DNA of 64,000 bases, from positions 1 to 64,000 of the forward strand of contig JAJAPY010000015.1 of NCBI GenBank assembly GCA_020523885.1, in the 5' to 3' direction. This DNA comes from Candidatus Liberimonas magnetica (lineage in GTDB: Bacteria > Elusimicrobiota > Endomicrobiia > Endomicrobiales > JAFGIL01). Shown one piece after another: positions 1 to 64,000 of this stretch. How positions within the stretch are numbered: the stretch's first letter is position 1; every line of letters starts with the position of its first letter. The notes under the pieces were generated by a model that was not told the origin of the DNA, searched no databases, and was given only the letters and a program-made list of their open reading frames with translations. The position numbers and the translations under genes were made by a program.

Positions 1-60
1 CAAATGCTGACAAGGTGTTGTTGCCTTTGACGTTGCGACTTTGACTTTAAGAAAGTTGCA

Positions 61-1170
61 TTGGGGTCAGGGCTAAACTATTGACAAAATCACACGGACC
101 GACGGTTAAGCAATTACTCACAAATTGCCTTATATACATTTTCTACTCTTTTCCCCAAATCTCTATTATTTCTTATTTCTTCCTGAAACCTCTCGTGTAC
201 CCTAGATATTCCGGCTCCAGTCATTCCCCCAAATTCTCTGCCCAAATCTCTTAATGTCTTATGTTCCAGGCAGAGCCTATAACTTAGTTCTATCAACACT
301 TTTCTTGCCTCTCTCTGTCGTGAACGCAGCTCAATTAATTCTTCAGGTTTTATGCCATACTCGCGCGCCACTTTTAAAATTATTTCCCTGATTGTATACT
401 GCCTCACTTCTCTTACATTTGTTGTATAAGACTTTAAATCCTTCCCTTTGATATATTTGTCCTTTATTCTCTTTATAAAATCCTCAGATCCAAGTAAAAA
501 CTGGCTGCGCAGCTTATCCATAGGATTGCCTGCTCCGTTTACCACACCTTCCTTCACATATTCTTCATATTTCTTCCGTCCGGTTTCTGTATCACCGCCA
601 GTATGTTCCAGTACTTTCTCACATCTGAAATATTTTGACCTCTTTTCAGGATATAAAACACTTAAATAACTGCTCCATTTGTAATTTCTTAATATTAGCT
701 CCTGTTCAACTTTGCTCTTTTTCAATGAGGACTTAACCTTAACCGGGTTTAAATATATATACCTGCTAAGCGATAGAAAATATTCATCAGAACCCACCAG
801 TATTGCCTTATACCTTCCCTGCATCAGCGGGCCAACGCGCTTATATTTAAAATTAAAATATCTTGTATATGCGGTATTAAGCCGCTGCATAAACCTGCTT
901 AAATTTGACTTTGGCGTGCACAATAAAAAGTGGAAGTGATTCGGCATCAGACAATATGCTATAATTTCCGCTTTATAAAAATCCGCGCCTTCTTTCAGTA
1001 ATTGAACAAAGTGCTCTCTGTCTTTATCATCACTGAATATTTCCCGGCGATCTATTCCACGGCTTGTTATATGGTATATTGCTCCTTCATATTCTATTCT
1101 TAGTGGCCTTGCCATGTTTTTACATTATCATTTGACTTATATTTTGTCAATAGTTTAGCCCTGACCCCAA
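61..1170 (-). mobile_element. RAYT-type element with perfect 30-bp inverted ends
   Basis: Positions 61-90 and 1141-1170 are exact reverse complements over 30 bases; the match stops at both edges. They enclose one gene, the Y1/HUH transposase at 114-1115, leaving 23 and 25 bases inside the repeats. Classical IS200/IS605 elements have subterminal hairpins rather than long terminal inverted repeats. RAYT transposases act on paired inverted REP sequences, so these ends may be a REP-like pair. No target-site duplication is evident, as expected for HUH enzymes. That this is a complete unit is an inference from the exact ends. Confidence 0.8.
114..1115 (-). CDS. REP-associated tyrosine transposase (Y1/HUH family)
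   Basis: A 333-residue protein. The N-terminal ~150 residues are a Y1_Tnp domain that nicks single-stranded DNA. The HUH-like motif MPNHFHFLL (His60 and His62) binds the metal, and the probable nucleophile is Tyr119 in SRYIYLNPVK. The opening MARPLRIEYEGAIYHITSRG is typical of RAYT proteins. The C-terminal third contains a helix-turn-helix region (about 270-320) resembling the DnaA C-terminal domain, as seen in long RAYT proteins. The frame is intact and the gene lies alone inside perfect inverted repeats, so it may be active. Confidence 0.9.
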   Translation of the reverse strand: MARPLRIEYEGAIYHITSRGIDRREIFSDDKDREHFVQLLKEGADFYKAEIIAYCLMPNHFHFLLCTPKSNLSRFMQRLNTAYTRYFNFKYKRVGPLMQGRYKAILVGSDEYFLSLSRYIYLNPVKVKSSLKKSKVEQELILRNYKWSSYLSVLYPEKRSKYFRCEKVLEHTGGDTETGRKKYEEYVKEGVVNGAGNPMDKLRSQFLLGSEDFIKRIKDKYIKGKDLKSYTTNVREVRQYTIREIILKVAREYGIKPEELIELRSRQREARKVLIELSYRLCLEHKTLRDLGREFGGMTGAGISRVHERFQEEIRNNRDLGKRVENVYKAICE

Positions 1171-1186
1171 TTACTTGCGATAATTT

Positions 1187-3196
1187 CTACTTTCGTTTGC
1201 GGTGTGTTATACGCCAATGCGGCGGCATTTGCGGCTTTTGTGCAAGGGACAGGTCTATTTTTCCATCAATCGTATCAACAGCGTCTATTATCACCTTAAC
1301 CTTTGTACCTGGCGCAAGATTGGTAATACGAAGCATTCCCTCTGCGCCAGTATTTCCGCAGAGGACAAATGAACCGGTGTCTATAATTGTCGTAACAGTC
1401 CCGTCCATTACTTCACCGATATGTCCCTTGAACAGTTCAGCCCTCATAATGTCAACTGCCTTGTGCTCAGCATCTGCTGCAGCTCGTTCTCGCTCGGAGC
1501 AGTGCTCGCCCGCCTCGGCAAGAGAAACCCCTTTCGCGCCTTGCTGGATCCCGCCATGGCGGGATGTCACGTTATCAAATGAGCCTTCGGCTCCTACATA
1601 AGGGGTTCCACCTGAAAGAAGCGCTTTAACAGCCCTGTGTGCCATAAGATCTGGATACCTGCGGATGGGTGATGTAAAATGGGCATAGGCTATGGCTGCG
1701 ATGCCAAAATGCCCTTTTGATTCCGGTGCGTAAACAGCCTGCTGCATACTGCGCACCATAAGTGAATTAATTATATATGTCAAAGGGTGAGCTTCGGCCT
1801 GACGCAAAACATCCTGTAATGCTTTATGTATATTCCCGCCAAGGACGTGTCCTGCTGAAAGCCCCAAATCACCAAGAGCCTTTGACAGAGCTTTTATTTT
1901 AGCAGGGTCCGGGTCGTCATGTCTGCGGTGCAAAAAGGGTATTTTTGCTGCCATAAGCTCTGTCGCGACCGATTCATTGGCAAGCAGCATGAATTCTTCT
2001 ATAAGCCGGTGGCTCTTTAGCCTTGGACGGAGTGCCACACGCAGCGGTTTGCCCTTAGCGTCCATCTCAACCTTATACTCCGGTATATTGAAATCTAAAG
2101 CGCCGCGTTTGATTCTTGTATCGTATAACACATCGGCAAGACATCCCATGCGTAACACCGCCTGTGCAGCGGCAGCGGGTACATCATAGAGTTTTCCACC
2201 GTCAAGAAGCACCTGAACTTCATCATAAGTGAACCTACGGCAGGAACGAATTACAGTATTTGCCAATCTGCGTTTCGTAACTTTTCCTTCAGGATCTATA
2301 TCCATGAACATTGACACAGTAAGACGCTCCCGGTTAGGCACAAGGCTGCAAAGATTATTTGAAAGAGACAGCGGGAGCATAGGCACTACACGGTCGGGCA
2401 GGTAAACGCTTGTCCCTCGAAGGTACGCCTCTTTATCAACAGCTGAGCCTGTCTTAACATAATGTGCCACATCTGCTATATGCACACCAAGACATACCAT
2501 CCCGTCGCTAAGTGGTTCAATAGAGATCGCGTCATCAAAATCCTTCGCGTCAGCTCCGTCAATTGTCACTATCGGAAGATGGAATAGCTCTTCTCTTCCA
2601 TGCCAGGCAGGTGGTTCTAATCTATCAGGCAATGCGCCACTTTGTGCGAGAACTTCTTTCGGGAAATATTCACTGATACCGCTCTCCCGTAATAACGATG
2701 TAATACGAGCCCGTAAATCGTCCGGTTCGCCAAGCACCTCGGTTACTGTTCCGGCAGCACCTTCCCTGTCCGTAGGCCATCGGGTAACTTCAAGAACAGC
2801 AAAGGCCCCTGCTATAGGCGTTATTCTATGTGCAAAAGACAGAACCTGTGCCGGCGAAGCATTTCCTTTCTCCGGGAATACCCCCCAGCCGTGTGGAAAT
2901 TTTTTAAGAATACCAACAATAGAAGTATGTGCACGCTTCAGCACTTTTATTATCTCACCGGACAACCGGCCGTCATACTCGCGGCGCACACGCGCCAAAA
3001 CGCGGTCACCGTCCATTGCCAGGCCAAGCCCGCGGCCGCACAAAAACACGTCCTGCCCGCCTTCTGTTTCAGTAAGCAGGAACGCAAACCTACCGTGATG
3101 CTGTATAACGCCTTCCCGGGTTTCTTCCTTTTTCCCAGCCCCGTGGTGCCTATGGTCACCTTGATGCCTATTACGCCTTTTCCAATGTTGTTTCAT
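1187..3196 (-). CDS. rnr: Ribonuclease R (RNB-family exoribonuclease)
   Basis: Processive 3'-5' exoribonuclease. Order: a basic, His-rich N-terminus, cold-shock/OB domains, an RNB catalytic domain with acidic motif DGADAKDFDDAISIE, and a C-terminal S1 domain (about 610-660). The open frame begins at a TTG at 3214, but the ATG at 3196 (MKQHWKRR) is the likelier start. At about 669 residues it is slightly short for RNase R. Between the HRAVKALLSG segment and GEHCSERERAA the protein carries an extra stretch; its 22-residue core is encoded by a dispersed palindromic repeat (1546-1611). GC content is clearly higher than in most neighbours. The assignment is firm; the effect of the insertion is unknown. 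Confidence 0.93.
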   Translation of the reverse strand: MKQHWKRRNRHQGDHRHHGAGKKEETREGVIQHHGRFAFLLTETEGGQDVFLCGRGLGLAMDGDRVLARVRREYDGRLSGEIIKVLKRAHTSIVGILKKFPHGWGVFPEKGNASPAQVLSFAHRITPIAGAFAVLEVTRWPTDREGAAGTVTEVLGEPDDLRARITSLLRESGISEYFPKEVLAQSGALPDRLEPPAWHGREELFHLPIVTIDGADAKDFDDAISIEPLSDGMVCLGVHIADVAHYVKTGSAVDKEAYLRGTSVYLPDRVVPMLPLSLSNNLCSLVPNRERLTVSMFMDIDPEGKVTKRRLANTVIRSCRRFTYDEVQVLLDGGKLYDVPAAAAQAVLRMGCLADVLYDTRIKRGALDFNIPEYKVEMDAKGKPLRVALRPRLKSHRLIEEFMLLANESVATELMAAKIPFLHRRHDDPDPAKIKALSKALGDLGLSAGHVLGGNIHKALQDVLRQAEAHPLTYIINSLMVRSMQQAVYAPESKGHFGIAAIAYAHFTSPIRRYPDLMAHRAVKALLSGGTPYVGAEGSFDNVTSRHGGIQQGAKGVSLAEAGEHCSERERAAADAEHKAVDIMRAELFKGHIGEVMDGTVTTIIDTGSFVLCGNTGAEGMLRITNLAPGTKVKVIIDAVDTIDGKIDLSLAQKPQMPPHWRITHRKRK
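1546..1611 (-). repeat. Family A palindromic repeat, in frame inside rnr (copy A1)
   Basis: Read on the minus strand this runs from GTGGAACCCC through AGGAGCCGAAGGCTC and GATAACGTGACATCCCGC to GGCGGGAT. The same framework occurs at 5416, 18430, 32876, 36326 and, inverted, at 58371-58465. Here it is 66 bases, exactly 22 codons, and stays open in the rnr frame. It contains the self-complementary segments GAGCCGAAGGCTC and ATCCCGCCATGGCGGGAT. Confidence 0.8.
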
Positions 3197-3258
3197 ACTA
3201 ATAAATTTTCTCAATATATAGGATATTTGTCAAGTCAGACAGCTTCGCTGCTAACTTC

Positions 3259-3300
3259 GATTACACAGATAAAACCTTAGATTACACAGATTACAGGATT
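3259..3300. repeat. Word repeat (GATTACACAGA type)
   Basis: Three near-copies of GATTACACAGA lie in the spacer upstream of rnr. The same words occur at 41179-41249 next to accA, where both arms of a hairpin are present. Only one arm is seen here. Confidence 0.6.
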
Positions 3301-3311
3301 AAATGACAAAC

Positions 3312-3341
3312 AAAAACCACCTGCTTAAACAGATGGTTTTT
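3312..3341 (-). terminator. Hairpin terminator downstream of the RRM gene
   Basis: A 12-bp stem (AAAAACCACCTG against CAGATGGTTTTT, one G-U pair) with a six-base loop, 64 bases past the stop codon of the RRM protein. The T run on either strand comes from the stem's own A/T end, so it could work in both directions. Confidence 0.7.
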
Positions 3342-3404
3342 GTTGATTTGCATTAAGGGCTATTGACTAAAAAATACGGCCTTAATTGTTAGTACGGCCT
3401 AGTA

Positions 3405-3755
3405 CTACCATTTTCCATATCCACCACCGCCGCCGCTTTTTCTGTTTTTACTCCATCCGCCGCCGCTATGGCCTCTGTTGCCGTACCCGCCGCCGCCGCC
3501 GCTTTTTCTTTCCGGTTTGGGGCGCGCTTCGTTAACTACAAGCGCTTTACCTTTTATATCTTTGCCGTTTAAAGCAGCAATAGCAGCTTTTGCTTCATCC
3601 TGTGAAGGCATTTCCACAAAGCCAAAACCGCGTAATTGTCCGGTATCTCTGTCCCTGATCAAAGCTGCTGATTTAACCTGCCCGAACTCCGTAAAGATCT
3701 GATGCAGCTCATCTTCTGAAACATCTGAAGAAATATTGGCTACATAAATGTTCAT
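3405..3755 (-). CDS. RRM RNA-binding protein with glycine-rich tail
   Basis: A 116-residue single-RRM protein of the bacterial Rbp type. RNP2 is IYVANI at the start and RNP1 is RGFGFVEM about 40 residues later. The last ~35 residues are glycine-rich with basic residues (SGGGGGYG blocks), as in cyanobacterial and plant glycine-rich RNA-binding proteins. The frame stays open upstream to 3803, but the ATG at 3755 is preceded by a strong AGGAGG, so that start is used. Such proteins bind single-stranded RNA and are often cold-induced. The gene has its own promoter, a long leader and a terminator. Confidence 0.9.
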   Translation of the reverse strand: MNIYVANISSDVSEDELHQIFTEFGQVKSAALIRDRDTGQLRGFGFVEMPSQDEAKAAIAALNGKDIKGKALVVNEARPKPERKSGGGGGYGNRGHSGGGWSKNRKSGGGGGYGKW

Positions 3756-4017
3756 AATACGCTCCTCCTTGCTAATTTTTTTTACGCCCTTGCATTGCGT
3801 CATAAACCTGCGCTTTATCGATGCGGCCTCCTTGTTAAACTCAGTGATCTCTTCAAGTGCGGATTAAATCTTTTTAACGGTTTAATGTTGTTCGGAACCC
3901 TAAAAATTGTTGCTTTTTATTTCTCTTGGTTTGTGGATTTTTAGATGTGCGGTGATTTTGTGGTTAGGCTAAAAAGAAAGCTTAACTATCCCTTTGAAAT
4001 CAAGATTTACTTAATTT

Positions 4018-4046
4018 ATTGTATCTTATTATCAACAATATATCAA
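4018..4046 (-). promoter_or_regulatory. Sigma70-type promoter for the RRM gene, long leader
   Basis: On the minus strand: TTGATA, a 17-base spacer, then TACAAT. Transcription would start near 4011, giving a leader of about 255 bases before the ATG at 3755. The spacer 3756-4087 shows no other gene. A long 5' leader on an RRM or cold-shock gene often folds into a temperature-dependent structure; that role here is an inference. Confidence 0.55.
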
Positions 4047-4087
4047 GGCCACGAGTTGCCTCAATAAATATCGATCCAAACAATATT

Positions 4088-4774
4088 TTAAGAAAACCAA
4101 TAATAATCACAGGCAATATGGCCTATAATAAGCGGCCATAGATTTTTTAGTCTCAGATATGCCATTGCGAAGAATACTCCTACCATCAGCCCTTCGAACA
4201 GGTTCCATATTCCGCCTTCCCAATGCGCGGCAGAAAATATTATTGAAGATGTTAATACATATAATAATTTATTTTTAGAGCTGTTATTGAACAGCAGCCT
4301 GAACATACCGCGGAAATATATTTCTTCAACAAATCCTGCTGATAGGCAAAAATGCAGTAATACTATTATGCTTAATATTCCTGTTTTGGGCATAACGCCT
4401 TTATAATCAAATTGAAGCATACCATAATTGTTAAGTATCTTCTTGATAGAATAGTAGGATGAGACATCTATGACAATGCCTAAAAACGTCACAACTAAAA
4501 TACTGACAAAAAAAAGATAACTATTTTTTTTATCAAAAACTTCAGAGTGAAATCCCAGATCTTTAAAACCGAACACCTTGTTTTTTACACCGAATGTAAG
4601 TATAGATAACGGAAGAAGGATCCAGGTCAAAACTTCAACCAACCAGTAAAAGGCAGGGAATCGAGAAATATACCAATTATAAAATCCATTTATTTCTAAA
4701 GGCAATATGCCAATAATAAACAGAATAATGAGAGTATTTTTTTTGTTATTCATGTAATGTGACACTATGTGCAA
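4088..4774 (-). CDS. CPBP-family intramembrane metalloprotease
   Basis: A 228-residue polytopic membrane protein with the three CPBP/Abi motifs: EEIYFRG (the EExxxR motif), FSAAH with its histidine, and GHIACD near the C-terminus. These supply the glutamates and histidines of the intramembrane active site. Family members process prenylated or signal-bearing proteins, or act in bacteriocin immunity; the substrate here is unknown. The frame begins at a TTG at 4774 preceded by AGGGAAACGGA; an ATG at 4753 is the alternative. The zinc-ribbon gene ends nine bases upstream, so the two probably share a transcript. Confidence 0.85.
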   Translation of the reverse strand: MHIVSHYMNNKKNTLIILFIIGILPLEINGFYNWYISRFPAFYWLVEVLTWILLPLSILTFGVKNKVFGFKDLGFHSEVFDKKNSYLFFVSILVVTFLGIVIDVSSYYSIKKILNNYGMLQFDYKGVMPKTGILSIIVLLHFCLSAGFVEEIYFRGMFRLLFNNSSKNKLLYVLTSSIIFSAAHWEGGIWNLFEGLMVGVFFAMAYLRLKNLWPLIIGHIACDYYWFS

Positions 4775-4783
4775 TCCGTTTCC

Positions 4784-5011
4784 CTATCTGCTAAACAACC
4801 TGTCAAGTATATGAGTTTTTAGCATAATTATCATCGAAGCCACAAGAATCAAAATTATAAGTATCCTATTGACTGAGTTAACACGCCGCATATGCGGTGT
4901 GTAATCATCTTCATATTGGGATATCTTACGGATCTCCTTCCCGCAAACAATGCAGAACAATCTTTCCTTTATATTAGTCCTTCCGCAATGAGCGCATCTT
5001 GTCTCATACAT
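4784..5011 (-). CDS. Small zinc-ribbon membrane protein
   Basis: A 75-residue protein. Residues 6-9 (CAHC) and 20-23 (CIVC) form a two-knuckle zinc ribbon; about 25 polar residues follow, then one transmembrane helix at about 48-64 and a basic tail. The topology suggests a cytosolic zinc ribbon anchored by its C-terminus. It lies between a response regulator (8 bases away) and the CPBP protease (9 bases away), which suggests co-transcription. I do not recognise a specific function. Confidence 0.75.
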   Translation of the reverse strand: MYETRCAHCGRTNIKERLFCIVCGKEIRKISQYEDDYTPHMRRVNSVNRILIILILVASMIIMLKTHILDRLFSR

Positions 5012-5019
5012 TTAAAACT

Positions 5020-5394
5020 CTAAGCTTTTATTTTACAAAAATTATCTTCGACTTTTCTTAAAACTCTTTCTACTATAAAAGGCTTGGTTATATACCCGTT
5101 TATGCCAAATTTATCGGCCCTATCGATATCCCCGATCATATTTCTTTCGGTACACATTATCACAGGCAATTCTTTTGTCTTAGCAGAGCTTCTTAAACAT
5201 TCCAGAACCTGCCACCCGTCCATATGAGGCATGTTTATATCAAGCATTACAAGGTCAGGCTTAAAATATTTTATTTTATCAAGGCACTCTGTACCGTTAT
5301 GAGCTATTTCTGTCTTGTATCCCTGTCCTTTTAGAATATGCTGCAAAAGCGCACAAACATCTCTTTCATCATCTACTACTAAAACTTTCTTCAT
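5020..5394 (-). CDS. Single-domain response regulator (CheY-like)
   Basis: A 124-residue receiver domain with no output domain. Acidic pair at residues 8-9 (VDDE), phosphoacceptor Asp52 in VMLDINMP, conserved Thr in MCTE and Lys in YITKPF. It starts about 110 bases downstream of the sensor kinase gene (5504-7228), its likely partner. A family A repeat and a hairpin lie between them. Output must be through protein-protein contact. Confidence 0.92.
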   Translation of the reverse strand: MKKVLVVDDERDVCALLQHILKGQGYKTEIAHNGTECLDKIKYFKPDLVMLDINMPHMDGWQVLECLRSSAKTKELPVIMCTERNMIGDIDRADKFGINGYITKPFIVERVLRKVEDNFCKIKA

Positions 5395-5415
5395 AACACC
5401 CCCGGACTATTTACT

Positions 5416-5490
5416 GTGGAATCCTTCCGGCAGGAGCCAGAGGCTCCCTTAAATAAGTGACATCCCTCCATCATCAACATAAAGCCCCGC
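5416..5490 (+). repeat. Family A palindromic repeat (copy A2)
   Basis: Begins GTGGAATCCTTCCGGCAGG and continues AGCCAGAGGCTCC to GTGACATCCC. It lies just 5' of the response-regulator start codon on the opposite strand. The right part (ATCAACATAAAGCCCC) blends into the hairpin at the end of the kinase gene. Confidence 0.75.
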
Positions 5491-5508
5491 CTTAGGCGGA
5501 GCTTTATG
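5478..5508 (-). terminator. Hairpin overlapping the end of the kinase gene
   Basis: CATAAAGCCCCGCC pairs with GGCGGAGCTTTATG across a TTA loop with one mismatch. The stem includes the kinase stop codon (TAA at 5504-5506). No clear U run follows, so it may attenuate or protect the message rather than terminate fully. Confidence 0.5.
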
Positions 5509-7228
5509 TGGGGCTGGGCAAAGACAATATGAATGAGCTCCCTTTGCCGGGCTCGCTTTCAACTCTTATCTTGCCGTTATGCGCCTCTACCGCCATTTTA
5601 CAGAATGTCAGCCCCAGGCCCGCACCCGTACGCAGGTGCACCCTTTTTCTTTCAATCTGAACAAATTTTTCAAATATTTTATCCTTATATTCTTCCGGAA
5701 TGCCGGAACCGTTATCAGTTACGCTTATTTCCACAAATTTATCCAGATTCTTTAAGCCCAAAACTATTTTACCTTCCTTTAATGTGTGGTGCAGTGCGTT
5801 TGAAATAAGGTTATTTAAGACCCTCTCTATCAGAGCTCCGTCAATTTCAATGACAGGGATATCTTTTCCGATGTCCGCAGATATAGTTTTGTTCTCGCTT
5901 TTCACCAATGGTTCGAATTGGTTAAAGCGCTCAAGAAGTATCTTTGCTATATCGAATTTTTCTTTTCTCAATTCAAGTTTTCCCTCTTCCATCTTTGCTA
6001 TGTCCAATAAATTTTGGATCATGATAAGGAGGTTTTGCCCGGATTTATTCGATATCTCAACTATTCTTTTCTGTTCGGGGGTAAGTTCGCCCAAAAGCCC
6101 GGACCCTAAGTAATCAAGACCTCCCATTATACCGCTAAGCGGGCTTTTTAGGTCATGTATTATCATGCTGATAAGGTCCTGCCGTAATTCCTCCAACTCT
6201 TTTAGGGAAAGTGCCATTTTTTCAAAGCTGCCTGCAAGCTCTTGTATTTCATCGCCTGTTTTAATGTCAAGTTTAATATCAAGTTTACCCTGGCTGATCT
6301 TACCCGCCTCTGATTTAAGAAGTTCAAGCGGGTCTATGATACGTTTAACAAATCTGTACCCAACCACTAAGAATATACTGGTCCAGACAAAAGTCCAGAA
6401 TAAAATACTCTGATACATTCTCTTGACGGGCAGGTATACTTCTCTAGCGGGTATCTGTATTATAACAGCCCAGCCGAACTTTGCCAGCGGCCTGTATAAA
6501 GAAACAACCGTTTCGCCTTTCTCATCCTTATATTCAGGCCAGTTTTCGCTGTTGATCTGTTTATAACTTATGAAATCCTTAACAATCGGCAAATTACTGA
6601 AATCGCTGTGCATCCAAACGCGTTCCGGATCCCTATGGGCTATAAGGTTCCCTTTAAGGTCAACCACAAAAGCCTGGCCGGTCTGGCCAACTTTTATTTC
6701 TTTTATCCACTGCCACATTTTTTCAAGGTCAAGTTTTGCCGTAAGAACGGAAGAGGCAGGCGATAAAGGGATCGAAAGTATAAGGTAGGGGCTTCTTTGG
6801 CCTGAAATATAGACCGGGCTGATATATTCAAAACCCTTGTATGCCTCAAGAAATTCAGGTTTAGTAGTACGCTTTGCCAGGTTTTTTACCGGGCCTGAAC
6901 GGGTAAGCTTCCATTGTTCCCTTGCATTCTTATCAAGCAGGGCTATTTCAGTAAAATCCTCGCTTTGAGCAAAAATCTCTTTTGCCGTCAAGAGCTGCTC
7001 GGCCTTCGGCATACGCCCGATATTTTTGTGAACGAAAAGGAGCTGCTGGTTATGGTTTATCTGAGAAGTTAAACGGTCTGAAAGCCTGTTAAGAGTCTCC
7101 TCCTGTTGATAAAATATGGAGTTCTTCAAGGCCTTTTTACTTATAGAGGTCAGTATGATGCTTAAAAGAAGAGCAGGCAGGACTATGGCAAGTATAAATA
7201 AAAAAATTATTTTATATCTTAAGGACAT
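5504..7228 (-). CDS. Sensor histidine kinase with Cache-type periplasmic domain
   Basis: A 574-residue kinase counted from the ATG at 7228; the longer frame from 7252 begins with TTG. Order, numbered on the longer frame: first TM at 12-35, a ~240-residue periplasmic region with Cache-like segments (FVVDLKGNLIAH, GWAVIIQIPAREVY), second TM at 283-300, HAMP at 300-352, HisKA with phosphoacceptor His366 in IIHDLKSPLSG, and HATPase_c with N box (NLISNALHH), DNGSGIP and GAGLGL. Cache domains usually sense small metabolites. The adjacent CheY-like protein is the probable partner. Confidence 0.92.
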   Translation of the reverse strand: MSLRYKIIFLFILAIVLPALLLSIILTSISKKALKNSIFYQQEETLNRLSDRLTSQINHNQQLLFVHKNIGRMPKAEQLLTAKEIFAQSEDFTEIALLDKNAREQWKLTRSGPVKNLAKRTTKPEFLEAYKGFEYISPVYISGQRSPYLILSIPLSPASSVLTAKLDLEKMWQWIKEIKVGQTGQAFVVDLKGNLIAHRDPERVWMHSDFSNLPIVKDFISYKQINSENWPEYKDEKGETVVSLYRPLAKFGWAVIIQIPAREVYLPVKRMYQSILFWTFVWTSIFLVVGYRFVKRIIDPLELLKSEAGKISQGKLDIKLDIKTGDEIQELAGSFEKMALSLKELEELRQDLISMIIHDLKSPLSGIMGGLDYLGSGLLGELTPEQKRIVEISNKSGQNLLIMIQNLLDIAKMEEGKLELRKEKFDIAKILLERFNQFEPLVKSENKTISADIGKDIPVIEIDGALIERVLNNLISNALHHTLKEGKIVLGLKNLDKFVEISVTDNGSGIPEEYKDKIFEKFVQIERKRVHLRTGAGLGLTFCKMAVEAHNGKIRVESEPGKGSSFILSLPSPT

Positions 7229-7251
7229 ATTTCTTAAATCCCAACAGAACA

Positions 7252-7350
7252 AGACAAATCCAAACCGAATAATAAATACTTATTTTGTTATATACTTATT
7301 TGTCATATATATTTTTCTTTTATTTGGATTTATTCGGTTAGTCATTTTGT
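7252..7350. repeat. Word-repeat inverted pair between kinase and citrate-synthase-like gene
   Basis: The left arm has CAAATCCAAACCGAATAATAA. The right arm has the complement, written on this strand as TTTGGATTTATTCGG. The centre is almost pure A/T. This is the same architecture as the other word-repeat spacers, with its own vocabulary. Confidence 0.55.
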
Positions 7351-7376
7351 TGTTTATTTGGGATTCATTTTGTTTG

Positions 7377-8762
7377 TCATTTACTGTTCTTCTTCGGGCT
7401 GTGTTCCGGCAGATATTTTTTCACAAGTTCCCACATTTCATCGTCTGAAATAACGTTTACTCTTCCTTTTTCGAATTCGCTGTCTATCCATTCTTTCATT
7501 TTAGCTATTGCAGGCAGTGATTTATCTATTTTTTTATCACCGGAAAGTTCAAGCTCATTATTTATCCAGTAAGCAATGCCCGCAAGGCCTGATTTGTCGG
7601 TCAAGCTGACCTCCGGAGGCCTGTTAAGGATTTTCCCTGTATTAAAAACATTGTAAATTTCTTCATCTTTAAGAAGGCCGTCCACGTGTATGCCTGCCCT
7701 CGTCAGGTTAAAGTGAGCTCCAACAAAGGGCTGCTGCAGCGGTATATTATAGCCTATCTTATTCTTAAAATACTTGGCTATATCTGTAATGACCGACAGG
7801 TCCATTCCATTCCAGGTTCCCCGTAAAGATACATATTCTATTGCAAGAGCTTCTAAAGGCGTATTCCCTGTCCGCTCACCTATGCCTAGTAAAGTTCCGT
7901 TTACTGCACTACACCCGTACAGCCATGCAAAAGTAGCATTTGTTAAACCCCTGTAAAAATCATTATGCCCGTGCCATTCTATCCACTCTGACGGAACTCC
8001 GGCCAGATGGGTCAGCCCGTACATGATCCCGTTCACATTGCGGGGTAAGGATGCTCCTGCATAAGCTACCCCAAAACCAAGAGTATCGCACGCCCTGATC
8101 TTAACCGGCATTTTTGCTTCCTTTGCAAGCTTCATCAGCTCGCTTGCAAAAGGCACAACAAATCCGTAAAAATCAGCTCTTGTTATATCCTCAAAATGGC
8201 ACCTTGGTATTATGCCTTCTGCCAAAGCAGCGCGGACAATATCCAGATACATATCCAATGCCTGCCTGCGGGTTTTTTTAAGCTTCAGAAAGATATGATA
8301 ATCAGAGCAGGAGGTAAGAATACCTGTTTCTTTAAGTCCCATTTCTTTTACAAGATGAAAATCATTTTTAGTTGCTCTTATCCAGGATGTTATTTCAGGG
8401 TATTTGTACCCCTTTTCCCTGCATTTGGCTAAAGCATTCTTATCTTTTTCAGAATATAGAAAGAATTCCGTTTGCCTTATGACCCCGTTTGGCCCACCGA
8501 GCTTGTGTAACATATCATAGATAGCAACCATTTGTTCTACGGTAAAAGGAGGAAGCGCCTGCTGACCGTCTCTGAAAGTCGTGTCTGTAATCCATATTTC
8601 TTCCGGAGGATTCATAGGTACTACCCTGTTATTAAACGGGATTTTAGGGATATCATCGTAAGGGAACACATCCCTGTATAAGTTAGGTTCGGTTACATCT
8701 TGCAATTCATAATGGTATTCTTCAGGTTCTAGTATTTTCCTATCTTTATTGAAACGAAGCAT
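7377..8762 (-). CDS. Probable Re-type citrate synthase (homocitrate/isopropylmalate synthase family)
   Basis: A 461-residue enzyme of the DRE-TIM (HMGL-like) superfamily that condenses acetyl-CoA with a 2-oxo acid. The core motif is DTTFRDGQQALPPFT; CHFEDITRADFYGF and WHGHNDF supply further active-site and metal-ligand residues. The blocks LGGPNGVIRQTEFFLYSEKD and GYKYPEITSWIRA resemble, from memory, the Re-citrate synthase group of clostridia, Syntrophus and similar anaerobes more than LeuA, whose C-terminal regulatory domain is absent. Start ATG preceded by GGAGG. No leuCD or other leucine genes are nearby. The superfamily is certain; the substrate is an inference. Confidence 0.65.
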   Translation of the reverse strand: MLRFNKDRKILEPEEYHYELQDVTEPNLYRDVFPYDDIPKIPFNNRVVPMNPPEEIWITDTTFRDGQQALPPFTVEQMVAIYDMLHKLGGPNGVIRQTEFFLYSEKDKNALAKCREKGYKYPEITSWIRATKNDFHLVKEMGLKETGILTSCSDYHIFLKLKKTRRQALDMYLDIVRAALAEGIIPRCHFEDITRADFYGFVVPFASELMKLAKEAKMPVKIRACDTLGFGVAYAGASLPRNVNGIMYGLTHLAGVPSEWIEWHGHNDFYRGLTNATFAWLYGCSAVNGTLLGIGERTGNTPLEALAIEYVSLRGTWNGMDLSVITDIAKYFKNKIGYNIPLQQPFVGAHFNLTRAGIHVDGLLKDEEIYNVFNTGKILNRPPEVSLTDKSGLAGIAYWINNELELSGDKKIDKSLPAIAKMKEWIDSEFEKGRVNVISDDEMWELVKKYLPEHSPKKNSK

Positions 8763-8912
8763 TTTTCCTCCAACCGTTGCGCCCTTTTAAATTATTTTTA
8801 TTATATACTTTTTTAAAATTGTACTAATTTAATGCATAAAAATCAAATTGATTTATTAATTATTTTATATGTATATATAAAAATAGCATTTTGTTGGACT
8901 AAATTGTTGGAA

Positions 8913-8941
8913 TTGACAAAATCGCAGCTTTTTAGTAAAAT
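8913..8941 (+). promoter_or_regulatory. Sigma70-type promoter of the efflux operon
   Basis: TTGACA, a 17-base spacer, then TAAAAT. The predicted start of transcription (about 8948) is only some 11 bases before the ATG at 8959, and no ribosome-binding site is visible. The mRNA may be nearly leaderless. It lies in the divergent gap between the citrate-synthase-like gene and the efflux operon. Confidence 0.6.
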
Positions 8942-8958
8942 TGTAACTTAAATATACC

Positions 8959-10377
8959 ATGATAAAACAAGTAAAATATCTAATTGTTTTCTTTTCTTTA
9001 ATTGTTACCTCTAGTATCTCTAAAGCCTCCGATCAATTTTTAGATATGTGTTTAAGGTTTGCTCAAGCCAGAGATAAAAACCTGGAAGTTGCTGAAGAAC
9101 AGGTCAAACTTTCCATGACAAGATTGATCAGGTCTACCAGGGCATTTTTGCCTGTATTATCCCTGGAGAGAAAATACGAAAAAGGAAAGACCTATTCAGG
9201 TGCAGACCCGTCTATAGGCCTTCTTTCTCAGGAGTATCAATCCGAAAGTTTAGGTTTTAGGGCCCAGCAACCTATCTTTGAGGGTGGGAGGTTGAGCAAT
9301 ACTTACAAGTACGACAATTCAATGCTTGCCTCTGCAAAATATAATTATACTAAAATAAGAGAAGAATTATTTTATAAGATTAAAGCCACTTATTTTGAGT
9401 TTTTAACTGCAAAGATGCGGTATATTAAGCTAAAAAAAACACTTGGAGAAATCAATAAATTATCAGAGCGGGTAGAACTGGAATACCATGCAAAAGCTAT
9501 ATCAAAACTGGATTTAGATGAAGCCAAAAACTTCAGGGATAAAGTTGAAAACATGTTCAAGGAAGCAGAGTCCACCATGGCACTTACAAAAAGGCGGCTT
9601 GCATATTTTGCAAACATTGAGTCATTAGACGATATCCCGGGAGTAATACCGGAAGGCCTTCCAGAAGATGTACCGGAAATATCGTACGTACTGGATGAAT
9701 GCATTAATTTTGCTGTTCAAAACAACGTAGAATTAAAAATGACCAAACTGCAGATAGAAATGGCGAAATACAAAAGAAGGATCATTGACTCAAAGATCAT
9801 CCCCAAAATATATCTGGAAGGTTTTTATGGAAGAAGCGGAGAAGCGGATGTTTCGCAGCCAATACCCTTGGCTGTGTCCTGGAGCTTGTTGGGAAAACTG
9901 AGCTGGGGCCTGTGGGGTAATTCGCTTGAAATAGATCAAAATACGACAAAAACAAACCCTAATGAGGCTACCAACCCTAATGCAAGGTTTGATACGAACA
10001 GCCTTGATATTAAGTTTTCTTTTTTTGATGATTTGAACTATTTTGTTGATTCTAAGGAAAGCAAAGTGGGGTTCAATCAGGCTTTAGCGTCTTACGATGA
10101 GTCAAATAAGAAAACGATCATGGAAGTCGACAAATCCTACAGCGAATACAGGGATTCTCTTTTTAGCGCAAAAGTCCTTAAGGATGAAATTGAAATAAAA
10201 GAAAGAAAGCTCGAGTTGTTGCGTAAAAGGAACCAGCTCTATGAGGTTACGACTCTGCAACTGATGCAGGAAACAGTATCTTATGCTGAAACCGTATTCC
10301 AATATTCAAAAATGATGTATACTAATTATTCGAATGTCAGCAATCTGGAAAGGCTTACCCTGATGCCGTTAAGGTAA
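8959..10377 (+). CDS. TolC-type outer membrane efflux protein
   Basis: A 472-residue outer-membrane channel with a signal peptide (about residues 1-23, ending SISKAS) and two TolC/OEP repeats of long coiled-coil helices with short beta-strand segments. It is first of four genes (channel, adaptor, two RND pumps) that form an export pathway across both membranes. The adaptor gene begins four bases downstream. The start is fixed by the signal peptide although no Shine-Dalgarno is visible. It is one of the few plus-strand genes in the window. Confidence 0.88.
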   Translation: MIKQVKYLIVFFSLIVTSSISKASDQFLDMCLRFAQARDKNLEVAEEQVKLSMTRLIRSTRAFLPVLSLERKYEKGKTYSGADPSIGLLSQEYQSESLGFRAQQPIFEGGRLSNTYKYDNSMLASAKYNYTKIREELFYKIKATYFEFLTAKMRYIKLKKTLGEINKLSERVELEYHAKAISKLDLDEAKNFRDKVENMFKEAESTMALTKRRLAYFANIESLDDIPGVIPEGLPEDVPEISYVLDECINFAVQNNVELKMTKLQIEMAKYKRRIIDSKIIPKIYLEGFYGRSGEADVSQPIPLAVSWSLLGKLSWGLWGNSLEIDQNTTKTNPNEATNPNARFDTNSLDIKFSFFDDLNYFVDSKESKVGFNQALASYDESNKKTIMEVDKSYSEYRDSLFSAKVLKDEIEIKERKLELLRKRNQLYEVTTLQLMQETVSYAETVFQYSKMMYTNYSNVSNLERLTLMPLR

Positions 10378-10381
10378 TTAA

Positions 10382-11734
10382 ATGAAACTAAAAATAAAAA
10401 AACTATTGGGTTTTCTTAAAATAAAAAAGATTTCTGATTTTATTATATCAACAATAGGAAAAATCATACTTTTTATCTTTCATATTGTGAAAGATAAGCT
10501 GTGGCCGCGCCTTACAAAGCTACTCCCGTTCTTAAAAAAGCTTGAGCCTCTGTTACAAAAAATAAAACCGACTTCAAAAAAAGGCAAGATTATTTTCATT
10601 TCAATATTTGTTTTACTTTTTGCCATATTTGGTTTTGCCGTAAAAAAAATATTTTTTAGTAAAAAAGCGGCAGCAGCGGAAGAAAGCAAACTTTTCAGCG
10701 TCAGGGTAAAACCTGCTAAAAAAGAAAATTTCAGCGATAAGTATACCGTAATGGGTACCATAAAAGGAGCTATTGAAAACGAATTGAGGTTTGAAATGGA
10801 CGGCATTCTGTCATCTTATAATTTTAATGAAGGCGATAAGGTAAAAAAAGGCCAGGTATTGTGTTCCCTTGACCCGAAAGATGCCATGACAAAAGTGGAT
10901 TATGCAAAGAGCAGGCACCAGTCAGAAAGATCCGCTTATTTTTCAGCTTCCCAGAGATTAAAAGTCTACGAAGAATTGTACGCCATGAACGCTTTATCTG
11001 AAAGCAAAATACAGGAAGCAAGGTATGAAACGATGTCTGCGGACGCAAAAATGAAGGCCGCTCTTTCTGAACTTGAACTGGCTCAGTCAAATTTGTCCAA
11101 AACAAGTTTGCTTGCTCCTGATAACGGCCTTTTAGCGCAGATAATCATACGGCCGGGCGAGTACATAACCCAGCATGACGTAGTAGCCAAATTCATAAGC
11201 GGTGTTGAGACAAATTTCGAAGTAGATGTCCCGGAAAAAGACGTAAACAACCTAAAGGTCGGCCAAAAGGTGAAGATTAACTGTGATGCTTATCAGAACA
11301 AGGATTTTATAGGCAAGGTTGCGGAAATCGCTCCAACTGTCAAGGAAAGGACTCGCAGTACAACAGTTAAAATAGATGTCCCAAATCCCGACGGAGAACT
11401 GAGGTCCGGAATGTTTGGAAGAGGAGTAATTTATTTAAAAGAGCTGGAAAATGTATTTATTGTGCCCCAGGAAAGCATAATAACCCTTGGAGCATCTACG
11501 TATCTCCTGCCTTTGTTAAAACCTGATGAACTCACAAAAGGTGAAGGTACTATAGAATTGCGAAACGTTAAAGTCGGTGATAAAGTTGAAAATAAAGCAA
11601 TAATAGAAGACGGTTTAGTGCCGGAGGAACTGATAGTAGTTGAAACTCAAGGACAGCTTTCCGATGGTATACGTGTAAAATATTCAATAATTGAAGACAA
11701 AGCCGAAGAAAATCAACCTGCTGCACAAGAGTAG
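10382..11734 (+). CDS. RND efflux membrane-fusion (adaptor) protein
   Basis: A 450-residue HlyD/AcrA-type periplasmic adaptor: a biotinyl-lipoyl-like half (FEMDGILSSYNFNEGDKVKKG), an alpha-helical hairpin (about 160-245), the second lipoyl half (LLAPDNGLLAQIIIRPGEYI), then beta-barrel and membrane-proximal domains. The N-terminus is odd. Instead of a lipobox or short signal peptide it has ~67 basic, amphipathic residues, including a possible first membrane segment at 16-36, before the transmembrane helix at about 68-88. The adaptor therefore has a long cytosolic or membrane-associated lead. Confidence 0.88.
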   Translation: MKLKIKKLLGFLKIKKISDFIISTIGKIILFIFHIVKDKLWPRLTKLLPFLKKLEPLLQKIKPTSKKGKIIFISIFVLLFAIFGFAVKKIFFSKKAAAAEESKLFSVRVKPAKKENFSDKYTVMGTIKGAIENELRFEMDGILSSYNFNEGDKVKKGQVLCSLDPKDAMTKVDYAKSRHQSERSAYFSASQRLKVYEELYAMNALSESKIQEARYETMSADAKMKAALSELELAQSNLSKTSLLAPDNGLLAQIIIRPGEYITQHDVVAKFISGVETNFEVDVPEKDVNNLKVGQKVKINCDAYQNKDFIGKVAEIAPTVKERTRSTTVKIDVPNPDGELRSGMFGRGVIYLKELENVFIVPQESIITLGASTYLLPLLKPDELTKGEGTIELRNVKVGDKVENKAIIEDGLVPEELIVVETQGQLSDGIRVKYSIIEDKAEENQPAAQE

Positions 11735-11768
11735 TAGAATCCTAAAAACCAAAGACAGCCTGGCTTAA

Positions 11769-11811
11769 TTGCAAAATGTAAATTTCAAAGTGCAAATTGC
11801 AAATTCAAAAT
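11769..11811. repeat. Word repeat (CAAAATG / CAAATTG type)
   Basis: Consecutive near-copies of GCAAAATGTAAATTTC and GTGCAAATTGCAAATTC between the adaptor and pump genes. The vocabulary resembles that of the spacer at 58674-58797. Only one arm is clear. Confidence 0.5.
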
Positions 11812-11836
11812 CTCCATTACTTCAAATATCAGGCCT

Positions 11837-11871
11837 AAGCCTATTAAAAACAGGATTTAGGCTTATTTTAT
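11837..11871 (+). terminator. Terminator-like hairpin just before the first RND pump gene
   Basis: AAGCCTA pairs with TAGGCTT across a 14-base loop and is followed by ATTTTATT. The structure ends eight bases before the pump's ATG at 11873, where no Shine-Dalgarno is visible. It could reduce read-through from the adaptor gene or control translation of the pump. Confidence 0.5.
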
Positions 11872-11872
11872 T

Positions 11873-14800
11873 ATGACTAGATTCGGTATACAAAAACCAA
11901 TCTCCACGTTAATGCTGGTTATTGCAATAATTCTTTTTGCCGTTGTAAGCCTGCAAAGAATTCCTGTAGAACTCTATCCAAATTATGCCTCCGGCGAAGT
12001 AAGTGTGATCACGCGCTTAAGAGGCGGAATAGCCGCAAGTGAAGTAGAGAAATATGTAACCAGGCCGCTTGAAGAAGTATTTTCCGAAATCAACGGTCTT
12101 AAAGAACTGATGTCATCTTCCCGGGAATCTGAATCCGTAATTAACCTGAAATTCCATAACTGGGTAGACACGAATTTCATTGTAATCGATATAAGAGAAA
12201 AACTTGCCATGGTAAGGCATATCTTGCCTAAAGAAGTCGAAAAACCCATTATTGCAAAATACCAGCAATCAGATGCCCCTATCATGATAGTATCCTTGAG
12301 TTCAAACGAATGCTCACCGGAGCAATTGCGTGTAATAGCCGAAGACAAGATAAAAGATAAGTTTATGCGCGTATCAGGTGTTGCCAACGTTGAGATCGGG
12401 GGCGGCCGTGAAAGAAAATTTTTTATTGAAGCCGATAATTCAAAGCTTATCGCCTATAGATTGCCGATTATGTCCGTAGTAGAAAAAATAAACTTAAGCA
12501 ACATATCGATTTCAGCCGGAGAAATACCGGAACAAAATAAGAAATTCGTCGTCAGGGCTACCGGAGAATATAACAACATCTTAGAAATAGCAAATACCGG
12601 AATCGCTACAACCCCGTCCGGGTCTGTCATACGCTTGAGAGACGTTGCAACAGTCCGGGACTCATTTTATGAAGCCACTTCGTTTGCCCGTTTGAATATT
12701 AAGCCCGTGGTCTCTTTATACATCCAAAAGGAATCAACTGCAAACACTATTAAAGTTGCCGATGAAATACTTAAAAACATCGAGAGGTTAAGACCAACCG
12801 TAGGCAGTGATATTGTTATAACTGTAGTAAAAAACGACGCGGAATTCATTAATAAGTCTATTTATGCATTAAAAGAGGCTTTAACTGTCGGGGCGATATT
12901 ATTAGTCGGTATTTTATTTCTTTTTATGAGGAATATGAGAAGCATTTTAATAGTTATAACTACCCTGCCTTTAAGCCTGCTGCTTTCCGTCGTCTTGATA
13001 TACTTTTCAAACCTGACATTCAATGTTATGACCTTAAGCGGCCTTGCCATGGGGATAGGCAATGTTATGGATAATGCCATTGTAATACTTGAGAATATAT
13101 CGTTTCATCATGAACGCAAAACTTTTAAAGATAAAGTGACCATGATAGTAGAAGGAACGAATGAACTGGCGCTTCCCATAACAGCGTCAACTCTTACTAC
13201 CATAATAGTATTTCTTCCACTGGTATTCTTAGAACCCGAAATAAGGCAGCTTTACGTCCCTTTTGCCTTGACCATAACTTTCTCATTAATAGCATCAGTA
13301 ATTTGTACGCTGACCTTTGTGCCTCCCGAATGTTATAATTGGCAGAACAACTTTAACCCTGATTTTCAAAACTGGTATAAAAAAGTGCGAAATTATTACA
13401 GGCATATGCTTGAAACTTCGTTCCGTTATAAAAGACAGATCTGGGCTAGCGTTTTTGTATTGATGTTGTTTTCAGCCTGGATAATGGCACACAGGGATTC
13501 AGAGTTTATAGAACAGGGCGATATAAATACATTCCGAGTAGGGATACAGTTCCCCCCAGCCACAAGGATAGAACGGTCCAATGAAATTGTAAAAAAAATG
13601 GAACAAGCCCTTTTGTCCTACCCTATTGTAGACAGGGTTTCATCAAAAGTTGAGAAACTTCATACATTCATCGAAGTGAGAGTTAAATCCCAGGCCGACC
13701 AATTCAAGGCACTTTTCAGGAAAAGGTTCAACGAATTTTCCCCTGCCTTTGTTTATTACCAGGAGTCACAGCAGACGGGTGCGAGTGAAATGTTCATAGA
13801 TTTTTTCGGTACCGATTATGATGTCATAAAACAAATTGTCTTTGCAGCTTCAGGCAGGCTTTCCCAGATACCCGGGTTGACGGACGTAAAAATAAGGATG
13901 AGAGAAGATGAACCTGAATTGAATTTACTGGTTGACAAAGACAAGCTTGCGCTTTTCGGCATGAATACTTATTATCTCGGAAATTACCTTCATTGCTCGC
14001 TTAGAGGCCTTATAGCTACGCAGTACAGGAGCGAAGGAAAACAGATAGAGACTATCTGCAGGCTGGTTCCGGGGAGTGTGAAATCTTCAAAAGAATTGCC
14101 TTTTCTTTTCCTGATATCCCAGAGAGGCGATATCGTAACCTTGGGCCAGCTCTGCGAAATAAAGCAGGTAAAATCTACCCAGGAAATATGGCACAAGAAC
14201 AAAAAACGTTTTGTACAGATAAGCGCCAACCGTTCGAACCTCGGCCTTGGCAAAGCAGCGGAAAGGATAACAAAGGTATTGTCAGGGCTGGCTTTCCCCA
14301 AAGATTATTCCTTCAGCCTCTCAGGAGATTATGAAAAAGTCACCCGGAACAAACAACAATTTATAATGGCCATTTCCTTGACGGTTATATTGATATACCT
14401 GGTACTTGCTTCTTTGTTTGAATCATTTCTTCAGCCGCTCCTTATAATGTTCGCATTGCCTTTAAGCATAATAGGAGTAGCTTTATCCTTATGGGCTTTT
14501 AAGAAACCTTTAAGCCTGGGCGTATGGATTGGCCTTATGATATTGTTCGGTTCCGTGGTTTACGGCTCTATCATACTTGTGGAAAAAATAAATACAAGAC
14601 GAGTGGGAAGGACCAATCTTTTACGCGTGATTTTCGAATCCTGCAGTGAGAGGTTAAGGCCGGAGCTTATTACTCTTCTTATGAGGACGCTGGGGCTTCT
14701 TCCGATGGTCCTTAGCAGGGATGAAGCAGCATCGATGTGGAGATCTCTTGGAATGACGATACTTTTCGGAACAATGACGGGGACGCTGCTTACTCTTTTG

Positions 14801-14935
14801 ATAGTGCCCGTAGGCTATCTTATCATGGAAAACATAAGTAACAACTTCTTTATTTATTTAGACACCTATAAAGATAACATTTTTAATTATATAACTACCA
14901 AAAGTAGAAGATTATTAAGTGATAAACCAACATAA
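11873..14935 (+). CDS. RND efflux pump permease 1
   Basis: A 1020-residue inner-membrane RND transporter (AcrB/MMPL-like) with two halves of six TM helices and large periplasmic loops. The N-terminus (RFGIQKPISTLMLVIAII) and QSDAPIMIVSLSS are typical. In TM4 the proton-relay pair Asp-Asp of AcrB reads Asp-Asn (VMDNAIVILEN, near residue 400). The TM10 lysine position of AcrB holds Tyr (VVYGSIILVE, near 897). The Asp-Asn form is common in uncharacterised RND pumps; loss of the Lys suggests a different relay network. The substrate is unknown. It may pair with the second permease. Confidence 0.9.
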   Translation: MTRFGIQKPISTLMLVIAIILFAVVSLQRIPVELYPNYASGEVSVITRLRGGIAASEVEKYVTRPLEEVFSEINGLKELMSSSRESESVINLKFHNWVDTNFIVIDIREKLAMVRHILPKEVEKPIIAKYQQSDAPIMIVSLSSNECSPEQLRVIAEDKIKDKFMRVSGVANVEIGGGRERKFFIEADNSKLIAYRLPIMSVVEKINLSNISISAGEIPEQNKKFVVRATGEYNNILEIANTGIATTPSGSVIRLRDVATVRDSFYEATSFARLNIKPVVSLYIQKESTANTIKVADEILKNIERLRPTVGSDIVITVVKNDAEFINKSIYALKEALTVGAILLVGILFLFMRNMRSILIVITTLPLSLLLSVVLIYFSNLTFNVMTLSGLAMGIGNVMDNAIVILENISFHHERKTFKDKVTMIVEGTNELALPITASTLTTIIVFLPLVFLEPEIRQLYVPFALTITFSLIASVICTLTFVPPECYNWQNNFNPDFQNWYKKVRNYYRHMLETSFRYKRQIWASVFVLMLFSAWIMAHRDSEFIEQGDINTFRVGIQFPPATRIERSNEIVKKMEQALLSYPIVDRVSSKVEKLHTFIEVRVKSQADQFKALFRKRFNEFSPAFVYYQESQQTGASEMFIDFFGTDYDVIKQIVFAASGRLSQIPGLTDVKIRMREDEPELNLLVDKDKLALFGMNTYYLGNYLHCSLRGLIATQYRSEGKQIETICRLVPGSVKSSKELPFLFLISQRGDIVTLGQLCEIKQVKSTQEIWHKNKKRFVQISANRSNLGLGKAAERITKVLSGLAFPKDYSFSLSGDYEKVTRNKQQFIMAISLTVILIYLVLASLFESFLQPLLIMFALPLSIIGVALSLWAFKKPLSLGVWIGLMILFGSVVYGSIILVEKINTRRVGRTNLLRVIFESCSERLRPELITLLMRTLGLLPMVLSRDEAASMWRSLGMTILFGTMTGTLLTLLIVPVGYLIMENISNNFFIYLDTYKDNIFNYITTKSRRLLSDKPT

Positions 14936-14948
14936 TGGTTTTTGTTCT

Positions 14949-15082
14949 TTAGATTCTAAATACTAAACTCTAAACAAACTGAAAACTTAAATAATTAATA
15001 AACAATTGGATTTTATTTAGTATTTTATGTTTTGGAATTTGAATTTATATTTAGAGTTTCGGATTTAGTGTTTAGGGTTTTG
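14949..15082. repeat. Word-repeat inverted pair between the two RND genes
   Basis: The left arm has near-repeats of CTAAATACTAAACTCTAAAC. The right arm has TTTAGAGTTTCGGATTTAGTG and TTTAGGGTTTTG, which read as the same words on the other strand. The centre is A/T-rich. The same vocabulary recurs at 42061-42176. Confidence 0.75.
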
Positions 15083-15105
15083 ATTTCAACAATGGTGATT
15101 AAACT

Positions 15106-18100
15106 ATGAATTTATTAAGACTTCCTGTAGACAGGCCTGTAACAACTATAATGCTTTTTTTAGCTATTAGTTTGTTTGGAGTTATTTCCTGGTCGCGCAT
15201 ACCTCAGGAATTATTTCCTTCGATGGAATTTCCCCAAATCACCATAGTTACTAAATATGAAGGTGCAGGGCCGGAAGAGGCTGAAAAACTTATTAGCAAG
15301 CTGGTCGAAGAATCCATGGGAACGGTTAAAAACATTAAAAAGGTAAGTTCTGTTTCAAAAGAAGGAGTATCGATAGTAACGTGCGAATTCCGCTGGGGAA
15401 CAAACATGAACTTTTCCGCTATGGAAGTAAGAGAGAAGATAGACTTGATAAAAGAAGCTTTACCCAAGGAATCCCGCGACCCGATAGTCTTAAAATACAA
15501 TCCTATGCAGGTTGAAGCCATGATACTTTCGGCCAGCTATAAAAACGAAGAAACTAGCCTGTGGAAAATGGCTGAATTAAGATCTTTTTGCAAAAAAAAT
15601 ATAAAAGACGAAATGGAACGGATTGACGGAGTTGCTAAAGTCGAGGTCAGAGGCGGAGAAAAGAAAGAAATACTTGTTGAAATAGACAAAGGCCGGCTTT
15701 TAGCGAACCAGATATCCATTATGGATGTAATCAGCTCGCTTAAAAATGCCAACGTGACATATCCTGCCGGTACTATTAAAGAACAAACTTATGAATATCT
15801 TGTAAAAACGGTAGGAGAATTCCAGACCATTTCAGACATATCGTCCCTTGCTTTCAGCGCTCAAGAACAACCTAATACTAACACTTATGCAAAACAAATA
15901 AGAGGTGAACCCAACCCCAACCAAAGAAGAGATAAAATCATATTTATAAGGGATATAGCAGAGGTAAAAGAGGCTTTGAGGGACCAGACAGGTTTTTCCA
16001 GGTATGACATGAAAGAAAATATATCTCTGGGTATTTTCCCCCAATCAGGCGCAAACCTGGTTAAAATGTCAGAATTAATAAAAAAGAAACTTGAAGAAGT
16101 AAAACTCAGAACCCCTAAAAATATTGACATAAAAATGATCTATGACCAGTCGGAATTTATAAAAGCTTCAATCGATGATATTTACGAAAATGCTATCGAA
16201 GGCGGAATCTTTACTTTTATAACGCTTTTAATATTCATGAGAAGCGCCTCAGCCTCGGTTATCATAAACCTTGCAATACCGATCTCAACTTTTGTCACTT
16301 TGATACTTATGTATTTTCAGAATATTACGATAAATACTATGTCTTTGGGCGGAATAGTCATAGGGTTCGGGTTTGTGGTAGACAGCGCCAATGTTGTAAT
16401 GGAAGCCATTATAGTTGACTTCCACAATAAACCCGGTAAAAACCAGAAAGATCTGGTGTATGAAGCTACGGTAGTTCTTGTACCGTCCGTGATAAGTTCT
16501 ACTCTTACCAGTATTGCTATATTTATACCTTTCATTTTTATAACCGGCATGGCCGGGCAGCTCTTCAAGCAAATGGCCCTTACCATCACGTTTGGCATGA
16601 TAGCCTCTATTTTTGTAGCTCTTTTCCTTGTCCCGACATTTTTGGCTAAAATGGACCTTTCAAAATTCAGTATAGAATTCGGGCAAAGTTTTTCGCAGAA
16701 ATATTTTATTCCTAATTTAAGAAGCATATTGAAGTGGGGATGGGGTAAAATGCTCTTTGTTTTAGGAATATATACATTTTTTGGCTTGTTGTTTTTCGTT
16801 TTGATCCCTAAAGAGTTCATGCCGAAAGCCGATGAAAGGCGTTTCATCCTTAATCTCTCGATGACCCCGGATACGCCTTTGAACATAACAAACGATATCT
16901 CAAAACGTATCGAAAGACACCTTCAAACTGTGCATGAAATAAAAGACATGTCAGTAATCGTAGGGTCTACAGGCGATGAAGTCGGCAGTGCATCGGTTGA
17001 GACACTCGGTTCCTATCAAGCAAGGATTGTAGCACGGTTGAACAGGAAAGGCAGGTCTACGAACGAGGTAGTTTCAAAACTAAGCGATGAAATTAAGACC
17101 TGGAATATTAAAAACATTACGACCGAGTTTATTACCGAGCAGGGCTTATTCGGGTCATCTATCGGGTCGGGTTCAGGCCTTGTCGTAGAAGTAAAAGGGA
17201 AAAACCTGAACAGCTTGAAAGAAAGGTCTGAAGAGATCAAAGAACGCATGGAGAAGATAAACAATTTCTACGGAATAAAAATAAATCCGTCCGGCTTTGT
17301 GCCTCAGCTTAAAGTCGTAATAGACAGGGAAAGGGCTTCCTTGTTCGGGCTTTCAACACAAGACATATCTGCCATGAGCCTTGCCGCAATAAAAGGCCAT
17401 GTTGCCACAAAACTAAAGACAAAAGACGACGAGTATGACATAAGAGTGAGGATGCGGCCTGGTGACAGGGATTCCCTGGAAAAGGTGAATGAAATGACGG
17501 CCTATTCACCGTCGGGTATGACGATCCAGTTAAAACAGATCAGCCAATCCGTTTTTGTAGATTCACTCCCCGAAATAAAAAGATCGGAAGGCGACAGGAC
17601 ATACTTTGTTACATCGAATGTCAAGGGGAGTTTTAATAAGGCCGTAAGTATCCTTCAAAAAGTTCTTGAGGAACTTCCTAAAAAAGAAGATATCGTAACT
17701 AATATCGCAGGTGAAATGCTTGCGATACAAGAATCTATGGCGTCTTCGGGATTTGCCATGATTCTTGGCGTAATAATAATTTTTATGATCCTTGCATCCG
17801 AGTTTGAATCCCTGAGGCAGCCTCTAATAGTCATGTTTGCAGTGCCTCTGGGGGTTTTAGGCGCTGTTTACACGCTTTATTTCACAGGCCAGTCTATTAA
17901 CTCCATTTCGATGCTCGGAATGATAATGCTCTTAGGCCAGGCTGTAAGTATTTCTATATTCCTTGTAGACAGGTATAATTACATGCAGGAAAATAATACA
18001 GACAACCTGGGTTTAGAAGACATCATAGTAGAAGCCACCAGTTCCCGTTTAAGGCCGGTCTTAATGACAACTCTTACAAGTATCGTAGGATTGATCCCCC

Positions 18101-18396
18101 TCGCTTTAGGGCTTGGACAGGAGGGCTCCGGCTCAAACCAATCCATGGCAATAACTGTCATAGGCGGCCTTTCATTCGCCCTCGGAATGTCTCTTTTCTT
18201 TGTCCCGTTGATATATTTTTTAACGTCAGCCAAACCCGCAGTTGAACTGCCTCCGGCTGAACAACCGGCGGTTGAATTACCTCCGGTTGAACCGCCCCTA
18301 GCTAAGCCACCAGACGAGCTGCCTCAGAAAATAGAACCGCCAAAAACCTCAGAAGAGAAAAAACAGGAACCAGACGAAGACCATTTATCTCTTTAA
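15106..18396 (+). CDS. RND efflux pump permease 2 with proline-rich tail
   Basis: A 1096-residue RND transporter. The N-terminus (RLPVDRPVTTIMLFLAISLFG) and two six-helix halves are standard. TM4 reads VVDSANVVMEA near residue 426, so only one of the two relay Asp residues remains. The TM10 Lys position is Ser (QAVSISIFLVD, near 947). The last ~55 residues form a Pro/Glu/Lys-rich cytosolic tail with near-repeats of AVELPP. Two successive, clearly different RND permeases behind one adaptor suggest a heteromeric pump, as in MdtBC; that is an inference. Confidence 0.9.
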   Translation: MNLLRLPVDRPVTTIMLFLAISLFGVISWSRIPQELFPSMEFPQITIVTKYEGAGPEEAEKLISKLVEESMGTVKNIKKVSSVSKEGVSIVTCEFRWGTNMNFSAMEVREKIDLIKEALPKESRDPIVLKYNPMQVEAMILSASYKNEETSLWKMAELRSFCKKNIKDEMERIDGVAKVEVRGGEKKEILVEIDKGRLLANQISIMDVISSLKNANVTYPAGTIKEQTYEYLVKTVGEFQTISDISSLAFSAQEQPNTNTYAKQIRGEPNPNQRRDKIIFIRDIAEVKEALRDQTGFSRYDMKENISLGIFPQSGANLVKMSELIKKKLEEVKLRTPKNIDIKMIYDQSEFIKASIDDIYENAIEGGIFTFITLLIFMRSASASVIINLAIPISTFVTLILMYFQNITINTMSLGGIVIGFGFVVDSANVVMEAIIVDFHNKPGKNQKDLVYEATVVLVPSVISSTLTSIAIFIPFIFITGMAGQLFKQMALTITFGMIASIFVALFLVPTFLAKMDLSKFSIEFGQSFSQKYFIPNLRSILKWGWGKMLFVLGIYTFFGLLFFVLIPKEFMPKADERRFILNLSMTPDTPLNITNDISKRIERHLQTVHEIKDMSVIVGSTGDEVGSASVETLGSYQARIVARLNRKGRSTNEVVSKLSDEIKTWNIKNITTEFITEQGLFGSSIGSGSGLVVEVKGKNLNSLKERSEEIKERMEKINNFYGIKINPSGFVPQLKVVIDRERASLFGLSTQDISAMSLAAIKGHVATKLKTKDDEYDIRVRMRPGDRDSLEKVNEMTAYSPSGMTIQLKQISQSVFVDSLPEIKRSEGDRTYFVTSNVKGSFNKAVSILQKVLEELPKKEDIVTNIAGEMLAIQESMASSGFAMILGVIIIFMILASEFESLRQPLIVMFAVPLGVLGAVYTLYFTGQSINSISMLGMIMLLGQAVSISIFLVDRYNYMQENNTDNLGLEDIIVEATSSRLRPVLMTTLTSIVGLIPLALGLGQEGSGSNQSMAITVIGGLSFALGMSLFFVPLIYFLTSAKPAVELPPAEQPAVELPPVEPPLAKPPDELPQKIEPPKTSEEKKQEPDEDHLSL

Positions 18397-18429
18397 TTTT
18401 TATTCTACAAATTAAAAAGAAACCTATTA

Positions 18430-18542
18430 GTGGAGCCCCTCCGGCAGGAGCGGGAGGCTCCATAAATTTCGCGACCTCCCGCGGTTCCAATCCGCATTCA
18501 TCCCCCATCGGGAGATGGGGGATTTCATAGCGCGGGATTAAT
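18430..18542 (+). repeat. Composite family A repeat (copy A3)
   Basis: Starts GTGGAGCCCCTCCGGCAGG with the partner GGGAGGCTCC, then CGCGACCT. It ends with the hairpin ATCCCCCATCGGGAGATGG and GGGATTTCATAGCG. The sigma-factor copy (32876-33029) has the same two end modules. It lies between convergent genes, where the hairpins could end transcription from both sides. Confidence 0.75.
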
Positions 18543-18576
18543 CAGTTAAGAGAGAGCCTCTATTAGGGGTAATGGT

Positions 18577-19437
18577 CTAGTTTTTTGATTTTTTAAGTTT
18601 TTTAAAGGCAGGCTGTTTTGTGAGAAAGTTAGACAGCGTTGAAGAGCTTTTATAGGTCGTTAAATCAATTACATCGGTCTGCTGATTGCTGTCAGTCACT
18701 ATCTTTATTGTTTTTAAATCCATTATTTTATACTTCTTAATAATTTCTTTTGTTTTATCAACAAGCATAGATTTAAAAAAAGGCAAGGTCTTATCCCCTA
18801 AATACCCGCTTATCCCGATGATTAACTCGTTATTGTCAAAACCCTTATAATAAAGCTGAGAATTATTTAGAAGTACTGATAAAAAAGGATTTGTACGGTT
18901 TACCATATTAACCTGGGAAACTATCAGCCTTCCGATAAACTCATTCATCGATAAAGGGTTTTTTTCAAGTTCGCCGGCCTCGAAATTATCACTTTTATTT
19001 ATCTCCAAAATAAAACGGCCTTCATAATCAGACCTTGATATCCTCTGATAAAGAAGGCTTTTTACGTCATCCATCCTTTGAACTAACTTTAAGCTTAGCT
19101 TCCAGGCAGGGTCTTTTACGTTTACTACCATGTATTCTACTTTCGCATCGCTGCTTAAAGCTATCCTTGTAATGGTAAGCATTGCATTTTGAACGGTCTT
19201 AAGAACATCAGAAAGCGCTTTGACTTCTGTACTTGTCAAACCTAATAAATTTATATCCAGGTAAAGAGTATTGGTCTTTAATACAACTTTACTGTCTATA
19301 TTATATTCTTTTTTCAAAACCTTACTTAAAGATTCCTCTATCTGGCCTTTTGGATAAGATGGTTTACACCCGTTAAACATGAAAACAAGAGCAAATATAA
19401 ATGACAGGATAATCCTTATATCTTTTAAACTTGTCAT
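18577..19437 (-). CDS. Lipoprotein of unknown function, co-translated with ftsH
   Basis: A 286-residue predicted lipoprotein with signal peptide and lipobox FNGC (Cys about 24). The rest is a soluble alpha/beta protein without motifs I recognise; the end is Lys-rich. Its start overlaps the end of the FtsH-like gene by four bases, so the two are probably translationally coupled. It may work with that protease at the membrane. The function is unknown. Confidence 0.7.
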   Translation of the reverse strand: MTSLKDIRIILSFIFALVFMFNGCKPSYPKGQIEESLSKVLKKEYNIDSKVVLKTNTLYLDINLLGLTSTEVKALSDVLKTVQNAMLTITRIALSSDAKVEYMVVNVKDPAWKLSLKLVQRMDDVKSLLYQRISRSDYEGRFILEINKSDNFEAGELEKNPLSMNEFIGRLIVSQVNMVNRTNPFLSVLLNNSQLYYKGFDNNELIIGISGYLGDKTLPFFKSMLVDKTKEIIKKYKIMDLKTIKIVTDSNQQTDVIDLTTYKSSSTLSNFLTKQPAFKKLKKSKN

Positions 19438-21050
19438 AACAGTTGTGACGGATCTTTCTGCTTTCCGTGTACCTTAAATACGGCTTCAATGTTGTCATAA
19501 TCCAGCTCGTCTTTTTCCAAAAGCTCGTTTGCCAGGGCTTCAACAAGCTTCCATTCTTTTTTCAGGAATGTTTCAACTTTCTTTAACGAATCATTGATAA
19601 TAGCTAGTGTATCCTCATTTAGTTTTTCTTTGAGCATATTCGATATTTGAGACTCGGGTATTGCAGTAAAATCGCCTATTATCTTGCTTGAACCCATGCC
19701 CAGCCGCCAGACCATTGAGTGTGCTATGGTTGTTGCTTTCTGAAAATCCGAAGATACTCCGGTCGATGTCGTGCCGCAGTACAGTTTTTCAGCTATAAAC
19801 CCGCTCACTGCAACGGTTATATCAGCGACCAGCTTATCCCTGTTGAACGTGTGAAGTTCTTCCCTTGGATTATGCGTGACCATCCCCAGAGCCTGCCCCC
19901 TTGATTTGATAGTCACTTTAAAAACATCATCGGTAGGGTGCAGGAAATAAAGAGCAACGGCATGGCCTGCTTCATGGTATGCGGTTTGTTTTCTCTCTTG
20001 AGGAGTCATCCTAAGATGTGTTTCAAGCCCCAGGTCTATCCTGTCCATAGCTTCCGACAGGTCATCCATATCAACTGCTTCCTTTTTATTCCTTGTGGCG
20101 ATCAAGGTCGCTTCTTTCACTATATTTTCTATGTCAGCAGGCGACTTATATACTGTTCTTCTTGCCAGCCTGCCTATGTCCACACTTATTTCATTGTATT
20201 TTATTTTGGCAAGATAGTATTTGAACAGGTCTTCTCTTTCAGGAAGGTTAGGATAGGTTATGTATATTTTCCTGTCAAATCTACCGGGCCTGAGCATAGC
20301 CTTATCCAGAACGTCCTCCGAGGCATTTGTAGCACCTATGACTATAACATTATGTTTTGCACTGTCCAGTCCGTCAAGTTCAACAAGTATCTGGTTCTGC
20401 GTGCTGTTTGTCTCCTGCCCCCCTCCCATATAGGAAAAAGTCCTTTCCCTTCCTATTACATCAAGTTCATCGATAAATACAATGCATGCGCCTTCTGCAT
20501 AAGCATACTGCCTTGCTTTGTTAAAAAGTTTTCTCACCCTTGATGCTCCTACCCCTACAAAAATCTCTACGAACTCGCTTCCTGCCATAGACAAAAAAGG
20601 AATACCCGATTCAGTAGCTATAGCTTTTGCAAGCAATGTCTTTCCGCAGCCCGGAGGCCCTATCAAAAGCAGCCCCTTGATAACTTTTCCTCCGATTTTC
20701 CTGACGTTTGCCCGGTCTTTAAGAAGCTTCACAACCTCCAGGGCTTCTTTCTTGGCCCCTTCAAGCCCTATTACATCCTTGAATTTTATATTAATATCCT
20801 GTGTGCTAATTTTTGTTTTCTTCATTTTGGAAAAACCGTCCCTGAAAAACATCAGGTAGAAAAAAACAAAAATAAATGCATTTACTCCGGCAAGCAGAAG
20901 CTGTATAGGCATGGTAGCAAGTGTCAGATTCCTATAAAACGATTCTAATGAATTTAAGCCAACAATTGCAAGGATTACAAGTAAAATTACACTTATTGTT
21001 ACAACAATCATAACCCAGTGTTCCATAAAAAAAACTTTAATTTTTCTCAT
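19434..21050 (-). CDS. FtsH-like ATP-dependent zinc metalloprotease (short form)
   Basis: A 538-residue membrane AAA+ protease. Two N-terminal TM helices (about 11-31 and 48-68) enclose a very short extracytoplasmic loop instead of the ~70-residue FtsH domain. Then Walker A GPPGCGKT (131-138), pore loop FVEIFVGVG, Walker B VFIDELD, SRH with RPGRFDR, and protease motif HEAGH (359-363) with a third zinc ligand near Asp435. All catalytic residues are present. FtsH degrades misfolded or regulatory membrane proteins. The reduced loop and the coupled lipoprotein suggest a specialised paralogue rather than the housekeeping copy. Confidence 0.9.
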   Translation of the reverse strand: MRKIKVFFMEHWVMIVVTISVILLVILAIVGLNSLESFYRNLTLATMPIQLLLAGVNAFIFVFFYLMFFRDGFSKMKKTKISTQDINIKFKDVIGLEGAKKEALEVVKLLKDRANVRKIGGKVIKGLLLIGPPGCGKTLLAKAIATESGIPFLSMAGSEFVEIFVGVGASRVRKLFNKARQYAYAEGACIVFIDELDVIGRERTFSYMGGGQETNSTQNQILVELDGLDSAKHNVIVIGATNASEDVLDKAMLRPGRFDRKIYITYPNLPEREDLFKYYLAKIKYNEISVDIGRLARRTVYKSPADIENIVKEATLIATRNKKEAVDMDDLSEAMDRIDLGLETHLRMTPQERKQTAYHEAGHAVALYFLHPTDDVFKVTIKSRGQALGMVTHNPREELHTFNRDKLVADITVAVSGFIAEKLYCGTTSTGVSSDFQKATTIAHSMVWRLGMGSSKIIGDFTAIPESQISNMLKEKLNEDTLAIINDSLKKVETFLKKEWKLVEALANELLEKDELDYDNIEAVFKVHGKQKDPSQLL

Positions 21051-21063
21051 TTTATCTCCCTAA

Positions 21064-21147
21064 ATCAGACTACAGACCAGAGACTTCAGACTAGAGACTA
21101 AAAACTTAAGACTTTAGTCTGTGGTCTGCGGTCTGTAGTCTGATATC
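21064..21147. repeat. Word-repeat inverted pair (CAGACTACAGACC type)
   Basis: The left arm reads CAGACTACAGACC AGAGACTTCAGACT. The right arm reads TTTAGTCTGTGGTCTGCGG then TCTGTAGTCTGATATC, the complement. The same vocabulary occurs at 49427 and 50161. It fills the gap between the ftsH-like gene and the next lipoprotein. Confidence 0.8.
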
Positions 21148-21149
21148 AG

Positions 21150-22019
21150 TTATTGCGTTGTCCAACGTATATGGTCAATTATAAAAACCCTATTTGTCTG
21201 AGCACCTATATGTGAGCCAAGCGCAGATGCTATAAACATGTCTTTCATTTGTGATAAATCTAAAGTAGGTTCAGCGGCTTTTAAATCGCTGATAGGTATC
21301 GCAACTGGCTGAAAAGAACTTCCGTTAGGTGTTGCATAACTTGATATAAATTTCTTTGCTGAATTAGTACCGCTATTAGTGTTATTAGAACGTATTCCAA
21401 TCTCTATATCATAATCAGTCATTATATCAAAACGCAGGTACCCGCTTGAATATGCCGACATGTCCTTTGAAGTATTTTCTGATACAAACCATCCAGTATA
21501 GCCCCCTGCTACAACTGAAAAAACGGCTTTAAAAGCCTGCAGGCCTTCGCTGGAAAGAGATGTTACACTTAATATTATTAAGCTTACTCCGTCGTCAAAT
21601 GTTCCCGGCGCACTCAGGTCTGTAGAAAATTGGTCAGAATATATTATATACGATCCTGCAGTAGAACCTGAGCTTGCCGTTACATTAAGAGCTACATTAG
21701 CAACCACAGAACTATAGGATGCATATATCTTGCCGTTTCCAGGGCTGCTGCCTGCCTTAAAGACCGTAGATCTTCCGCTTGACGGAGTAAACGTCCCTAG
21801 ATTTTTATCTACACTCCAGACAGGGTTACCATTAACATCATTAGACTGGGCACTTCTACACACAGCTTTTAAATTTACTGAGTTCCCGGAATATATATTT
21901 ACCGCTGTAGCAGGGTCTATGGCAATAGAAAAAGTATTATCACTTAGCCGGTCTCTCTTTTTTTCACATGCAGACGCTATAAATATAAATATCATCAAAA
22001 ATGCTATAAGTTTTCTCAT
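21150..22019 (-). CDS. Lipoprotein with Ig-like and jelly-roll-like domains
   Basis: A 289-residue predicted lipoprotein (lipobox ASAC, Cys about 18). Residues ~30-125 look like a bacterial Ig-like/BIg2 domain (NLKAVCRSAQSNDVNGNPVW). The C-terminal ~150 residues are a beta-rich domain ending in VFIIDHIRW, similar in layout to the carbohydrate-binding-like domains of the two neighbouring exported proteins. Probably surface-associated. The function is inferred only from this resemblance. Confidence 0.65.
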   Translation of the reverse strand: MRKLIAFLMIFIFIASACEKKRDRLSDNTFSIAIDPATAVNIYSGNSVNLKAVCRSAQSNDVNGNPVWSVDKNLGTFTPSSGRSTVFKAGSSPGNGKIYASYSSVVANVALNVTASSGSTAGSYIIYSDQFSTDLSAPGTFDDGVSLIILSVTSLSSEGLQAFKAVFSVVAGGYTGWFVSENTSKDMSAYSSGYLRFDIMTDYDIEIGIRSNNTNSGTNSAKKFISSYATPNGSSFQPVAIPISDLKAAEPTLDLSQMKDMFIASALGSHIGAQTNRVFIIDHIRWTTQ

Positions 22020-22028
22020 TTAAAACCT

Positions 22029-22520
22029 TTAGAATTTCTTTGTATAGGTTAAAGAACACCCCGATCTTGAATAATCGAGAAAGAACCCGTTTTTTCTTTC
22101 AAGGACGGTATTATTTTGGGAATTACCGCCGTTGGCCAATGCGTCTATTATGCTATAAACCCAAATGCCGATGCCAAAGTAAGAGACATTCTTTGCCTGA
22201 TTGAATTTAGTTTCATAATCCGAATACAACGGATCATTTTTAATACCTTTTTTTGCATAATCGGTATAGACATCATCTGCTTCTACATAAAGCATAGACG
22301 AATAGGCAAAAGTTGCCAGTGCCAGGCCGCATATTATATAGCCTTTTGTTTTTTGATTGTTATAAACCTGGCCCCAGCCCGGAAAAAACATGGATCGGAT
22401 CCCTGCATTTGCAGGAGTTTTTTTACTTATATCAATTATGACTTGCCCTGCAAATGACATGCCCGAAAAAAAAGTTGTGCATAAAACAGCTAAAATGATT
22501 TTTCTAAAATTTATTTTCAT
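22029..22520 (-). CDS. DUF5683-like membrane protein
   Basis: A 163-residue exported or membrane protein with signal peptide (to about 24) and the motif RSMFFPGWGQVYNNQKTKGY, which matches the PGxGQ-Y-KG signature of DUF5683-type proteins. Two further hydrophobic segments follow. It is embedded in the lipoprotein cluster, nine bases from one neighbour and four from the other. Molecular function is unknown. Confidence 0.65.
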   Translation of the reverse strand: MKINFRKIILAVLCTTFFSGMSFAGQVIIDISKKTPANAGIRSMFFPGWGQVYNNQKTKGYIICGLALATFAYSSMLYVEADDVYTDYAKKGIKNDPLYSDYETKFNQAKNVSYFGIGIWVYSIIDALANGGNSQNNTVLERKNGFFLDYSRSGCSLTYTKKF

Positions 22521-22524
22521 AAAA

Positions 22525-23214
22525 TTAATGCGTTAATTTAATGTCGTCAATAAATACAGTCCCGCCATTACCCACAACTGTATTAGGAGACACGCCCTCA
22601 TTGTATTTTAATACGATCTTTACAAAATCTTTTATGGCTGTCATATTTCCTGTAATATTGAATTCATATTTCTGCCAGCTGGAAGTTACAGGCGCAAGAT
22701 CAGAGCTCATCCAGGCATCAGTACCGCTTAAGGAGGTATCGGTTCCGTTGTTCCCTTCAAGCCTCAGGTAAACAAAGGTGTTTAAATCCCCTCTTGCCCA
22801 GAAGGATATCTTTGTATAAGTCCCGCCCGAAATGTCTCTTGTAGCTGTCAGATAGCTGTTAACATCTTTACTTGCTGTTAAGCTAAAACCGCAATAATCG
22901 TGTTCCAAGCCCGGAGTTGCACCGTAGGCATACACATCCTTGCCGTTCCATGAATACTTAAGGCATTTTGAACCGCTATGAGGATTATCGCGGCAGTTAA
23001 AATCCAGCACCTGGTTATCAAGAGAATTAAAGAATAAAATCGCACCACCCGTTTTTATTTCGTCATCATAGATTACCCAGTCTCCGTTCGTATCCCAGAT
23101 ACCTATAGCGTTTGAATCAGCGGGGTTTATAAGTTTTTTAACAGGATTTTTTTCACACCCTGTAAAAAAAATGAATATAATTAACAAAATGATTTTATTT
23201 TGCATAAACTCCAT
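22525..23214 (-). CDS. Lipoprotein with CBM-like jelly-roll domain
   Basis: A predicted lipoprotein (lipobox FTGC). The open frame reaches 23247, but the signal peptide begins at the ATG at 23214 or 23205; the latter has GGAG close upstream. The mature part shares ordered motifs with the 23326 gene: NPHSG, a central FWARGD, SWQKYEF and terminal VFIDDIKL. That pattern is typical of carbohydrate-binding or 'sugar-binding-like' domains associated with glycan-active systems. Ligand unknown. Confidence 0.65.
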   Translation of the reverse strand: MEFMQNKIILLIIFIFFTGCEKNPVKKLINPADSNAIGIWDTNGDWVIYDDEIKTGGAILFFNSLDNQVLDFNCRDNPHSGSKCLKYSWNGKDVYAYGATPGLEHDYCGFSLTASKDVNSYLTATRDISGGTYTKISFWARGDLNTFVYLRLEGNNGTDTSLSGTDAWMSSDLAPVTSSWQKYEFNITGNMTAIKDFVKIVLKYNEGVSPNTVVGNGGTVFIDDIKLTH

Positions 23215-23325
23215 TTTATTATCAGTCTTAAATGTACTGATAATCAACTAAAACACCCACGGATCATGCATGAAGTATTTTGTTTTTCTGCATGAGCTGC
23301 GGATTTTTCTGCATAACTTCCAGAA

Positions 23326-24078
23326 TTAATACTCGTACTGAATATCGTCCAAATAAATCGTGAAGCCATTTGGGTTGTCATCTTTTGATGCTGCAAAGCA
23401 ATATCCGCCGATAACATTCGTCAGATCCGCACCGACTAAATTAATACTGTATTTCTCCCATTTATTTGTTAAAGTAACAGGCCCTATGCTTTTTGAATCC
23501 GTATCACCGTATTCTCCCGTAATACCACCCATCTTAAATTCTGATATTATCTCTCCGCCTTTTTCTCCCTTTGCCCAGAAAGTAAGGGCTTTTGCGCCGG
23601 TTAGATTTAATCCGCCTTTTTTATTTGTGCCCCAGTTGCCGTTAGGGTACTGCCAGTAGATTCCACCCCAACCTGCGTTCTGCTTCATTTCACCTGAATA
23701 AGTTATTTTAATGCATGTCTTTCCGCTGTGCGGGTTTTCCGCATAATCTGATTTTATTTTAATATCTCCGAAATCGCCCATCCAACCAGTAGGCGCATAA
23801 TGATTGTCTTTTGAAGCAGAATCATTATACACAACTAGTACTTTGGGAGTTTCAGATGCAGCAGGGGCTGCCGCTTCCGCCGGAGCCGGAGTTGTTACTG
23901 CGGTTGGAGTTGTTGTTGCTGCAGGAGTTGCGGTAGAAGTTTGTGCTGCCTGAACAGCTTCAGGAGCAGGGGCTGCTTTTTCTTTTTTGTTTTTTTTGCT
24001 CTTTACTGCAGCAAAAGCAGGGCCGCACATGCCGAATACAAGAATTGCGGCAATTAACAAATACAGGTGCTTTTTCAT
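23326..24078 (-). CDS. Exported protein with Ala/Pro/Thr linker and CBM-like domain
   Basis: A 250-residue protein with signal peptide (cleavage after AFA, about 23), a low-complexity linker rich in Ala, Pro and Thr (about 33-75), and a C-terminal jelly-roll-like domain with NPHSGKTCIKITY, FWAKGEKGG, KWEKYSINLV and IYLDDIQYEY. It is a paralogue of the preceding lipoprotein. The linker probably spans part of the periplasm or cell surface. Ligand unknown. Confidence 0.7.
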   Translation of the reverse strand: MKKHLYLLIAAILVFGMCGPAFAAVKSKKNKKEKAAPAPEAVQAAQTSTATPAATTTPTAVTTPAPAEAAAPAASETPKVLVVYNDSASKDNHYAPTGWMGDFGDIKIKSDYAENPHSGKTCIKITYSGEMKQNAGWGGIYWQYPNGNWGTNKKGGLNLTGAKALTFWAKGEKGGEIISEFKMGGITGEYGDTDSKSIGPVTLTNKWEKYSINLVGADLTNVIGGYCFAASKDDNPNGFTIYLDDIQYEY

Positions 24079-24191
24079 CTTATTATCTCCTTTTATTTCA
24101 TCCCCGTAATACGGGAACAGTTTTTTTCTTTCAAGTTATTAGGAAAGCTTAAAATCTTAATAACGTTTTTTTAGGGCTGTTTCTTTACTTG

Positions 24192-26585
24192 TTATTTTAA
24201 GATTATCACCTCCACTCTTCTGTTTGCTTCGCGCCCTTTTTCTAATTTGTTAGAAGCAACGGGTTTCTTGCTGCCATAGCCTTTAACCTCTATACGTTCA
24301 GCATCGATACCGGCATTTATAAAAAAATTTGCAACGCTCTGAGCTCTTTTCTCGGAAAGTCGTTGATTATAAGAATCTCTTCCGACATCATCGGTGTAAC
24401 CTTCAACAACGATTTTGTTTTTTGATTCTATTTTCAAAACCTCTGACATCTTATTCATTACCCTTTCTGAACCGGGACTAAGCTCGCTTTCATTAGAATC
24501 AAAAAGCACTGTTGAAGTCAAAACAAGGCCTCTTGAATCTTCGCTTATTTTCATTTCATCCGAGACATCCTTCAATATATCTTTAGCGGCTTCTGAAACA
24601 TTTTTTATCTGAGGCTGCGGCGATGCAGGAACATTAGGTTTTGCTGCATCTTTTGCGATATTTTCTATGACCGGTTTTTTTACTACACCTTTGTATTTTT
24701 TTTCTTCGGAACCAAGATATGCGGTAACCGGCCCGAAATAAATCTTTACAAAACATCTCACTTCGTCATAATCGCCCAGCTCAGGTGCGAGGTATTTATA
24801 ATCTATTTCTTTTACCCCTGTGTACTCGACTCCCGCTGTGAGATAATCGCCAAATTTCCTGCTTAAGCTGAACTGGTACAATTTATCTATCGCCTCGCCA
24901 AAATCACTGTGCCATTGTTCCGGGCCCCAGACATCCTGCCCGTATCGCAATTTAACTGTATAAAACTTGTTTTGGCAGGAAATACCAGTTGTAACATAAT
25001 CAGTTATCGGCTTTTCTTTCACATCGGACAAAGTATATGCCAGGCTGCTGCTTGCAAGAGCTTCCCCGAAACCTAAATCATAAAATATTCTCCATTTATG
25101 CGTATTTATTATGCTTATTAGTTTAAATGCCCCTATATACCCATTCGTAGGCCATGCGCCTGTGGCTCCATACGGTTCCCATACCATATTACCTTGTTCA
25201 TCATAGAAAAGCAGCCTGTCGGTATTAGAAGGGTATCTGGTTAAAGTATAATTTGCCGCAAAAGATAATTTAGCATTTTCTTTTTTGTTCAAATTCCATT
25301 CATCCAGAACATTAGGCTGGTAATAATAAAACGGCGTATTCGGAGTAGGGTCAAAAGAGAGTGTGAACGACAATATGCTTGCCTCACGGTTATCCCAAGC
25401 ATAATTCCAGCCTACCCAGAAAGGGCTTTCCGGCCCTCTTGGTTCAAAAAGTGCCGGGCCCTTATTTGAAGCAGTACCCTGGTATACCAGGGGTATAGGG
25501 CCTAAAAGCGGTTTCCTGTATTTATAGCCTATGGTGCTATTGATATTATTTGATATACGGCGATCAAATTGAGTAGATATTTCCTGTTTATTCCCGGCTA
25601 CCAGCCCTAAATAACTGTATTGTAAATTTATGCTGTCAAAAATGAATCCGGGCAGGAGTTTAAATTTTGTGCTTATGCCCAGAGCATCGCTTGAATTTGT
25701 AGTCCCTGTTTTCTTTAAGTAGTTCGTGCCCAGAAACCCTAGGGAGTTCCCGGTTTCTTCTACATAGGTATAATCCCTGTTCAGCCTGAACGGCTGATAT
25801 AAAAAACCTAACTGGAAATCGTCATATTTCGTGCTTAACTCAAAGGAGCGCATTCTTTCATCCGGGTCACCGTAAGGTATTATGTTGTCAACATAGATAA
25901 GGTGGTTATTTAAGCCTAATATTTTAATACTATAATTCAAATAATACCCTTTTCTATAATTCCAGACGGCTTCAGGGCCATAAACAATTTCCAACTTACT
26001 CTGTTTTCCCCTGATAACCGCCCCATAACCTTCGGGGACCGGCCGGCCGGAAACTCTAAGGTACCTGTCGGTCTCAAACTGTTCCGGATAAAGATTAAAA
26101 AGATCTCCTTTGTCTCCCCAATGGTAATGGCCGATACCTCGAAAATAATTTAAATGGAACCAACCCCTGTTATAACTTATATCGGCACTGGTCCAGCTAA
26201 AGTTATTATTGTCAAGGCTTAGTTTATGTTCAAAGTTTACAGGCATCCAGTACCTGTCAGCGTAGTCTTTTATGAATTCAAAACCTAGATCTCCATTTAT
26301 ATATTTATTCGGGTTAAAATTTACGCTTAAATTAAGAGTTTCTCCTGATACATTGCTCCAGGAATTGGTTGTATGCGAAGACGGATTATAGGTATAGTTG
26401 TAGTTTATCCCCTTATAACTTGCCTTTGAAGAATCCCAATTGTCTCCGAGTTTGTGGCTGTAATAATCAATATCCAGATCTCCTTTAATTGATAAATAAC
26501 CTTCCGTAGATAGATTGACAGCGTAGCTAGTTGATAACGCAATAAAAATGACTAGCAAAGCTGCAGAGAGCCTTGATTTTCTCAT
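24192..26585 (-). CDS. Large outer-membrane barrel fused to an OmpA peptidoglycan-binding domain
   Basis: A 797-residue protein. Signal peptide to about 22; residues ~25-640 are rich in alternating aromatic and polar beta strands (long barrel-like region with many Tyr and Trp). A short linker with VIENIAKDAAKPNVPASP leads to a C-terminal OmpA domain (about 695-797) with FDSNESELSPGS, VVEGYTDDVG and RRVEVIIL. OmpA domains bind peptidoglycan. OmpA barrels normally have eight strands; this one is far longer. It neighbours glycan-active proteins and could serve surface glycan export or anchoring (inference). Confidence 0.8.
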   Translation of the reverse strand: MRKSRLSAALLVIFIALSTSYAVNLSTEGYLSIKGDLDIDYYSHKLGDNWDSSKASYKGINYNYTYNPSSHTTNSWSNVSGETLNLSVNFNPNKYINGDLGFEFIKDYADRYWMPVNFEHKLSLDNNNFSWTSADISYNRGWFHLNYFRGIGHYHWGDKGDLFNLYPEQFETDRYLRVSGRPVPEGYGAVIRGKQSKLEIVYGPEAVWNYRKGYYLNYSIKILGLNNHLIYVDNIIPYGDPDERMRSFELSTKYDDFQLGFLYQPFRLNRDYTYVEETGNSLGFLGTNYLKKTGTTNSSDALGISTKFKLLPGFIFDSINLQYSYLGLVAGNKQEISTQFDRRISNNINSTIGYKYRKPLLGPIPLVYQGTASNKGPALFEPRGPESPFWVGWNYAWDNREASILSFTLSFDPTPNTPFYYYQPNVLDEWNLNKKENAKLSFAANYTLTRYPSNTDRLLFYDEQGNMVWEPYGATGAWPTNGYIGAFKLISIINTHKWRIFYDLGFGEALASSSLAYTLSDVKEKPITDYVTTGISCQNKFYTVKLRYGQDVWGPEQWHSDFGEAIDKLYQFSLSRKFGDYLTAGVEYTGVKEIDYKYLAPELGDYDEVRCFVKIYFGPVTAYLGSEEKKYKGVVKKPVIENIAKDAAKPNVPASPQPQIKNVSEAAKDILKDVSDEMKISEDSRGLVLTSTVLFDSNESELSPGSERVMNKMSEVLKIESKNKIVVEGYTDDVGRDSYNQRLSEKRAQSVANFFINAGIDAERIEVKGYGSKKPVASNKLEKGREANRRVEVIILK

Positions 26586-26684
26586 AATTTAATATTTTAC
26601 CTATTTTTTGATAATCCGTCAATAAATTTATACTTGTAAAAAACCTTAACTATCTGCAATATACAAAACAATCCTTAACCGGGT

Positions 26685-28613
26685 TTATCTATATTTTTCC
26701 CAGGCTTTTTCAAGTCCAAAATATGCCTGCCTGAGCTGCCTTAAGAAAGGGCTGTCCGAACCGTCACCCTGGCTGGTTATGCCCAGCCACTCTTCATAGC
26801 TGTATCCGTCAAGAAAAGGTGCGCCGAACTGGGAGACTACATCATGTTTGGACGGGTCGGTAGCAGGCCCGCCTTTCCACCATTCATCGCACCATTCAAA
26901 CAAAAATCCGCCCAGGGCATTTCCTGCGCCTAAGCCTGCAAAATTGTTTTCCATATCTTTCCAATTACTTACAAGGTATTTAGCCTGAGCTTCTTCTGAT
27001 TTTTCCTGCGGCCAGGAATGATGGTATGCCGAACATCCGTATTCGGTTATAAGAACAGGTTTTTCATAGACCTCGCTTACGTCCGTCCAAATGGAACCGA
27101 AACCTTGTTCTCCCCTATAGGCATTGGCACCGTATATATCCAGGTCCGGCGCATTTTTAGCACAATAATCCAGAAACAATGTATCGCCGTTACATAGAGC
27201 AACGGGCCTCCTGTGTGGGTCCAGGGATTTAATCAAAAGAGCCGCTTTATTTACAAACTTATAATAGGCTTCAGGCTGTAATTTGGCCCTGCAGCCATGG
27301 CCTTCGAATTTGCCTTTTTCGCCGACAGCAGCATAATTATTTTCATTCCCTATTATCCACATAAGGATATACGGCTCATTCCTGTATTCCTCAACCATTT
27401 TTCTTACGCTATCAAGCATATTATTCTGCTGCTTCTCATTTGTATAATCAGTGCCTACGTACCAGTCTGCACCGGAGGCATAACAATACATCCCTATCAT
27501 GTCGCCGACCGCATACATAAATCCGTATTTTTTATACCCCTCCATCAAAAGGTCCTTGTTAAGGCCGTAATGGTCGTACAACCTCAGGGTATTTACTCCC
27601 ATAGCTTTCATTAGCTTAAAATCACCGACAACCTCTTCGTCCGAATCTCTTTTATTATTTTTGTTTTTGTCCACCCAGGCTTCATAAGGCCCGTCTATTA
27701 TGCCGTCCTTATTCTTATCTTCAAACATCCAATCGCGGGATACGTTCAGGGTCCTTCCTTCCGGAGTGGGGTAATCCGGGCTTAACGGGATCAGGTTCGG
27801 AGAATAAACCATGCCTCTTATGGGATAGGGTTTATTATCAACCAATAATTGCCAATGATTATTTGAATATTTTACAAGCCTTACTTTATCGCCTTCTGTA
27901 TCGCTTGCTATGTCTAATTTGACAAGGTCTGCCTTTGTTTCTATAAAATCATTCTCTGCCGCTGTTACAAATTTACCGGGATTTATAATAAAAATATCGT
28001 TTTTCAGGTCATCGTCAAACCTGTTCCTGACTTTTATAGAAGCATTTACTAACTTCAACTTTAGTTCCGGATGTTCTCGTGTTACATAATTTATCTTGTC
28101 TATGGCCACAGGCCCTATGTACCAGGGAGTTTTCCAGTATGTAGAACCTACTGACCTGGGATAATGTACCACTATAGCATAATAGGCTTTTATTGCATGT
28201 TGAAAATTTCCTGATTTTTCAAGCGCTAATGCGGTATAATAGAGTTTCACCCCGGGTTCTTCTTTAGCGACAGCCCATTTATAAAAGTTTGCCTTAAAAT
28301 TGTCTGTATTTATAAAATCCCAATGACTGCCCTCAAGAAGGCCTTTTTGATCAAAATCTCTAAAGCCCGGGTCTGCATAAACTCTGTTTGTGTTCGGGTA
28401 TATGCCTTCTCCGACCGCTTCCTTTAAGCCTTTTGTATCTATCATCTTATACTGATATTTACTAGTACCGGGATTTTCAAATTCTCCATATTTCTGATAA
28501 TCCACTATAGCTTCTTTCCCGGGGTCAAATAATTGAAAATCTGCGGCTAAAGATATTGCAGGATCCGCTAAATAAAATAAACCAACTACAACAAATAATG
28601 TTTTTTTCAACAT
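26685..28613 (-). CDS. Glycoside hydrolase, GH2-type TIM barrel with EF-hand-like loops
   Basis: A 642-residue exported protein (signal peptide to about 23). Residues 115-155 resemble a TPR-like helical repeat. Two Asp-rich calcium-binding-type loops follow (DKNKDGIIDG at 299 and DKNKNNKRDSDEE at 315). The C-terminal TIM barrel has the GH2/clan A acid/base in WIIGNEN (Glu424) and nucleophile in LITEYG (Glu524). Retaining beta-glycosidase chemistry is expected. Substrate unknown; the location next to a GH94-like enzyme and CBM-like proteins suggests glucan or exopolysaccharide turnover. Confidence 0.75.
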   Translation of the reverse strand: MLKKTLFVVVGLFYLADPAISLAADFQLFDPGKEAIVDYQKYGEFENPGTSKYQYKMIDTKGLKEAVGEGIYPNTNRVYADPGFRDFDQKGLLEGSHWDFINTDNFKANFYKWAVAKEEPGVKLYYTALALEKSGNFQHAIKAYYAIVVHYPRSVGSTYWKTPWYIGPVAIDKINYVTREHPELKLKLVNASIKVRNRFDDDLKNDIFIINPGKFVTAAENDFIETKADLVKLDIASDTEGDKVRLVKYSNNHWQLLVDNKPYPIRGMVYSPNLIPLSPDYPTPEGRTLNVSRDWMFEDKNKDGIIDGPYEAWVDKNKNNKRDSDEEVVGDFKLMKAMGVNTLRLYDHYGLNKDLLMEGYKKYGFMYAVGDMIGMYCYASGADWYVGTDYTNEKQQNNMLDSVRKMVEEYRNEPYILMWIIGNENNYAAVGEKGKFEGHGCRAKLQPEAYYKFVNKAALLIKSLDPHRRPVALCNGDTLFLDYCAKNAPDLDIYGANAYRGEQGFGSIWTDVSEVYEKPVLITEYGCSAYHHSWPQEKSEEAQAKYLVSNWKDMENNFAGLGAGNALGGFLFEWCDEWWKGGPATDPSKHDVVSQFGAPFLDGYSYEEWLGITSQGDGSDSPFLRQLRQAYFGLEKAWEKYR

Positions 28614-28715
28614 TTAACCTCCAAAATTGAAACCGTGGTTAAAATTAATAGTTTAGAAATTAAAAACAGGATAGCTTTGAGTGAGGAAAATTATTAATTA
28701 TATGTGACTTTTTTA

Positions 28716-31700
28716 TTAAAATAATATTTCTATCTTTTCTGCTTCCTGGTTTCTTATCCTTAATGCCAAATCTTCAGGGATTAATCTGCCGTTCACGATG
28801 TCATTACCGCCGTTATACCATGCGATCTCTATTTTGCTAACATTGAATTTATCGGTGTACGTATCTATCTTTTTGCTATTGTGATATGTTACCAGGGTTT
28901 TTCCCATAAAATTAAATGTAAAGGTTTTCTTCTTTGTAAAATACTCCTTTGGTATAGCAGGATTAAATTCTAATGTAAGTTTGCCTCTCGGATCAAGTTT
29001 AAAGGGCTTGGGCCCTATTGTAATTAAAAGCCACATCTCTAAAAACTCGGCAGTAGCACCGCTTAAACGGGCTACGCAGCCTCTTCCCCAGGCGTTTTTT
29101 TCCGGGAAAGCGCTTGAAATTATGAACGAAGAATTTTCAAGGATGCTCCTTCCGTACATTTTCGGGTCAAGGAAACAAATGCCGACTTTTTTGAATTCTT
29201 CAAAAAACTCCTTAAACAACCCTGCCCTTAAGATCTCTAAAACATATTTATATTCCATGTGAGTCCAGATTGATTCATTCTCAAGCCATCCCGGCGAAAA
29301 CACGGTACACCTTCCTATATCGGCAGGTTCATCTTTTAAAGACGCATTTAATTTATACATCTTCAATACTTTGTCATATAAACCGCTCTTCTTTACGGCA
29401 TTATGAAGGGTTTTTATCTTTTCCTTATTAGTTTCGGTCTTCATATACCGGACTTCACCTTCAAGAAAGAATTGCAAAGGCCTTTTCCTGAATTTTTTTA
29501 CATTGACAAGAGACAGCCCCTGGTGGCTTTTCTTTCCTGTAAGGGAATACTCTTCGGCTTCAAAGCTAAAATACGTATAATAAAGCCCGGTTTTTTTGTC
29601 AAAAGCTTTTTTTATCCCATCATCAAGCTTATTTAAGGAATTTTTTAGAAAATCTTTTAGGTTATCATAAGTAATGGTTTTTTCATTCCCGGATACACCA
29701 AGATTGATAACTTTCCTGAAATTTTCTTTTGCTAAAGATGCCTTATCCCAAAAAACGAATGCATCTATTCCTGGCTTATTAAGCAGCCCGCCAAGTTCTT
29801 CATAAAACCCGTGAATTTCTTCCGGGATGTGTATCTCATAATCCGGCTTTAAATTGAATTTATCAAGATTTATAAGCAAAAACTGAACTATCCTTTTAAG
29901 CTCAAAGGTCTCTGGTAATGAAGACCCTAGAATACCAGGCAGACCGTTTAAAGCATCATACCAGCCGGGTTTGTCTGCTTCCATCTCAATCCCTATTCCT
30001 TCGCAGTCAAGAGAAGCAAGCTTATTCAATATAAGACATAGCATCTTGCATAAAAGATTAGTCTTATAGATTTTGCCGTGCTCCTTGTGTTCTCTTACTA
30101 TATTCGTATGAGAGGTTCTTTGTCTAAGGACCGAAGCCTTGTTTTTGTCAAGTATAACCGAACCAAACTGCCTCACTTTGCCGGGTTCTATTTCTACATA
30201 GCGTTCTTCTCTTGGGAGAATATAAAAAGGGTTGTCATAATATGTAAATTCTTTTTTGTCTAAAAGTATCTCTCTTTCTTTATCCGGATAAACAGAAAGG
30301 TAATTCTCTAAAAGATCAAGGTTATAAGTCCAGTGATCTACCCAGTAGCCGGTACCATGCCAAGCCTCGCCGTGTTCAGCCACATCCATTGGATTGGATA
30401 TTTCCAATATCCTGCTTAAGAATTCATCATTGGATATATTCAAGCTGATGCCTTCCTTTTCCAGGAACAAAAGCAGGTCTCCGGGTTCAAATGGTTTTTT
30501 GAAAAATTCAACAAGTTTTTTTGTGCCATTTTTAATATAACTCTTCAATATCTTTTCGATATCATGCTTATTGGTATTTATCAAAAATGTGGAGCCTTTT
30601 ATCAGAAGAGGATTAAAACCATCTAATTGGATCAGATTATAAAAAGAAAGGACATTATAATCATTGATTTTAGGGTTGAACAGCACATCATTCCGTTTGT
30701 TTTGGTTTACATCCCTGAAATTGCCGTTTCCCTGGGAGTAATAGGATGGAGACAACTGGAAATTATTATAATCCCTTTCAAGGTCGCCGTGCTTTCTTGA
30801 ATACACATAAAAAACTATTTCTTTATCCCTGGCATTTAGAAGTATGGGAATTCCTCCTCGTAATACATTATCTAAATAAGTCTGCCTGCAGTACAGGTCA
30901 AATTCCTTGAGCGCCGATTCAGTATGGACCGCATGTGTGATACCTTCTATAATACTCTTGTTTGCCCTTACCTTACTGTCAAAATAATCCTTAGAGTCTA
31001 CCTTTTTAACGAATTCGTTTAATTCAGGCTCGCTTGAAATATGGCCTACCATGGAATAGAATGTCTGAGTTTGACCATTATTTAATTCTAAGTTAAAATG
31101 GCTCATTGCAGAAGCATATTTATTATCTCCAAGCTGTTTTTTGGGGACCGTAAATTTTTCATTCCTTAAAAAAGCATTCGGAGAACGAAAACTCGTTTCC
31201 TCTCCGAAAATAAGGTCAGGGTCGATTATTATATCACTGTTCTTAAGACCACCGCTTTTCTCTATTTTTCCAAAATAGAAATTACCGCTTTTCATAACAT
31301 AGACTTCAGGCCTGTCGTTTATCTCAACTTTTGTTTTGTAAAAAGGCACTCCTGTCTTATCAAAATTAGTGACCGTTGCCCAGGCCCGGGAAGTATTGCT
31401 TATAGATTTGATAAGGAACTCATTAACATAATAAGGTATAAGTTTTGGCAAGCCGTCTATAATTTCAAGTTTGAGTTTTTTCTTGCCCGTATTCTCGAAC
31501 TTGACTATACGTATTAAAGCTGCCATCGGCTCTTCAGGCAGCGTAAGGTATCTTACATTTACTCTGAGACCCAGAGAATTGTTTATTTCTTCATACATGA
31601 CTTCATAAGGCCTTACATACATTCTCTGTGTCACATCGTAAGTCCTTTCGGACTCTATATTTATAAATGGTTCATAGAACTTTGTATTTTTACCGACGTG

Positions 31701-31967
31701 AACTTTTATAAAAGTCCTAAAACCATTATAAGCAGTCAAACCGTAGGCTTTCTCGGCAGGGTTAAATTCCATGATTGCATAATCTTTACTTTTCACGCCG
31801 AAAGAAGCTATACCCTGAGCCCTGTTTACATAAAACACCCACATCGGTATGCCTTTTAAACCCGCAATACCTGGTAAAAAACTGGCAAAAGGCTTTCCGA
31901 ATGAATAATTCTCGATAACAAATGTGCCGTCCTCCCTTAATGTATATTTTGCTTTCTTTTCAAGCAT
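28716..31967 (-). CDS. Large GH94/cellobiose-phosphorylase-like protein
   Basis: A 1083-residue protein without signal peptide, so probably cytosolic. The N-terminal ~300 residues look like the beta-supersandwich of GH94-type phosphorylases (FASFLPGIAGLKGIPMWVFY and GFRTFIKV). A long alpha-helical (alpha/alpha)6-barrel-like region follows (GEAWHGTGYWVDHWTYNL) and a small beta tail. I did not confirm the catalytic Asp. It may phosphorolyse beta-glucosides or process cyclic glucans, working with the exported GH2-type enzyme. The family assignment is from general resemblance only. Confidence 0.5.
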   Translation of the reverse strand: MLEKKAKYTLREDGTFVIENYSFGKPFASFLPGIAGLKGIPMWVFYVNRAQGIASFGVKSKDYAIMEFNPAEKAYGLTAYNGFRTFIKVHVGKNTKFYEPFINIESERTYDVTQRMYVRPYEVMYEEINNSLGLRVNVRYLTLPEEPMAALIRIVKFENTGKKKLKLEIIDGLPKLIPYYVNEFLIKSISNTSRAWATVTNFDKTGVPFYKTKVEINDRPEVYVMKSGNFYFGKIEKSGGLKNSDIIIDPDLIFGEETSFRSPNAFLRNEKFTVPKKQLGDNKYASAMSHFNLELNNGQTQTFYSMVGHISSEPELNEFVKKVDSKDYFDSKVRANKSIIEGITHAVHTESALKEFDLYCRQTYLDNVLRGGIPILLNARDKEIVFYVYSRKHGDLERDYNNFQLSPSYYSQGNGNFRDVNQNKRNDVLFNPKINDYNVLSFYNLIQLDGFNPLLIKGSTFLINTNKHDIEKILKSYIKNGTKKLVEFFKKPFEPGDLLLFLEKEGISLNISNDEFLSRILEISNPMDVAEHGEAWHGTGYWVDHWTYNLDLLENYLSVYPDKEREILLDKKEFTYYDNPFYILPREERYVEIEPGKVRQFGSVILDKNKASVLRQRTSHTNIVREHKEHGKIYKTNLLCKMLCLILNKLASLDCEGIGIEMEADKPGWYDALNGLPGILGSSLPETFELKRIVQFLLINLDKFNLKPDYEIHIPEEIHGFYEELGGLLNKPGIDAFVFWDKASLAKENFRKVINLGVSGNEKTITYDNLKDFLKNSLNKLDDGIKKAFDKKTGLYYTYFSFEAEEYSLTGKKSHQGLSLVNVKKFRKRPLQFFLEGEVRYMKTETNKEKIKTLHNAVKKSGLYDKVLKMYKLNASLKDEPADIGRCTVFSPGWLENESIWTHMEYKYVLEILRAGLFKEFFEEFKKVGICFLDPKMYGRSILENSSFIISSAFPEKNAWGRGCVARLSGATAEFLEMWLLITIGPKPFKLDPRGKLTLEFNPAIPKEYFTKKKTFTFNFMGKTLVTYHNSKKIDTYTDKFNVSKIEIAWYNGGNDIVNGRLIPEDLALRIRNQEAEKIEILF

Positions 31968-32112
31968 TATATTCTCCCTCTTATTATATTTTTCTTAAAT
32001 TCAGGTTACTTTTTTTATTTTCTCATGAATTTACTGTTTTTTGAAGGTTTATCTGAGAGGTTATTCTACTTTTTGTTAGTTTTTTGTTTTAAGGCTGCAA
32101 CTTTCTTTAAAT

Positions 32113-33102
32113 CTAGTCAGAGGATTCTTCAACTAATTTCTTTAACTTTCGAATTGCGATCGATTCTATATCTTTTATTTTATTTGCAGAAATATTGACC
32201 TTTTTGCTCATATCTTTTAAAGAATGATACTTCTTGTCATTGAATCCATATCTCAATTTGATTATCTCAGCTTCAATTGGCGTTAGATGCTCCAGCATTT
32301 CATCCAGGCTTATTTTATTTTCAGATTTATCAAGGATTTCGACAATTGTGTCGCTGCTTTCATCCGGTACGATGTCTCCCAAGGTCGCTTCTTTTTCATA
32401 ATTATCCAGGTATTTATCCAGTGACAAGGGCTTTGACAAATTCTTTCTTTGAGACAACAACTCTTTTACTTTATCCAGGTCAAAATCAAGTTTTTTGGAT
32501 ATATCCTCCAAAGAAGGGACATTCCCTTTTCTTACCTCGTCTTCCATGCTTCCGACTATCCTCTTCAAATCCGACATTACTTTATATGGCAAGCCTATGA
32601 TCGCATTGCTTTTATTTATGTATTCCTGCATATTTTTGACTATCCAAAACCAGGCATAAGTGGAAAATTTTGTTTTTAACGAAGGGTTATAATAGTTAAT
32701 AGACTCAAGGAGCCCGCTGTTTCCTTCAGCTATAAGCTCTTCCATATCAATGTTTTTAAAACAGTTGTGATATTTTCTTGCAAGAGAAATAACTAAGGAT
32801 GAATGCTTTGTTATTAATATATCACGTGCATTTTCATCGCCTAATTTAATATTGTCTATAATTAGTTTATCCTCAGTGGAGACCCTCCGGCAGGAGCCGG
32901 AGTCTCCTTTGATAACGCGACCTACTGCGACATCATCTGTATTGCCTACTCCGCCGTAGTAGCCTTTATGGCTACGAAGGCCGGGCATCCCCCGACAGGA
33001 GCCGGGGGATTTCATATCGCATGTATTAACCTTATTGAGCTTAGATTTTTTTTTAGATTTAGAAGCCATTCTTATTTGGAATTCTTTAGGGATTCGGGAC
33101 AA
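32113..33102 (-). CDS. Sigma-70 family RNA polymerase sigma factor with repeat-encoded N-terminal segment
   Basis: Residues ~90-329 carry sigma regions 2 (GDENARDILITKHSSLV, ELIAEGNSGLLE, FSTYAWFWIVKNMQ), 3 and 4 (LTPIEAEIIKLRYGF plus helix-turn-helix). Region 1.1 is absent, as in RpoS/SigA-like alternative sigmas. The frame begins at a TTG overlapping the response-regulator gene by 17 bases; ATG at 33069 is the other candidate. About residues 25-76 are translated from a composite family A palindromic repeat (32876-33029) that stays open for about 51 codons. No ATG lies between the repeat and region 2, so read-through seems required. Confidence 0.85.
   Translation of the reverse strand: MSRIPKEFQIRMASKSKKKSKLNKVNTCDMKSPGSCRGMPGLRSHKGYYGGVGNTDDVAVGRVIKGDSGSCRRVSTEDKLIIDNIKLGDENARDILITKHSSLVISLARKYHNCFKNIDMEELIAEGNSGLLESINYYNPSLKTKFSTYAWFWIVKNMQEYINKSNAIIGLPYKVMSDLKRIVGSMEDEVRKGNVPSLEDISKKLDFDLDKVKELLSQRKNLSKPLSLDKYLDNYEKEATLGDIVPDESSDTIVEILDKSENKISLDEMLEHLTPIEAEIIKLRYGFNDKKYHSLKDMSKKVNISANKIKDIESIAIRKLKKLVEESSD
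32876..33029 (+). repeat. Composite family A repeat inside the sigma-factor gene (copy A4)
   Basis: Opens GTGGAGACCCTCCGGCAGG, AGCCGGAGTCTCC, GATAACGCGACCTAC. It has an internal hairpin (GCCTTTATGGCTACGAAGGC) and closes with ATCCCCCGACAGGAGCC and GGGGGATTTCATATCGC. The two end modules match copy A3. It is coding on the opposite strand. Confidence 0.8.
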
Positions 33103-33775
33103 ATTTAAAACCGCGCCCGAAAACAGTCTTTATTTTTTTTCCCCAGGGACCGAGAGCTTTGCGCAAATTCTTTATATGGGTATCGATTGTCCTTGTTGCT
33201 ATGAATTCCTTGACGTCAAAAACAGATTCCAGCATATATTCTCTTGATAAAACTACATTAGGTTTCTTTAAGAACATGTGCAGCAGATCAAATTCTTTCG
33301 GCCTTAATTCTAACTGTTTTTTATTTAAGGTCACGGTTCTGGCTATAAGGTTTAATTCCAGCCCGCCAGAGCTTAAGATCTCAACTTCATCTTTCCTGCT
33401 TACCCTTCGCAGGAGAGAGTGAATCCTGGCAAGCAGCTCTTTGGCGCCAAAAGGTTTTGTGATATAATCATCTGCGCCGATTTCAAGGCCAATAACTTTA
33501 TCCGTTTCAGATGATTGTACGGTCAGCATGATTATAGGGATATTTTTTGTCTGTAGATTTTCCCTGAGCAGCCTGCAGAGTTCAACACCGCCTATTTGAG
33601 GCATTTTTAGATCAAGGATCATAAGGTCAGGCTGTGATTTAATGGCTTTTTTATATCCGGTATCTGTATCCGGGGAAGTTATAACCAGATAACCCTCACT
33701 CTCTAAAAGATCGCTTAAGAACGACCTTATGTGCTCTTCATCATCAACAACCAAGATTTTTTTCTTAGAGATCAT
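33086..33775 (-). CDS. OmpR/PhoB-type response regulator
   Basis: A 229-residue regulator: receiver domain (acidic VDDEE, phosphoacceptor Asp55 in MILDLKMP, Lys in YITKPF), then a winged-helix DNA-binding domain (LRPKEFDLLHMFLKKP, TRTIDTHIKNLRKALG). ATG with GGAG upstream. It overlaps the sigma-factor frame by 17 bases, so regulator and sigma are probably one transcript. The upstream kinase at 34888 is a plausible partner. Confidence 0.93.
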   Translation of the reverse strand: MISKKKILVVDDEEHIRSFLSDLLESEGYLVITSPDTDTGYKKAIKSQPDLMILDLKMPQIGGVELCRLLRENLQTKNIPIIMLTVQSSETDKVIGLEIGADDYITKPFGAKELLARIHSLLRRVSRKDEVEILSSGGLELNLIARTVTLNKKQLELRPKEFDLLHMFLKKPNVVLSREYMLESVFDVKEFIATRTIDTHIKNLRKALGPWGKKIKTVFGRGFKFVPNP

Positions 33776-33785
33776 GGCTTCTCCT

Positions 33786-33900
33786 TATTGAGCCCCACGT
33801 ACATGTACGTGGTATCAACATCCTTACCACCTTCTGTGGGGCGAAATCCCTCTTCATCTTTGAGCCTACCCGTGGTTTTTAGAACCGCGGGATAAAAATT
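33786..33900 (+). repeat. Family B palindromic repeat (copy B1)
   Basis: TGAGCCCCAC ... CCACCTTCTGTGGGGCG AAATCCC ... ACCCGTGGTTTTTAGAACC GCGGGA. The copy at 48272-48384 matches over almost its full length. Internal pairings: GCCCCAC with GTGGGGC, and TCCC with GGGA at the ends of the second module. It exactly fills the gap between two response-regulator genes. Confidence 0.8.
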
Positions 33901-33902
33901 TT

Positions 33903-34835
33903 TTATTTTCTTTTTCTTCTGTCAAGTACATAAGTGCTGCGCTCGCTCTGTTTTGCGATTTTCTTGAGTTCAGAAGCTATTTCACTTAACTCGCCGTAAT
34001 GGGCTATCCTGGTCTGTTCGTTTGATATTATGGCCAATTGTATGGTCATAAAAGGAAAGTTTTTTGTATTCCCGCTCCTGTCTTTGGAGACTATGTAACC
34101 CCGTTCTCTATCCTCTTTATCATAGAATTTAGGTATGCTTTCATCGAATAGCCTTATTATCTCTTCGGCTATCCCGATAAAATTGCTTGGAGTCGATATA
34201 ATAATAAAATCATCCCCTCCTATATGCCCGATAAAATCTCCCTTCTGGCCATAGGTTTGAACCGACCTAATAAGTATGGATGCGGTATTTTTTATTATTT
34301 CATCGCCTCTTTGAAATCCATATCTGTCATTAAAACTCTTAAAATTTGCTATGTCCAAGTAAATCATGGCAAAGGGAATAGAATTAACGATCCTTTTTTC
34401 TGCTTCGGCTTTTATCGCAGCATTACCTGGCAAAAAGCTTAGAGGATTTGCACTGATACTTTGCATCTTGCGTTCAAGGACAGAGTTGATCCTTGCCACT
34501 AAAAGTGACGGCTTAAAAGGCTTGGTAATGTAATCATCAACCCCAAGCCTAAGGCCTCTTATTTCGTCATGCTCGTTGTTCTGAACGGTTAACATAACGA
34601 CGGGCTTATTTAACAACATCGGGTCCGTCCGCATGCGCTCCAAGAGTTCATAGCCGTCAAGAATAGGCATGGCGCAATCAAGTACTATCAGGTCAGGAGA
34701 TTCTTCATAGATCTTTTTTAACCCCTCTTCGCCATTACTTGCGGTCACTACGGTAAATCCCTCATTAGACAAAATATCGCTTAACATTTCCCTTAAATTA
34801 GGCTCATCATCAATTACAAGAATTTTACCTGGCAT
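33903..34835 (-). CDS. Response regulator with GGDEF-like domain (GGDDF)
   Basis: A 310-residue protein. Receiver domain with Asp53 (IVLDCAMP) and Lys105 (YITKPF), then a GGDEF-type domain (about 130-305) with YLDIANFKSFNDRYGF and signature GGDDF at 206-210, where the usual Glu is Asp. Diguanylate cyclases make c-di-GMP. The altered signature, and no visible RxxD inhibitory site, leave activity uncertain; it may be a weak or receptor-type domain. It sits between a kinase and an OmpR-type regulator. Confidence 0.85.
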   Translation of the reverse strand: MPGKILVIDDEPNLREMLSDILSNEGFTVVTASNGEEGLKKIYEESPDLIVLDCAMPILDGYELLERMRTDPMLLNKPVVMLTVQNNEHDEIRGLRLGVDDYITKPFKPSLLVARINSVLERKMQSISANPLSFLPGNAAIKAEAEKRIVNSIPFAMIYLDIANFKSFNDRYGFQRGDEIIKNTASILIRSVQTYGQKGDFIGHIGGDDFIIISTPSNFIGIAEEIIRLFDESIPKFYDKEDRERGYIVSKDRSGNTKNFPFMTIQLAIISNEQTRIAHYGELSEIASELKKIAKQSERSTYVLDRRKRK

Positions 34836-34887
34836 AAAATACCTTTAACATATAAAATCAGATTAAAAAAACGTTATATTTTGTTAT

Positions 34888-36315
34888 TTAAGTTTCTATT
34901 CTTTTATATACCGGGATAGTAAATTTGAATGTTGAGCCCTGTCCCAGCGTGCTCTCAACCCAGATCCTTCCATTGTGCAGTTTTATTATCTCCGCAACAA
35001 TCGCAAGGCCAAGGCCTGTCCCTTTGGGTTTTTTCATTCCGGATTCTTTAACCTGAAAGAACCTTTCAAATACCCTTGTAAGGTCATCGGGCGGGATGCC
35101 GATACCGGTATCCTTAACCCAGCCGGTGATAGATTGTCCGTCTTCATTAAGTCTTGCGCCTATGGAAATCTCAGAACCTGCTTTGGTAAACTTAAGAGCA
35201 TTACCGACAAGGTTTGTTATAACCTGTTTTATTCTTTCAGGGTCTGCGAAAATATTCGGCAAATCCTTGGCTACTGCATTGAATATTTTTTTCTGCTGCT
35301 GTTCTCCTAACGAAACGAATAAAGACACTATTTCTTCCGCAAGGTCATTGAAGCTCACAGGTGTTTTTCTAAGCTCAAACCTGCCTGCTTTAATTTTTGC
35401 TATATCTAGAACATTATTTATGAAATTTGTAAGCCTTATAGTAGCATCTTTTATGATTTTTAAGGACTTTTCCTGTTTTTCCCTGGGCATATTCCTATTA
35501 AAACCTTCAATTAAAAAATCACAATAACCGTCTATTGCAGCTAACGGAGACCTCAGTTCATGAGAAACGCTGGAAACAAAACTATCCTTTAGCTCATCCA
35601 GTTCTTTTAATTTTCTTGCCATATCATTGAAAGTATGGCCTAAGCTTCCGAGCTCATCTTTTGAATGAATTTCCACCTTACTGTCCAGATTCCCTGCACC
35701 TATTTCGTTAGCCGCTTTTGCAAGAGCCTTGATCGGCTTGTTAAAGAAAAAAGCTATAATACTGGACAACAGCAAGCCGCAAAACAGAGCCAAAACAGAA
35801 ACCTGCATAATTTTCTTGCCTAACGCAATAACCGCTTGTTTTATTTCATTTTCCAAATAAGTCTGTGAATACCCTGCTTTTATCGTGCCTCTATATTCAT
35901 TATCAAGATAAATTGGCATTGAAAATTCTTTGATTTTTTCATTTATATGCGATACAAAATCCACTGTGGTAAATTCGCTTACCCTTGTTATCCTGGATTT
36001 AAAATCTTCCTGGCGTTCGGCGTCTCTTGAATTAAACAAGACTATTTGTGACGGAGAAATGTATCCAGCATATACTATAGTAGGATAATGTATCTTTATT
36101 ATTGACCTAATCGTATTTAAGACCTGTATCTCATCGTTGACAACCAGGGATTCCTTACACGTATATAAGAAGTCTTCAAAACTTTTTTTTCGATTTTTTT
36201 CCAACTGGGAGGAAAGCAGGCTTTTTTGTGTAAAGAAAATACTTATAGATATTCCACAAATTACAAATATTATCAGCAATGAAATGTAGAGTGTAAACTT
36301 GGTTCTTAAGTTCAT
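34888..36315 (-). CDS. Sensor histidine kinase (HAMP, HisKA, HATPase)
   Basis: A 475-residue membrane kinase. TM1 at 8-28, periplasmic region ~30-165, TM2 at 168-192, HAMP at 190-245, HisKA with phosphoacceptor His252 in VSHELRSPLAA, and HATPase_c with NLVGNALKF, DTGIGIP and GTGLGLAI. The periplasmic sensor resembles no domain I can name. It is the head gene of a kinase, GGDEF-like regulator, OmpR-type regulator and sigma-factor cluster that probably forms one signalling pathway. Confidence 0.93.
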   Translation of the reverse strand: MNLRTKFTLYISLLIIFVICGISISIFFTQKSLLSSQLEKNRKKSFEDFLYTCKESLVVNDEIQVLNTIRSIIKIHYPTIVYAGYISPSQIVLFNSRDAERQEDFKSRITRVSEFTTVDFVSHINEKIKEFSMPIYLDNEYRGTIKAGYSQTYLENEIKQAVIALGKKIMQVSVLALFCGLLLSSIIAFFFNKPIKALAKAANEIGAGNLDSKVEIHSKDELGSLGHTFNDMARKLKELDELKDSFVSSVSHELRSPLAAIDGYCDFLIEGFNRNMPREKQEKSLKIIKDATIRLTNFINNVLDIAKIKAGRFELRKTPVSFNDLAEEIVSLFVSLGEQQQKKIFNAVAKDLPNIFADPERIKQVITNLVGNALKFTKAGSEISIGARLNEDGQSITGWVKDTGIGIPPDDLTRVFERFFQVKESGMKKPKGTGLGLAIVAEIIKLHNGRIWVESTLGQGSTFKFTIPVYKRIET

Positions 36316-36325
36316 TTTATTAAGA

Positions 36326-36435
36326 GATGGAACCCCTTCGGCAGGAGCCGTCCTGCCTCCGATGCTCCGCTACGGAGTCCGACAGAATCGTCCGACATGG
36401 CAGGACTTTGAATAACGCGGCACCCCCTATAATCA
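36326..36435 (+). repeat. Family A repeat with an internal palindrome (copy A5)
   Basis: GGAACCCCTTCGGCAGGAGC, then an extra palindromic insert (GTCCTGCC ... GGCAGGAC, enclosing CTCCGCTACGGAG), then AATAACGCGGCACCCCC and ATCAACATCCACCCC. It lies just upstream of the kinase start at 36315. The gap 36316-36739 otherwise holds only the two hairpins listed next and no gene. Confidence 0.7.
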
Positions 36436-36546
36436 ACATCCACCCCTGTTAACAAGTCCGATGATTCTTACACAAACTCCATATCGAGAAATCGAAAAGT
36501 CAACAATGTTTCTGTCATTGGGTTAGCCAAGCAAATATAAAATCCT

Positions 36547-36574
36547 CCCCGTTTCGAATTTTTTCGAAACGGGG
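36547..36574. terminator. Strong perfect hairpin
   Basis: CCCCGTTTCGAA and TTCGAAACGGGG pair perfectly over 12 bp around TTTT. On the plus strand ATTTATTAAATATTTT follows. On the minus strand (the direction of the upstream 36740 gene) no T run follows, so it may act as a structural barrier or a bidirectional end. Confidence 0.65.
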
Positions 36575-36695
36575 ATTTATTAAATATTTTTACTATAAAT
36601 AAAATAACAAACGGCTAAAAAAATAAATCCAGCTCTACGGACTTATGCCCATGGTATCAGGATTTCTGCCCTTTAAAAAAATTTCAACATTTTTC

Positions 36696-36713
36696 CATGG
36701 ATTTACATCCATG
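36696..36713 (-). terminator. Short hairpin after the small membrane-protein gene
   Basis: CATGGAT and ATCCATG pair over 7 bp around a TTAC loop, 27 bases past the 36740 stop. It is followed on the minus strand by a weak GAAAAATG rather than a T run. A weak terminator at best. Confidence 0.35.
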
Positions 36714-36739
36714 TTTGCCTTCAAGGTTGTATCAAGCGC

Positions 36740-37030
36740 TTAAATCTCTTCTTTTGACTGCAGGTTTATGCTGACCCCGCCCATCTTGCCTGCTACTAAA
36801 TTATATAACCAAGATATAATAACGATACCAACAAGCATGATAATTGTGTATAGAACTACAAAAATCAGCCATGACAATAGTCTTGCTCCCACCGTTAAAT
36901 CTCTTGCAACATCAGTCGGAAAAAGAAAGAATGTAAACAACCCTATCACGGTGCCAAGAATTGCAAATACAACTGGAACTATCTTAAGTAAAGATTTTAC
37001 ATTGATCTGTTTCAACTCATAAGCTGTCAT
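36740..37030 (-). CDS. Small two-TM membrane protein (DUF3566-like)
   Basis: A 96-residue protein with two long hydrophobic helices (about 14-38 and 48-77), a Lys-rich cytosolic N-terminus and a short tail. The layout (KQINVKSLLKIVPVVFAILG ... YNLVAGKMGGVSI) resembles the DUF3566 transmembrane domain. Start ATG follows AGGAGG. It stands alone between repeat-rich DNA and a tRNA gene. Function unknown. Confidence 0.65.
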   Translation of the reverse strand: MTAYELKQINVKSLLKIVPVVFAILGTVIGLFTFFLFPTDVARDLTVGARLLSWLIFVVLYTIIMLVGIVIISWLYNLVAGKMGGVSINLQSKEEI

Positions 37031-37199
37031 AAAAAACCTCCTAATGGTATTTTAACTTAAAAATTCTTACAAACTTTACAAAAACTCTTTACTAACAGTG
37101 CACCTCCTTTTATTTTATTATAGAATTATATAATAGATTATAATAAATAAATTTTAAAATTTCAAGCTATTTATCAATTAATTATGTAATTTAAAAAAC

Positions 37200-37271
37200 T
37201 GGCTGAGGTAGGGGTTGAACCTACGACCAACGGCTTATGAGTCCGCTGCTCTACCACTGAGCTACTCAGCC
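37200..37271 (-). tRNA. tRNA-Met (CAU)
   Basis: Minus-strand cloverleaf: acceptor GGCTGAG/CTCAGCC, D-arm GCTCAGTGGTAGAGC, anticodon loop with CAT (GGACTCATAAGCC), T-arm GTAGGTTCAACCCCTAC. Elongator-type Met by overall form, although a CAU anticodon could also be Ile2. CCA is not encoded. Confidence 0.93.
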
Positions 37272-37308
37272 TACTCTAAACTTTTCAAAAACCAAAGGTC
37301 TTGTCACC

Positions 37309-37328
37309 ATGCAGGTGATGACCTGCAT
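37309..37328. repeat. Hairpin at the truncated end of the tRNA copy
   Basis: ATGCAGGT and ACCTGCAT form a perfect 8-bp stem around GATG, just beyond the point where the second tRNA-Met-like copy loses similarity. Confidence 0.6.
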
Positions 37329-37333
37329 AGGCA

Positions 37334-37387
37334 AACCTACGACCAACGGCTTATGAGTCCGCTGCTCCACCGCTGAACTACCCTGCC
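37334..37387 (-). pseudogene. Truncated tRNA-Met copy
   Basis: Closely matches the adjacent tRNA-Met from the 5' acceptor strand through the D arm and CAU anticodon arm to the first bases of the T arm. The T-arm 3' side and the acceptor 3' strand are missing, so it cannot fold as a tRNA. Its 5' end (GGCAGGG) has also drifted. It looks like a partial tandem duplication. Confidence 0.8.
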
Positions 37388-37420
37388 TTTGCCTATTATA
37401 TATCCAATAATCTACTAATA

Positions 37421-37906
37421 TTACAATTCAATTATTTTAGCTTCTTTTTGAGGCAGTTTAAGCAGTGCAATCGTACATTTGCCTGTAAGCCACCCACCGC
37501 ATTCTCCTGGATTTATAATCAAAGTCTTGCCGCTCGCTTTAATTTCCGGTACATGGGTATGCCCATAAATTATAATATCGTACTTTTGGCTTTCTATCAA
37601 GGCATCCAACAAATAAGGTTCGTGTATGGCCAGGACTTTATGCCCTTCAATGTTCGTCTCAAAAAAACCATCGTGTATCTCGCCTAAATCCTTTATTTTC
37701 TGCCGCCATATTTTTTTTTCACCGTCATTGTTCCCGAAAACTATTATTAGTTTTGACTTTAGTTTTTCGAGCTCCGTTAGGCAAATCGGAGATATAATAT
37801 CCCCTGCATGAAACACCAAAGATACATCATGTTTATTAAAATAATCAACCGCTTTCCTTATGAGCGGCATATTTTCATGAGTATCAGCTATCACACCTAT
37901 AATCAT
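37421..37906 (-). CDS. MJ0936/YfcE-family phosphodiesterase
   Basis: A 161-residue metallophosphoesterase with the full motif set: IADTHEN (DxH), VFHAGDII (GD), VFGNND (GNND), IYGHTH (GHTH) and a final INPGECGG. These bind two metal ions. Family members hydrolyse phosphodiesters including some nucleotide substrates; the physiological substrate is unknown. It follows the NifU-like gene by 11 bases, at the end of the fba-thioesterase-regulator run. Confidence 0.9.
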   Translation of the reverse strand: MIIGVIADTHENMPLIRKAVDYFNKHDVSLVFHAGDIISPICLTELEKLKSKLIIVFGNNDGEKKIWRQKIKDLGEIHDGFFETNIEGHKVLAIHEPYLLDALIESQKYDIIIYGHTHVPEIKASGKTLIINPGECGGWLTGKCTIALLKLPQKEAKIIEL

Positions 37907-37917
37907 ATTTTAATTCA

Positions 37918-38142
37918 TTAATCAATAGATTGTATTTCTTTAATTTCAGGGACTTCCTGCTTAAGTATTTTAAAAACTCCCTGTTGTAAAGTCATTTTTG
38001 ACATAGGGCAACAACCGCAAGCACCTTTTAGCCTTACTTTAACTATACCATTTTTGGTTACTTCCACTAACTCTACATCACCGCCGTCTGCCTGCAAGTG
38101 AGGCCTGACTTTCTCTAACGCTTTTTCCACTTTTTCTTTCAT
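37918..38142 (-). CDS. NifU C-terminal-domain Fe-S scaffold protein
   Basis: A 74-residue stand-alone NifU-like domain. The motif GACGCCPMSKMTLQQGV holds the CxxC pair (with an extra Cys between) that binds an iron-sulfur cluster; LQADGGDVELVEV is the other signature. Such proteins (Nfu type) transfer Fe-S clusters to client enzymes. It is linked to the phosphodiesterase and response-regulator genes by short gaps. Confidence 0.93.
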   Translation of the reverse strand: MKEKVEKALEKVRPHLQADGGDVELVEVTKNGIVKVRLKGACGCCPMSKMTLQQGVFKILKQEVPEIKEIQSID

Positions 38143-38158
38143 TGTATTCTCCTAATGG

Positions 38159-38530
38159 CTAACTGCTTGCCCACAATACTTCCTCGACTTTGCTTAATAA
38201 ACTGTTGATTTCAAACGGCTTACTTACGAAATGCCTGACCTGTTTAAATTCATCGAACAGTGCTTTTGCAGCAGGAAGTGCCGTAAGTATTATTATTGGT
38301 ATATTTTTAGTTTCTTCCTGTTGAGCAAACTGCAACTGAATAGAATAACCATCTATTCCGGGTAACAATATATCCAGAATAATTAGATCTGGTTTTTCGT
38401 TCACAGCTATATCAAACAATGAATTGCCCTGGGCCATAGCTGAAACATTATAACCTTTTGATTTTAAGGCTATCGTTAAAAGGTCACTTACCTCTTTTTC
38501 ATCATCAACTATCAAAATTTTTTTTGCCAT
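38159..38530 (-). CDS. Single-domain response regulator
   Basis: A receiver domain of about 123 residues: VDDEKEV acidic pair, phosphoacceptor Asp in IILDILLPG, conserved Thr in LTALPA and Lys in FVSKPFEI. The longer frame starts with GTG at 38533. The ATG at 38530 overlaps the thioesterase stop as TGATG, so the two are translationally coupled. No partner kinase is adjacent. Confidence 0.9.
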   Translation of the reverse strand: MAKKILIVDDEKEVSDLLTIALKSKGYNVSAMAQGNSLFDIAVNEKPDLIILDILLPGIDGYSIQLQFAQQEETKNIPIIILTALPAAKALFDEFKQVRHFVSKPFEINSLLSKVEEVLWASS

Positions 38531-38949
38531 CACCTTTTCTCCAATACAACCTTGATTTCTTCAGGAATCTTTACAGGCCGCAGATCTTTATTTACAAAAG
38601 GGTGTTTTGTGCTGCCTTTTACAAGGGCCTTTTCACCGGCTGTGACCTCGTAATTAAAAATTATACTGGCAAAACTAATTTCGCTGAGTATAGTCCTTAC
38701 AGTTATAAGATCATCGTATCTTGCGGGTGACACATATTTGCAATGGGCCTCTATCACAGGCAGATATATTCCCTTACTTTCAAGATCCTTGTAACTTAGC
38801 CCTCTTTCCCTTAACCATTCTGTCCTGCCGCGTTCAAAATAAACCAGATAATTTGCATAATAAACCATCCCCATTTGGTCTGTATCAGCATATGGAACAC
38901 GGATATTTATCTCATTCACCCAGCCCACCTTAACATCTTGTAGTATCAT
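38530..38949 (-). CDS. Acyl-CoA thioesterase, YbgC/4HBT family
   Basis: A hot-dog-fold thioesterase of about 139 residues. The signature VPYADTDQMGMVYYANYLVY contains the catalytic Asp of the YbgC/FcbC group, with a later HCKYVSPARYDD strand. It hydrolyses acyl-CoA esters and in some bacteria is tied to Tol-Pal or phospholipid metabolism. The frame extends to 38988, but the ATG at 38949 fits the family start better. Confidence 0.88.
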   Translation of the reverse strand: MILQDVKVGWVNEINIRVPYADTDQMGMVYYANYLVYFERGRTEWLRERGLSYKDLESKGIYLPVIEAHCKYVSPARYDDLITVRTILSEISFASIIFNYEVTAGEKALVKGSTKHPFVNKDLRPVKIPEEIKVVLEKR

Positions 38950-39020
38950 TATAAAAACCCTTGCTAAGCACTGTCTAATACCCGGCAAATCTTAAAATCA
39001 AGATGGGCTGGGTTCATTTT

Positions 39021-40016
39021 TTATTTGCTACTATAAAACTTTTTCATGTCATCTAAGCTGATAGGTTTATAATCTCCGGCATGGCCTGCTGTCCCAAAAT
39101 CTTTCATTTTTGATTCTATTAAAACAGCAAGCGTGTCGCGGGCAGGGCCAAGATAATCCCGCGGGTCAAATTTCTCCGGGGTTTCTGCGAACACTCTCCT
39201 TATCTCCGCGGTTATAGCAAGCCTTCCGTCGGTATCTACGTTTATTTTGCTTACCCCTATTTTGATAGCCCTTTGCAGATGTTCCATGGAAACTCCAGTT
39301 GCTCCAGGCATCTTACCTCCGTATTTATTGACCCGGTCTATCAATTCCTGCGGTACTGAAGACGCACCGTGAAGAACGATCGGGATATCGATAAGCTTGC
39401 GGACTTTCTCAAGCACGTCGAAGGCAAGATTCTTGGAACCTTTGAATTTGTAAGCGCCGTGAGAGGTACCTATCGCAATAGCAAGGGCATCAAGCTTTGT
39501 TTCGTCTACAAATTCCTTCGCTTCATCGGGGTCAGTAACATGTATCGAGCCTGAACCGACACCGTCTTCAATACCTCCGAGACGGCCTATCTCCCCTTCA
39601 ACGGTCACGCCGAATTTATGGGCATATTCGACTACTGATTTAGTAACGTCAACATTATATTTATAATCTGAAGGTGTCTTTCCGTCTTCTTTTAGGGATC
39701 CATCTATCATTACGGACGTAAAACCAAGACTGATCGCTTTTTTCGCCGTTTCAAGCGAATTGCCATGGTCAAGGTGCATTGCGATCGGGATATCCGGGTT
39801 TTCTTCCTCTGCCGCAAGCATCAAGTGTTTAAGGTAAGTAAAATTACTGTATTTTAAAGCACCCCTGCTTGCCTGGATAATAACAGGTGATTTCGTAACT
39901 TGAGCTGCCGCCATGATCGCCTGTATCTGTTCCATATTGTTCACATTGTAAGCACCAACACCATAGCCTTTTTTTCTTGCTTCATCCAGGATCTGCTTCA
40001 TCGGAACTAATGCCAT
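39021..40016 (-). CDS. fba: Class II fructose-bisphosphate aldolase
   Basis: A 331-residue zinc-dependent aldolase interconverting fructose 1,6-bisphosphate with DHAP and glyceraldehyde 3-phosphate. Signatures: GAYNVNNMEQ, AMHLDHGNS (zinc-binding His), VTVEGEIGRLGG, IGTSHGAYKF, IVLHGASSVP and KINVDTDGRLA. The length and the long tail (TAGHAGDYKPISLDDMKKFY) fit the bacterial class IIB type. AGGAGG precedes the ATG. It lies between accA and the thioesterase on one strand. Confidence 0.95.
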   Translation of the reverse strand: MALVPMKQILDEARKKGYGVGAYNVNNMEQIQAIMAAAQVTKSPVIIQASRGALKYSNFTYLKHLMLAAEEENPDIPIAMHLDHGNSLETAKKAISLGFTSVMIDGSLKEDGKTPSDYKYNVDVTKSVVEYAHKFGVTVEGEIGRLGGIEDGVGSGSIHVTDPDEAKEFVDETKLDALAIAIGTSHGAYKFKGSKNLAFDVLEKVRKLIDIPIVLHGASSVPQELIDRVNKYGGKMPGATGVSMEHLQRAIKIGVSKINVDTDGRLAITAEIRRVFAETPEKFDPRDYLGPARDTLAVLIESKMKDFGTAGHAGDYKPISLDDMKKFYSSK

Positions 40017-40099
40017 TTTTTCTTCCTCCTATTTTTCGCTGATCAGCCATTTATTTAGATATAAGACTGAAGTTTAAGCTTAACGTTCACCAATCTGTC

Positions 40100-41140
40100 T
40101 CAAATGTCAGTTGGCATCTTTTTGCCGGGGCTTATTTTCCTTTTTACCTTTTTACCTTCAGATGTTTTGTCCGAAGCAACTAAGGATTTACTCCCTTCCT
40201 CAAAAATACCGAGCGCCCTGAATTTATTGTAACGGTCTTCAGAAAGTTCATCGGGCAAAAGTTTTTTGAGCTCATCCAAATATTTTATGAGAGCTTTTTT
40301 CACGTTGTTTGATGTCACTACCGGGTCTTTATGAGCTCCGCCGACAGGTTCCTGGATTATCTCATCAACAACACCGAGCTTGAACAGGTCAGTCGCCGTA
40401 ATTTTTAATGCCTCAGCCGCATCAGGAGCTTTCGCTGCATCATGAAAGAGTATGGCAGCACATCCTTCCGGCGATATTACCGAATAGTATGCATTTTCAA
40501 GCATCAGGATCTTGTTTGCCACACCTATTCCAAGAGCTCCCCCTGAACCGCCTTCTCCGATTATCACGCTTATAACCGGAACAGCTAAAGCGGACATCTC
40601 CCTTAAATTCCTTGCTATCGCTTCAGATTGCCCTCTTTCTTCAGCCCCTATGCCAGGATAAGCTCCCGGTGTATCTATAAATGTAATAATCGGACGGTTA
40701 AACTTTTCTGCAAATTTCATGACTTTAAGAGCTTTGCGGTATCCTTCGGGGTGGACCATGGCAAAATTCCTTTCCATATTCTCCTGCAGGTTCCTTCCCT
40801 TTTGCTGGCCGATAACAGCCACCGGCTGTCCATCTAATAAAGCTAGCCCGCATATTATAGCTTTGTCATCTGAGAAATTCCTGTCCCCGTGCAACTCTAT
40901 GAAATCAGTAAAAATAGCATTAATGTAATCAAGGGTGTACGGCCTTTTTGTATGGCGCGCTAGCTGGACCCTTTGCCAAGGAGTCAAAGAACTATAGACT
41001 TTGGTCTTTAGTTCTTCACATTCCTTTTCAAGAAATTTTATTTCTTCGGAAGACTCTCCTGCAGTTCTCAGGCTCTCTAATTTATTTTCTATTTCAATTA
41101 TAGGTTTTTCAAATTCCAATACCGAGATATCGTCTGCCAT
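40100..41140 (-). CDS. accA: Acetyl-CoA carboxylase carboxyltransferase alpha subunit
   Basis: A 346-residue protein that transfers CO2 from carboxy-biotin to acetyl-CoA together with AccD. Characteristic blocks: [55 protein letters not shown] and [10 protein letters not shown]. The C-terminal ~30 residues (Lys-rich) extend beyond the usual length. accD, accB and accC are not in this window. A hairpin (ACAAGTCCC TTC GGGAACTTGT) lies just before the start. Confidence 0.95.
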
Positions 41141-41178
41141 GGTTTCACCTTATTTACAAGTCCCTTCGGGAACTTGTC

Positions 41179-41249
41179 GATTATACAGATTTTAAAAAAA
41201 GATTACAGTGATTACAGAAGCGGCTTACTTTTAATCTGTGTAATCTTAG
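41179..41249. repeat. Word-repeat inverted pair (GATTACAGA type)
   Basis: The left arm has GATTATACAG, GATTACAGTG and ATTACAGAAG. The right arm has TTAATCTGTGTAATCTTAG, the complement. The same vocabulary as the spacer at 3259-3300, 38 kb away. Confidence 0.7.
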
Positions 41250-41293
41250 TTAATAATCATTATAATCAAGTATAGGGTTTTTAATTTCCTATA

Positions 41294-42037
41294 CTAGAAT
41301 TTACTTACATAATTAATGCGGATAATACGTTCGTTTGCAATTTGAGAACTTGCATTACTAATATCAGTATTACTTCCTAAATATCTTCCGGCCAGGTCTA
41401 CGCTTAAATCCTTATTTATAAAGAACCTGGACCCTATATTTAACCTGTTTAGAGTTATATCGTTCTGGATATTATCATATTCTGCCAAAAAATTAAATTT
41501 ATCTTCTAAATTTATTAGGATATTCGCAAAACCTGTAATCGTGTTATTTTTGAAATCTGCTATATTGCCGCCCAATGTTAAACTAAAACCCGGAAACAAT
41601 ATCTCTCTTCCTATTGCAGCAAAAATTCCTTTTTCTTTTTGGGTAAATTCTGCTTTATCTCTGTCGTAAAAATAGCCCTGGCCGTCATACCCGAGCACAA
41701 AGGCCGGAAGCACTAGGCCTCCTTCAAACGGCCTTATTTTCATATATAAAGCCGGAGGACTGACCGAGATTTTATCGGATGCCACTACATTGTCTGAACC
41801 TATAACCTTTTGCGCTTCCCAGCCCAAGCCCAGGTTAACCATTCTAAAAACACCGAAGTCAAGGCGCGTGATTATTCCTCCGTTTGAAAAAAGCCTGAAA
41901 TTTAAATCGTAGCCGCCGTAATCAAGCATGCCTGTCGTAGGTGTGTCTATGACGTACGTTGACTCGGCAAAAGAAGATACCCTTAGATTTAATAATAATA
42001 ATACCAAAAGTAATAAAAATTTGTAGATTAATTTCAT
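41294..42037 (-). CDS. Outer-membrane beta-barrel protein, unknown
   Basis: A 247-residue protein with signal peptide (to about 24) and a sequence of alternating hydrophobic/polar strands ending in an aromatic residue (INYVSKF), the usual C-terminal signal for outer-membrane insertion. The opening (VIDTPTTGMLDYGGYDLNFR) recalls YjbH-like barrels. It follows purD after a word-repeat spacer and is probably unrelated to purine synthesis. Confidence 0.6.
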   Translation of the reverse strand: MKLIYKFLLLLVLLLLNLRVSSFAESTYVIDTPTTGMLDYGGYDLNFRLFSNGGIITRLDFGVFRMVNLGLGWEAQKVIGSDNVVASDKISVSPPALYMKIRPFEGGLVLPAFVLGYDGQGYFYDRDKAEFTQKEKGIFAAIGREILFPGFSLTLGGNIADFKNNTITGFANILINLEDKFNFLAEYDNIQNDITLNRLNIGSRFFINKDLSVDLAGRYLGSNTDISNASSQIANERIIRINYVSKF

Positions 42038-42060
42038 ACCTTTCTATACCTTCCTTCTTG

Positions 42061-42176
42061 CAAACTCAAAACACTAAACTCTAAATAAATCCAAAATATA
42101 AAACTTAAAACTTCAAGCTTTGAATTTTGGATATTTTGAGTTTGTTTCGTGTTTAGAATTTCGGATTTAGCGTTTT
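42061..42176. repeat. Word-repeat inverted pair (CTAAA / AATCC type)
   Basis: The left arm reads CAAACTCAAAACACTAAACT and CTAAATAAATCC. The right arm reads ATTTTGAGTTTG, GTGTTTAGAATTTCGG and ATTTAGCG, the same words complemented. The vocabulary matches 14949-15082, 27 kb away. Confidence 0.75.
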
Positions 42177-42177
42177 A

Positions 42178-43458
42178 TCAGTTTCTATCGATCGCTCTTT
42201 TAGCTATATCTTTCCTATAATGCATACCGTCAAATTTTACTGACTTTACCGCATTATATGCTGTTTTAAGAGCCTGGTTTATATTATCAGCTACACCGGT
42301 AATCCCGAGAACTCTGCCGCCAGAAGTAACTACATTGCTTCCTTTTAAAGAAGTGCCTGCATGAAATATAATCACATCCTGCTGTTTTAAAACTTCAGTT
42401 AACCCTGAAATCTCAACATCTTTTATGTAATCTCCTGGATAGCCTTTTGATGTCAAAACAACACATACAGCGGATTTATTATACCATTCTATTTTGCATT
42501 TGTCTAATTTAGCATTAATTACACAATCTATTATATCCAAAAGGTCTGTTTTAAGAAGGGGCAATACGGCCTGGGTTTCAGGATCCCCAAAACGGCAATT
42601 AAATTCAAGTACAAAGGGTTTTTTATTTGAGATCATAAGGCCGATGTATAAAACACCTTTATATTCTATTTTTTCTTTTTCAAGACCATTAATAACAGGT
42701 TTAATTACTTTTTCTTCAACCTGAACCCGCATTTCTTTATCAAACAGAGGTGCAGGTGCATAGGCACCCATTCCTCCGGTATTTGGCCCCAGGTCATTAT
42801 CAAAAATCCTTTTGTGGTCCTGGGACGGAACCATAATGCTGTAGTTCTTTCCGTCCAAGAACACCATTATCGACACTTCTTCTCCTGCTAAAAACTCTTC
42901 GACAACAACATTTTCTCCGGCTGTCCCGAAAACTTTTTTTTCAAGGATACTTTCTAACGATTCTCTTGCCTCTTCTGCGTTATTACAGATTATCACGCCT
43001 TTACCCGCTGCCAGGCCGTTGGCTTTGACTACTAAAGGCATACTTTGTTCTAATGTACTAAGGTAACTTAGGGCATCCTTTATTTCACTGAACACCTCAT
43101 ATTTTGCAGTAGGTATCCCGTATTTTTTCATAAAATTTTTAGCAAAAACTTTACTTGCTTCAAGCATTGCAGCTTTTTTGTTAGGCCCAAAAACATTTAA
43201 GCCTTCGGAAGTGAAATAATCAACCAGGCCTTCAGACAGAGGGACTTCCGGACCGACTACCGTATAATCTATATTTTTTTCTTTTACAAACCCGGCAAGG
43301 GCCGAAAAGTCATTTATCTTATAATTATAACACTCAGCTATTTGAGAAATCCCTGCATTTCCCGGTACGCAATAAATCTTTTCGACTTTTGGGCTTTGTT
43401 TTAATTTCCAGACAAGCACATGCTCACGCCCTCCGGAACCAATAACTAATACATTCAT
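42178..43458 (-). CDS. purD: Phosphoribosylamine-glycine ligase (GARS)
   Basis: A 426-residue ATP-grasp enzyme for the second step of purine synthesis (phosphoribosylamine + glycine to GAR). It opens with MNVLVIGSGGREHVLVWKL. The core includes KANGLAAGKGVIIC, PSQDHKRIFDNDLGPNTGGM and FNCRFGDPETQAVLPLL. Length is typical. It is 12 bases after purQ and last of the purC-purS-purL-purQ-purD run. Confidence 0.97.
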   Translation of the reverse strand: MNVLVIGSGGREHVLVWKLKQSPKVEKIYCVPGNAGISQIAECYNYKINDFSALAGFVKEKNIDYTVVGPEVPLSEGLVDYFTSEGLNVFGPNKKAAMLEASKVFAKNFMKKYGIPTAKYEVFSEIKDALSYLSTLEQSMPLVVKANGLAAGKGVIICNNAEEARESLESILEKKVFGTAGENVVVEEFLAGEEVSIMVFLDGKNYSIMVPSQDHKRIFDNDLGPNTGGMGAYAPAPLFDKEMRVQVEEKVIKPVINGLEKEKIEYKGVLYIGLMISNKKPFVLEFNCRFGDPETQAVLPLLKTDLLDIIDCVINAKLDKCKIEWYNKSAVCVVLTSKGYPGDYIKDVEISGLTEVLKQQDVIIFHAGTSLKGSNVVTSGGRVLGITGVADNINQALKTAYNAVKSVKFDGMHYRKDIAKRAIDRN

Positions 43459-43469
43459 TTTTTTATCCG

Positions 43470-44348
43470 TTACCTTACGAATTCGACAGCATTCTTAAGA
43501 ATCTGCAACCCCCACCCGTACTCAGAATCAGTTTCTTTGTTTTTGTCGTTACTCTGAACTATAAACTCCGAACTCTGAACTGATGTCTTATTCGGGTGCT
43601 GCCACTTAAAGATGTATCTTTCAGGATGTGGCATAAGCCCTAGTATATTGCCTTTATCGTTAAATATACCTGCAATATTATTTGCAGACCCGTTGGGGTT
43701 TAGCGGATATCTTGCTATCTTACCGTTTTTATCCGCATACCTGAACGCTACCTGATTATTATTTTCTATATCTGCCAATACTTTGCTGTCTTTAGCAATG
43801 AATTTTCCTTCTCCGTGTGCGACAGGAAGCGGGATTATATCAGGGAGGCCTTTTAACCAAAAATTTTGTATTTTCGCTTTTGCCTTTTGGTTTATTTGAA
43901 GGTGAACCCACCTGGATTCAAACTTATCAGAATCATTGCTGCCCAGAGTAACACTCTGGTTAAACCCAAGAGAAGGGTCTTTTTTAAGCTCTTCATCAAG
44001 CACGAGTTTCAACTTAGGCAAGATTCCCATCTTTACCAAAACCTGGAACCCGTTACAAATACCTATAATGGGCTTGCCCGATGAAGAAAACTTATAGATT
44101 TTCTCGCCCAGCTTATACTTCAATTCGTTTGCAAGTATCCTGCCTGAAGCTATATCGTCGCCGTAGGAAAAACCGCCAGGGATAGCAAGTATCTGGTAAT
44201 GGTCAAGTTTTACTTCATCATCTATCAATTTATTGATATGTAAAAGTTCAACCCTTGCACTGCAAAGCTCAAATGCAAACTTTGTTTCGATATCACAGTT
44301 TGTTCCGGCAGTCCTTAAAACCAGCACTCTAGGTTTGTTCATTTTCAT
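43470..44348 (-). CDS. purQ: FGAM synthase glutaminase subunit with in-frame word insert
   Basis: Class I glutamine amidotransferase that supplies ammonia to PurL. Numbering from the longer frame (44372): nucleophile Cys106 in IIGICNGFQVL, catalytic His249 and Glu251 in LMPHPER. The likely start is the ATG at 44348, which overlaps the purL stop as TAATG, giving 292 residues versus about 227 in Bacillus. Residues ~263-275 (SVQSSEFIVQSND) are encoded by the intergenic-type words (GTTCAGAGTTCGGAGTTTA). The insert sits near the C-terminus after the catalytic His/Glu, so activity is probably kept. Confidence 0.93.
   Translation of the reverse strand: MKMNKPRVLVLRTAGTNCDIETKFAFELCSARVELLHINKLIDDEVKLDHYQILAIPGGFSYGDDIASGRILANELKYKLGEKIYKFSSSGKPIIGICNGFQVLVKMGILPKLKLVLDEELKKDPSLGFNQSVTLGSNDSDKFESRWVHLQINQKAKAKIQNFWLKGLPDIIPLPVAHGEGKFIAKDSKVLADIENNNQVAFRYADKNGKIARYPLNPNGSANNIAGIFNDKGNILGLMPHPERYIFKWQHPNKTSVQSSEFIVQSNDKNKETDSEYGWGLQILKNAVEFVR
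43546..43590 (-). repeat. Word repeat read in frame inside purQ
   Basis: Minus strand: TCAGTTCAGAGTTCGGAG then TTTATAGTTCAGAGT. Translated as SVQSSEFIVQS. The same word type and reading frame as the insert in purL at 45428-45472. Confidence 0.75.
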
Positions 44349-46795
44349 TACCAGCTTAATGTTTTTTGCCACGAATCTCTTAAGGTATTTATTTTTTCTT
44401 CTATTAGCGTTTTACCTTTTAAGTCTTTTATTGTCAGAGTTGCTTCTTTGGTTACTTTGCCGGCATGCTTAAAAGGCAAACCTGCCAAAGTTTTTTCAAA
44501 GAGTTTCTTGTTCTTCGGGTTTACTTCAACTATAAACCGGCTGTTGGACTCCGAAAAAAGGAGTCCTGTTTCTCCAAGTTTTGTTTCTTCAGGGATATCC
44601 GTTAAATCAAACTCTATGCCTCTATTACCGGCTATCGACATCTCGGCTAAGGCTACTCCTATACCGCCTTCCGAGCAATCATGGCACGAACTTACTAAAC
44701 TTTTATTTATGGCATTTTGTAAAGCTCTCAGCAACCTTTTTGACCTAAGGGCATCAAGCCTCGGAACACTGCCACCTAATAGATTATGGATTTTAAAATA
44801 ATGAGAACCGCCCATCTCATTTTTGGTTTCACCCAGGACATAGATGAGGCTCCCTTCCTCTTTTAAGTCCATAGTTATAGTCTTTCTTATATCATCTACT
44901 ATCCCTACGGCAGAGATCAAAAGAGCCGGCGGTATGGAATATAGTTTATCTTTTAAAGCATATTCATTATGCAGGCTGTCCTTGCCGGAAATAAAAGGCG
45001 TGCCGTAGATTTTAGCGATATCATAACACGCCTGCGCAGCCCTTACCACCCCTGCAAGCTGCTCAGGACGGTTAGGGTTTCCCCAGCAAAAATTATCTAA
45101 AATAGCGATTTTCTCTAGCTGGCCTCCGACACACACTGCATTTCTTATGGCTTCATCGATACTTGAAGCTGCCATCCAATAAGGGTCAATTTTACCGTAT
45201 TCAGGGTTAAGCCCGTTTGAAATGACTATCCCCCTGTATCTAGATTCGCCTGTAATTGTGTACGGCCATATCACCGATGCATCCCCGGGCCCTGTGTTTT
45301 CTATTTTGCCGTGCAGGGGTTTAACTACGGTCTGCCCCTGGACTTCATGGTCGTACTGCCTTATTATCCATTCCTTCGAGCAAATATTGTAACTCGAAAG
45401 AAGCTGATTTAAATCCTTGCCTAAGTTTTTAGAACTCTGAACTCTCAACTCTGAACTCTCAACTCTTTTTTCCCATACGGCTTTTCTTTTCTGCCTGGGT
45501 ACGCCGTTATGCAAGAATTCCATATGAAGTTTAGCTACGACATCCTTTTCATACATTACTGTAAGGATTTTATCATTAGTGAACTCGCCGATGAACGTAG
45601 CTTCGACATCTTCCGAAAGAAAAACTTTTTCTATGTCACCCTTATTCTTTTTAGGGACCGAAAGCACCATTCTTTCCTGGGCTTCTGAGATCCAGATTTC
45701 CCAGGGTTTTAAACCTTCATATTTTAATGAGACCTTTTCCAAATGGACCAGGGCGCCGCAGTCCTGCCCAAGCTCACCGACTGCACTTGATAACCCGCCC
45801 GCGCCGCAGTCCGTAATCGCATGATATAAATTCATGTCGCGTGCTTTTAAGACCGTATCCAGTACTTTTTTTTCTATGATGGGGTTCCCTATCTGAACCG
45901 CACTTACGTCTGATTCCTGGTCCAGCTGGACAGACGAAAAAGTCGCTCCGTGTATGCCGTCCCTGCCGGTCTTTCCTCCGACGACTAATATCAAGTCTCC
46001 GGGATAGACTTTCTTAAAACATTTATTTTTTGGGATAATGCCCAGGGTGCCGCAGAAAACAAGCGGATTAGAAGTATACCCCTCGTCAAAATATACCGCC
46101 CCGTTAATTGTAGGTATCCCCATCCTGTTCCCGTAATCGCGGACGCCTGAAACTACTCCTTTAGCGATCCTTTTGGGATGAAGGACACCCTGCGGAAGGT
46201 CTTTCCAGGGAAGGCCGGGCAGGCCGAAACAAAAGACATCAGTATTTGCAAGAGGTTTTGCGCCAAGGCCGACACCTAAAATATCCCTTATTACTCCGCC
46301 TATCCCTGTTGCTGCGCCTCCGTACGGCTCAAGCGCTGAAGGATGGTTATGCGTTTCAACTTTAAAAGCAACACCATTGTTTTTGTCAAATTCGATTATA
46401 CCTGCATTATCCTTAAAAACAGAGATACACCACTTTTTATTGAGTTCTTTAGTCACTTTAAATACTGTTTCTTTAAGCAAGTTGTTATAGACTTTTTTAC
46501 TAGGCATACAATCTGTCGTTTTGGATTTTTGGTTTGCGGCCTGCTGCCCATGGGCTTTTGTGTGAGGCTTTATCTCTTCGTATTCAACAATTCCGGCCAG
46601 GGTCTTATGCTTGCAGTGCTCGCTCCAGGTCTGGGCAAGAGTTTCAAGTTCGACATCCGTGGGATTCCTTCTAAGTTTTTTGAAATACCCCTGTATCGCC
46701 TTCATTTCAACAAGCGACAAGGACAAAATATAATCCTTGCTTATTTTAATAAGCTTTTCGTCTGATGAATTCATGATCTCTATGATCTTTACCAT
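44348..46795 (-). CDS. purL: FGAM synthase large subunit with in-frame word inserts
   Basis: An 815-residue enzyme that converts FGAR to FGAM using ATP and ammonia from PurQ. Signatures: TWSEHCKHKTLAG, KVETHNHPSALEPYGGAATG, GGKTGRDGIHGATFSS and DCGAGGLSSAVGELG in the first half; SGKDSLHNEY and CHDCSEGGIGVALAEM in the second. Stand-alone PurL proteins are commonly ~730-740 residues. Much of the extra length comes from low-complexity segments at about 80-97 (AHGQQAANQKSKTTD) and 443-456 (RVESSELRVQSSKN). The second is made of GAGTTCAGAGTT words. AGGA lies just before the ATG. Upstream is the two-domain PurS. Confidence 0.95.
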   Translation of the reverse strand: MVKIIEIMNSSDEKLIKISKDYILSLSLVEMKAIQGYFKKLRRNPTDVELETLAQTWSEHCKHKTLAGIVEYEEIKPHTKAHGQQAANQKSKTTDCMPSKKVYNNLLKETVFKVTKELNKKWCISVFKDNAGIIEFDKNNGVAFKVETHNHPSALEPYGGAATGIGGVIRDILGVGLGAKPLANTDVFCFGLPGLPWKDLPQGVLHPKRIAKGVVSGVRDYGNRMGIPTINGAVYFDEGYTSNPLVFCGTLGIIPKNKCFKKVYPGDLILVVGGKTGRDGIHGATFSSVQLDQESDVSAVQIGNPIIEKKVLDTVLKARDMNLYHAITDCGAGGLSSAVGELGQDCGALVHLEKVSLKYEGLKPWEIWISEAQERMVLSVPKKNKGDIEKVFLSEDVEATFIGEFTNDKILTVMYEKDVVAKLHMEFLHNGVPRQKRKAVWEKRVESSELRVQSSKNLGKDLNQLLSSYNICSKEWIIRQYDHEVQGQTVVKPLHGKIENTGPGDASVIWPYTITGESRYRGIVISNGLNPEYGKIDPYWMAASSIDEAIRNAVCVGGQLEKIAILDNFCWGNPNRPEQLAGVVRAAQACYDIAKIYGTPFISGKDSLHNEYALKDKLYSIPPALLISAVGIVDDIRKTITMDLKEEGSLIYVLGETKNEMGGSHYFKIHNLLGGSVPRLDALRSKRLLRALQNAINKSLVSSCHDCSEGGIGVALAEMSIAGNRGIEFDLTDIPEETKLGETGLLFSESNSRFIVEVNPKNKKLFEKTLAGLPFKHAGKVTKEATLTIKDLKGKTLIEEKINTLRDSWQKTLSW
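45428..45472 (-). repeat. Word repeat read in frame inside purL
   Basis: Minus strand: AGAGTTGAGAGTTCAGAG then TTGAGAGTTCAGAGTTC. Translated RVESSELRVQSS. Near-identical to the purQ insert both in DNA words and reading frame. Confidence 0.8.
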
Positions 46796-46807
46796 TCTAT
46801 TCCTGCT

Positions 46808-47290
46808 TTATCGTATTGTATATTTCTGTATTATATTATTGACCAGAAGACGTTCGGTTATTTGTTTCACGGAATTTAAAGATACCGAACCCGTAAAAAT
46901 ATATTTATGCCCTGTTTTAACTTTGAGCTCTTTATCTATACCGAGATCCTTGATCGCCTTTATAATGCTCTCGCTCACAACATCCGTAACACCCGGTTTG
47001 AACCACACTTCAACTTCGTGCCCCTGGCTCTTGGTTTGGGAGTTTTTTGCCTGAGCGTTCTTGGATGCAATACTTCTTATACTGCAATTCTGTGTAACAG
47101 GGTCGATAAGAAGGTTTTTAGCTATCTTGTTAATTTCGTAAAGTTCAATATTCCCTTCTATATAAAACAGAGGCGAGTATCTTACCTCAGGCTTGTCTTT
47201 TATCCCAATATAAGAAATGTCATTCCTTATATTGTGGCCGTGAATATCTTTAAATCCTTTATTTAACATTACTTCAACTTGGTAAATCAT
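46808..47290 (-). CDS. purS: Tandem-domain PurS
   Basis: A 160-residue protein with two PurS-like domains. The first (1-~72) has EVMLNKGFKDIHGHNI and KNLLIDPVTQN; the second (~88-160) has EVEVWFKPGVTDVVSESI and ERLLVNNIIQKY. A Gln/Lys/Ser linker (NAQAKNSQTKSQGH) joins them. Ordinary PurS is ~80 residues and works as a dimer bridging PurL and PurQ; here both halves are in one chain, like the N-terminal domain of large single-chain FGAM synthase. It ends 12 bases before purL. Confidence 0.85.
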   Translation of the reverse strand: MIYQVEVMLNKGFKDIHGHNIRNDISYIGIKDKPEVRYSPLFYIEGNIELYEINKIAKNLLIDPVTQNCSIRSIASKNAQAKNSQTKSQGHEVEVWFKPGVTDVVSESIIKAIKDLGIDKELKVKTGHKYIFTGSVSLNSVKQITERLLVNNIIQKYTIR

Positions 47291-47297
47291 TTTTTTA

Positions 47298-47374
47298 GCC
47301 TTCAGGCTTCAGGGATCAGGTTTCAGCATTAAAAATATTATTTCTTTTTGCTGACGCCTGATGCCTGATACCTA
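47298..47374. repeat. Word-repeat inverted pair (TTCAGGCTTCAGG type)
   Basis: The left arm reads CTTCAGGCTTCAGG, GATCAGGTTTCAGCA. The right arm reads TGCTGACGCCTGATGCC, TGATACC, the complement. The A/T centre is ttaaaaatattatttc. It fills the purS-purC gap. Confidence 0.75.
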
Positions 47375-47375
47375 A

Positions 47376-48260
47376 TTATATTTCCTTTCCCGTTAATTTT
47401 CTATAAGCATCCAAATATTTTTCTTTTGTTCTTTTAACAACATCTTCGGGCAGGGACGGAACAGGCGGCCTTTTAACCCACTGTATCGATTCAAGATAGT
47501 CCCTTACATATTGTTTATCAAGGCTGTCTTGAGATTTTCCGACTATATACTTGCTTTTTTCCCAAAAACGGGATGAATCAGGGGTCAATATCTCATCTAT
47601 CAGGATTATTTTGCCGTCAAGAAGTCCGAATTCATATTTTGTATCGGCAAGGATTATCCCTTTTGTTTCGGCATGCGAATTTGCCCTTGTGTAAATCTTT
47701 ATAGATAAATCCCTGATACTCTCAGCTAATTGATTCCCAATCCGCTTAGCCATTTCTTCAAAAGAAATATTCTCATCATGTTTCCCGCCTTCTTCCTTGG
47801 TAGTGGGCGTAAATATGGGTTGAGGCAGTTTTGATGATTCAAGAAGCCCTTTTTCAATCTTTATTCCGCAGATAGCCTGGTCTTGCTTATATGATTTCCA
47901 TCCTGATCCTGAAAGATAGCCTCTTACTATGCATTCTATATCAACCCTTTTTGCTTTCTTTACAAGTGCGGACCTATCCCTTAAATACGGATACTTCCTG
48001 AGTTCTTTGGGGAAGCTCTCAAAATCGCCTGTGATTATATGGTTAGGCATCATATCTTTTATAAAATCAAACCAGAACATCGACAACTTATGAAGAATCT
48101 TTCCTTTATCAGGTATTATGGTAGGAAGCACAAAGTCAAAAGCAGAGATCCTGTCACTGGCAACTATTAAAAGGTTTTCTCCAAGATTATAGACATCCCG
48201 TACTTTTCCTCTATGATAAAGCGGCAGATCGATTTTTTCAGTTTCAACGGTTTTGTTCAT
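47376..48260 (-). CDS. purC: SAICAR synthetase
   Basis: A 294-residue ligase that joins CAIR and aspartate. Signatures: YHRGKVRDVYNLGENLLIVA, SDRISAFDFVLPTIIPDKG, IECIVRGYLSGSGW, LADTKYEFG and DEILTPDSSRFW. Length fits the longer (yeast- or proteobacterial-type) PurC. The RSMGKVR-like substrate motif appears as HRGKVRD. First gene of the purC-S-L-Q-D run, with a family B repeat immediately upstream. Confidence 0.96.
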   Translation of the reverse strand: MNKTVETEKIDLPLYHRGKVRDVYNLGENLLIVASDRISAFDFVLPTIIPDKGKILHKLSMFWFDFIKDMMPNHIITGDFESFPKELRKYPYLRDRSALVKKAKRVDIECIVRGYLSGSGWKSYKQDQAICGIKIEKGLLESSKLPQPIFTPTTKEEGGKHDENISFEEMAKRIGNQLAESIRDLSIKIYTRANSHAETKGIILADTKYEFGLLDGKIILIDEILTPDSSRFWEKSKYIVGKSQDSLDKQYVRDYLESIQWVKRPPVPSLPEDVVKRTKEKYLDAYRKLTGKEI

Positions 48261-48271
48261 AAATTACCTCA

Positions 48272-48384
48272 AATTGAGCCCCACTTGCATGCACCCGTTA
48301 CTAAAACTCTTGCCACCTTCGGTGGGGCGAAATCCCGCTTCATCCACGAGTATACCCGTAGTTTTCAAAGCGGCGGGACAAACT
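48272..48384 (+). repeat. Family B palindromic repeat (copy B2)
   Basis: TGAGCCCCAC ... GCCACCTTCGGTGGGGCG AAATCCCGC ... TACCCGTAGTTTTCAAAGC GGCGGGA. Matches copy B1 at 33786. It fills the gap between the pit stop and the purC start with almost nothing to spare. Confidence 0.8.
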
Positions 48385-49418
48385 TATTTATACATATATA
48401 AAAATATTTTGGCAAGGATTCCGCTCATAAGCGCAACTACGGGCAGGGTAAAAATCCAGGCATAAATTATTTTGAGCCCTGTTCCCCATTTTACTGCTTT
48501 CATTCTTTTTTCTACCCCAACTCCGACTATACTCCCCGTTATGGTATGAGTAGTGCTTACAGGCACTCCTAAGGACGATGCAGCTTCAAGGACTATTGAA
48601 GCTGAGAGCTCTGCTGAAGCGCCCTCTATGGGCCTTAGATGAGCAAGCTTACAGCCGAGTGTTTTTATTACCTTTCTTCCCCCTATAGCCGTACCCATAG
48701 CCATAGAAAATGCGCAGGCAAGCATTACCCAAATCGGAACATGAACATTTTTAAATTCCACTGCTCCGAAATACCCGCCGGTAAACAACAACAGAGTAAT
48801 TACTCCCATAACTTTCTGAGCATCGTTCTGCCCGTGCATCAGTGACATTGTTGAAGAAGTAATTATCTGGACAAAAGCAAAAATCTTTTTAACTCTAATG
48901 GGTTTTAATCTCTGAGCTATGGTATAGCTCAGTTTAAGGATAAGCATACCTATAATAACACCAAGGACCGGAGAAAGGACCATAGCAAGAAATATTTTCA
49001 AAATGCCTTTTAACACAATTACGTTAAAACCATATACCGAAATCGCAGCACCTATCAAACCGCCTATCAAAGCATGTGAGCCAGAAACAGGAAGTCCTTC
49101 CAAAACAGTGTATACTTCCCAGATAATCGCCGCAAGCATAGCCGCAAATATAAGAAAGGCTCCGTGTTCTCCTGTAACGATAGTCGGGTTTACAATCCCA
49201 CCTCCTATTGTTTTAGCGACCTTTGTGCTCAATAGCGCCCCTGCAAAATTTAAAACAGCAGAAAGAGCGATTGCAGTAGCAGGCCTAAGGATCCTTGTTG
49301 ATATACATGTTGCAACTGCATTTGCAGTATCATGCCACCCGTTGGCAAAATCAAAAGCAAGAGCCGCAAGAATTACAATCCAGTATAATAACGGTAATTG
49401 GTCAAACGGAATATGCAT
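48384..49418 (-). CDS. pit: Inorganic phosphate transporter, PiT family
   Basis: A 344-residue polytopic protein with the two PiT repeats: FDFANGWHDTANAVAT near the N-terminus and LMHGQNDAQKVMG in the second half, both with the GxxD/GANDxAN-type motif. GVPVSTTHTITGSIVGVG is another hallmark. It imports phosphate, or metal-phosphate, with H+ or Na+. The DUF47/PhoU-like gene just upstream is its usual partner. Confidence 0.93.
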   Translation of the reverse strand: MHIPFDQLPLLYWIVILAALAFDFANGWHDTANAVATCISTRILRPATAIALSAVLNFAGALLSTKVAKTIGGGIVNPTIVTGEHGAFLIFAAMLAAIIWEVYTVLEGLPVSGSHALIGGLIGAAISVYGFNVIVLKGILKIFLAMVLSPVLGVIIGMLILKLSYTIAQRLKPIRVKKIFAFVQIITSSTMSLMHGQNDAQKVMGVITLLLFTGGYFGAVEFKNVHVPIWVMLACAFSMAMGTAIGGRKVIKTLGCKLAHLRPIEGASAELSASIVLEAASSLGVPVSTTHTITGSIVGVGVEKRMKAVKWGTGLKIIYAWIFTLPVVALMSGILAKIFLYMYK

Positions 49419-49426
49419 TTATTTAT

Positions 49427-49508
49427 AGACTGCAGACCTCAGACTAGAGACTTCAGCCTTATCCTTTTGGTTTTAGCTGCTGTCTGTGGTCTGTGGTCGG
49501 ATATCTGA
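49427..49508. repeat. Word-repeat inverted pair (GACTGCAGACCTC type)
   Basis: The left arm reads GACTGCAGACCTCAGACT, AGAGACTTCAG. The right arm reads CTGTCTGTGGTCTGTGG, TCGGATATCTGAGG. Same vocabulary as 21064 and 50161. It separates the DUF47 and pit genes. Confidence 0.75.
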
Positions 49509-49512
49509 GGTT

Positions 49513-50145
49513 TCAGCTGTATTTAAATATCAACGATTCTACATCCATCGCTGCCTGGTTACACCGGTCAAGGGCGCGCTCTAATTCTTCGACTATTTCC
49601 TTAAATTTTATTACGTATAACGGGTCTTTTCCATCCTTAAAAAGCATTGCAAGTATATCATGGTATAATTTGTCACCTTCTGATTCGTATCCTTTGATAT
49701 TTTTACAAATTTCTAAAACGCTCCTGTTAAGCTTGGGGCCTGAAATAGCACGTACAGCTTTTGCAGTCTCCTGGCAAGAAAGAAAAAGCTGTTCAGTAAG
49801 CTTTATTACTTCAGGCAGCATTTCTGTGACATTGTATAAGGATATCCTTGTTGCCGCAGCATCCATAAAATCTATTATATCATCCAGGTCAGAAGCAAGG
49901 ACATGTATGTCCTCCCTGTCATAATTTACTATAAATGTGCCTTCAAGCCAGTTCATTGTTTCATGGGTTACATTGTCGCTGTTATGTTCAATTTCTTTTA
50001 TTTCTTTTGCCCATTGATCTATCCCGGACACATCGAACGCACGGATAAAATCATAGAATTTTTTAGATGTCGCCTCAAGATTATCTGCGTATGCCAGCAT
50101 GAATTTTTCAAAATTATCTTCCATCCCAAAATACTTTTTTAACAT
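49513..50145 (-). CDS. DUF47/PhoU-like phosphate-transport accessory protein
   Basis: A 210-residue all-helical protein of the DUF47 (PhoU_div) family, with metal-binding ExxxD-type repeats (KEIEHNSDNVTHETMNWL, LASDLDDIIDFMDAAATRIS, IKGYESEGDKLYHDIL). Such proteins are encoded next to PiT transporters and are thought to control their activity. AGGAGG precedes the ATG. Confidence 0.92.
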   Translation of the reverse strand: MLKKYFGMEDNFEKFMLAYADNLEATSKKFYDFIRAFDVSGIDQWAKEIKEIEHNSDNVTHETMNWLEGTFIVNYDREDIHVLASDLDDIIDFMDAAATRISLYNVTEMLPEVIKLTEQLFLSCQETAKAVRAISGPKLNRSVLEICKNIKGYESEGDKLYHDILAMLFKDGKDPLYVIKFKEIVEELERALDRCNQAAMDVESLIFKYS

Positions 50146-50160
50146 ATTAACCTCCTAAAC

Positions 50161-50252
50161 TTCGGACTTCAGGCGTCAGACTTGAGACATCAGACTAAAG
50201 ACTTCGGATTGGACTTTTGGTTTTAGTCTGTAGTCTGTGGTCTGAAGTCTGC
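50161..50252. repeat. Word-repeat inverted pair (CTTCAGACTTGAGAC type)
   Basis: The left arm reads TTCGGACTTCAGGCGTCAG, ACTTGAGACATCAGACT, AAAGACTTCGG. The right arm reads TTTAGTCTGTAGTCTGTGG, TCTGAAGTCTGC. It abuts the guaA stop codon. Confidence 0.8.
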
Positions 50253-50253
50253 T

Positions 50254-51783
50254 TTATTCCCATTCAATCGTAGCGGGCGGTTTCTGCGATATATCATAGA
50301 CCACACGGTTAACACCCCGCACTTCATTTATTATCCTCGATGAAATCCTGCCCAGGACATCATAAGGCAGCTTTGACCAGTCCGCAGTCATCGCATCATC
50401 AGATTCTACTACCCGAAGAGCGATTACATTTTCGTAAGTCCTTGAATCTCCCATAACACCTACGGTTTTTATGGGAAGAAGCACCGCGAAAGCCTGCCAC
50501 AGTTTTTCATAGAGCCCCGAGCGCCTTATCTCTTCTTCAACTACAAGGTCGGCTTTCCTTAGGATATCTGTTCTTTCCCTGGTCACTTCGCCAAGGATAC
50601 GCACTGCAAAACCCGGCCCGGGGAAAGGGTGCCTGGTTAAAATTTCCTGAGGAATGCCAAGTTCCAGACCGAGTTTTCTTACCTCGTCTTTAAAAAGAAA
50701 TTTTAAAGGTTCTATCAGTTTCAACTTCATTTTTTCCGGCAAGCCCCCTACATTATGATGAGTTTTTATTGTTGCAGAAGGACCTTTGACAGATATGCTT
50801 TCAATAACATCCGGATAAAGCGTACCCTGGACCAGGAACTTTATGTTTTTTAATTTTTTTGCCTGGTCATCAAAAACCGCTATAAATTCATGTCCTATTA
50901 TTTTTCTTTTCTTCTCAGGGTCTATTACTCCGGATAATTTATTTAAAAACCTTGCGGAAGCATCTCTAATTATCATATTTTTGCCGAATTTTCTGCTGAA
51001 TATCTTTTTAACTCTTTCTTTTTCTCCGTGGCGCAGGACCCCGTTATCCACGAAGATGCAAGTAAGCTGTTTACCGACAGCTTTATGTACCAGGACCGAA
51101 GCTACCGAAGAATCCACTCCTCCCGAAAGAGCGCAAAGGACCTTTTCCCTGCCTACAGCCGCTTTGATCCTTTTTATCTCTTCTTCTATGAACGAATGCA
51201 TAGTCCAGTCAGGTTTTTCCCTGCAGATATTGTAAACAAAATTTTCTATTATCTTTTTTCCAAAAGGGGTGTGCTTTACCTCAGGGTGGAATTGTACGCC
51301 GAATATCTTTTTTTCTTTACTGAAAATCGCTGCATAGGCAGAGTTTTTTGTATGGCCTATATGTTCAAAACCCTTAGGGAGCCTTTTCAATGCATCTCCA
51401 TGGCTCATCCAAACAGGCATCCTCATATCAAGGTTTGAAAACAGGTCATTTGAGGTATCAAGTGTAAGTTCGCTTAAACCATATTCCCTGTGCTTTGAGC
51501 GTTTTACTTTTCCCTTAAAGTGTTCTCCTATAAGCTGCATACCGTAACATATGCCAAGTACAGGCACATTATAATCCCATATCCTGGAATCGGGCCACGG
51601 CGCATTCTTATCATATACGCTGGAAGGGCCTCCGGACAATATCAAGCCTGAAATATCGCTAAGGGACGGCAAGCCGGATACAGGTTTATTTCCCGGGTAT
51701 ATCTCGCAATATACCTTTGCTTCCCTGACCCTTCGTGCTATTAGCTGCGTGTATTGAGAACCGAAATCAAGTATTAGTATCAT
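50254..51783 (-). CDS. guaA: GMP synthase (glutamine-hydrolysing)
   Basis: A 509-residue two-domain enzyme that aminates XMP to GMP. The glutaminase domain has nucleophile Cys in VLGICYGMQ and catalytic HPEVKHT. The PP-loop ATP pyrophosphatase has [14 protein letters not shown]. The C-terminal dimer domain ends with [19 protein letters not shown]. Length is standard. The 213-base leader upstream contains a folded GC-rich segment (51904-51972). It is linked to the guaB-like gene nearby. Confidence 0.97.
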
Positions 51784-51903
51784 TTTTATATATGACTTTA
51801 GTTTTTAGGAATACTTCTATCCTTTAATAAAGTTTTTATTAACCTATTTAGGTGTTGATTTTTTGTGTATTAAGCAGTTATGGAGAAATTATCTGCTCCA
51901 ACT

Positions 51904-51972
51904 GCCTTTGGTCCACCAGGGCTGCTCTTGCTCCATAGGACCTATGAGAACAAGGAAAGGCCGTGGACAGGC
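51904..51972. other. GC-rich nested stem-loop in the guaA leader
   Basis: The outer stem pairs GCCT-GTCCAC (51904-51916, with a bulge) with GTGGAC-AGGC (51963-51972). An inner hairpin is CTTGCTCCATAG / CTATGAGAACAAG (51927-51954). Smaller hairpins flank it on the 5'-proximal side (CCAA-TTGG at 51898-51911). The surrounding gap 51784-51996 is AT-rich and has no gene. It could be a structured leader controlling guaA, a small RNA or a palindromic repeat. It does not match a purine riboswitch. Confidence 0.45.
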
Positions 51973-51996
51973 GGGTTTATAAAAGGCTTTTATTGA

Positions 51997-52284
51997 TTAT
52001 TTTATATCCTTTAACGAAAACTTTTTTGATTTTCCATCTATAACTTTCTGTCCGAAAACAAATCCCTGTTTTATGGCTTCTGTTTTCCTTGAGAATGTAG
52101 TTTTATCGCTAAAAACTCTTTTCCTTACTTTTTCGTTCCTGTGTCTATAAAAACAGACCCTATATCTCCAGAGAAGAGTTTTCTTGTCCTGCTCAGGTAT
52201 GACCTGTATCTCAAAACCGTTATAGTATAAGAAATGAGGTTCCTCAATGCAGAGTTTCTTTTTTTTCTTCGGAAGCCGTATCAT
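51997..52284 (-). CDS. Small basic hypothetical protein
   Basis: A 95-residue, highly basic protein (KKKKK near the start, many Lys/Arg throughout) with no membrane segment or motif I recognise. It starts with a good purine-rich Shine-Dalgarno (AGGAGGTAAA) and lies between guaA and the guaB-like gene, so it may be co-expressed. The basic composition would allow nucleic-acid binding, but nothing shows this directly. Confidence 0.5.
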   Translation of the reverse strand: MIRLPKKKKKLCIEEPHFLYYNGFEIQVIPEQDKKTLLWRYRVCFYRHRNEKVRKRVFSDKTTFSRKTEAIKQGFVFGQKVIDGKSKKFSLKDIK

Positions 52285-52301
52285 TTTAATTTACCTCCTA
52301 T

Positions 52302-52367
52302 CAGTCCGTAGTTATTAGTCATTAGTTCGTAGTTACTACGAACTTCTAACTCCGAACTAAGAACTCT
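52302..52367. repeat. Word-repeat inverted pair (TAGTTCGTAGTT type)
   Basis: The left arm reads GTCCGTAGTTATTAGTC, ATTAGTTCGTAG. The right arm reads CTACGAACTTCTAACTCCG, AACTAAGAACTC, the complement. It ends at the guaB-like stop codon. Confidence 0.7.
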
Positions 52368-53528
52368 TTACTTGCACATTCCGACTCTTTGGGCTTTCTG
52401 GAAAAGCTTGCCTTCATGTTTTATATCAGGAGCTATGATAAGCTCGGCAAGCTGCATTTCTTTTATATTCATTGCTCCGACAGACCCCATACAGGTTTGC
52501 AGGGCGCCGACAAGGTTTTGCGTACCATCATCAAGAGATGCCGGCCCGTACAATATTTCTTCAAGAGTGCCTGTTACGCCTACTCTTATTCTTGTGCCTC
52601 TGGGAAGGTTCTGATGAGGAGTAGCCATTCCCCAGTGAAAACCTCTTCCCGGAGCCTCTTTTGTCCGCGCAAACGCAGAACCTACCATAACGGCATCCGC
52701 ACCTGAAGCAAAAGCTTTGCAGATGTCTCCGCCTGTGCTCATTCCGCCGTCAGTTATTATAGATACATATTTCCCTGATTTTTTAAAATACCAATCCCTT
52801 GCTGCAGCGCAGTCAACCGTTGCCGTAACCTGGGGAACACCTATGCCAAGCACACCGCGGGAAGTACACGCAGCCCCTGGCCCTACCCCGATAAGCAAAG
52901 CAGCACAACCGGTTTCCATAAGCTCAAGCGCGGCATTGTAGTTAACGACGTTCCCTACGATTACAGGAACCTTCATATCCTTGCAGAATTTTTTATAATC
53001 AAGAACCTCATATTTTGTTGCTATATGCCTTGCTGTTGCAACCGTGTTTTGTACAACAAATATGTCAACACCCGCTTCCTGAGCTATCGGCCCTGCCATT
53101 GGTGCATTCATCGGCACACAAGACACAGCAGCCAATACTCCACTTTTTTTGATTTCTTCAACACGTTTTGCTATAAGGTTTTTCTTTACAGGTTCCTTAT
53201 AAATATTTTGGACAAGAGCTGTTGCGTCTTCCGGTTGAGCACTTGCTATTTTGTCAAGTATTTCTTCCGGATTGTCGTAACGGGTCTGTATTCCGTCAAG
53301 GTTAAGCACTCCTAACCCTCCAAGTTTTCCCATGGCAATGGCAAACTTGACGTTTACTACGCCGTCCATGGCACTGGCAAGAAAAGGTATCTCAAGGGCT
53401 ATATTGCCGATTCTTGTATGTATATCAACTTCCTCCGGATTTACGGTTAAAGGACCCGGTACTATAGCCACTTCATCAAAACCATATGCACGCCTTGCTT
53501 CACGGTCACGGCCTATAAAAAAAGACAT
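52368..53528 (-). CDS. GuaB3-type IMP dehydrogenase family protein without CBS domains
   Basis: About 386 residues from the ATG at 53528, which has GGAGG upstream; the frame extends to 53570. It is a TIM-barrel IMPDH/GMPR protein with catalytic-loop Cys in GVGPGAACTSRGVLG and phosphate loops IITDGGMSTGGDICK and MVGSAFA. CBS regulatory domains are missing and the N-terminal form (FFIGRDREARRAYGFDEVAI) matches the GuaB3/'IMPDH-related' group. With guaA next door it probably provides XMP from IMP, but the family's activity is less well established than that of GuaB. Confidence 0.85.
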   Translation of the reverse strand: MSFFIGRDREARRAYGFDEVAIVPGPLTVNPEEVDIHTRIGNIALEIPFLASAMDGVVNVKFAIAMGKLGGLGVLNLDGIQTRYDNPEEILDKIASAQPEDATALVQNIYKEPVKKNLIAKRVEEIKKSGVLAAVSCVPMNAPMAGPIAQEAGVDIFVVQNTVATARHIATKYEVLDYKKFCKDMKVPVIVGNVVNYNAALELMETGCAALLIGVGPGAACTSRGVLGIGVPQVTATVDCAAARDWYFKKSGKYVSIITDGGMSTGGDICKAFASGADAVMVGSAFARTKEAPGRGFHWGMATPHQNLPRGTRIRVGVTGTLEEILYGPASLDDGTQNLVGALQTCMGSVGAMNIKEMQLAELIIAPDIKHEGKLFQKAQRVGMCK

Positions 53529-53608
53529 TTTACTATTCCTCCAATCACACTCTGTATATTTAGAATACAAAACTTATACAAAATACAGTTATTTTTTCAA
53601 TTTTTATT

Positions 53609-53648
53609 GTTTGAGCTTATTTAGGGTTTCGAGCTTAGTATTTAGCAT
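53609..53648. repeat. Word repeat, one arm (TTTAGGG / TTTCGAG type)
   Basis: Words TTGAGCTTATTTAGGG, TTTCGAGCTTAGTA, TTTAGCA upstream of the guaB-like gene. The left arm is weak. It resembles the right arms at 14949-15082 and 42061-42176. Confidence 0.45.
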
Positions 53649-53735
53649 TTAAACAGAAAAAAGTCAAATCTATTGTTTTAATATATATGAATATATATTA
53701 AATGACATATATTGTATAAAAATTATCAGCAAAAT

Positions 53736-54284
53736 TCAAAGCTTGGCAACGGTTATTTTATCTTGAGCCTGATACTTGCCCTTCTTGTCAGCATACGATG
53801 TCTGACATATTTCATTCGCTTCAAGGAATATAACCTGGGCTATACCTTCGTTTACATAGAGTTTGACCGGAACATTTGAGGTATTTGAAATGCTCATAGT
53901 AACATACCCCTCCCATTCAGGTTCAAAAGGAGTGACATTTACTATCACCCCACACCTGGCATAGGTAGATTTGCCAAAACAAATGGTCAATATGTTACGA
54001 GGTATCCTGAAATACTCAAGCGAACGCCCAAGTATGTATGAGTTAGGCTCAATTACTATGAAATCATCAGCCTTTACTTCCTTAAAACAGGAAGGTTCAA
54101 GCCTTTTCGGGTCAAGCACTCCCTTATGCTGGTATATTTTAAACTCGTTAGCCACCCGCATGTCATACCCATAAGAAGATACCCCGTAAGAAATAACCCC
54201 CTTCCTAACCTGAGCCTCTTCAAACGGCTCAATCATCTTATGTTCCCTCGCCATCTTGACTATCCATTTATCAGGTTTTATCAT
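53736..54284 (-). CDS. dcd: dCTP deaminase
   Basis: A 182-residue enzyme converting dCTP to dUTP. Signatures: [33 protein letters not shown] with the catalytic Glu in [14 protein letters not shown], and [11 protein letters not shown]. The start overlaps the end of the nucleotidyltransferase gene by 14 bases, in another frame. A second, imperfect copy of the first ~17 codons lies 700 bases upstream (54936-54985), on the far side of a two-gene cassette. The intact copy is complete and probably functional. Confidence 0.95.
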
Positions 54285-54744
54285 TTAATTTCCTAATCTT
54301 CCTTAAATTTTCAACATCAATCAAATCTATTGATCTGCCTGTTTTTTCTTTTGATTTTACTAATTCATTATATCCGATGTAATTAACTTTTTGCCCATAG
54401 TAATCAAGGATTTTTCTATTCTGCCAGACTTTACTAAAACTTACCCCTTTAATCGACATTATCAAATCCACTCTTATCGGCTCTTGGCCTATCTGGACAA
54501 TATTATCCTTTTTTTCAAAATCACTTTCATTTAACTGATTTGCCAATTCTTTAAATCCAAAATCAATTAAAGCTTTAATAACTTTTTTTCCGTTATCTCT
54601 ATTAGGTTCAACCAAAATATCCATGTCTTTTGTATATCTGGGCCTTCCGTGAATTCCTACAGCGAAAGCACCTACAATACAATATCTTACTCTATTTTTA
54701 TTTAACAACATTAAGAATTCTTTAAAATCCTTTTCGTATCTCAT
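54271..54744 (-). CDS. Nucleotidyltransferase-fold protein
   Basis: A 157-residue minimal nucleotidyltransferase with [20 protein letters not shown] and DMDILVEP, the GG/GS-type loop followed by the metal-binding D-x-D, and a later Asp in RVDLIMS. It resembles the AbiEii/DUF6036-type group found in toxin-antitoxin and mobile cassettes. Its last codons (NDKT) are read in another frame over the dcd start. The 66-residue gene upstream overlaps it by four bases. Role unknown. Confidence 0.75.
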
Positions 54745-54941
54745 ATTCTTTTTGAAATTTTAAATACCTTTTTCATAGACATTTTATTGGGGTTTAATCC
54801 ATTAAGAATAAAATATTGCCTTCTACAGAAGAATATATCATCCAATTTTTCCTCAGGCGTCATCTGTGCATCAAGTTTTTCATGAAATCGCCTTGCTTTA
54901 TCATAGGAATTTGTAATATTAAACCACTTTTTTGCAATCAT
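54741..54941 (-). CDS. Small hypothetical protein, cassette partner
   Basis: A 66-residue basic protein (FNITNSYDKARRFHEKLDAQ, ends FKISKRI) whose stop overlaps the nucleotidyltransferase start by four bases. Its ATG overlaps, as ATGA, the stop of a 15-codon frame formed by the duplicated dcd 5' end, so it may be translationally coupled to that leader. I do not recognise the family; an antitoxin- or accessory-type role is possible from context alone. Confidence 0.55.
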   Translation of the reverse strand: MIAKKWFNITNSYDKARRFHEKLDAQMTPEEKLDDIFFCRRQYFILNGLNPNKMSMKKVFKISKRI

Positions 54942-54985
54942 TTATCTTCTCTCATCTTGACTATCCACTTATCCGGTTTTATCAT
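54936..54985 (-). pseudogene. Duplicated 5' end of dcd
   Basis: The minus strand starts ATGATAAAACCGGATAAG and continues TGGATAGTCAAGATG, matching the dcd start apart from scattered changes, and stays recognisable to ATGATTG (dcd codon 17). It encodes [15 protein letters not shown] and stops. With the true dcd start (54235-54284) it makes an imperfect direct repeat of about 50 bp around the two-gene cassette. Confidence 0.85.
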
Positions 54986-55047
54986 TGTTTTACAGCATTT
55001 TATAATGCAACGTATCTTTTAATTTTTCAATCAAAGTCATTAATCAT

Positions 55048-55301
55048 TCATATTTCTAAATGTTTCACATAGTCAATAGGAAACAAAACGTTATCTTTAC
55101 AATCCTTCTTGCCAGATTCATCAATACTGTCATGGTCAATTATTCTAACTTTGACATCTTGATTATCAGCTTCCATTTACATATTTGTAAATTTAATTGA
55201 TTCTTTTTTGTAAAATAGTACGTTAGTGAAGCTACCAAAACCGAACCAAAAATGCTTATGCTAGCAACAATCATTGAATTAAGTGAAATAATTTCATTCA
55301 T
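55048..55301 (-). pseudogene. Possible frameshifted small membrane-protein gene
   Basis: Two overlapping short frames. 55140-55301 encodes 53 residues beginning MNEIISLNSMIVASISIFG with one TM helix followed by YYFTKKNQ. 55048-55176 encodes 42 acidic residues (from MEADNQDVKVRIIDHDS) in another frame. Joining them by one shift near 55170 would give an ~85-residue membrane protein with a soluble tail. No good Shine-Dalgarno is seen. The rest of the gap 54986-55317 shows nothing further. Confidence 0.3.
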
Positions 55302-55317
55302 TTTCTATTCAGCACGC

Positions 55318-55479
55318 AATGTTGGTAAGGCGGCTTGGTTTCGTAGCGAGAAAGCTGGATTTTGAGCGAAACTTAAAAATCTGAGGCGAAGTTTAGTGTG
55401 CTAAATTAGCCGAAGATTTTTGATGTTATAGCCAAAATATCGCTTTCGCAGTAGAAACAAGAGCCGTTTTACCAACATT
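55318..55479. repeat. 162-bp fold-back (long imperfect inverted repeat)
   Basis: AATGTTGGTAAGGCGGC at the left end matches the complement of GCCGTTTTACCAACATT at the right end. Pairing continues inward: GTTTC with GAAAC, GAGAAAGC with GCTTTCGC, AAAAATCT with AGATTTTT, and a final TTTAG-TGTG-CTAAA loop. The right end includes the nrdJ stop codon (55469-55471). It could be a MITE-like element or a strong 3' end structure of the nrdJ message. Confidence 0.75.
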
Positions 55480-57823
55480 TACTATAACCGCAAGAGTGGC
55501 ACACAGCACAGCCTTCTCCGAATTCAAGCATCTCGCCGCATTCCGGGCACTGGGGGCAAGAGCCTACCATATCTCGTTTGTTCGGTATTATGGGCGGCTT
55601 GTTTTTCAATATCTCGCTAAGGTCTATATTTTCGCCTTGCGCTTCGCCCAACTGCGGATTAGCTTCGTTTTGTGCAACACTTTTCTTTTCATTAAAAAGA
55701 TCCGGGACCATTTGATCCCTCTGGTAACTCTGCAAAGCCTTTGCTATAGCATCGGCACAGGAAAGTATGGCTCCGCCTTCGGTAAGTGTAGGCGAAGGGC
55801 ACCTGATGCCTTTAAGTTGATAGACTATCTCTTCCTGGTTTATACCTGAACGAAGTGCCAAAGATATGAGCCTTGATACAGCTTCTGCCTGGGAAGCAGT
55901 ACAGCCGCCGGATTTTCCAAGCTGGGTAAACACTTCGCAGGCACCGTGTTCGTCCTCGTTTACAGTAACGTACATCTTTCCGCAGCCTGTGTTCATAAGA
56001 AGGGTAACGCCTCTTGTCATGCGCGGCCTGTTGCGCGGGCCTCTTGGCTTTCTTTCGTCCGTGCCTATTTCCTGTTTCTTTGCATTGTCAAGGTTAAGCA
56101 CCTGCGTATCCCTGCTCCTGTCCCTGTAAACAGTTACGCCTTTGCAGCCCAATTTATAGGCTAGGCTGTAGACTCCTGCCACATCTTCCTTCGTGGCATC
56201 ATGAGGGAAATTAACGGTCTTAGAAACCGCATTATCCGTATATTTCTGGAAAGCTGCCTGGACCCTTATGTGGTCTTCCGGGCTTATATCGTGAGCTGTA
56301 GTAAATATCCTTCTTATCTTTTCCGGGATTTCCTTTAATTCTTTTATGCTCCCTTTTTCGGCTATCTTTTTCATCAGTTCGGGCGTATGAAAACCCTGTT
56401 CTTTGGCTATAGTTTCAAAATACGGGTTTACTTCGAACATCTCATTGTTATCAAGGACATTGGACCTTTTATACACAATAGCAAAAAGCGGTTCTATGCC
56501 CCCGGACGCGCCTGCAATTATGCCAATGGTCCCTGTAGGCGCTATAGTTGTTAAGGTGGCATTTCTTCTGGGTTTGCCATCGCTGAAAACACTTTTTGGG
56601 AAATTCGGGAAAGCCCCTCTTTTTTCGGCAAGTCCTTCGGACTCTTCTCTTGCCTTATCATGAATGAATGACATCACTTTTTCTGCCAGCCTTAAAGCCT
56701 CGTGAGAATTATAAGGCATTTCAAGCTGGATAAGCGCATCTGCCCAGCCCATAATGCCGAGGCCTATTTTTCTGTTTGATCTCGTCATCTCCGCGATTTT
56801 ATCAATAGGATAAGCGTTCATATCTATTACGTTATCCAAGAAGTGTACAGAAGTCTTTGTTATCTTTTCTAAGTTTTTCCAATCGATCTTACGGTCTATT
56901 ACCAGCTTTGCCATATTTATTGAGCCAAGGTTACAAGACTCGTACGGAAGAAGAGGCTGCTCGCCGCAAGGGTTGGTAGATTCTATATCTGCTATGGTGG
57001 GGGTAGGGTTTGCTTTGTTCATCCGGTCTATAAAAACTATTCCGGGTTCGCCGTTCTTCCAGGCCTGGTCAACTACCTTTGCAAAAACCTCTTTTGCATC
57101 AAGGTAGCCGTCAACTTCTTTGGTCCTGGGATTGGAAAGGGCATATTCCCTTTCTTCTTCAACCGCGTTCATAAACTCTTCGGTAATACCTACCGATATA
57201 TTAAAGTTATTTAAAGCGGCGTTGTTATTTTTGCAGGTAATAAAATCCATGATATCCGGATGGTCGATGCGCAGTATCCCCATGTTTGCGCCGCGGCGTG
57301 TCCCGCCCTGCTTTATCGCTTCGGTTGCAGCATTAAAAACCTGCATAAAAGAAACCGGCCCTGAAGAGATGCCGCTTGTGCTTCTTACAACATCTTTCTT
57401 GGGGCGCAGCCTTGAAAAAGAAAACCCTGTGCCTCCGCCTGACTTATGTATCAAGGCGGTATATTTGAGCGCTTCGAATATGGAATCCATCGAGTCTTCT
57501 ATAGGTAAAACGAAACAAGCCGACAACTGCTGAAGGGACCTGCCGGCATTCATGAGCGTCGGAGAGTTAGGCAAAAAACTCAAGGTTGACATTAACACAT
57601 AGAATTCCTGCGCTATAAGGTCAACATTTGCGTTCGGGTCATAGATCTTGTCGGCCTGGGCGATGTTTTCAGCAACGCGCCATAAAAGGTCTTCAGGGGT
57701 TTCGATAACTTTTCCTTCCAGATCTTTCTGCAGGTAACGTTTTTTCAAAACGGTAAGCGCATTCGGCGACAGATCCGGCTTTACCTTTAGAAACAACTCT
57801 TTCAAATTTAAACTGGTAGCCAT
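55469..57823 (-). CDS. nrdJ: Adenosylcobalamin-dependent ribonucleotide reductase (class II)
   Basis: A 784-residue class II reductase that makes deoxynucleotides without oxygen dependence. N-terminal ATP-cone-like start (LNLKELFLKVKPDLSPNAL); PNSPTLMNAGRSLQQLSACF with an active-site Cys; NPCGEQPLLPYESCNLGSI with the radical-forming Cys/Glu; APTGTIGIIAGASGGIEP. A TSCPD-type domain (GCGKMYVTVNEDEHGACEVF) and a C-terminal zinc ribbon (CPQCPECG ... CHSCGYSKCW) complete the family layout. It is transcribed just after nrdR. Confidence 0.96.
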   Translation of the reverse strand: MATSLNLKELFLKVKPDLSPNALTVLKKRYLQKDLEGKVIETPEDLLWRVAENIAQADKIYDPNANVDLIAQEFYVLMSTLSFLPNSPTLMNAGRSLQQLSACFVLPIEDSMDSIFEALKYTALIHKSGGGTGFSFSRLRPKKDVVRSTSGISSGPVSFMQVFNAATEAIKQGGTRRGANMGILRIDHPDIMDFITCKNNNAALNNFNISVGITEEFMNAVEEEREYALSNPRTKEVDGYLDAKEVFAKVVDQAWKNGEPGIVFIDRMNKANPTPTIADIESTNPCGEQPLLPYESCNLGSINMAKLVIDRKIDWKNLEKITKTSVHFLDNVIDMNAYPIDKIAEMTRSNRKIGLGIMGWADALIQLEMPYNSHEALRLAEKVMSFIHDKAREESEGLAEKRGAFPNFPKSVFSDGKPRRNATLTTIAPTGTIGIIAGASGGIEPLFAIVYKRSNVLDNNEMFEVNPYFETIAKEQGFHTPELMKKIAEKGSIKELKEIPEKIRRIFTTAHDISPEDHIRVQAAFQKYTDNAVSKTVNFPHDATKEDVAGVYSLAYKLGCKGVTVYRDRSRDTQVLNLDNAKKQEIGTDERKPRGPRNRPRMTRGVTLLMNTGCGKMYVTVNEDEHGACEVFTQLGKSGGCTASQAEAVSRLISLALRSGINQEEIVYQLKGIRCPSPTLTEGGAILSCADAIAKALQSYQRDQMVPDLFNEKKSVAQNEANPQLGEAQGENIDLSEILKNKPPIIPNKRDMVGSCPQCPECGEMLEFGEGCAVCHSCGYSKCW

Positions 57824-57860
57824 CCTACCCTCCTAAACAATTTATTAGTAAATTGCTTTT

Positions 57861-58349
57861 TTAATTATTATCTACAAATGCCTTGTTCTTCTTTTGTTCG
57901 TTTTCTTTCTTAAGTTTCTTGAGCTCTGCAAGAAATGTGTCAATATCGCCGAACTGTTTGTACACCGAAGAAAAACGGATGTATGCTATCAAGTCTATGT
58001 CGAGCAGCCTCTTGAGCACCTTTTCTCCTATCACCTGGCTTTCGACTTCCATTACATAGTCCTGCAACTCGTATTCTACTTCACTTACGATTTTCTCGAT
58101 AGTATCGCTTGATATAGGCCTTTTCTCGCACGCCCTCATCACACCGTCAAGAAGTTTCTTGCGGTTAAACGGCTCCCTCCTGTTATCTGACTTTACCACC
58201 ATAAGCGGTGTAACCTCATGCCTCTCATAAGTGGTAAAACGTTTCTTGCATTCAAGACACTCTCTGCGCCTTCTTATTACAGATGAGCTGTCAAGAGGCC
58301 TTGAATCTATTACCTGGTCATTAGCGCTGTTACAGTACGGACATCTCAT
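57861..58349 (-). CDS. nrdR: NrdR transcriptional repressor
   Basis: A repressor of ribonucleotide-reductase genes, about 162 residues from the ATG at 58349, which has GGAGG nine bases upstream (the open frame from 58355 begins with TTG). The zinc ribbon is MRCPYCN ... CLECKKRFTTYE, followed by the ATP-cone (VVKSDNRREPFNRKKLLDGV) that senses ATP/dATP. Gene order nrdR-nrdJ with a 37-base gap suggests one transcript. The NrdR-box-like sites upstream imply autoregulation. Confidence 0.95.
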   Translation of the reverse strand: MRCPYCNSANDQVIDSRPLDSSSVIRRRRECLECKKRFTTYERHEVTPLMVVKSDNRREPFNRKKLLDGVMRACEKRPISSDTIEKIVSEVEYELQDYVMEVESQVIGEKVLKRLLDIDLIAYIRFSSVYKQFGDIDTFLAELKKLKKENEQKKNKAFVDNN

Positions 58350-58370
58350 AAACAACCACCTCCGAATGTT

Positions 58371-58465
58371 GTCCCGCCATTGCGGGATGTCACATTATCC
58401 AAAATAACCTCCGGCTTTCATCCTTCGTAGTACTACGGAGAACGGGCTTGCCGGAAGAGTTCCAC
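58371..58465 (-). repeat. Family A repeat with internal palindrome (copy A6)
   Basis: Minus strand: GTGGAACTCTTCCGGCAAGC, an inserted palindrome (CTCCGTAGTACTACGAAGG), AAGCCGGAGG, then GATAATGTGACATCCCGC and GGCGGGAC. It lies in the nrdR leader, 16 bases upstream of the open frame and just ahead of its GGAGG. Confidence 0.75.
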
Positions 58466-58481
58466 TAAAATAGGGTTAGAT

Positions 58482-58497
58482 ACACTATATATTGGGC
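58482..58497. promoter_or_regulatory. NrdR-box-like palindrome 1
   Basis: ACACTATATATTGGGC agrees with the known NrdR box pattern (acaCwAtATaTwGtgt) at 14 of 16 positions. It lies in the nrdR leader. Its centre is 116 bases from the second box, close to 11 helical turns. Confidence 0.65.
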
Positions 58498-58543
58498 TAT
58501 TCGGTTTTTAGAGCGTACATCTTGGGCTTAAAAGAAAAACAAA

Positions 58544-58585
58544 AAAGCCATATTTTTAACTTAACAATACAACATATCTGGCTTT
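58544..58585 (-). terminator. Terminator-like hairpin at the nrdR transcription start
   Basis: Minus strand: AAAGCC-AGATAT pairs with ATATGGCTTT (two-base bulge, 20-base loop), followed by a T-rich run (TTTTTTGTTTTTCTTTT). It begins right at the predicted start of transcription. It could stop purA read-through or act as an attenuator for nrdR-nrdJ. Confidence 0.5.
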
Positions 58586-58590
58586 GGGTA

Positions 58591-58619
58591 TTATACTATA
58601 CTATAAATTGTATGTCAAC
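58591..58619 (-). promoter_or_regulatory. Consensus sigma70 promoter of nrdR-nrdJ with overlapping NrdR box 2
   Basis: Minus strand: TTGACA, 17-base spacer, TATAAT, both hexamers perfect. The spacer and adjoining bases form ATACAATTTATAGTAT, which agrees with the NrdR box at 13 of 16 positions. Repressor bound there would block RNA polymerase. Transcription would start near 58584. Confidence 0.75.
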
Positions 58620-58673
58620 ACTTTTAAAATATTTTTTGTTTGGATAAAAACAGGCCAATTACCGTCAATGAAC

Positions 58674-58797
58674 TTAAATGCAAAATGAAAATTGTAAAAT
58701 GAAAAATTGTTGTATCCCGCTTTGCGGGATTATTTAAATAAGTCCCGCAAGGCGGGACACATTAATTTTGCATTTTTCATTTTGCATTTTGAATTTC
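58674..58797. repeat. Word-repeat inverted pair with GC-rich core
   Basis: The left arm reads AAATGCAAAATGAAAATTG, AAAATGAAAAATTG. The right arm reads AATTTTGCATTTTTC, ATTTTGCATTTTG. The core has two small hairpins, ATCCCGC-TTT-GCGGGAT and GTCCCGC-AAG-GCGGGAC. It lies between the purA stop and the nrdR promoter. Confidence 0.75.
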
Positions 58798-58804
58798 CTG
58801 TATT

Positions 58805-60214
<1,410 letters not shown>

Positions 60215-60220
60215 TATATT

Positions 60221-60296
60221 TGGCGCCCTCAACGAGATTCGAACTCGTGTCGCATCCTTGAAAGGGATGTGTCCTGGACCCCTAGACGATGAGGGC
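60221..60296 (-). tRNA. tRNA-Glu (UUC), CCA encoded
   Basis: Minus strand: acceptor GCCCTC, D-arm with GTCTAGGGGTCCAGGAC, anticodon stem-loop CATCCCTTTCAAGGATG (anticodon TTC), T-arm ACGAGTTCGAATCTCGT, then GAGGGC, G discriminator and CCA. Well formed. It is bracketed by two near-identical word-repeat hairpins. Confidence 0.95.
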
Positions 60297-60301
60297 TTTT
60301 T

Positions 60302-60394
60302 CAGTGACCAGTGAACAGTTACCAGTGACCAACAAATGCTTACAACAAAAAACTATATGGTTTTGCTTTACGGTTACTGGTTACTGGTCACTGT
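60302..60394. repeat. Word-repeat inverted pair (CAGTGACCAGTGAACAG), copy 2
   Basis: Same structure as copy 1: CAGTGACCAGTGAACAGTTA, CCAGTGACC, centre with AAAACTATATGGTTTT, right arm GGTTACTGGTTACTGGTCAC. The arms match each other better here than in copy 1. Confidence 0.85.
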
Positions 60395-60743
60395 TTTTAA
60401 TTCTTGTAGTTTTGATTATAGAAAACAGTATTTTTGACAATTCTTCTGCATTTTTGTAAAGCTTATCGAAATTTTCGATACTTATAAATCCAGTGTCTTT
60501 AAGCAATAATAACCAGTACTTAGTTTCAAGGCATTCTTTATATGCAATCGAGATTTTTGACGAAAACTCAGTTTTTGATATGGCTCCGTTTGCTTCTGCC
60601 ACGTTTGCCCCAATTGAGGTTCCACATTTTAACAATTGTTTTGAAAGAACAAATTCTTTTTTTTGACTGCTTAAATCTTTGTATATATTAACAATTTCCA
60701 AAGCAAATTTATATGCCTTATTATACAAATTATTATCTAACAT
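60381..60743 (-). CDS. Four-helix-bundle protein (23S rRNA IVS family)
   Basis: A 120-residue, all-helical protein of the 'four helix bundle'/S23 IVS-encoded family. Signatures: NKAYKFALEIVNIYKDL, QLLKCGTSIGANVAEANGA and IAYKECLETKYWLLLLKDTG. In other bacteria these are often found in rRNA intervening sequences or near repeats. Its 3' end overlaps the word-repeat hairpin (copy 2), and a third copy of the words lies before its start. Function unknown; nucleic-acid binding has been suggested. Confidence 0.85.
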   Translation of the reverse strand: MLDNNLYNKAYKFALEIVNIYKDLSSQKKEFVLSKQLLKCGTSIGANVAEANGAISKTEFSSKISIAYKECLETKYWLLLLKDTGFISIENFDKLYKNAEELSKILFSIIKTTRIKNSDQ

Positions 60744-60755
60744 TTTCTTTGTCGT

Positions 60756-60789
60756 TTCCAGTCACTGGTTACTGTTCACTGATAACTGT
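60756..60789. repeat. Word repeat (CAGTGACCAGT type), partial copy 3
   Basis: TTTCCAGTCACTGGTTACTG then TTCACTGATAACTG. The same vocabulary as copies 1 and 2, between the four-helix-bundle gene and tRNA-Lys. Confidence 0.6.
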
Positions 60790-60795
60790 AAAAAG

Positions 60796-60868
60796 TGAGC
60801 CCGGTGCGACTTGAACGCACGACACCTTCCTTAAAAGGGAAGTGCTCTACCAACTGAGCTACGGGCCC
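60796..60868 (-). tRNA. tRNA-Lys (UUU)
   Basis: Minus strand: acceptor GGGCCCG/CGGGCTC (one G-U), D-arm GCTCAGTTGGTAGAGC, anticodon arm CTTCCCTTTTAAGGAAG (anticodon TTT), T-arm GTGCGTTCAAGTCGCAC, A discriminator. CCA is not encoded. Confidence 0.95.
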
Positions 60869-60983
60869 ATATACTATACTTTTCTTCAATGAACTGTGTT
60901 ATGCTATTTCTTTTTTACTTAAAGCCGTGAAAGTTTAACATATGAATCTGAGTTTGTCAACCCAGAAAGAAAATTTTAGTTTA

Positions 60984-61024
60984 CCCCGTCTACAAAGTCG
61001 GCGATTCTGCCACTAAGACGAGTA
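60984..61024 (-). pseudogene. tRNA fragment (D and anticodon arms)
   Basis: Minus strand: TACTCGTCTTAGTGGCAG then AATCGCCGACTTTGTAGACGG. This looks like the 5' half of a tRNA with an AGTGGCAGAAT D-loop region and an anticodon-like loop TTTGTAG (Thr-UGU-like). The T arm and 3' acceptor strand are absent and the anticodon stem has a mismatch. The rest of the gap 60869-61230 is AT-rich with no gene. Confidence 0.45.
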
Positions 61025-61230
61025 ATATCTTAAAAAATGCTTAAGTCGTACCTTTAAGTCCCTTGCATCTGTTAGTTCAGATAGCAATTCATTTGTCAAT
61101 ACTTGTTGTGTTTTCAATTAGTTTTATCACAAGAATTATTAATAATTTTCAAAAGTCTGCATAAAAAAATCGATATATTTTGGGCTTAATTTCTAGACAG
61201 AAGTCGGAGCCAGGGTTTCAGAAGTAAACA

Positions 61231-62340
61231 TTACTTGACTACAAATATAATATCTGCTAAGGAATTGTATATTTGAGGTTTTTCTTTATAGTTGAATTTA
61301 ATTTCGAGGCTTGAAGGAGTCTTTTTCTGAAAAGTATCAAGAAAATTATTAATAGTTGGGGTTAGTAAATTAAGATTTCTTTTTAGTTTCCAAGAACTTG
61401 AAAAGTCATCAGTGTCAATTAGAACCAGAAACAATCTATTTTCAGAACCAAATCGCATTTCACCTTGATTTTCATATAGCCATTGCGCAAGCATTTTTGG
61501 ATTAGCTTGAGCTTCTTTGACAATCTGCATATTACTTTGTTTTATTTCAGAAAGAACTTTCGAAGATGATTTATCACCTTTGTCTTTAAGTTTTTCAGAT
61601 ATTTCATAGTATATATCTGAAGCACTTCCAGATTTGTCAAATGACAATTGTAATTCTTTTGCTTTTGACTTCAAATATGTTAATTCAACAGGCAACCCTT
61701 TTTCTTTTCTCTTTAATTTCATATATTCCGAAGGGAAATATGTTACTTTTAAGTCAAACGGTATATTGTTTATAAAAAAGTCAACACTTTTTATCTGCCC
61801 AACCGTCGGCAATACTGATTTATGAGATTTAAAAATATGTTCAATTAGAATACTCGTCCAATGATTATACCAACTGTTTAGCACATATCCCTGGACAGCG
61901 CAGTTAATTTCCTTCTCAAATTTTGACATTAGAAGATCATAGGACGATATTGCTTTTACATAATGCGTAACCAAGTATTTATCAAGCGAGTTTTGATAAT
62001 CACCACCCCATTCAAAAACCTTCAATTTATATAATTCTGATACAAGCTTTTCTCTTTTAAGACTCTTCAGCAGAGATATGTTCTTCTCGCGCATATAATT
62101 ATCAAGCATTCTATGCGATTTTTGTATATCATGAGATAAAATATTAAAGAGTTCCTTAAATTGTTCTTTAAGTGCGGTTGAAGATAAAGTAATTGAGTAT
62201 TTTGAAACAAACTCTGATATAAGTTCTTTTCTAACAACCGATTTTGTTTTTAGCCATAATTGCCCGGCTGAATCATTGTTAAACAGGTCTAATGTCTCGC
62301 TGTCATATCTTGTTTTCCAAAATGAAAAATCACTTTTCAT
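61231..62340 (-). CDS. Putative restriction endonuclease (PD-(D/E)xK-like)
   Basis: A 369-residue cytosolic protein, 14 bases downstream of a DNA methyltransferase gene. A PD-(D/E)xK-like core is visible: Glu167 in TSILIEHIF, Asp187 in KSVDFFINN and D196-L-K198 in IPFDLKVTYF. The rest is helical and Lys-rich with no family I can name. Position and motif suggest the nuclease of a type II restriction-modification pair. The recognition sequence cannot be read from the protein. Confidence 0.7.
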   Translation of the reverse strand: MKSDFSFWKTRYDSETLDLFNNDSAGQLWLKTKSVVRKELISEFVSKYSITLSSTALKEQFKELFNILSHDIQKSHRMLDNYMREKNISLLKSLKREKLVSELYKLKVFEWGGDYQNSLDKYLVTHYVKAISSYDLLMSKFEKEINCAVQGYVLNSWYNHWTSILIEHIFKSHKSVLPTVGQIKSVDFFINNIPFDLKVTYFPSEYMKLKRKEKGLPVELTYLKSKAKELQLSFDKSGSASDIYYEISEKLKDKGDKSSSKVLSEIKQSNMQIVKEAQANPKMLAQWLYENQGEMRFGSENRLFLVLIDTDDFSSSWKLKRNLNLLTPTINNFLDTFQKKTPSSLEIKFNYKEKPQIYNSLADIIFVVK

Positions 62341-62354
62341 ATATTACTCCAAAT

Positions 62355-63836
62355 TTAGCTTAAAGCTACATCTTTAATTTTAGGTATCGTTAAAATCCAC
62401 CCTGGTATTTTATCTAATTCATGATTTTCCAATATTTTAGAATCTTTATGCTTCATCATAAGGACATAATCAGTTTTCATCCCACCCTTCCTGTTATCCT
62501 GAATAACAGAATTGGCCGAGTATTCCATGGGAAATGCACCAGCAAATACGAGATCGCTTGTACCTGCAAGAATTTCCATAAACTCCCAACTCTTCTTATC
62601 TCTTGCGTTGTAATATAATAAAAATAATCCGTCGACCTTCAATATTCTACTTGATTCTTTTATTAGCGCTTTCATATCTTCAACATAATGTGATTTATTT
62701 TTATTACGTTCTTTTGCATTCGACACTATAATTTCTTTTTCAAAAACAACTTTTTTGTTTAATATCGAATTCCACATTTCACTAAGTTCTAAATAAGGTA
62801 TTCTATCACTGTGAGGGGGATCGGTGCAAATAAGCTTAATGGATTTATCTGGTAATAATCGCATCGTGTCCAAGCAATTGCTATTAATAATTGATGCGCC
62901 AATATCAGCATTTAAAAGCTTTGTAATAGAGCTAAAGACTGGATAAGTCTCTATATTCGTTTCAATCAATGCTTTGTATAATTTATTTGCTCGACTTTCA
63001 AAACAATTCCATACATTGATTTCGAAATGAAGCTTCGGTCTCCAGAACCCGACAACCCAGCTACCAACCTCAATTTTATCTGAATGTTTATTTTTTGTTT
63101 TACCCCGTCCTGTTATGGCAAATACCATTGAAGACATTTGACCTGATGATGATGTAAGGGTTAAAAACAAAGCTCTTTGTAGCGAAGTAGGATACTTCTG
63201 GATTTCATCAATGATCAAGTCAATATTTCGCAAAGCTCTTTTTGTAAATAAGTCAGTTATTGACATTGTTGATTTAGAATTTATTCTTGAATTCGTAAAA
63301 AAAGTAGCATTGCGAATATTCCTGATATTATAATCTGAAAAAGAGGTTATAAGGTTTAAATCATATTGATTTGGTTCAAATTCAACCCTACTTCTCCCTG
63401 TTTTAGGCTTTATCCAAACCTTCATCAAATTGTTATTATGCCAAAGATAGTGAGATGCAATTTTCCCGTCTTTAAGAAGATAGGATAAATTTATCTTTTC
63501 TTTTACTCTGCTTTCAATTTCTTTAATCGCACTGAGGTATAAGTCTGATTTTGGTAAATCCAAAATAAAATTAGCATGCTCAACGGAAACAGGGTTTAAA
63601 TCGATTCCAATAAATCTACGATTCCTTGCTAAGCACTCTTTGCTGATTAAACCTGATCCAAGAAATGGATCAAGAACAATGTCAGTTTCATTTGTGTAAT
63701 TTTGAATAAAATAGACTATGCTTTCTGTTGGTTTTTTTCCCCAATATTTATGAAAGGAGTATAATCCTTTATACGCTTCAGGATTACTTATATCATCAAT
63801 AGTTTTTATATCCATATTAAAAAGTGTCTGTTGCAT
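62355..63836 (-). CDS. DNA methyltransferase (N4/N6, DPPH motif)
   Basis: A 493-residue amino-methyltransferase. FHKYWGKKPTESI near the start, SAM-binding motif I LDPFLGSGLISKEC (56-69) followed by GIDLNPVSVEHA, and catalytic motif IV TDPPHSDRIPYLELSEMW at about 338-355. Motif I precedes IV, with a ~275-residue region between that probably holds target recognition (GSWVVGFWRPKLHFEINVWN). It methylates adenine-N6 or cytosine-N4 and should protect host DNA from the adjacent putative nuclease. Positions 63837-64000 show no further gene. Confidence 0.85.
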   Translation of the reverse strand: MQQTLFNMDIKTIDDISNPEAYKGLYSFHKYWGKKPTESIVYFIQNYTNETDIVLDPFLGSGLISKECLARNRRFIGIDLNPVSVEHANFILDLPKSDLYLSAIKEIESRVKEKINLSYLLKDGKIASHYLWHNNNLMKVWIKPKTGRSRVEFEPNQYDLNLITSFSDYNIRNIRNATFFTNSRINSKSTMSITDLFTKRALRNIDLIIDEIQKYPTSLQRALFLTLTSSSGQMSSMVFAITGRGKTKNKHSDKIEVGSWVVGFWRPKLHFEINVWNCFESRANKLYKALIETNIETYPVFSSITKLLNADIGASIINSNCLDTMRLLPDKSIKLICTDPPHSDRIPYLELSEMWNSILNKKVVFEKEIIVSNAKERNKNKSHYVEDMKALIKESSRILKVDGLFLLYYNARDKKSWEFMEILAGTSDLVFAGAFPMEYSANSVIQDNRKGGMKTDYVLMMKHKDSKILENHELDKIPGWILTIPKIKDVALS

Positions 63837-64000
63837 AAAACCCTTATATATTTGTCTTATTGTTTTAATACGTCTAATTTAGGGATTAATTTATAACTAC
63901 CAATAATCTTTTGTATTGTTGTCTTTAGTTTTACGTTACAATTATACAACTTCCGAATGAGGTTAGCAACTGATTAAAATTAGCTGGTGGCAAAAGCACA

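Follow-up and report, generated by a model that had tools for sequence, protein, structure and literature searches.

Does a RAYT gene that is enclosed by perfect inverted repeats belong to a unit that moves as a whole, or is it a resident gene whose ends serve the host? RAYTs are usually described as stable and housekeeping-like, moving REPs but not themselves. The question is raised by the beginning of the window, i.e. the 64,000-nucleotide stretch of Candidatus Liberimonas magnetica DNA analysed here, for which an earlier note had described a RAYT gene with sharply bounded, perfect 30-bp inverted ends and without the usual subterminal hairpins, and had taken it to be a probably recent or selected copy and perhaps a mobile, self-contained unit. 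We consider it likely that the window carries an insertion element, intact and of the TIRYT type, with a protein that recognises its own ends and moves the 1.1-kb unit.

The window carries a RAYT-like gene between identical 31-bp ends

The two arms of the terminal inverted repeat (TIR) lie at positions 60 to 90 (plus strand, on the 3' side of the gene, with the outer core GGGGTCAGG and the inner motif TTGACA) and at 1141 to 1171 (minus strand, on the 5' side of the gene, identical to the first arm). They are complementary at 31 of 31 positions across 1050 intervening nucleotides, and the identity stops sharply at both edges of both arms. Perfect ends with sharp boundaries are therefore real, with the correction that the repeat is 31 bp rather than 30 bp long, extending one base further at each outer side. 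When a 24-base part of the repeat is searched with up to three mismatches, it matches the window at these two ends only (mean of 0.00 matches in 100 shuffles), and both arms contain GGGGTCAG, which fits the motif GGGGWSAS. Both the arms and a comparison with relatives, whose homology is lost at the arms or within a few bases of them, place the probable limits of the whole TIR-bounded element (TIRtron) at positions 60 and 1171 (1112 bp, no strand assigned).

The TIRYT transposase gene between the arms (114 to 1115, minus strand) is a single, intact open frame of 333 aa, encoding an HUH/Y1 domain and a C-terminal DnaA-domain-IV-like domain. On the right, outside the element, a gene of the RNase R/II type (RNB domain) occupies positions 1187 to 3214 on the minus strand. 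On the left, the window starts where its contig (C15) starts, leaving just 59 bases next to the element, and the flank at positions 1 to 55 (plus strand) is identical, over exactly 55 shared bases, to positions 135975 to 136029 of contig C5 of the same genome (G000), at the inner end of an IS3-type element. This match at the contig start perhaps marks an assembly fork at k=55. In the draft genome (3,394,123 bases, 29 contigs), the element is present as one intact copy.

A probable Y1 nuclease with a DnaA-type C-terminal domain

The Y1_Tnp profile scores 57.8 bits on the window protein (cut-off 23). Its HUH/Y1 domain (about residues 12 to 120) has an intact HUH motif (H60-F-H62) and tyrosine (Tyr119), in line with the RAYT-like Y1 gene described earlier, and H60, H62 and Tyr119 are invariant across an alignment of 36 sequences. 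The DnaA-domain-IV-like region (about residues 240 to 333) scores below threshold with Bac_DnaA_C (21.6 bits; cut-off 31.5), as does the single window protein with the NCBIfam model REP_Tyr_transpos (68.6 bits; cut-off 80). At an E-value of 0.01, Y1_Tnp is found in 36 of the 36 aligned proteins and Bac_DnaA_C in 15. As a lone query in a sequence search against solved structures, the window protein gave no match; the alignment profile retrieved six DnaA sequences, matching the last third, and, as the only transposase, the E. coli TnpAREP (4er8), matching the Y1 part. A predicted model of the window protein (pLDDT 89.0, pTM 0.78) had 4er8 as its top match in a structure search, matched DnaA domain IV (1j1v) with a TM score of 0.90 by target length, and has a Y1 fold common to the IS608 and ISDra2 transposases. 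Because the profile matches (DnaA and 4er8) and the predicted fold agree, the window protein appears to be a fusion of a Y1 nuclease with a DnaA-type reader of duplex DNA; the C-terminal HTH extension of the DnaA_C type, although sub-threshold in Pfam, is backed by profile and fold.

Matched ends are the rule in the family

Relatives were drawn from 99 genomes near the window's, none of the same genus, of which 23 had matches (the window's own included), and from further loci in titled genome records of many phyla (80 loci, the best 80 of 568 confirmed), viral records (12) and plasmid records (four). Flanks of at least 150 bp on both sides were available for 163 of the 184 distinct proteins; the window element lies outside this set because its left flank is shorter. 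Matched inverted ends at the chosen threshold bracket 128 of the 163 elements, a set whose titled-genome part is the best 80 of 568, and the other 35 are without ends at this threshold. When flanks were exchanged between elements, 8 of 488 pairs matched, and the outer flanks of the same elements matched in 0 of 149 cases. By source, matched ends were found in 5/6 elements of the window's own genome, 55/64 of relatives, 4/5 from plasmids, 8/10 from viral records and 56/78 from titled genomes (from the best 80 of 568 confirmed). A Pseudomonas aeruginosa plasmid record with three copies was discounted, since it looks like a duplicated cassette locus.

Arm identity averages 96.8%, and the arms are perfect in 65 of the 128 matched-end elements. 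Thus, an element of this family normally has matched ends, often perfect ones, which reveal little of its age, and to conclude from the perfect ends that the window copy is recent or selected was wrong. The window's genome has eight Y1_Tnp genes; six of these loci have an inverted pair at threshold, with ends that differ from locus to locus, and by eye the ends of L005, in the same genome, are related but imperfect. The nearest paralogue of the window protein in this genome is 45% identical.

Two loci deserve mention in their own right. In L074, two TIRYT units (3927 to 5092 and 6801 to 7967) lie 1.7 kb apart on one contig; their proteins are 75% identical, and each unit has its own version of the end, matched on both sides. 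In L110 (2514 to 4025), the Y1 frame is continuous with upstream sequence that looks by eye like an RHS repeat gene, and the element may sit inside this RHS-like gene.

Ends agree within an element but diverge between elements

With further loci, the set of elements with ends was enlarged to 159. The 71 elements anchored on GGGTCA have the consensus GGGGTCAGGTCTTGA.TTTTGACATT, which then stops; outside it there is a slight A/T preference alone, and the flank logos are nearly uninformative from about -4 outwards on both sides. A second core class, GGGGACG, comprises 43 elements. The core type tracks the protein tree, with 23 changes compared to a shuffled mean of 77.3 and 0 of 200 shuffles as low, on a quick tree in which 54 of 156 inner branches are weakly supported and some branches are long.

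Further inside (+12 to +24), the arms form an inner block with an agreement of 0.777 within an element versus 0.401 between elements with proteins 50-59% identical (GGGTCA class) and 0.812 versus 0.437 at the same protein identity (GGGACG class), a comparison that uses elements preselected for matched ends and for which the 128 of 163 against swapped flanks is the selection-free control. At a protein identity of at least 70%, the agreement between elements rises to 0.744 (6 pairs) and 0.854 (15 pairs). An element's two ends stay alike while ends differ between elements.

Exact TTGACA is over-represented in the inner block, in 6 of 26 long-protein elements (0.2 expected) and 4 of 45 short-protein elements (0.4 expected). 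A DnaA box (TTWTNCACA, up to one mismatch) was also considered as a component of the inner block and is not supported by the counts against shuffle expectation (1/26 long-protein elements with 0.5 expected; 3/45 short-protein elements with 1.0 expected). Scores for -35/-10 elements, which bear on a possible promoter role of TTGACA, are nearly equal at the two ends (means 7.55 and 7.14). Among eight GGGACG-class elements printed (L006, L029, L046, L047, L050, L189, L007 and L034), TATTGACA occurs at or just inside the inner edge of the arm at the 5' end of the gene in six and at the 3' end in none, and could possibly be a -35 box on the gene side only.

Extra copies of an element's own core were noticed outside the ends (6 to 106 bp; 114 elements of both classes) and are commoner near than far (GGGTCA, 1.9 per kb near and 0.44 far; GGGACG, 1.51 and 0.30), with densities of 0.63 and 0.12 per kb for the motif of the other class near the ends; 14 of the 71 GGGTCA and 11 of the 43 GGGACG elements contribute them, and nested ends may inflate the counts. 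L266 and L268 have nested double ends, with an outer and an inner TIR copy on one side of the gene that differ as GACGTTC/GACGCTC. A base change that seemed concerted when L266 and L267 were compared was dropped, as it reflects the choice between nested double ends. In elements of the GTGCCG[CT] type (L249 and L269-L275, genome G258), GAAT[TC]G precedes five of seven ends, and the two ends without it are the 5' (upstream) ends of two full copies. This one-sided flank preference is reminiscent of the target of IS200/IS605 elements, which is one-sided.

TIR-bounded units insert as whole pieces in relatives

Empty sites and comparisons of copies, which the earlier note had proposed as checks, both gave positive results among relatives. 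One element of the window's core class (GGGGTCAGG; L251), with perfect 29-bp ends, lies between genes with ABC_tran and MlaD domains, which we take to be mlaF and mlaD. Among the 31 other genomes of the genus, 11 align with its joined flanks without interruption. A further 15 have both flanks on one contig: the seven with the widest gaps between the flanks yielded no Y1 frame, and the gap is under 300 bases in the other eight. In the remaining genomes, the flanks are on different contigs (three), give weak matches only (one) or give none (one). An element of the sister GGGGACG class (L039; protein of about 250 aa) lies between genes of the Pyr_redox and GCV_T types, and its joined flanks form one stretch in 3/3 other genomes of its genus, with gain and loss at this site and that of L251 separable by parsimony only. 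L042 lies inside the last codons of a gene, presumably lpxB; the gene tail is conserved in the seven relatives printed, and the element is absent from this position in the one other genome of the genus.

On contig G258:C15, an element is present twice, 7.9 kb apart and in one orientation; over 1143 bases, the two copies differ at a single position, which lies in an arm. On one side they cease to resemble each other at the arm, on the other about six bases outside it, and no similarity was found between their flanks, compared over 490-500 bp. Likewise, three sister-species pairs (L259/L265, L236/L252 and L254/L255) are similar over the element only. Together, these sequence comparisons indicate that the TIR-bounded units of the family insert as whole pieces. 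The proposal of a mobile, self-contained unit thus stands for the family, on the basis of empty sites and near-identical copies; for the window copy itself, whose repeat occurs only here, whose nearest paralogue in the genome is 45% identical and whose left flank is cut by the contig end, movement is presumed from the relatives.

Separately, four gene-less mini-elements of 127 bp (L276-L283) lie within 6 kb of each other at G258:C9:18759-24590, each consisting of two inverted ends resembling those of the local TIRYT. In 4/4, the immediate flanks are GATGG on one side and a CGCATT-like motif (reverse complement AATGCG) on the other, while the farther flanks differ. In genus g58 (L302-L308), the gap between the mlaF- and mlaD-like genes measures tens of bases in some species and over 2 kb in others, and the seven gaps examined contain no Y1 frame.

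A single copy and scattered ends in the window's genome

Could the window instead hold a domesticated single-copy RAYT with a role for the host, its ends being kept for self-regulation or for scattered ends and the unit being immobile? That RAYTs behave like housekeeping genes is a published view, stated in the part of Quentin 2018 (PMC6006769) on this point, which cites Bertels 2017, and it favors this explanation. So does the single copy: a 28-base part of the TIR, searched with up to three mismatches across the 3,394,123-base genome, occurs nowhere beyond the two window arms, which is the first half of what the earlier note had named as speaking against its own reading. TIRYT-type genes are rare on mobile carriers, with hardly any spread on plasmids (14 of 72,556 records) or phages (1 of 50,697 records) and 12 loci in one scan of viral contigs. 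In L266 and L267 (genus g58), the flanks are common to both species, and some elements are therefore inherited vertically, in place. Finally, the end pattern of a sister element on contig C6 occurs at 11 places in the window's genome, three at that element and eight as scattered solo ends on eight other contigs, compared to 0 matches for the reversed pattern. Against domestication stand the whole-unit insertion in relatives and the fact that the ends stay matched though the flanks outside carry little common sequence. On balance, we regard domestication as unlikely.

The solo C6-type ends lie on contigs C2, C3, C4, C5, C8, C11, C18 and C19 (G000; L309, L312-L316 and L318). In 7 of 10 printed C6-type copies, counting the three on C6, [AT]CTT is present at -6 to -3 outside the core; it is absent at the eight ends of four sister-genus elements.

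Folding of the ends and a model for transposition

A further alternative, which we judge improbable, is that the ends are two independent subterminal hairpins as in IS608 and that their long inverted identity is incidental. The Y1 fold shared with the IS608 and ISDra2 transposases would fit this explanation, and the arm of L042 self-folds strongly (-8.1 kcal/mol, z -5.24, GGGGACG in the loop); other solutions therefore exist within the family. By contrast, folding no better than that of shuffles was obtained for the window arms taken singly (-1.0 and -0.6 kcal/mol; z -0.70 and -0.84), for the 100 terminal bases of each strand (z -0.74 to +0.40) and for the arms of L039, L024 and L008 (z -0.62, -0.08 and 0.78). 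Moreover, no inverted pair with arms of at least 8 bases within 60 bases is present at the window ends (1 to 180 and 1050 to 1300), and the matching runs through the inner block (0.777 within versus 0.401 between elements). The absence of a subterminal hairpin from these ends, as proposed earlier, is thereby confirmed. Because arms and terminal 100 bases fold no better than shuffles, the only strong partner of an arm at the ends is the other arm. By eye, the arms of L042, L037, L038, L039 and L196 (proteins of about 250 aa) resemble a short stem around GGGGACG, with stem letters that differ among them.

We give almost no credence to the chance capture of a Y1 gene between two solo repeats of an unrelated family, because, although solo ends of a sister element exist in this genome, the window's repeat is found nowhere else and the family-wide pattern of matched ends (128/163) contradicts it.

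For the insertion element that we favor, we suggest the following model. A single-tyrosine HUH nuclease with a DnaA-domain-IV-like reader of duplex DNA would be made from the element's gene and would recognise its own pair of ends by the class-wide outer core GGGGTCAGG and the element-specific inner block. It would then cut and rejoin the DNA at the ends, and the 1.1-kb unit would be carried to new sites. We infer that the window protein acts on the window ends and that this copy is still active; by analogy with its Y1 relatives, the protein would work on single-stranded DNA. With one copy in the genome, the element appears to move rarely.

A possible, tentative extension, which we hold to be more doubtful than probable, is that both ends form one structure, in which the complementary arms, on exposed single-stranded DNA, would snap back and pair as a 31-bp stem that has the gene as its loop. 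The stem's inner block would be read by the DnaA-type domain and its foot cut by the HUH domain, and selection on pairing, rather than on sequence alone, would keep the ends alike as they drift between elements. That the DnaA-like domain reads the same duplex sequence at both ends is about as likely as snapping back, or somewhat more so. If true, a snap-back stem would give Y1 enzymes another means of delimiting their element, besides the double hairpin of IS608.

Discussion

TIRYTs/TIRtrons are a known but little-studied type of bacterial jumping gene. What the present comparison adds is evidence, at the level of the family, that units insert and that the two ends evolve in a matched way. The comparisons indicate that the TIR-bounded branch of RAYTs still moves as whole units, and this branch may therefore be a bridge between IS200/IS605 elements and domesticated RAYTs. 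Ends that remain matched and yet change also raise the question of whether the arms pair or the same sequence is read twice.

To our knowledge, IS200/IS605 elements do not have long inverted ends. They (e.g. IS608 and ISDra2) share the HUH/Y1 fold with the window element and, according to Quentin 2018 (PMC6006769), recognise subterminal secondary structures, whereas the window ends are non-folding and without a subterminal hairpin, and the window protein has an extra DnaA-like domain. In the case of REPtrons, the E. coli TnpAREP (4er8) is the best structural match of the window model, and the scattered ends of the C6 sister family resemble a repeat family, as in REPtrons and REPINs. However, no palindrome with arms of at least 8 bases within 60 bases that could stand for the GTAG-tagged REPs of REPtrons lies beside the window gene (1 to 180 and 1050 to 1300), and the arms pair with each other, not internally.

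A literature search for Y1 transposases with inverted repeats and DnaA returned Quentin 2018 only. Its description of TnpAREP subclass 2.1 (RAYT group 1), which according to the same text (PMC6006769) is probably equivalent to TIRYTs, agrees with the window in the long protein, in the DnaA_C/HTH-type C-terminal extension and in that no REP is found near the gene. By these features, set beside the published description rather than the sequences of the subclass, the window protein fits subclass 2.1. In the part of Quentin 2018 that deals with class 2 TnpAREP, there is no evidence of mobility for this class, whereas relatives of the window element show unit insertion.

In the literature searched, the term TIRYT is used in Di Nocera 2013 and Quentin 2018 only. 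No report of empty sites of TIRYT units was found in the parts of these two papers covered: the text of Di Nocera 2013 (PMC3733652) on TIRYTs describes neither empty sites nor movement of units, and its main text uses neither "empty site" nor "target site" as a term. In that text, RAYTs with long TIRs are named TIRYTs (TIRYT/TIRtron), many but not all members have the motif GGGGWSAS near the ends of their repeats, and in some genomes the TIRs are dispersed as solo, dimeric and grouped ends. By this description, a TIRtron has a RAYT-like Y1 gene inside long inverted repeats unrelated to REPs, and the window has such a gene with intact HUH motif and tyrosine, REP-unrelated long inverted repeats and a GGGGWSAS match; it differs in that its ends are not a repeat family in their own genome. 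Overall, the window element fits a new member of the known TIRYT/TIRtron type rather than a new kind of element.
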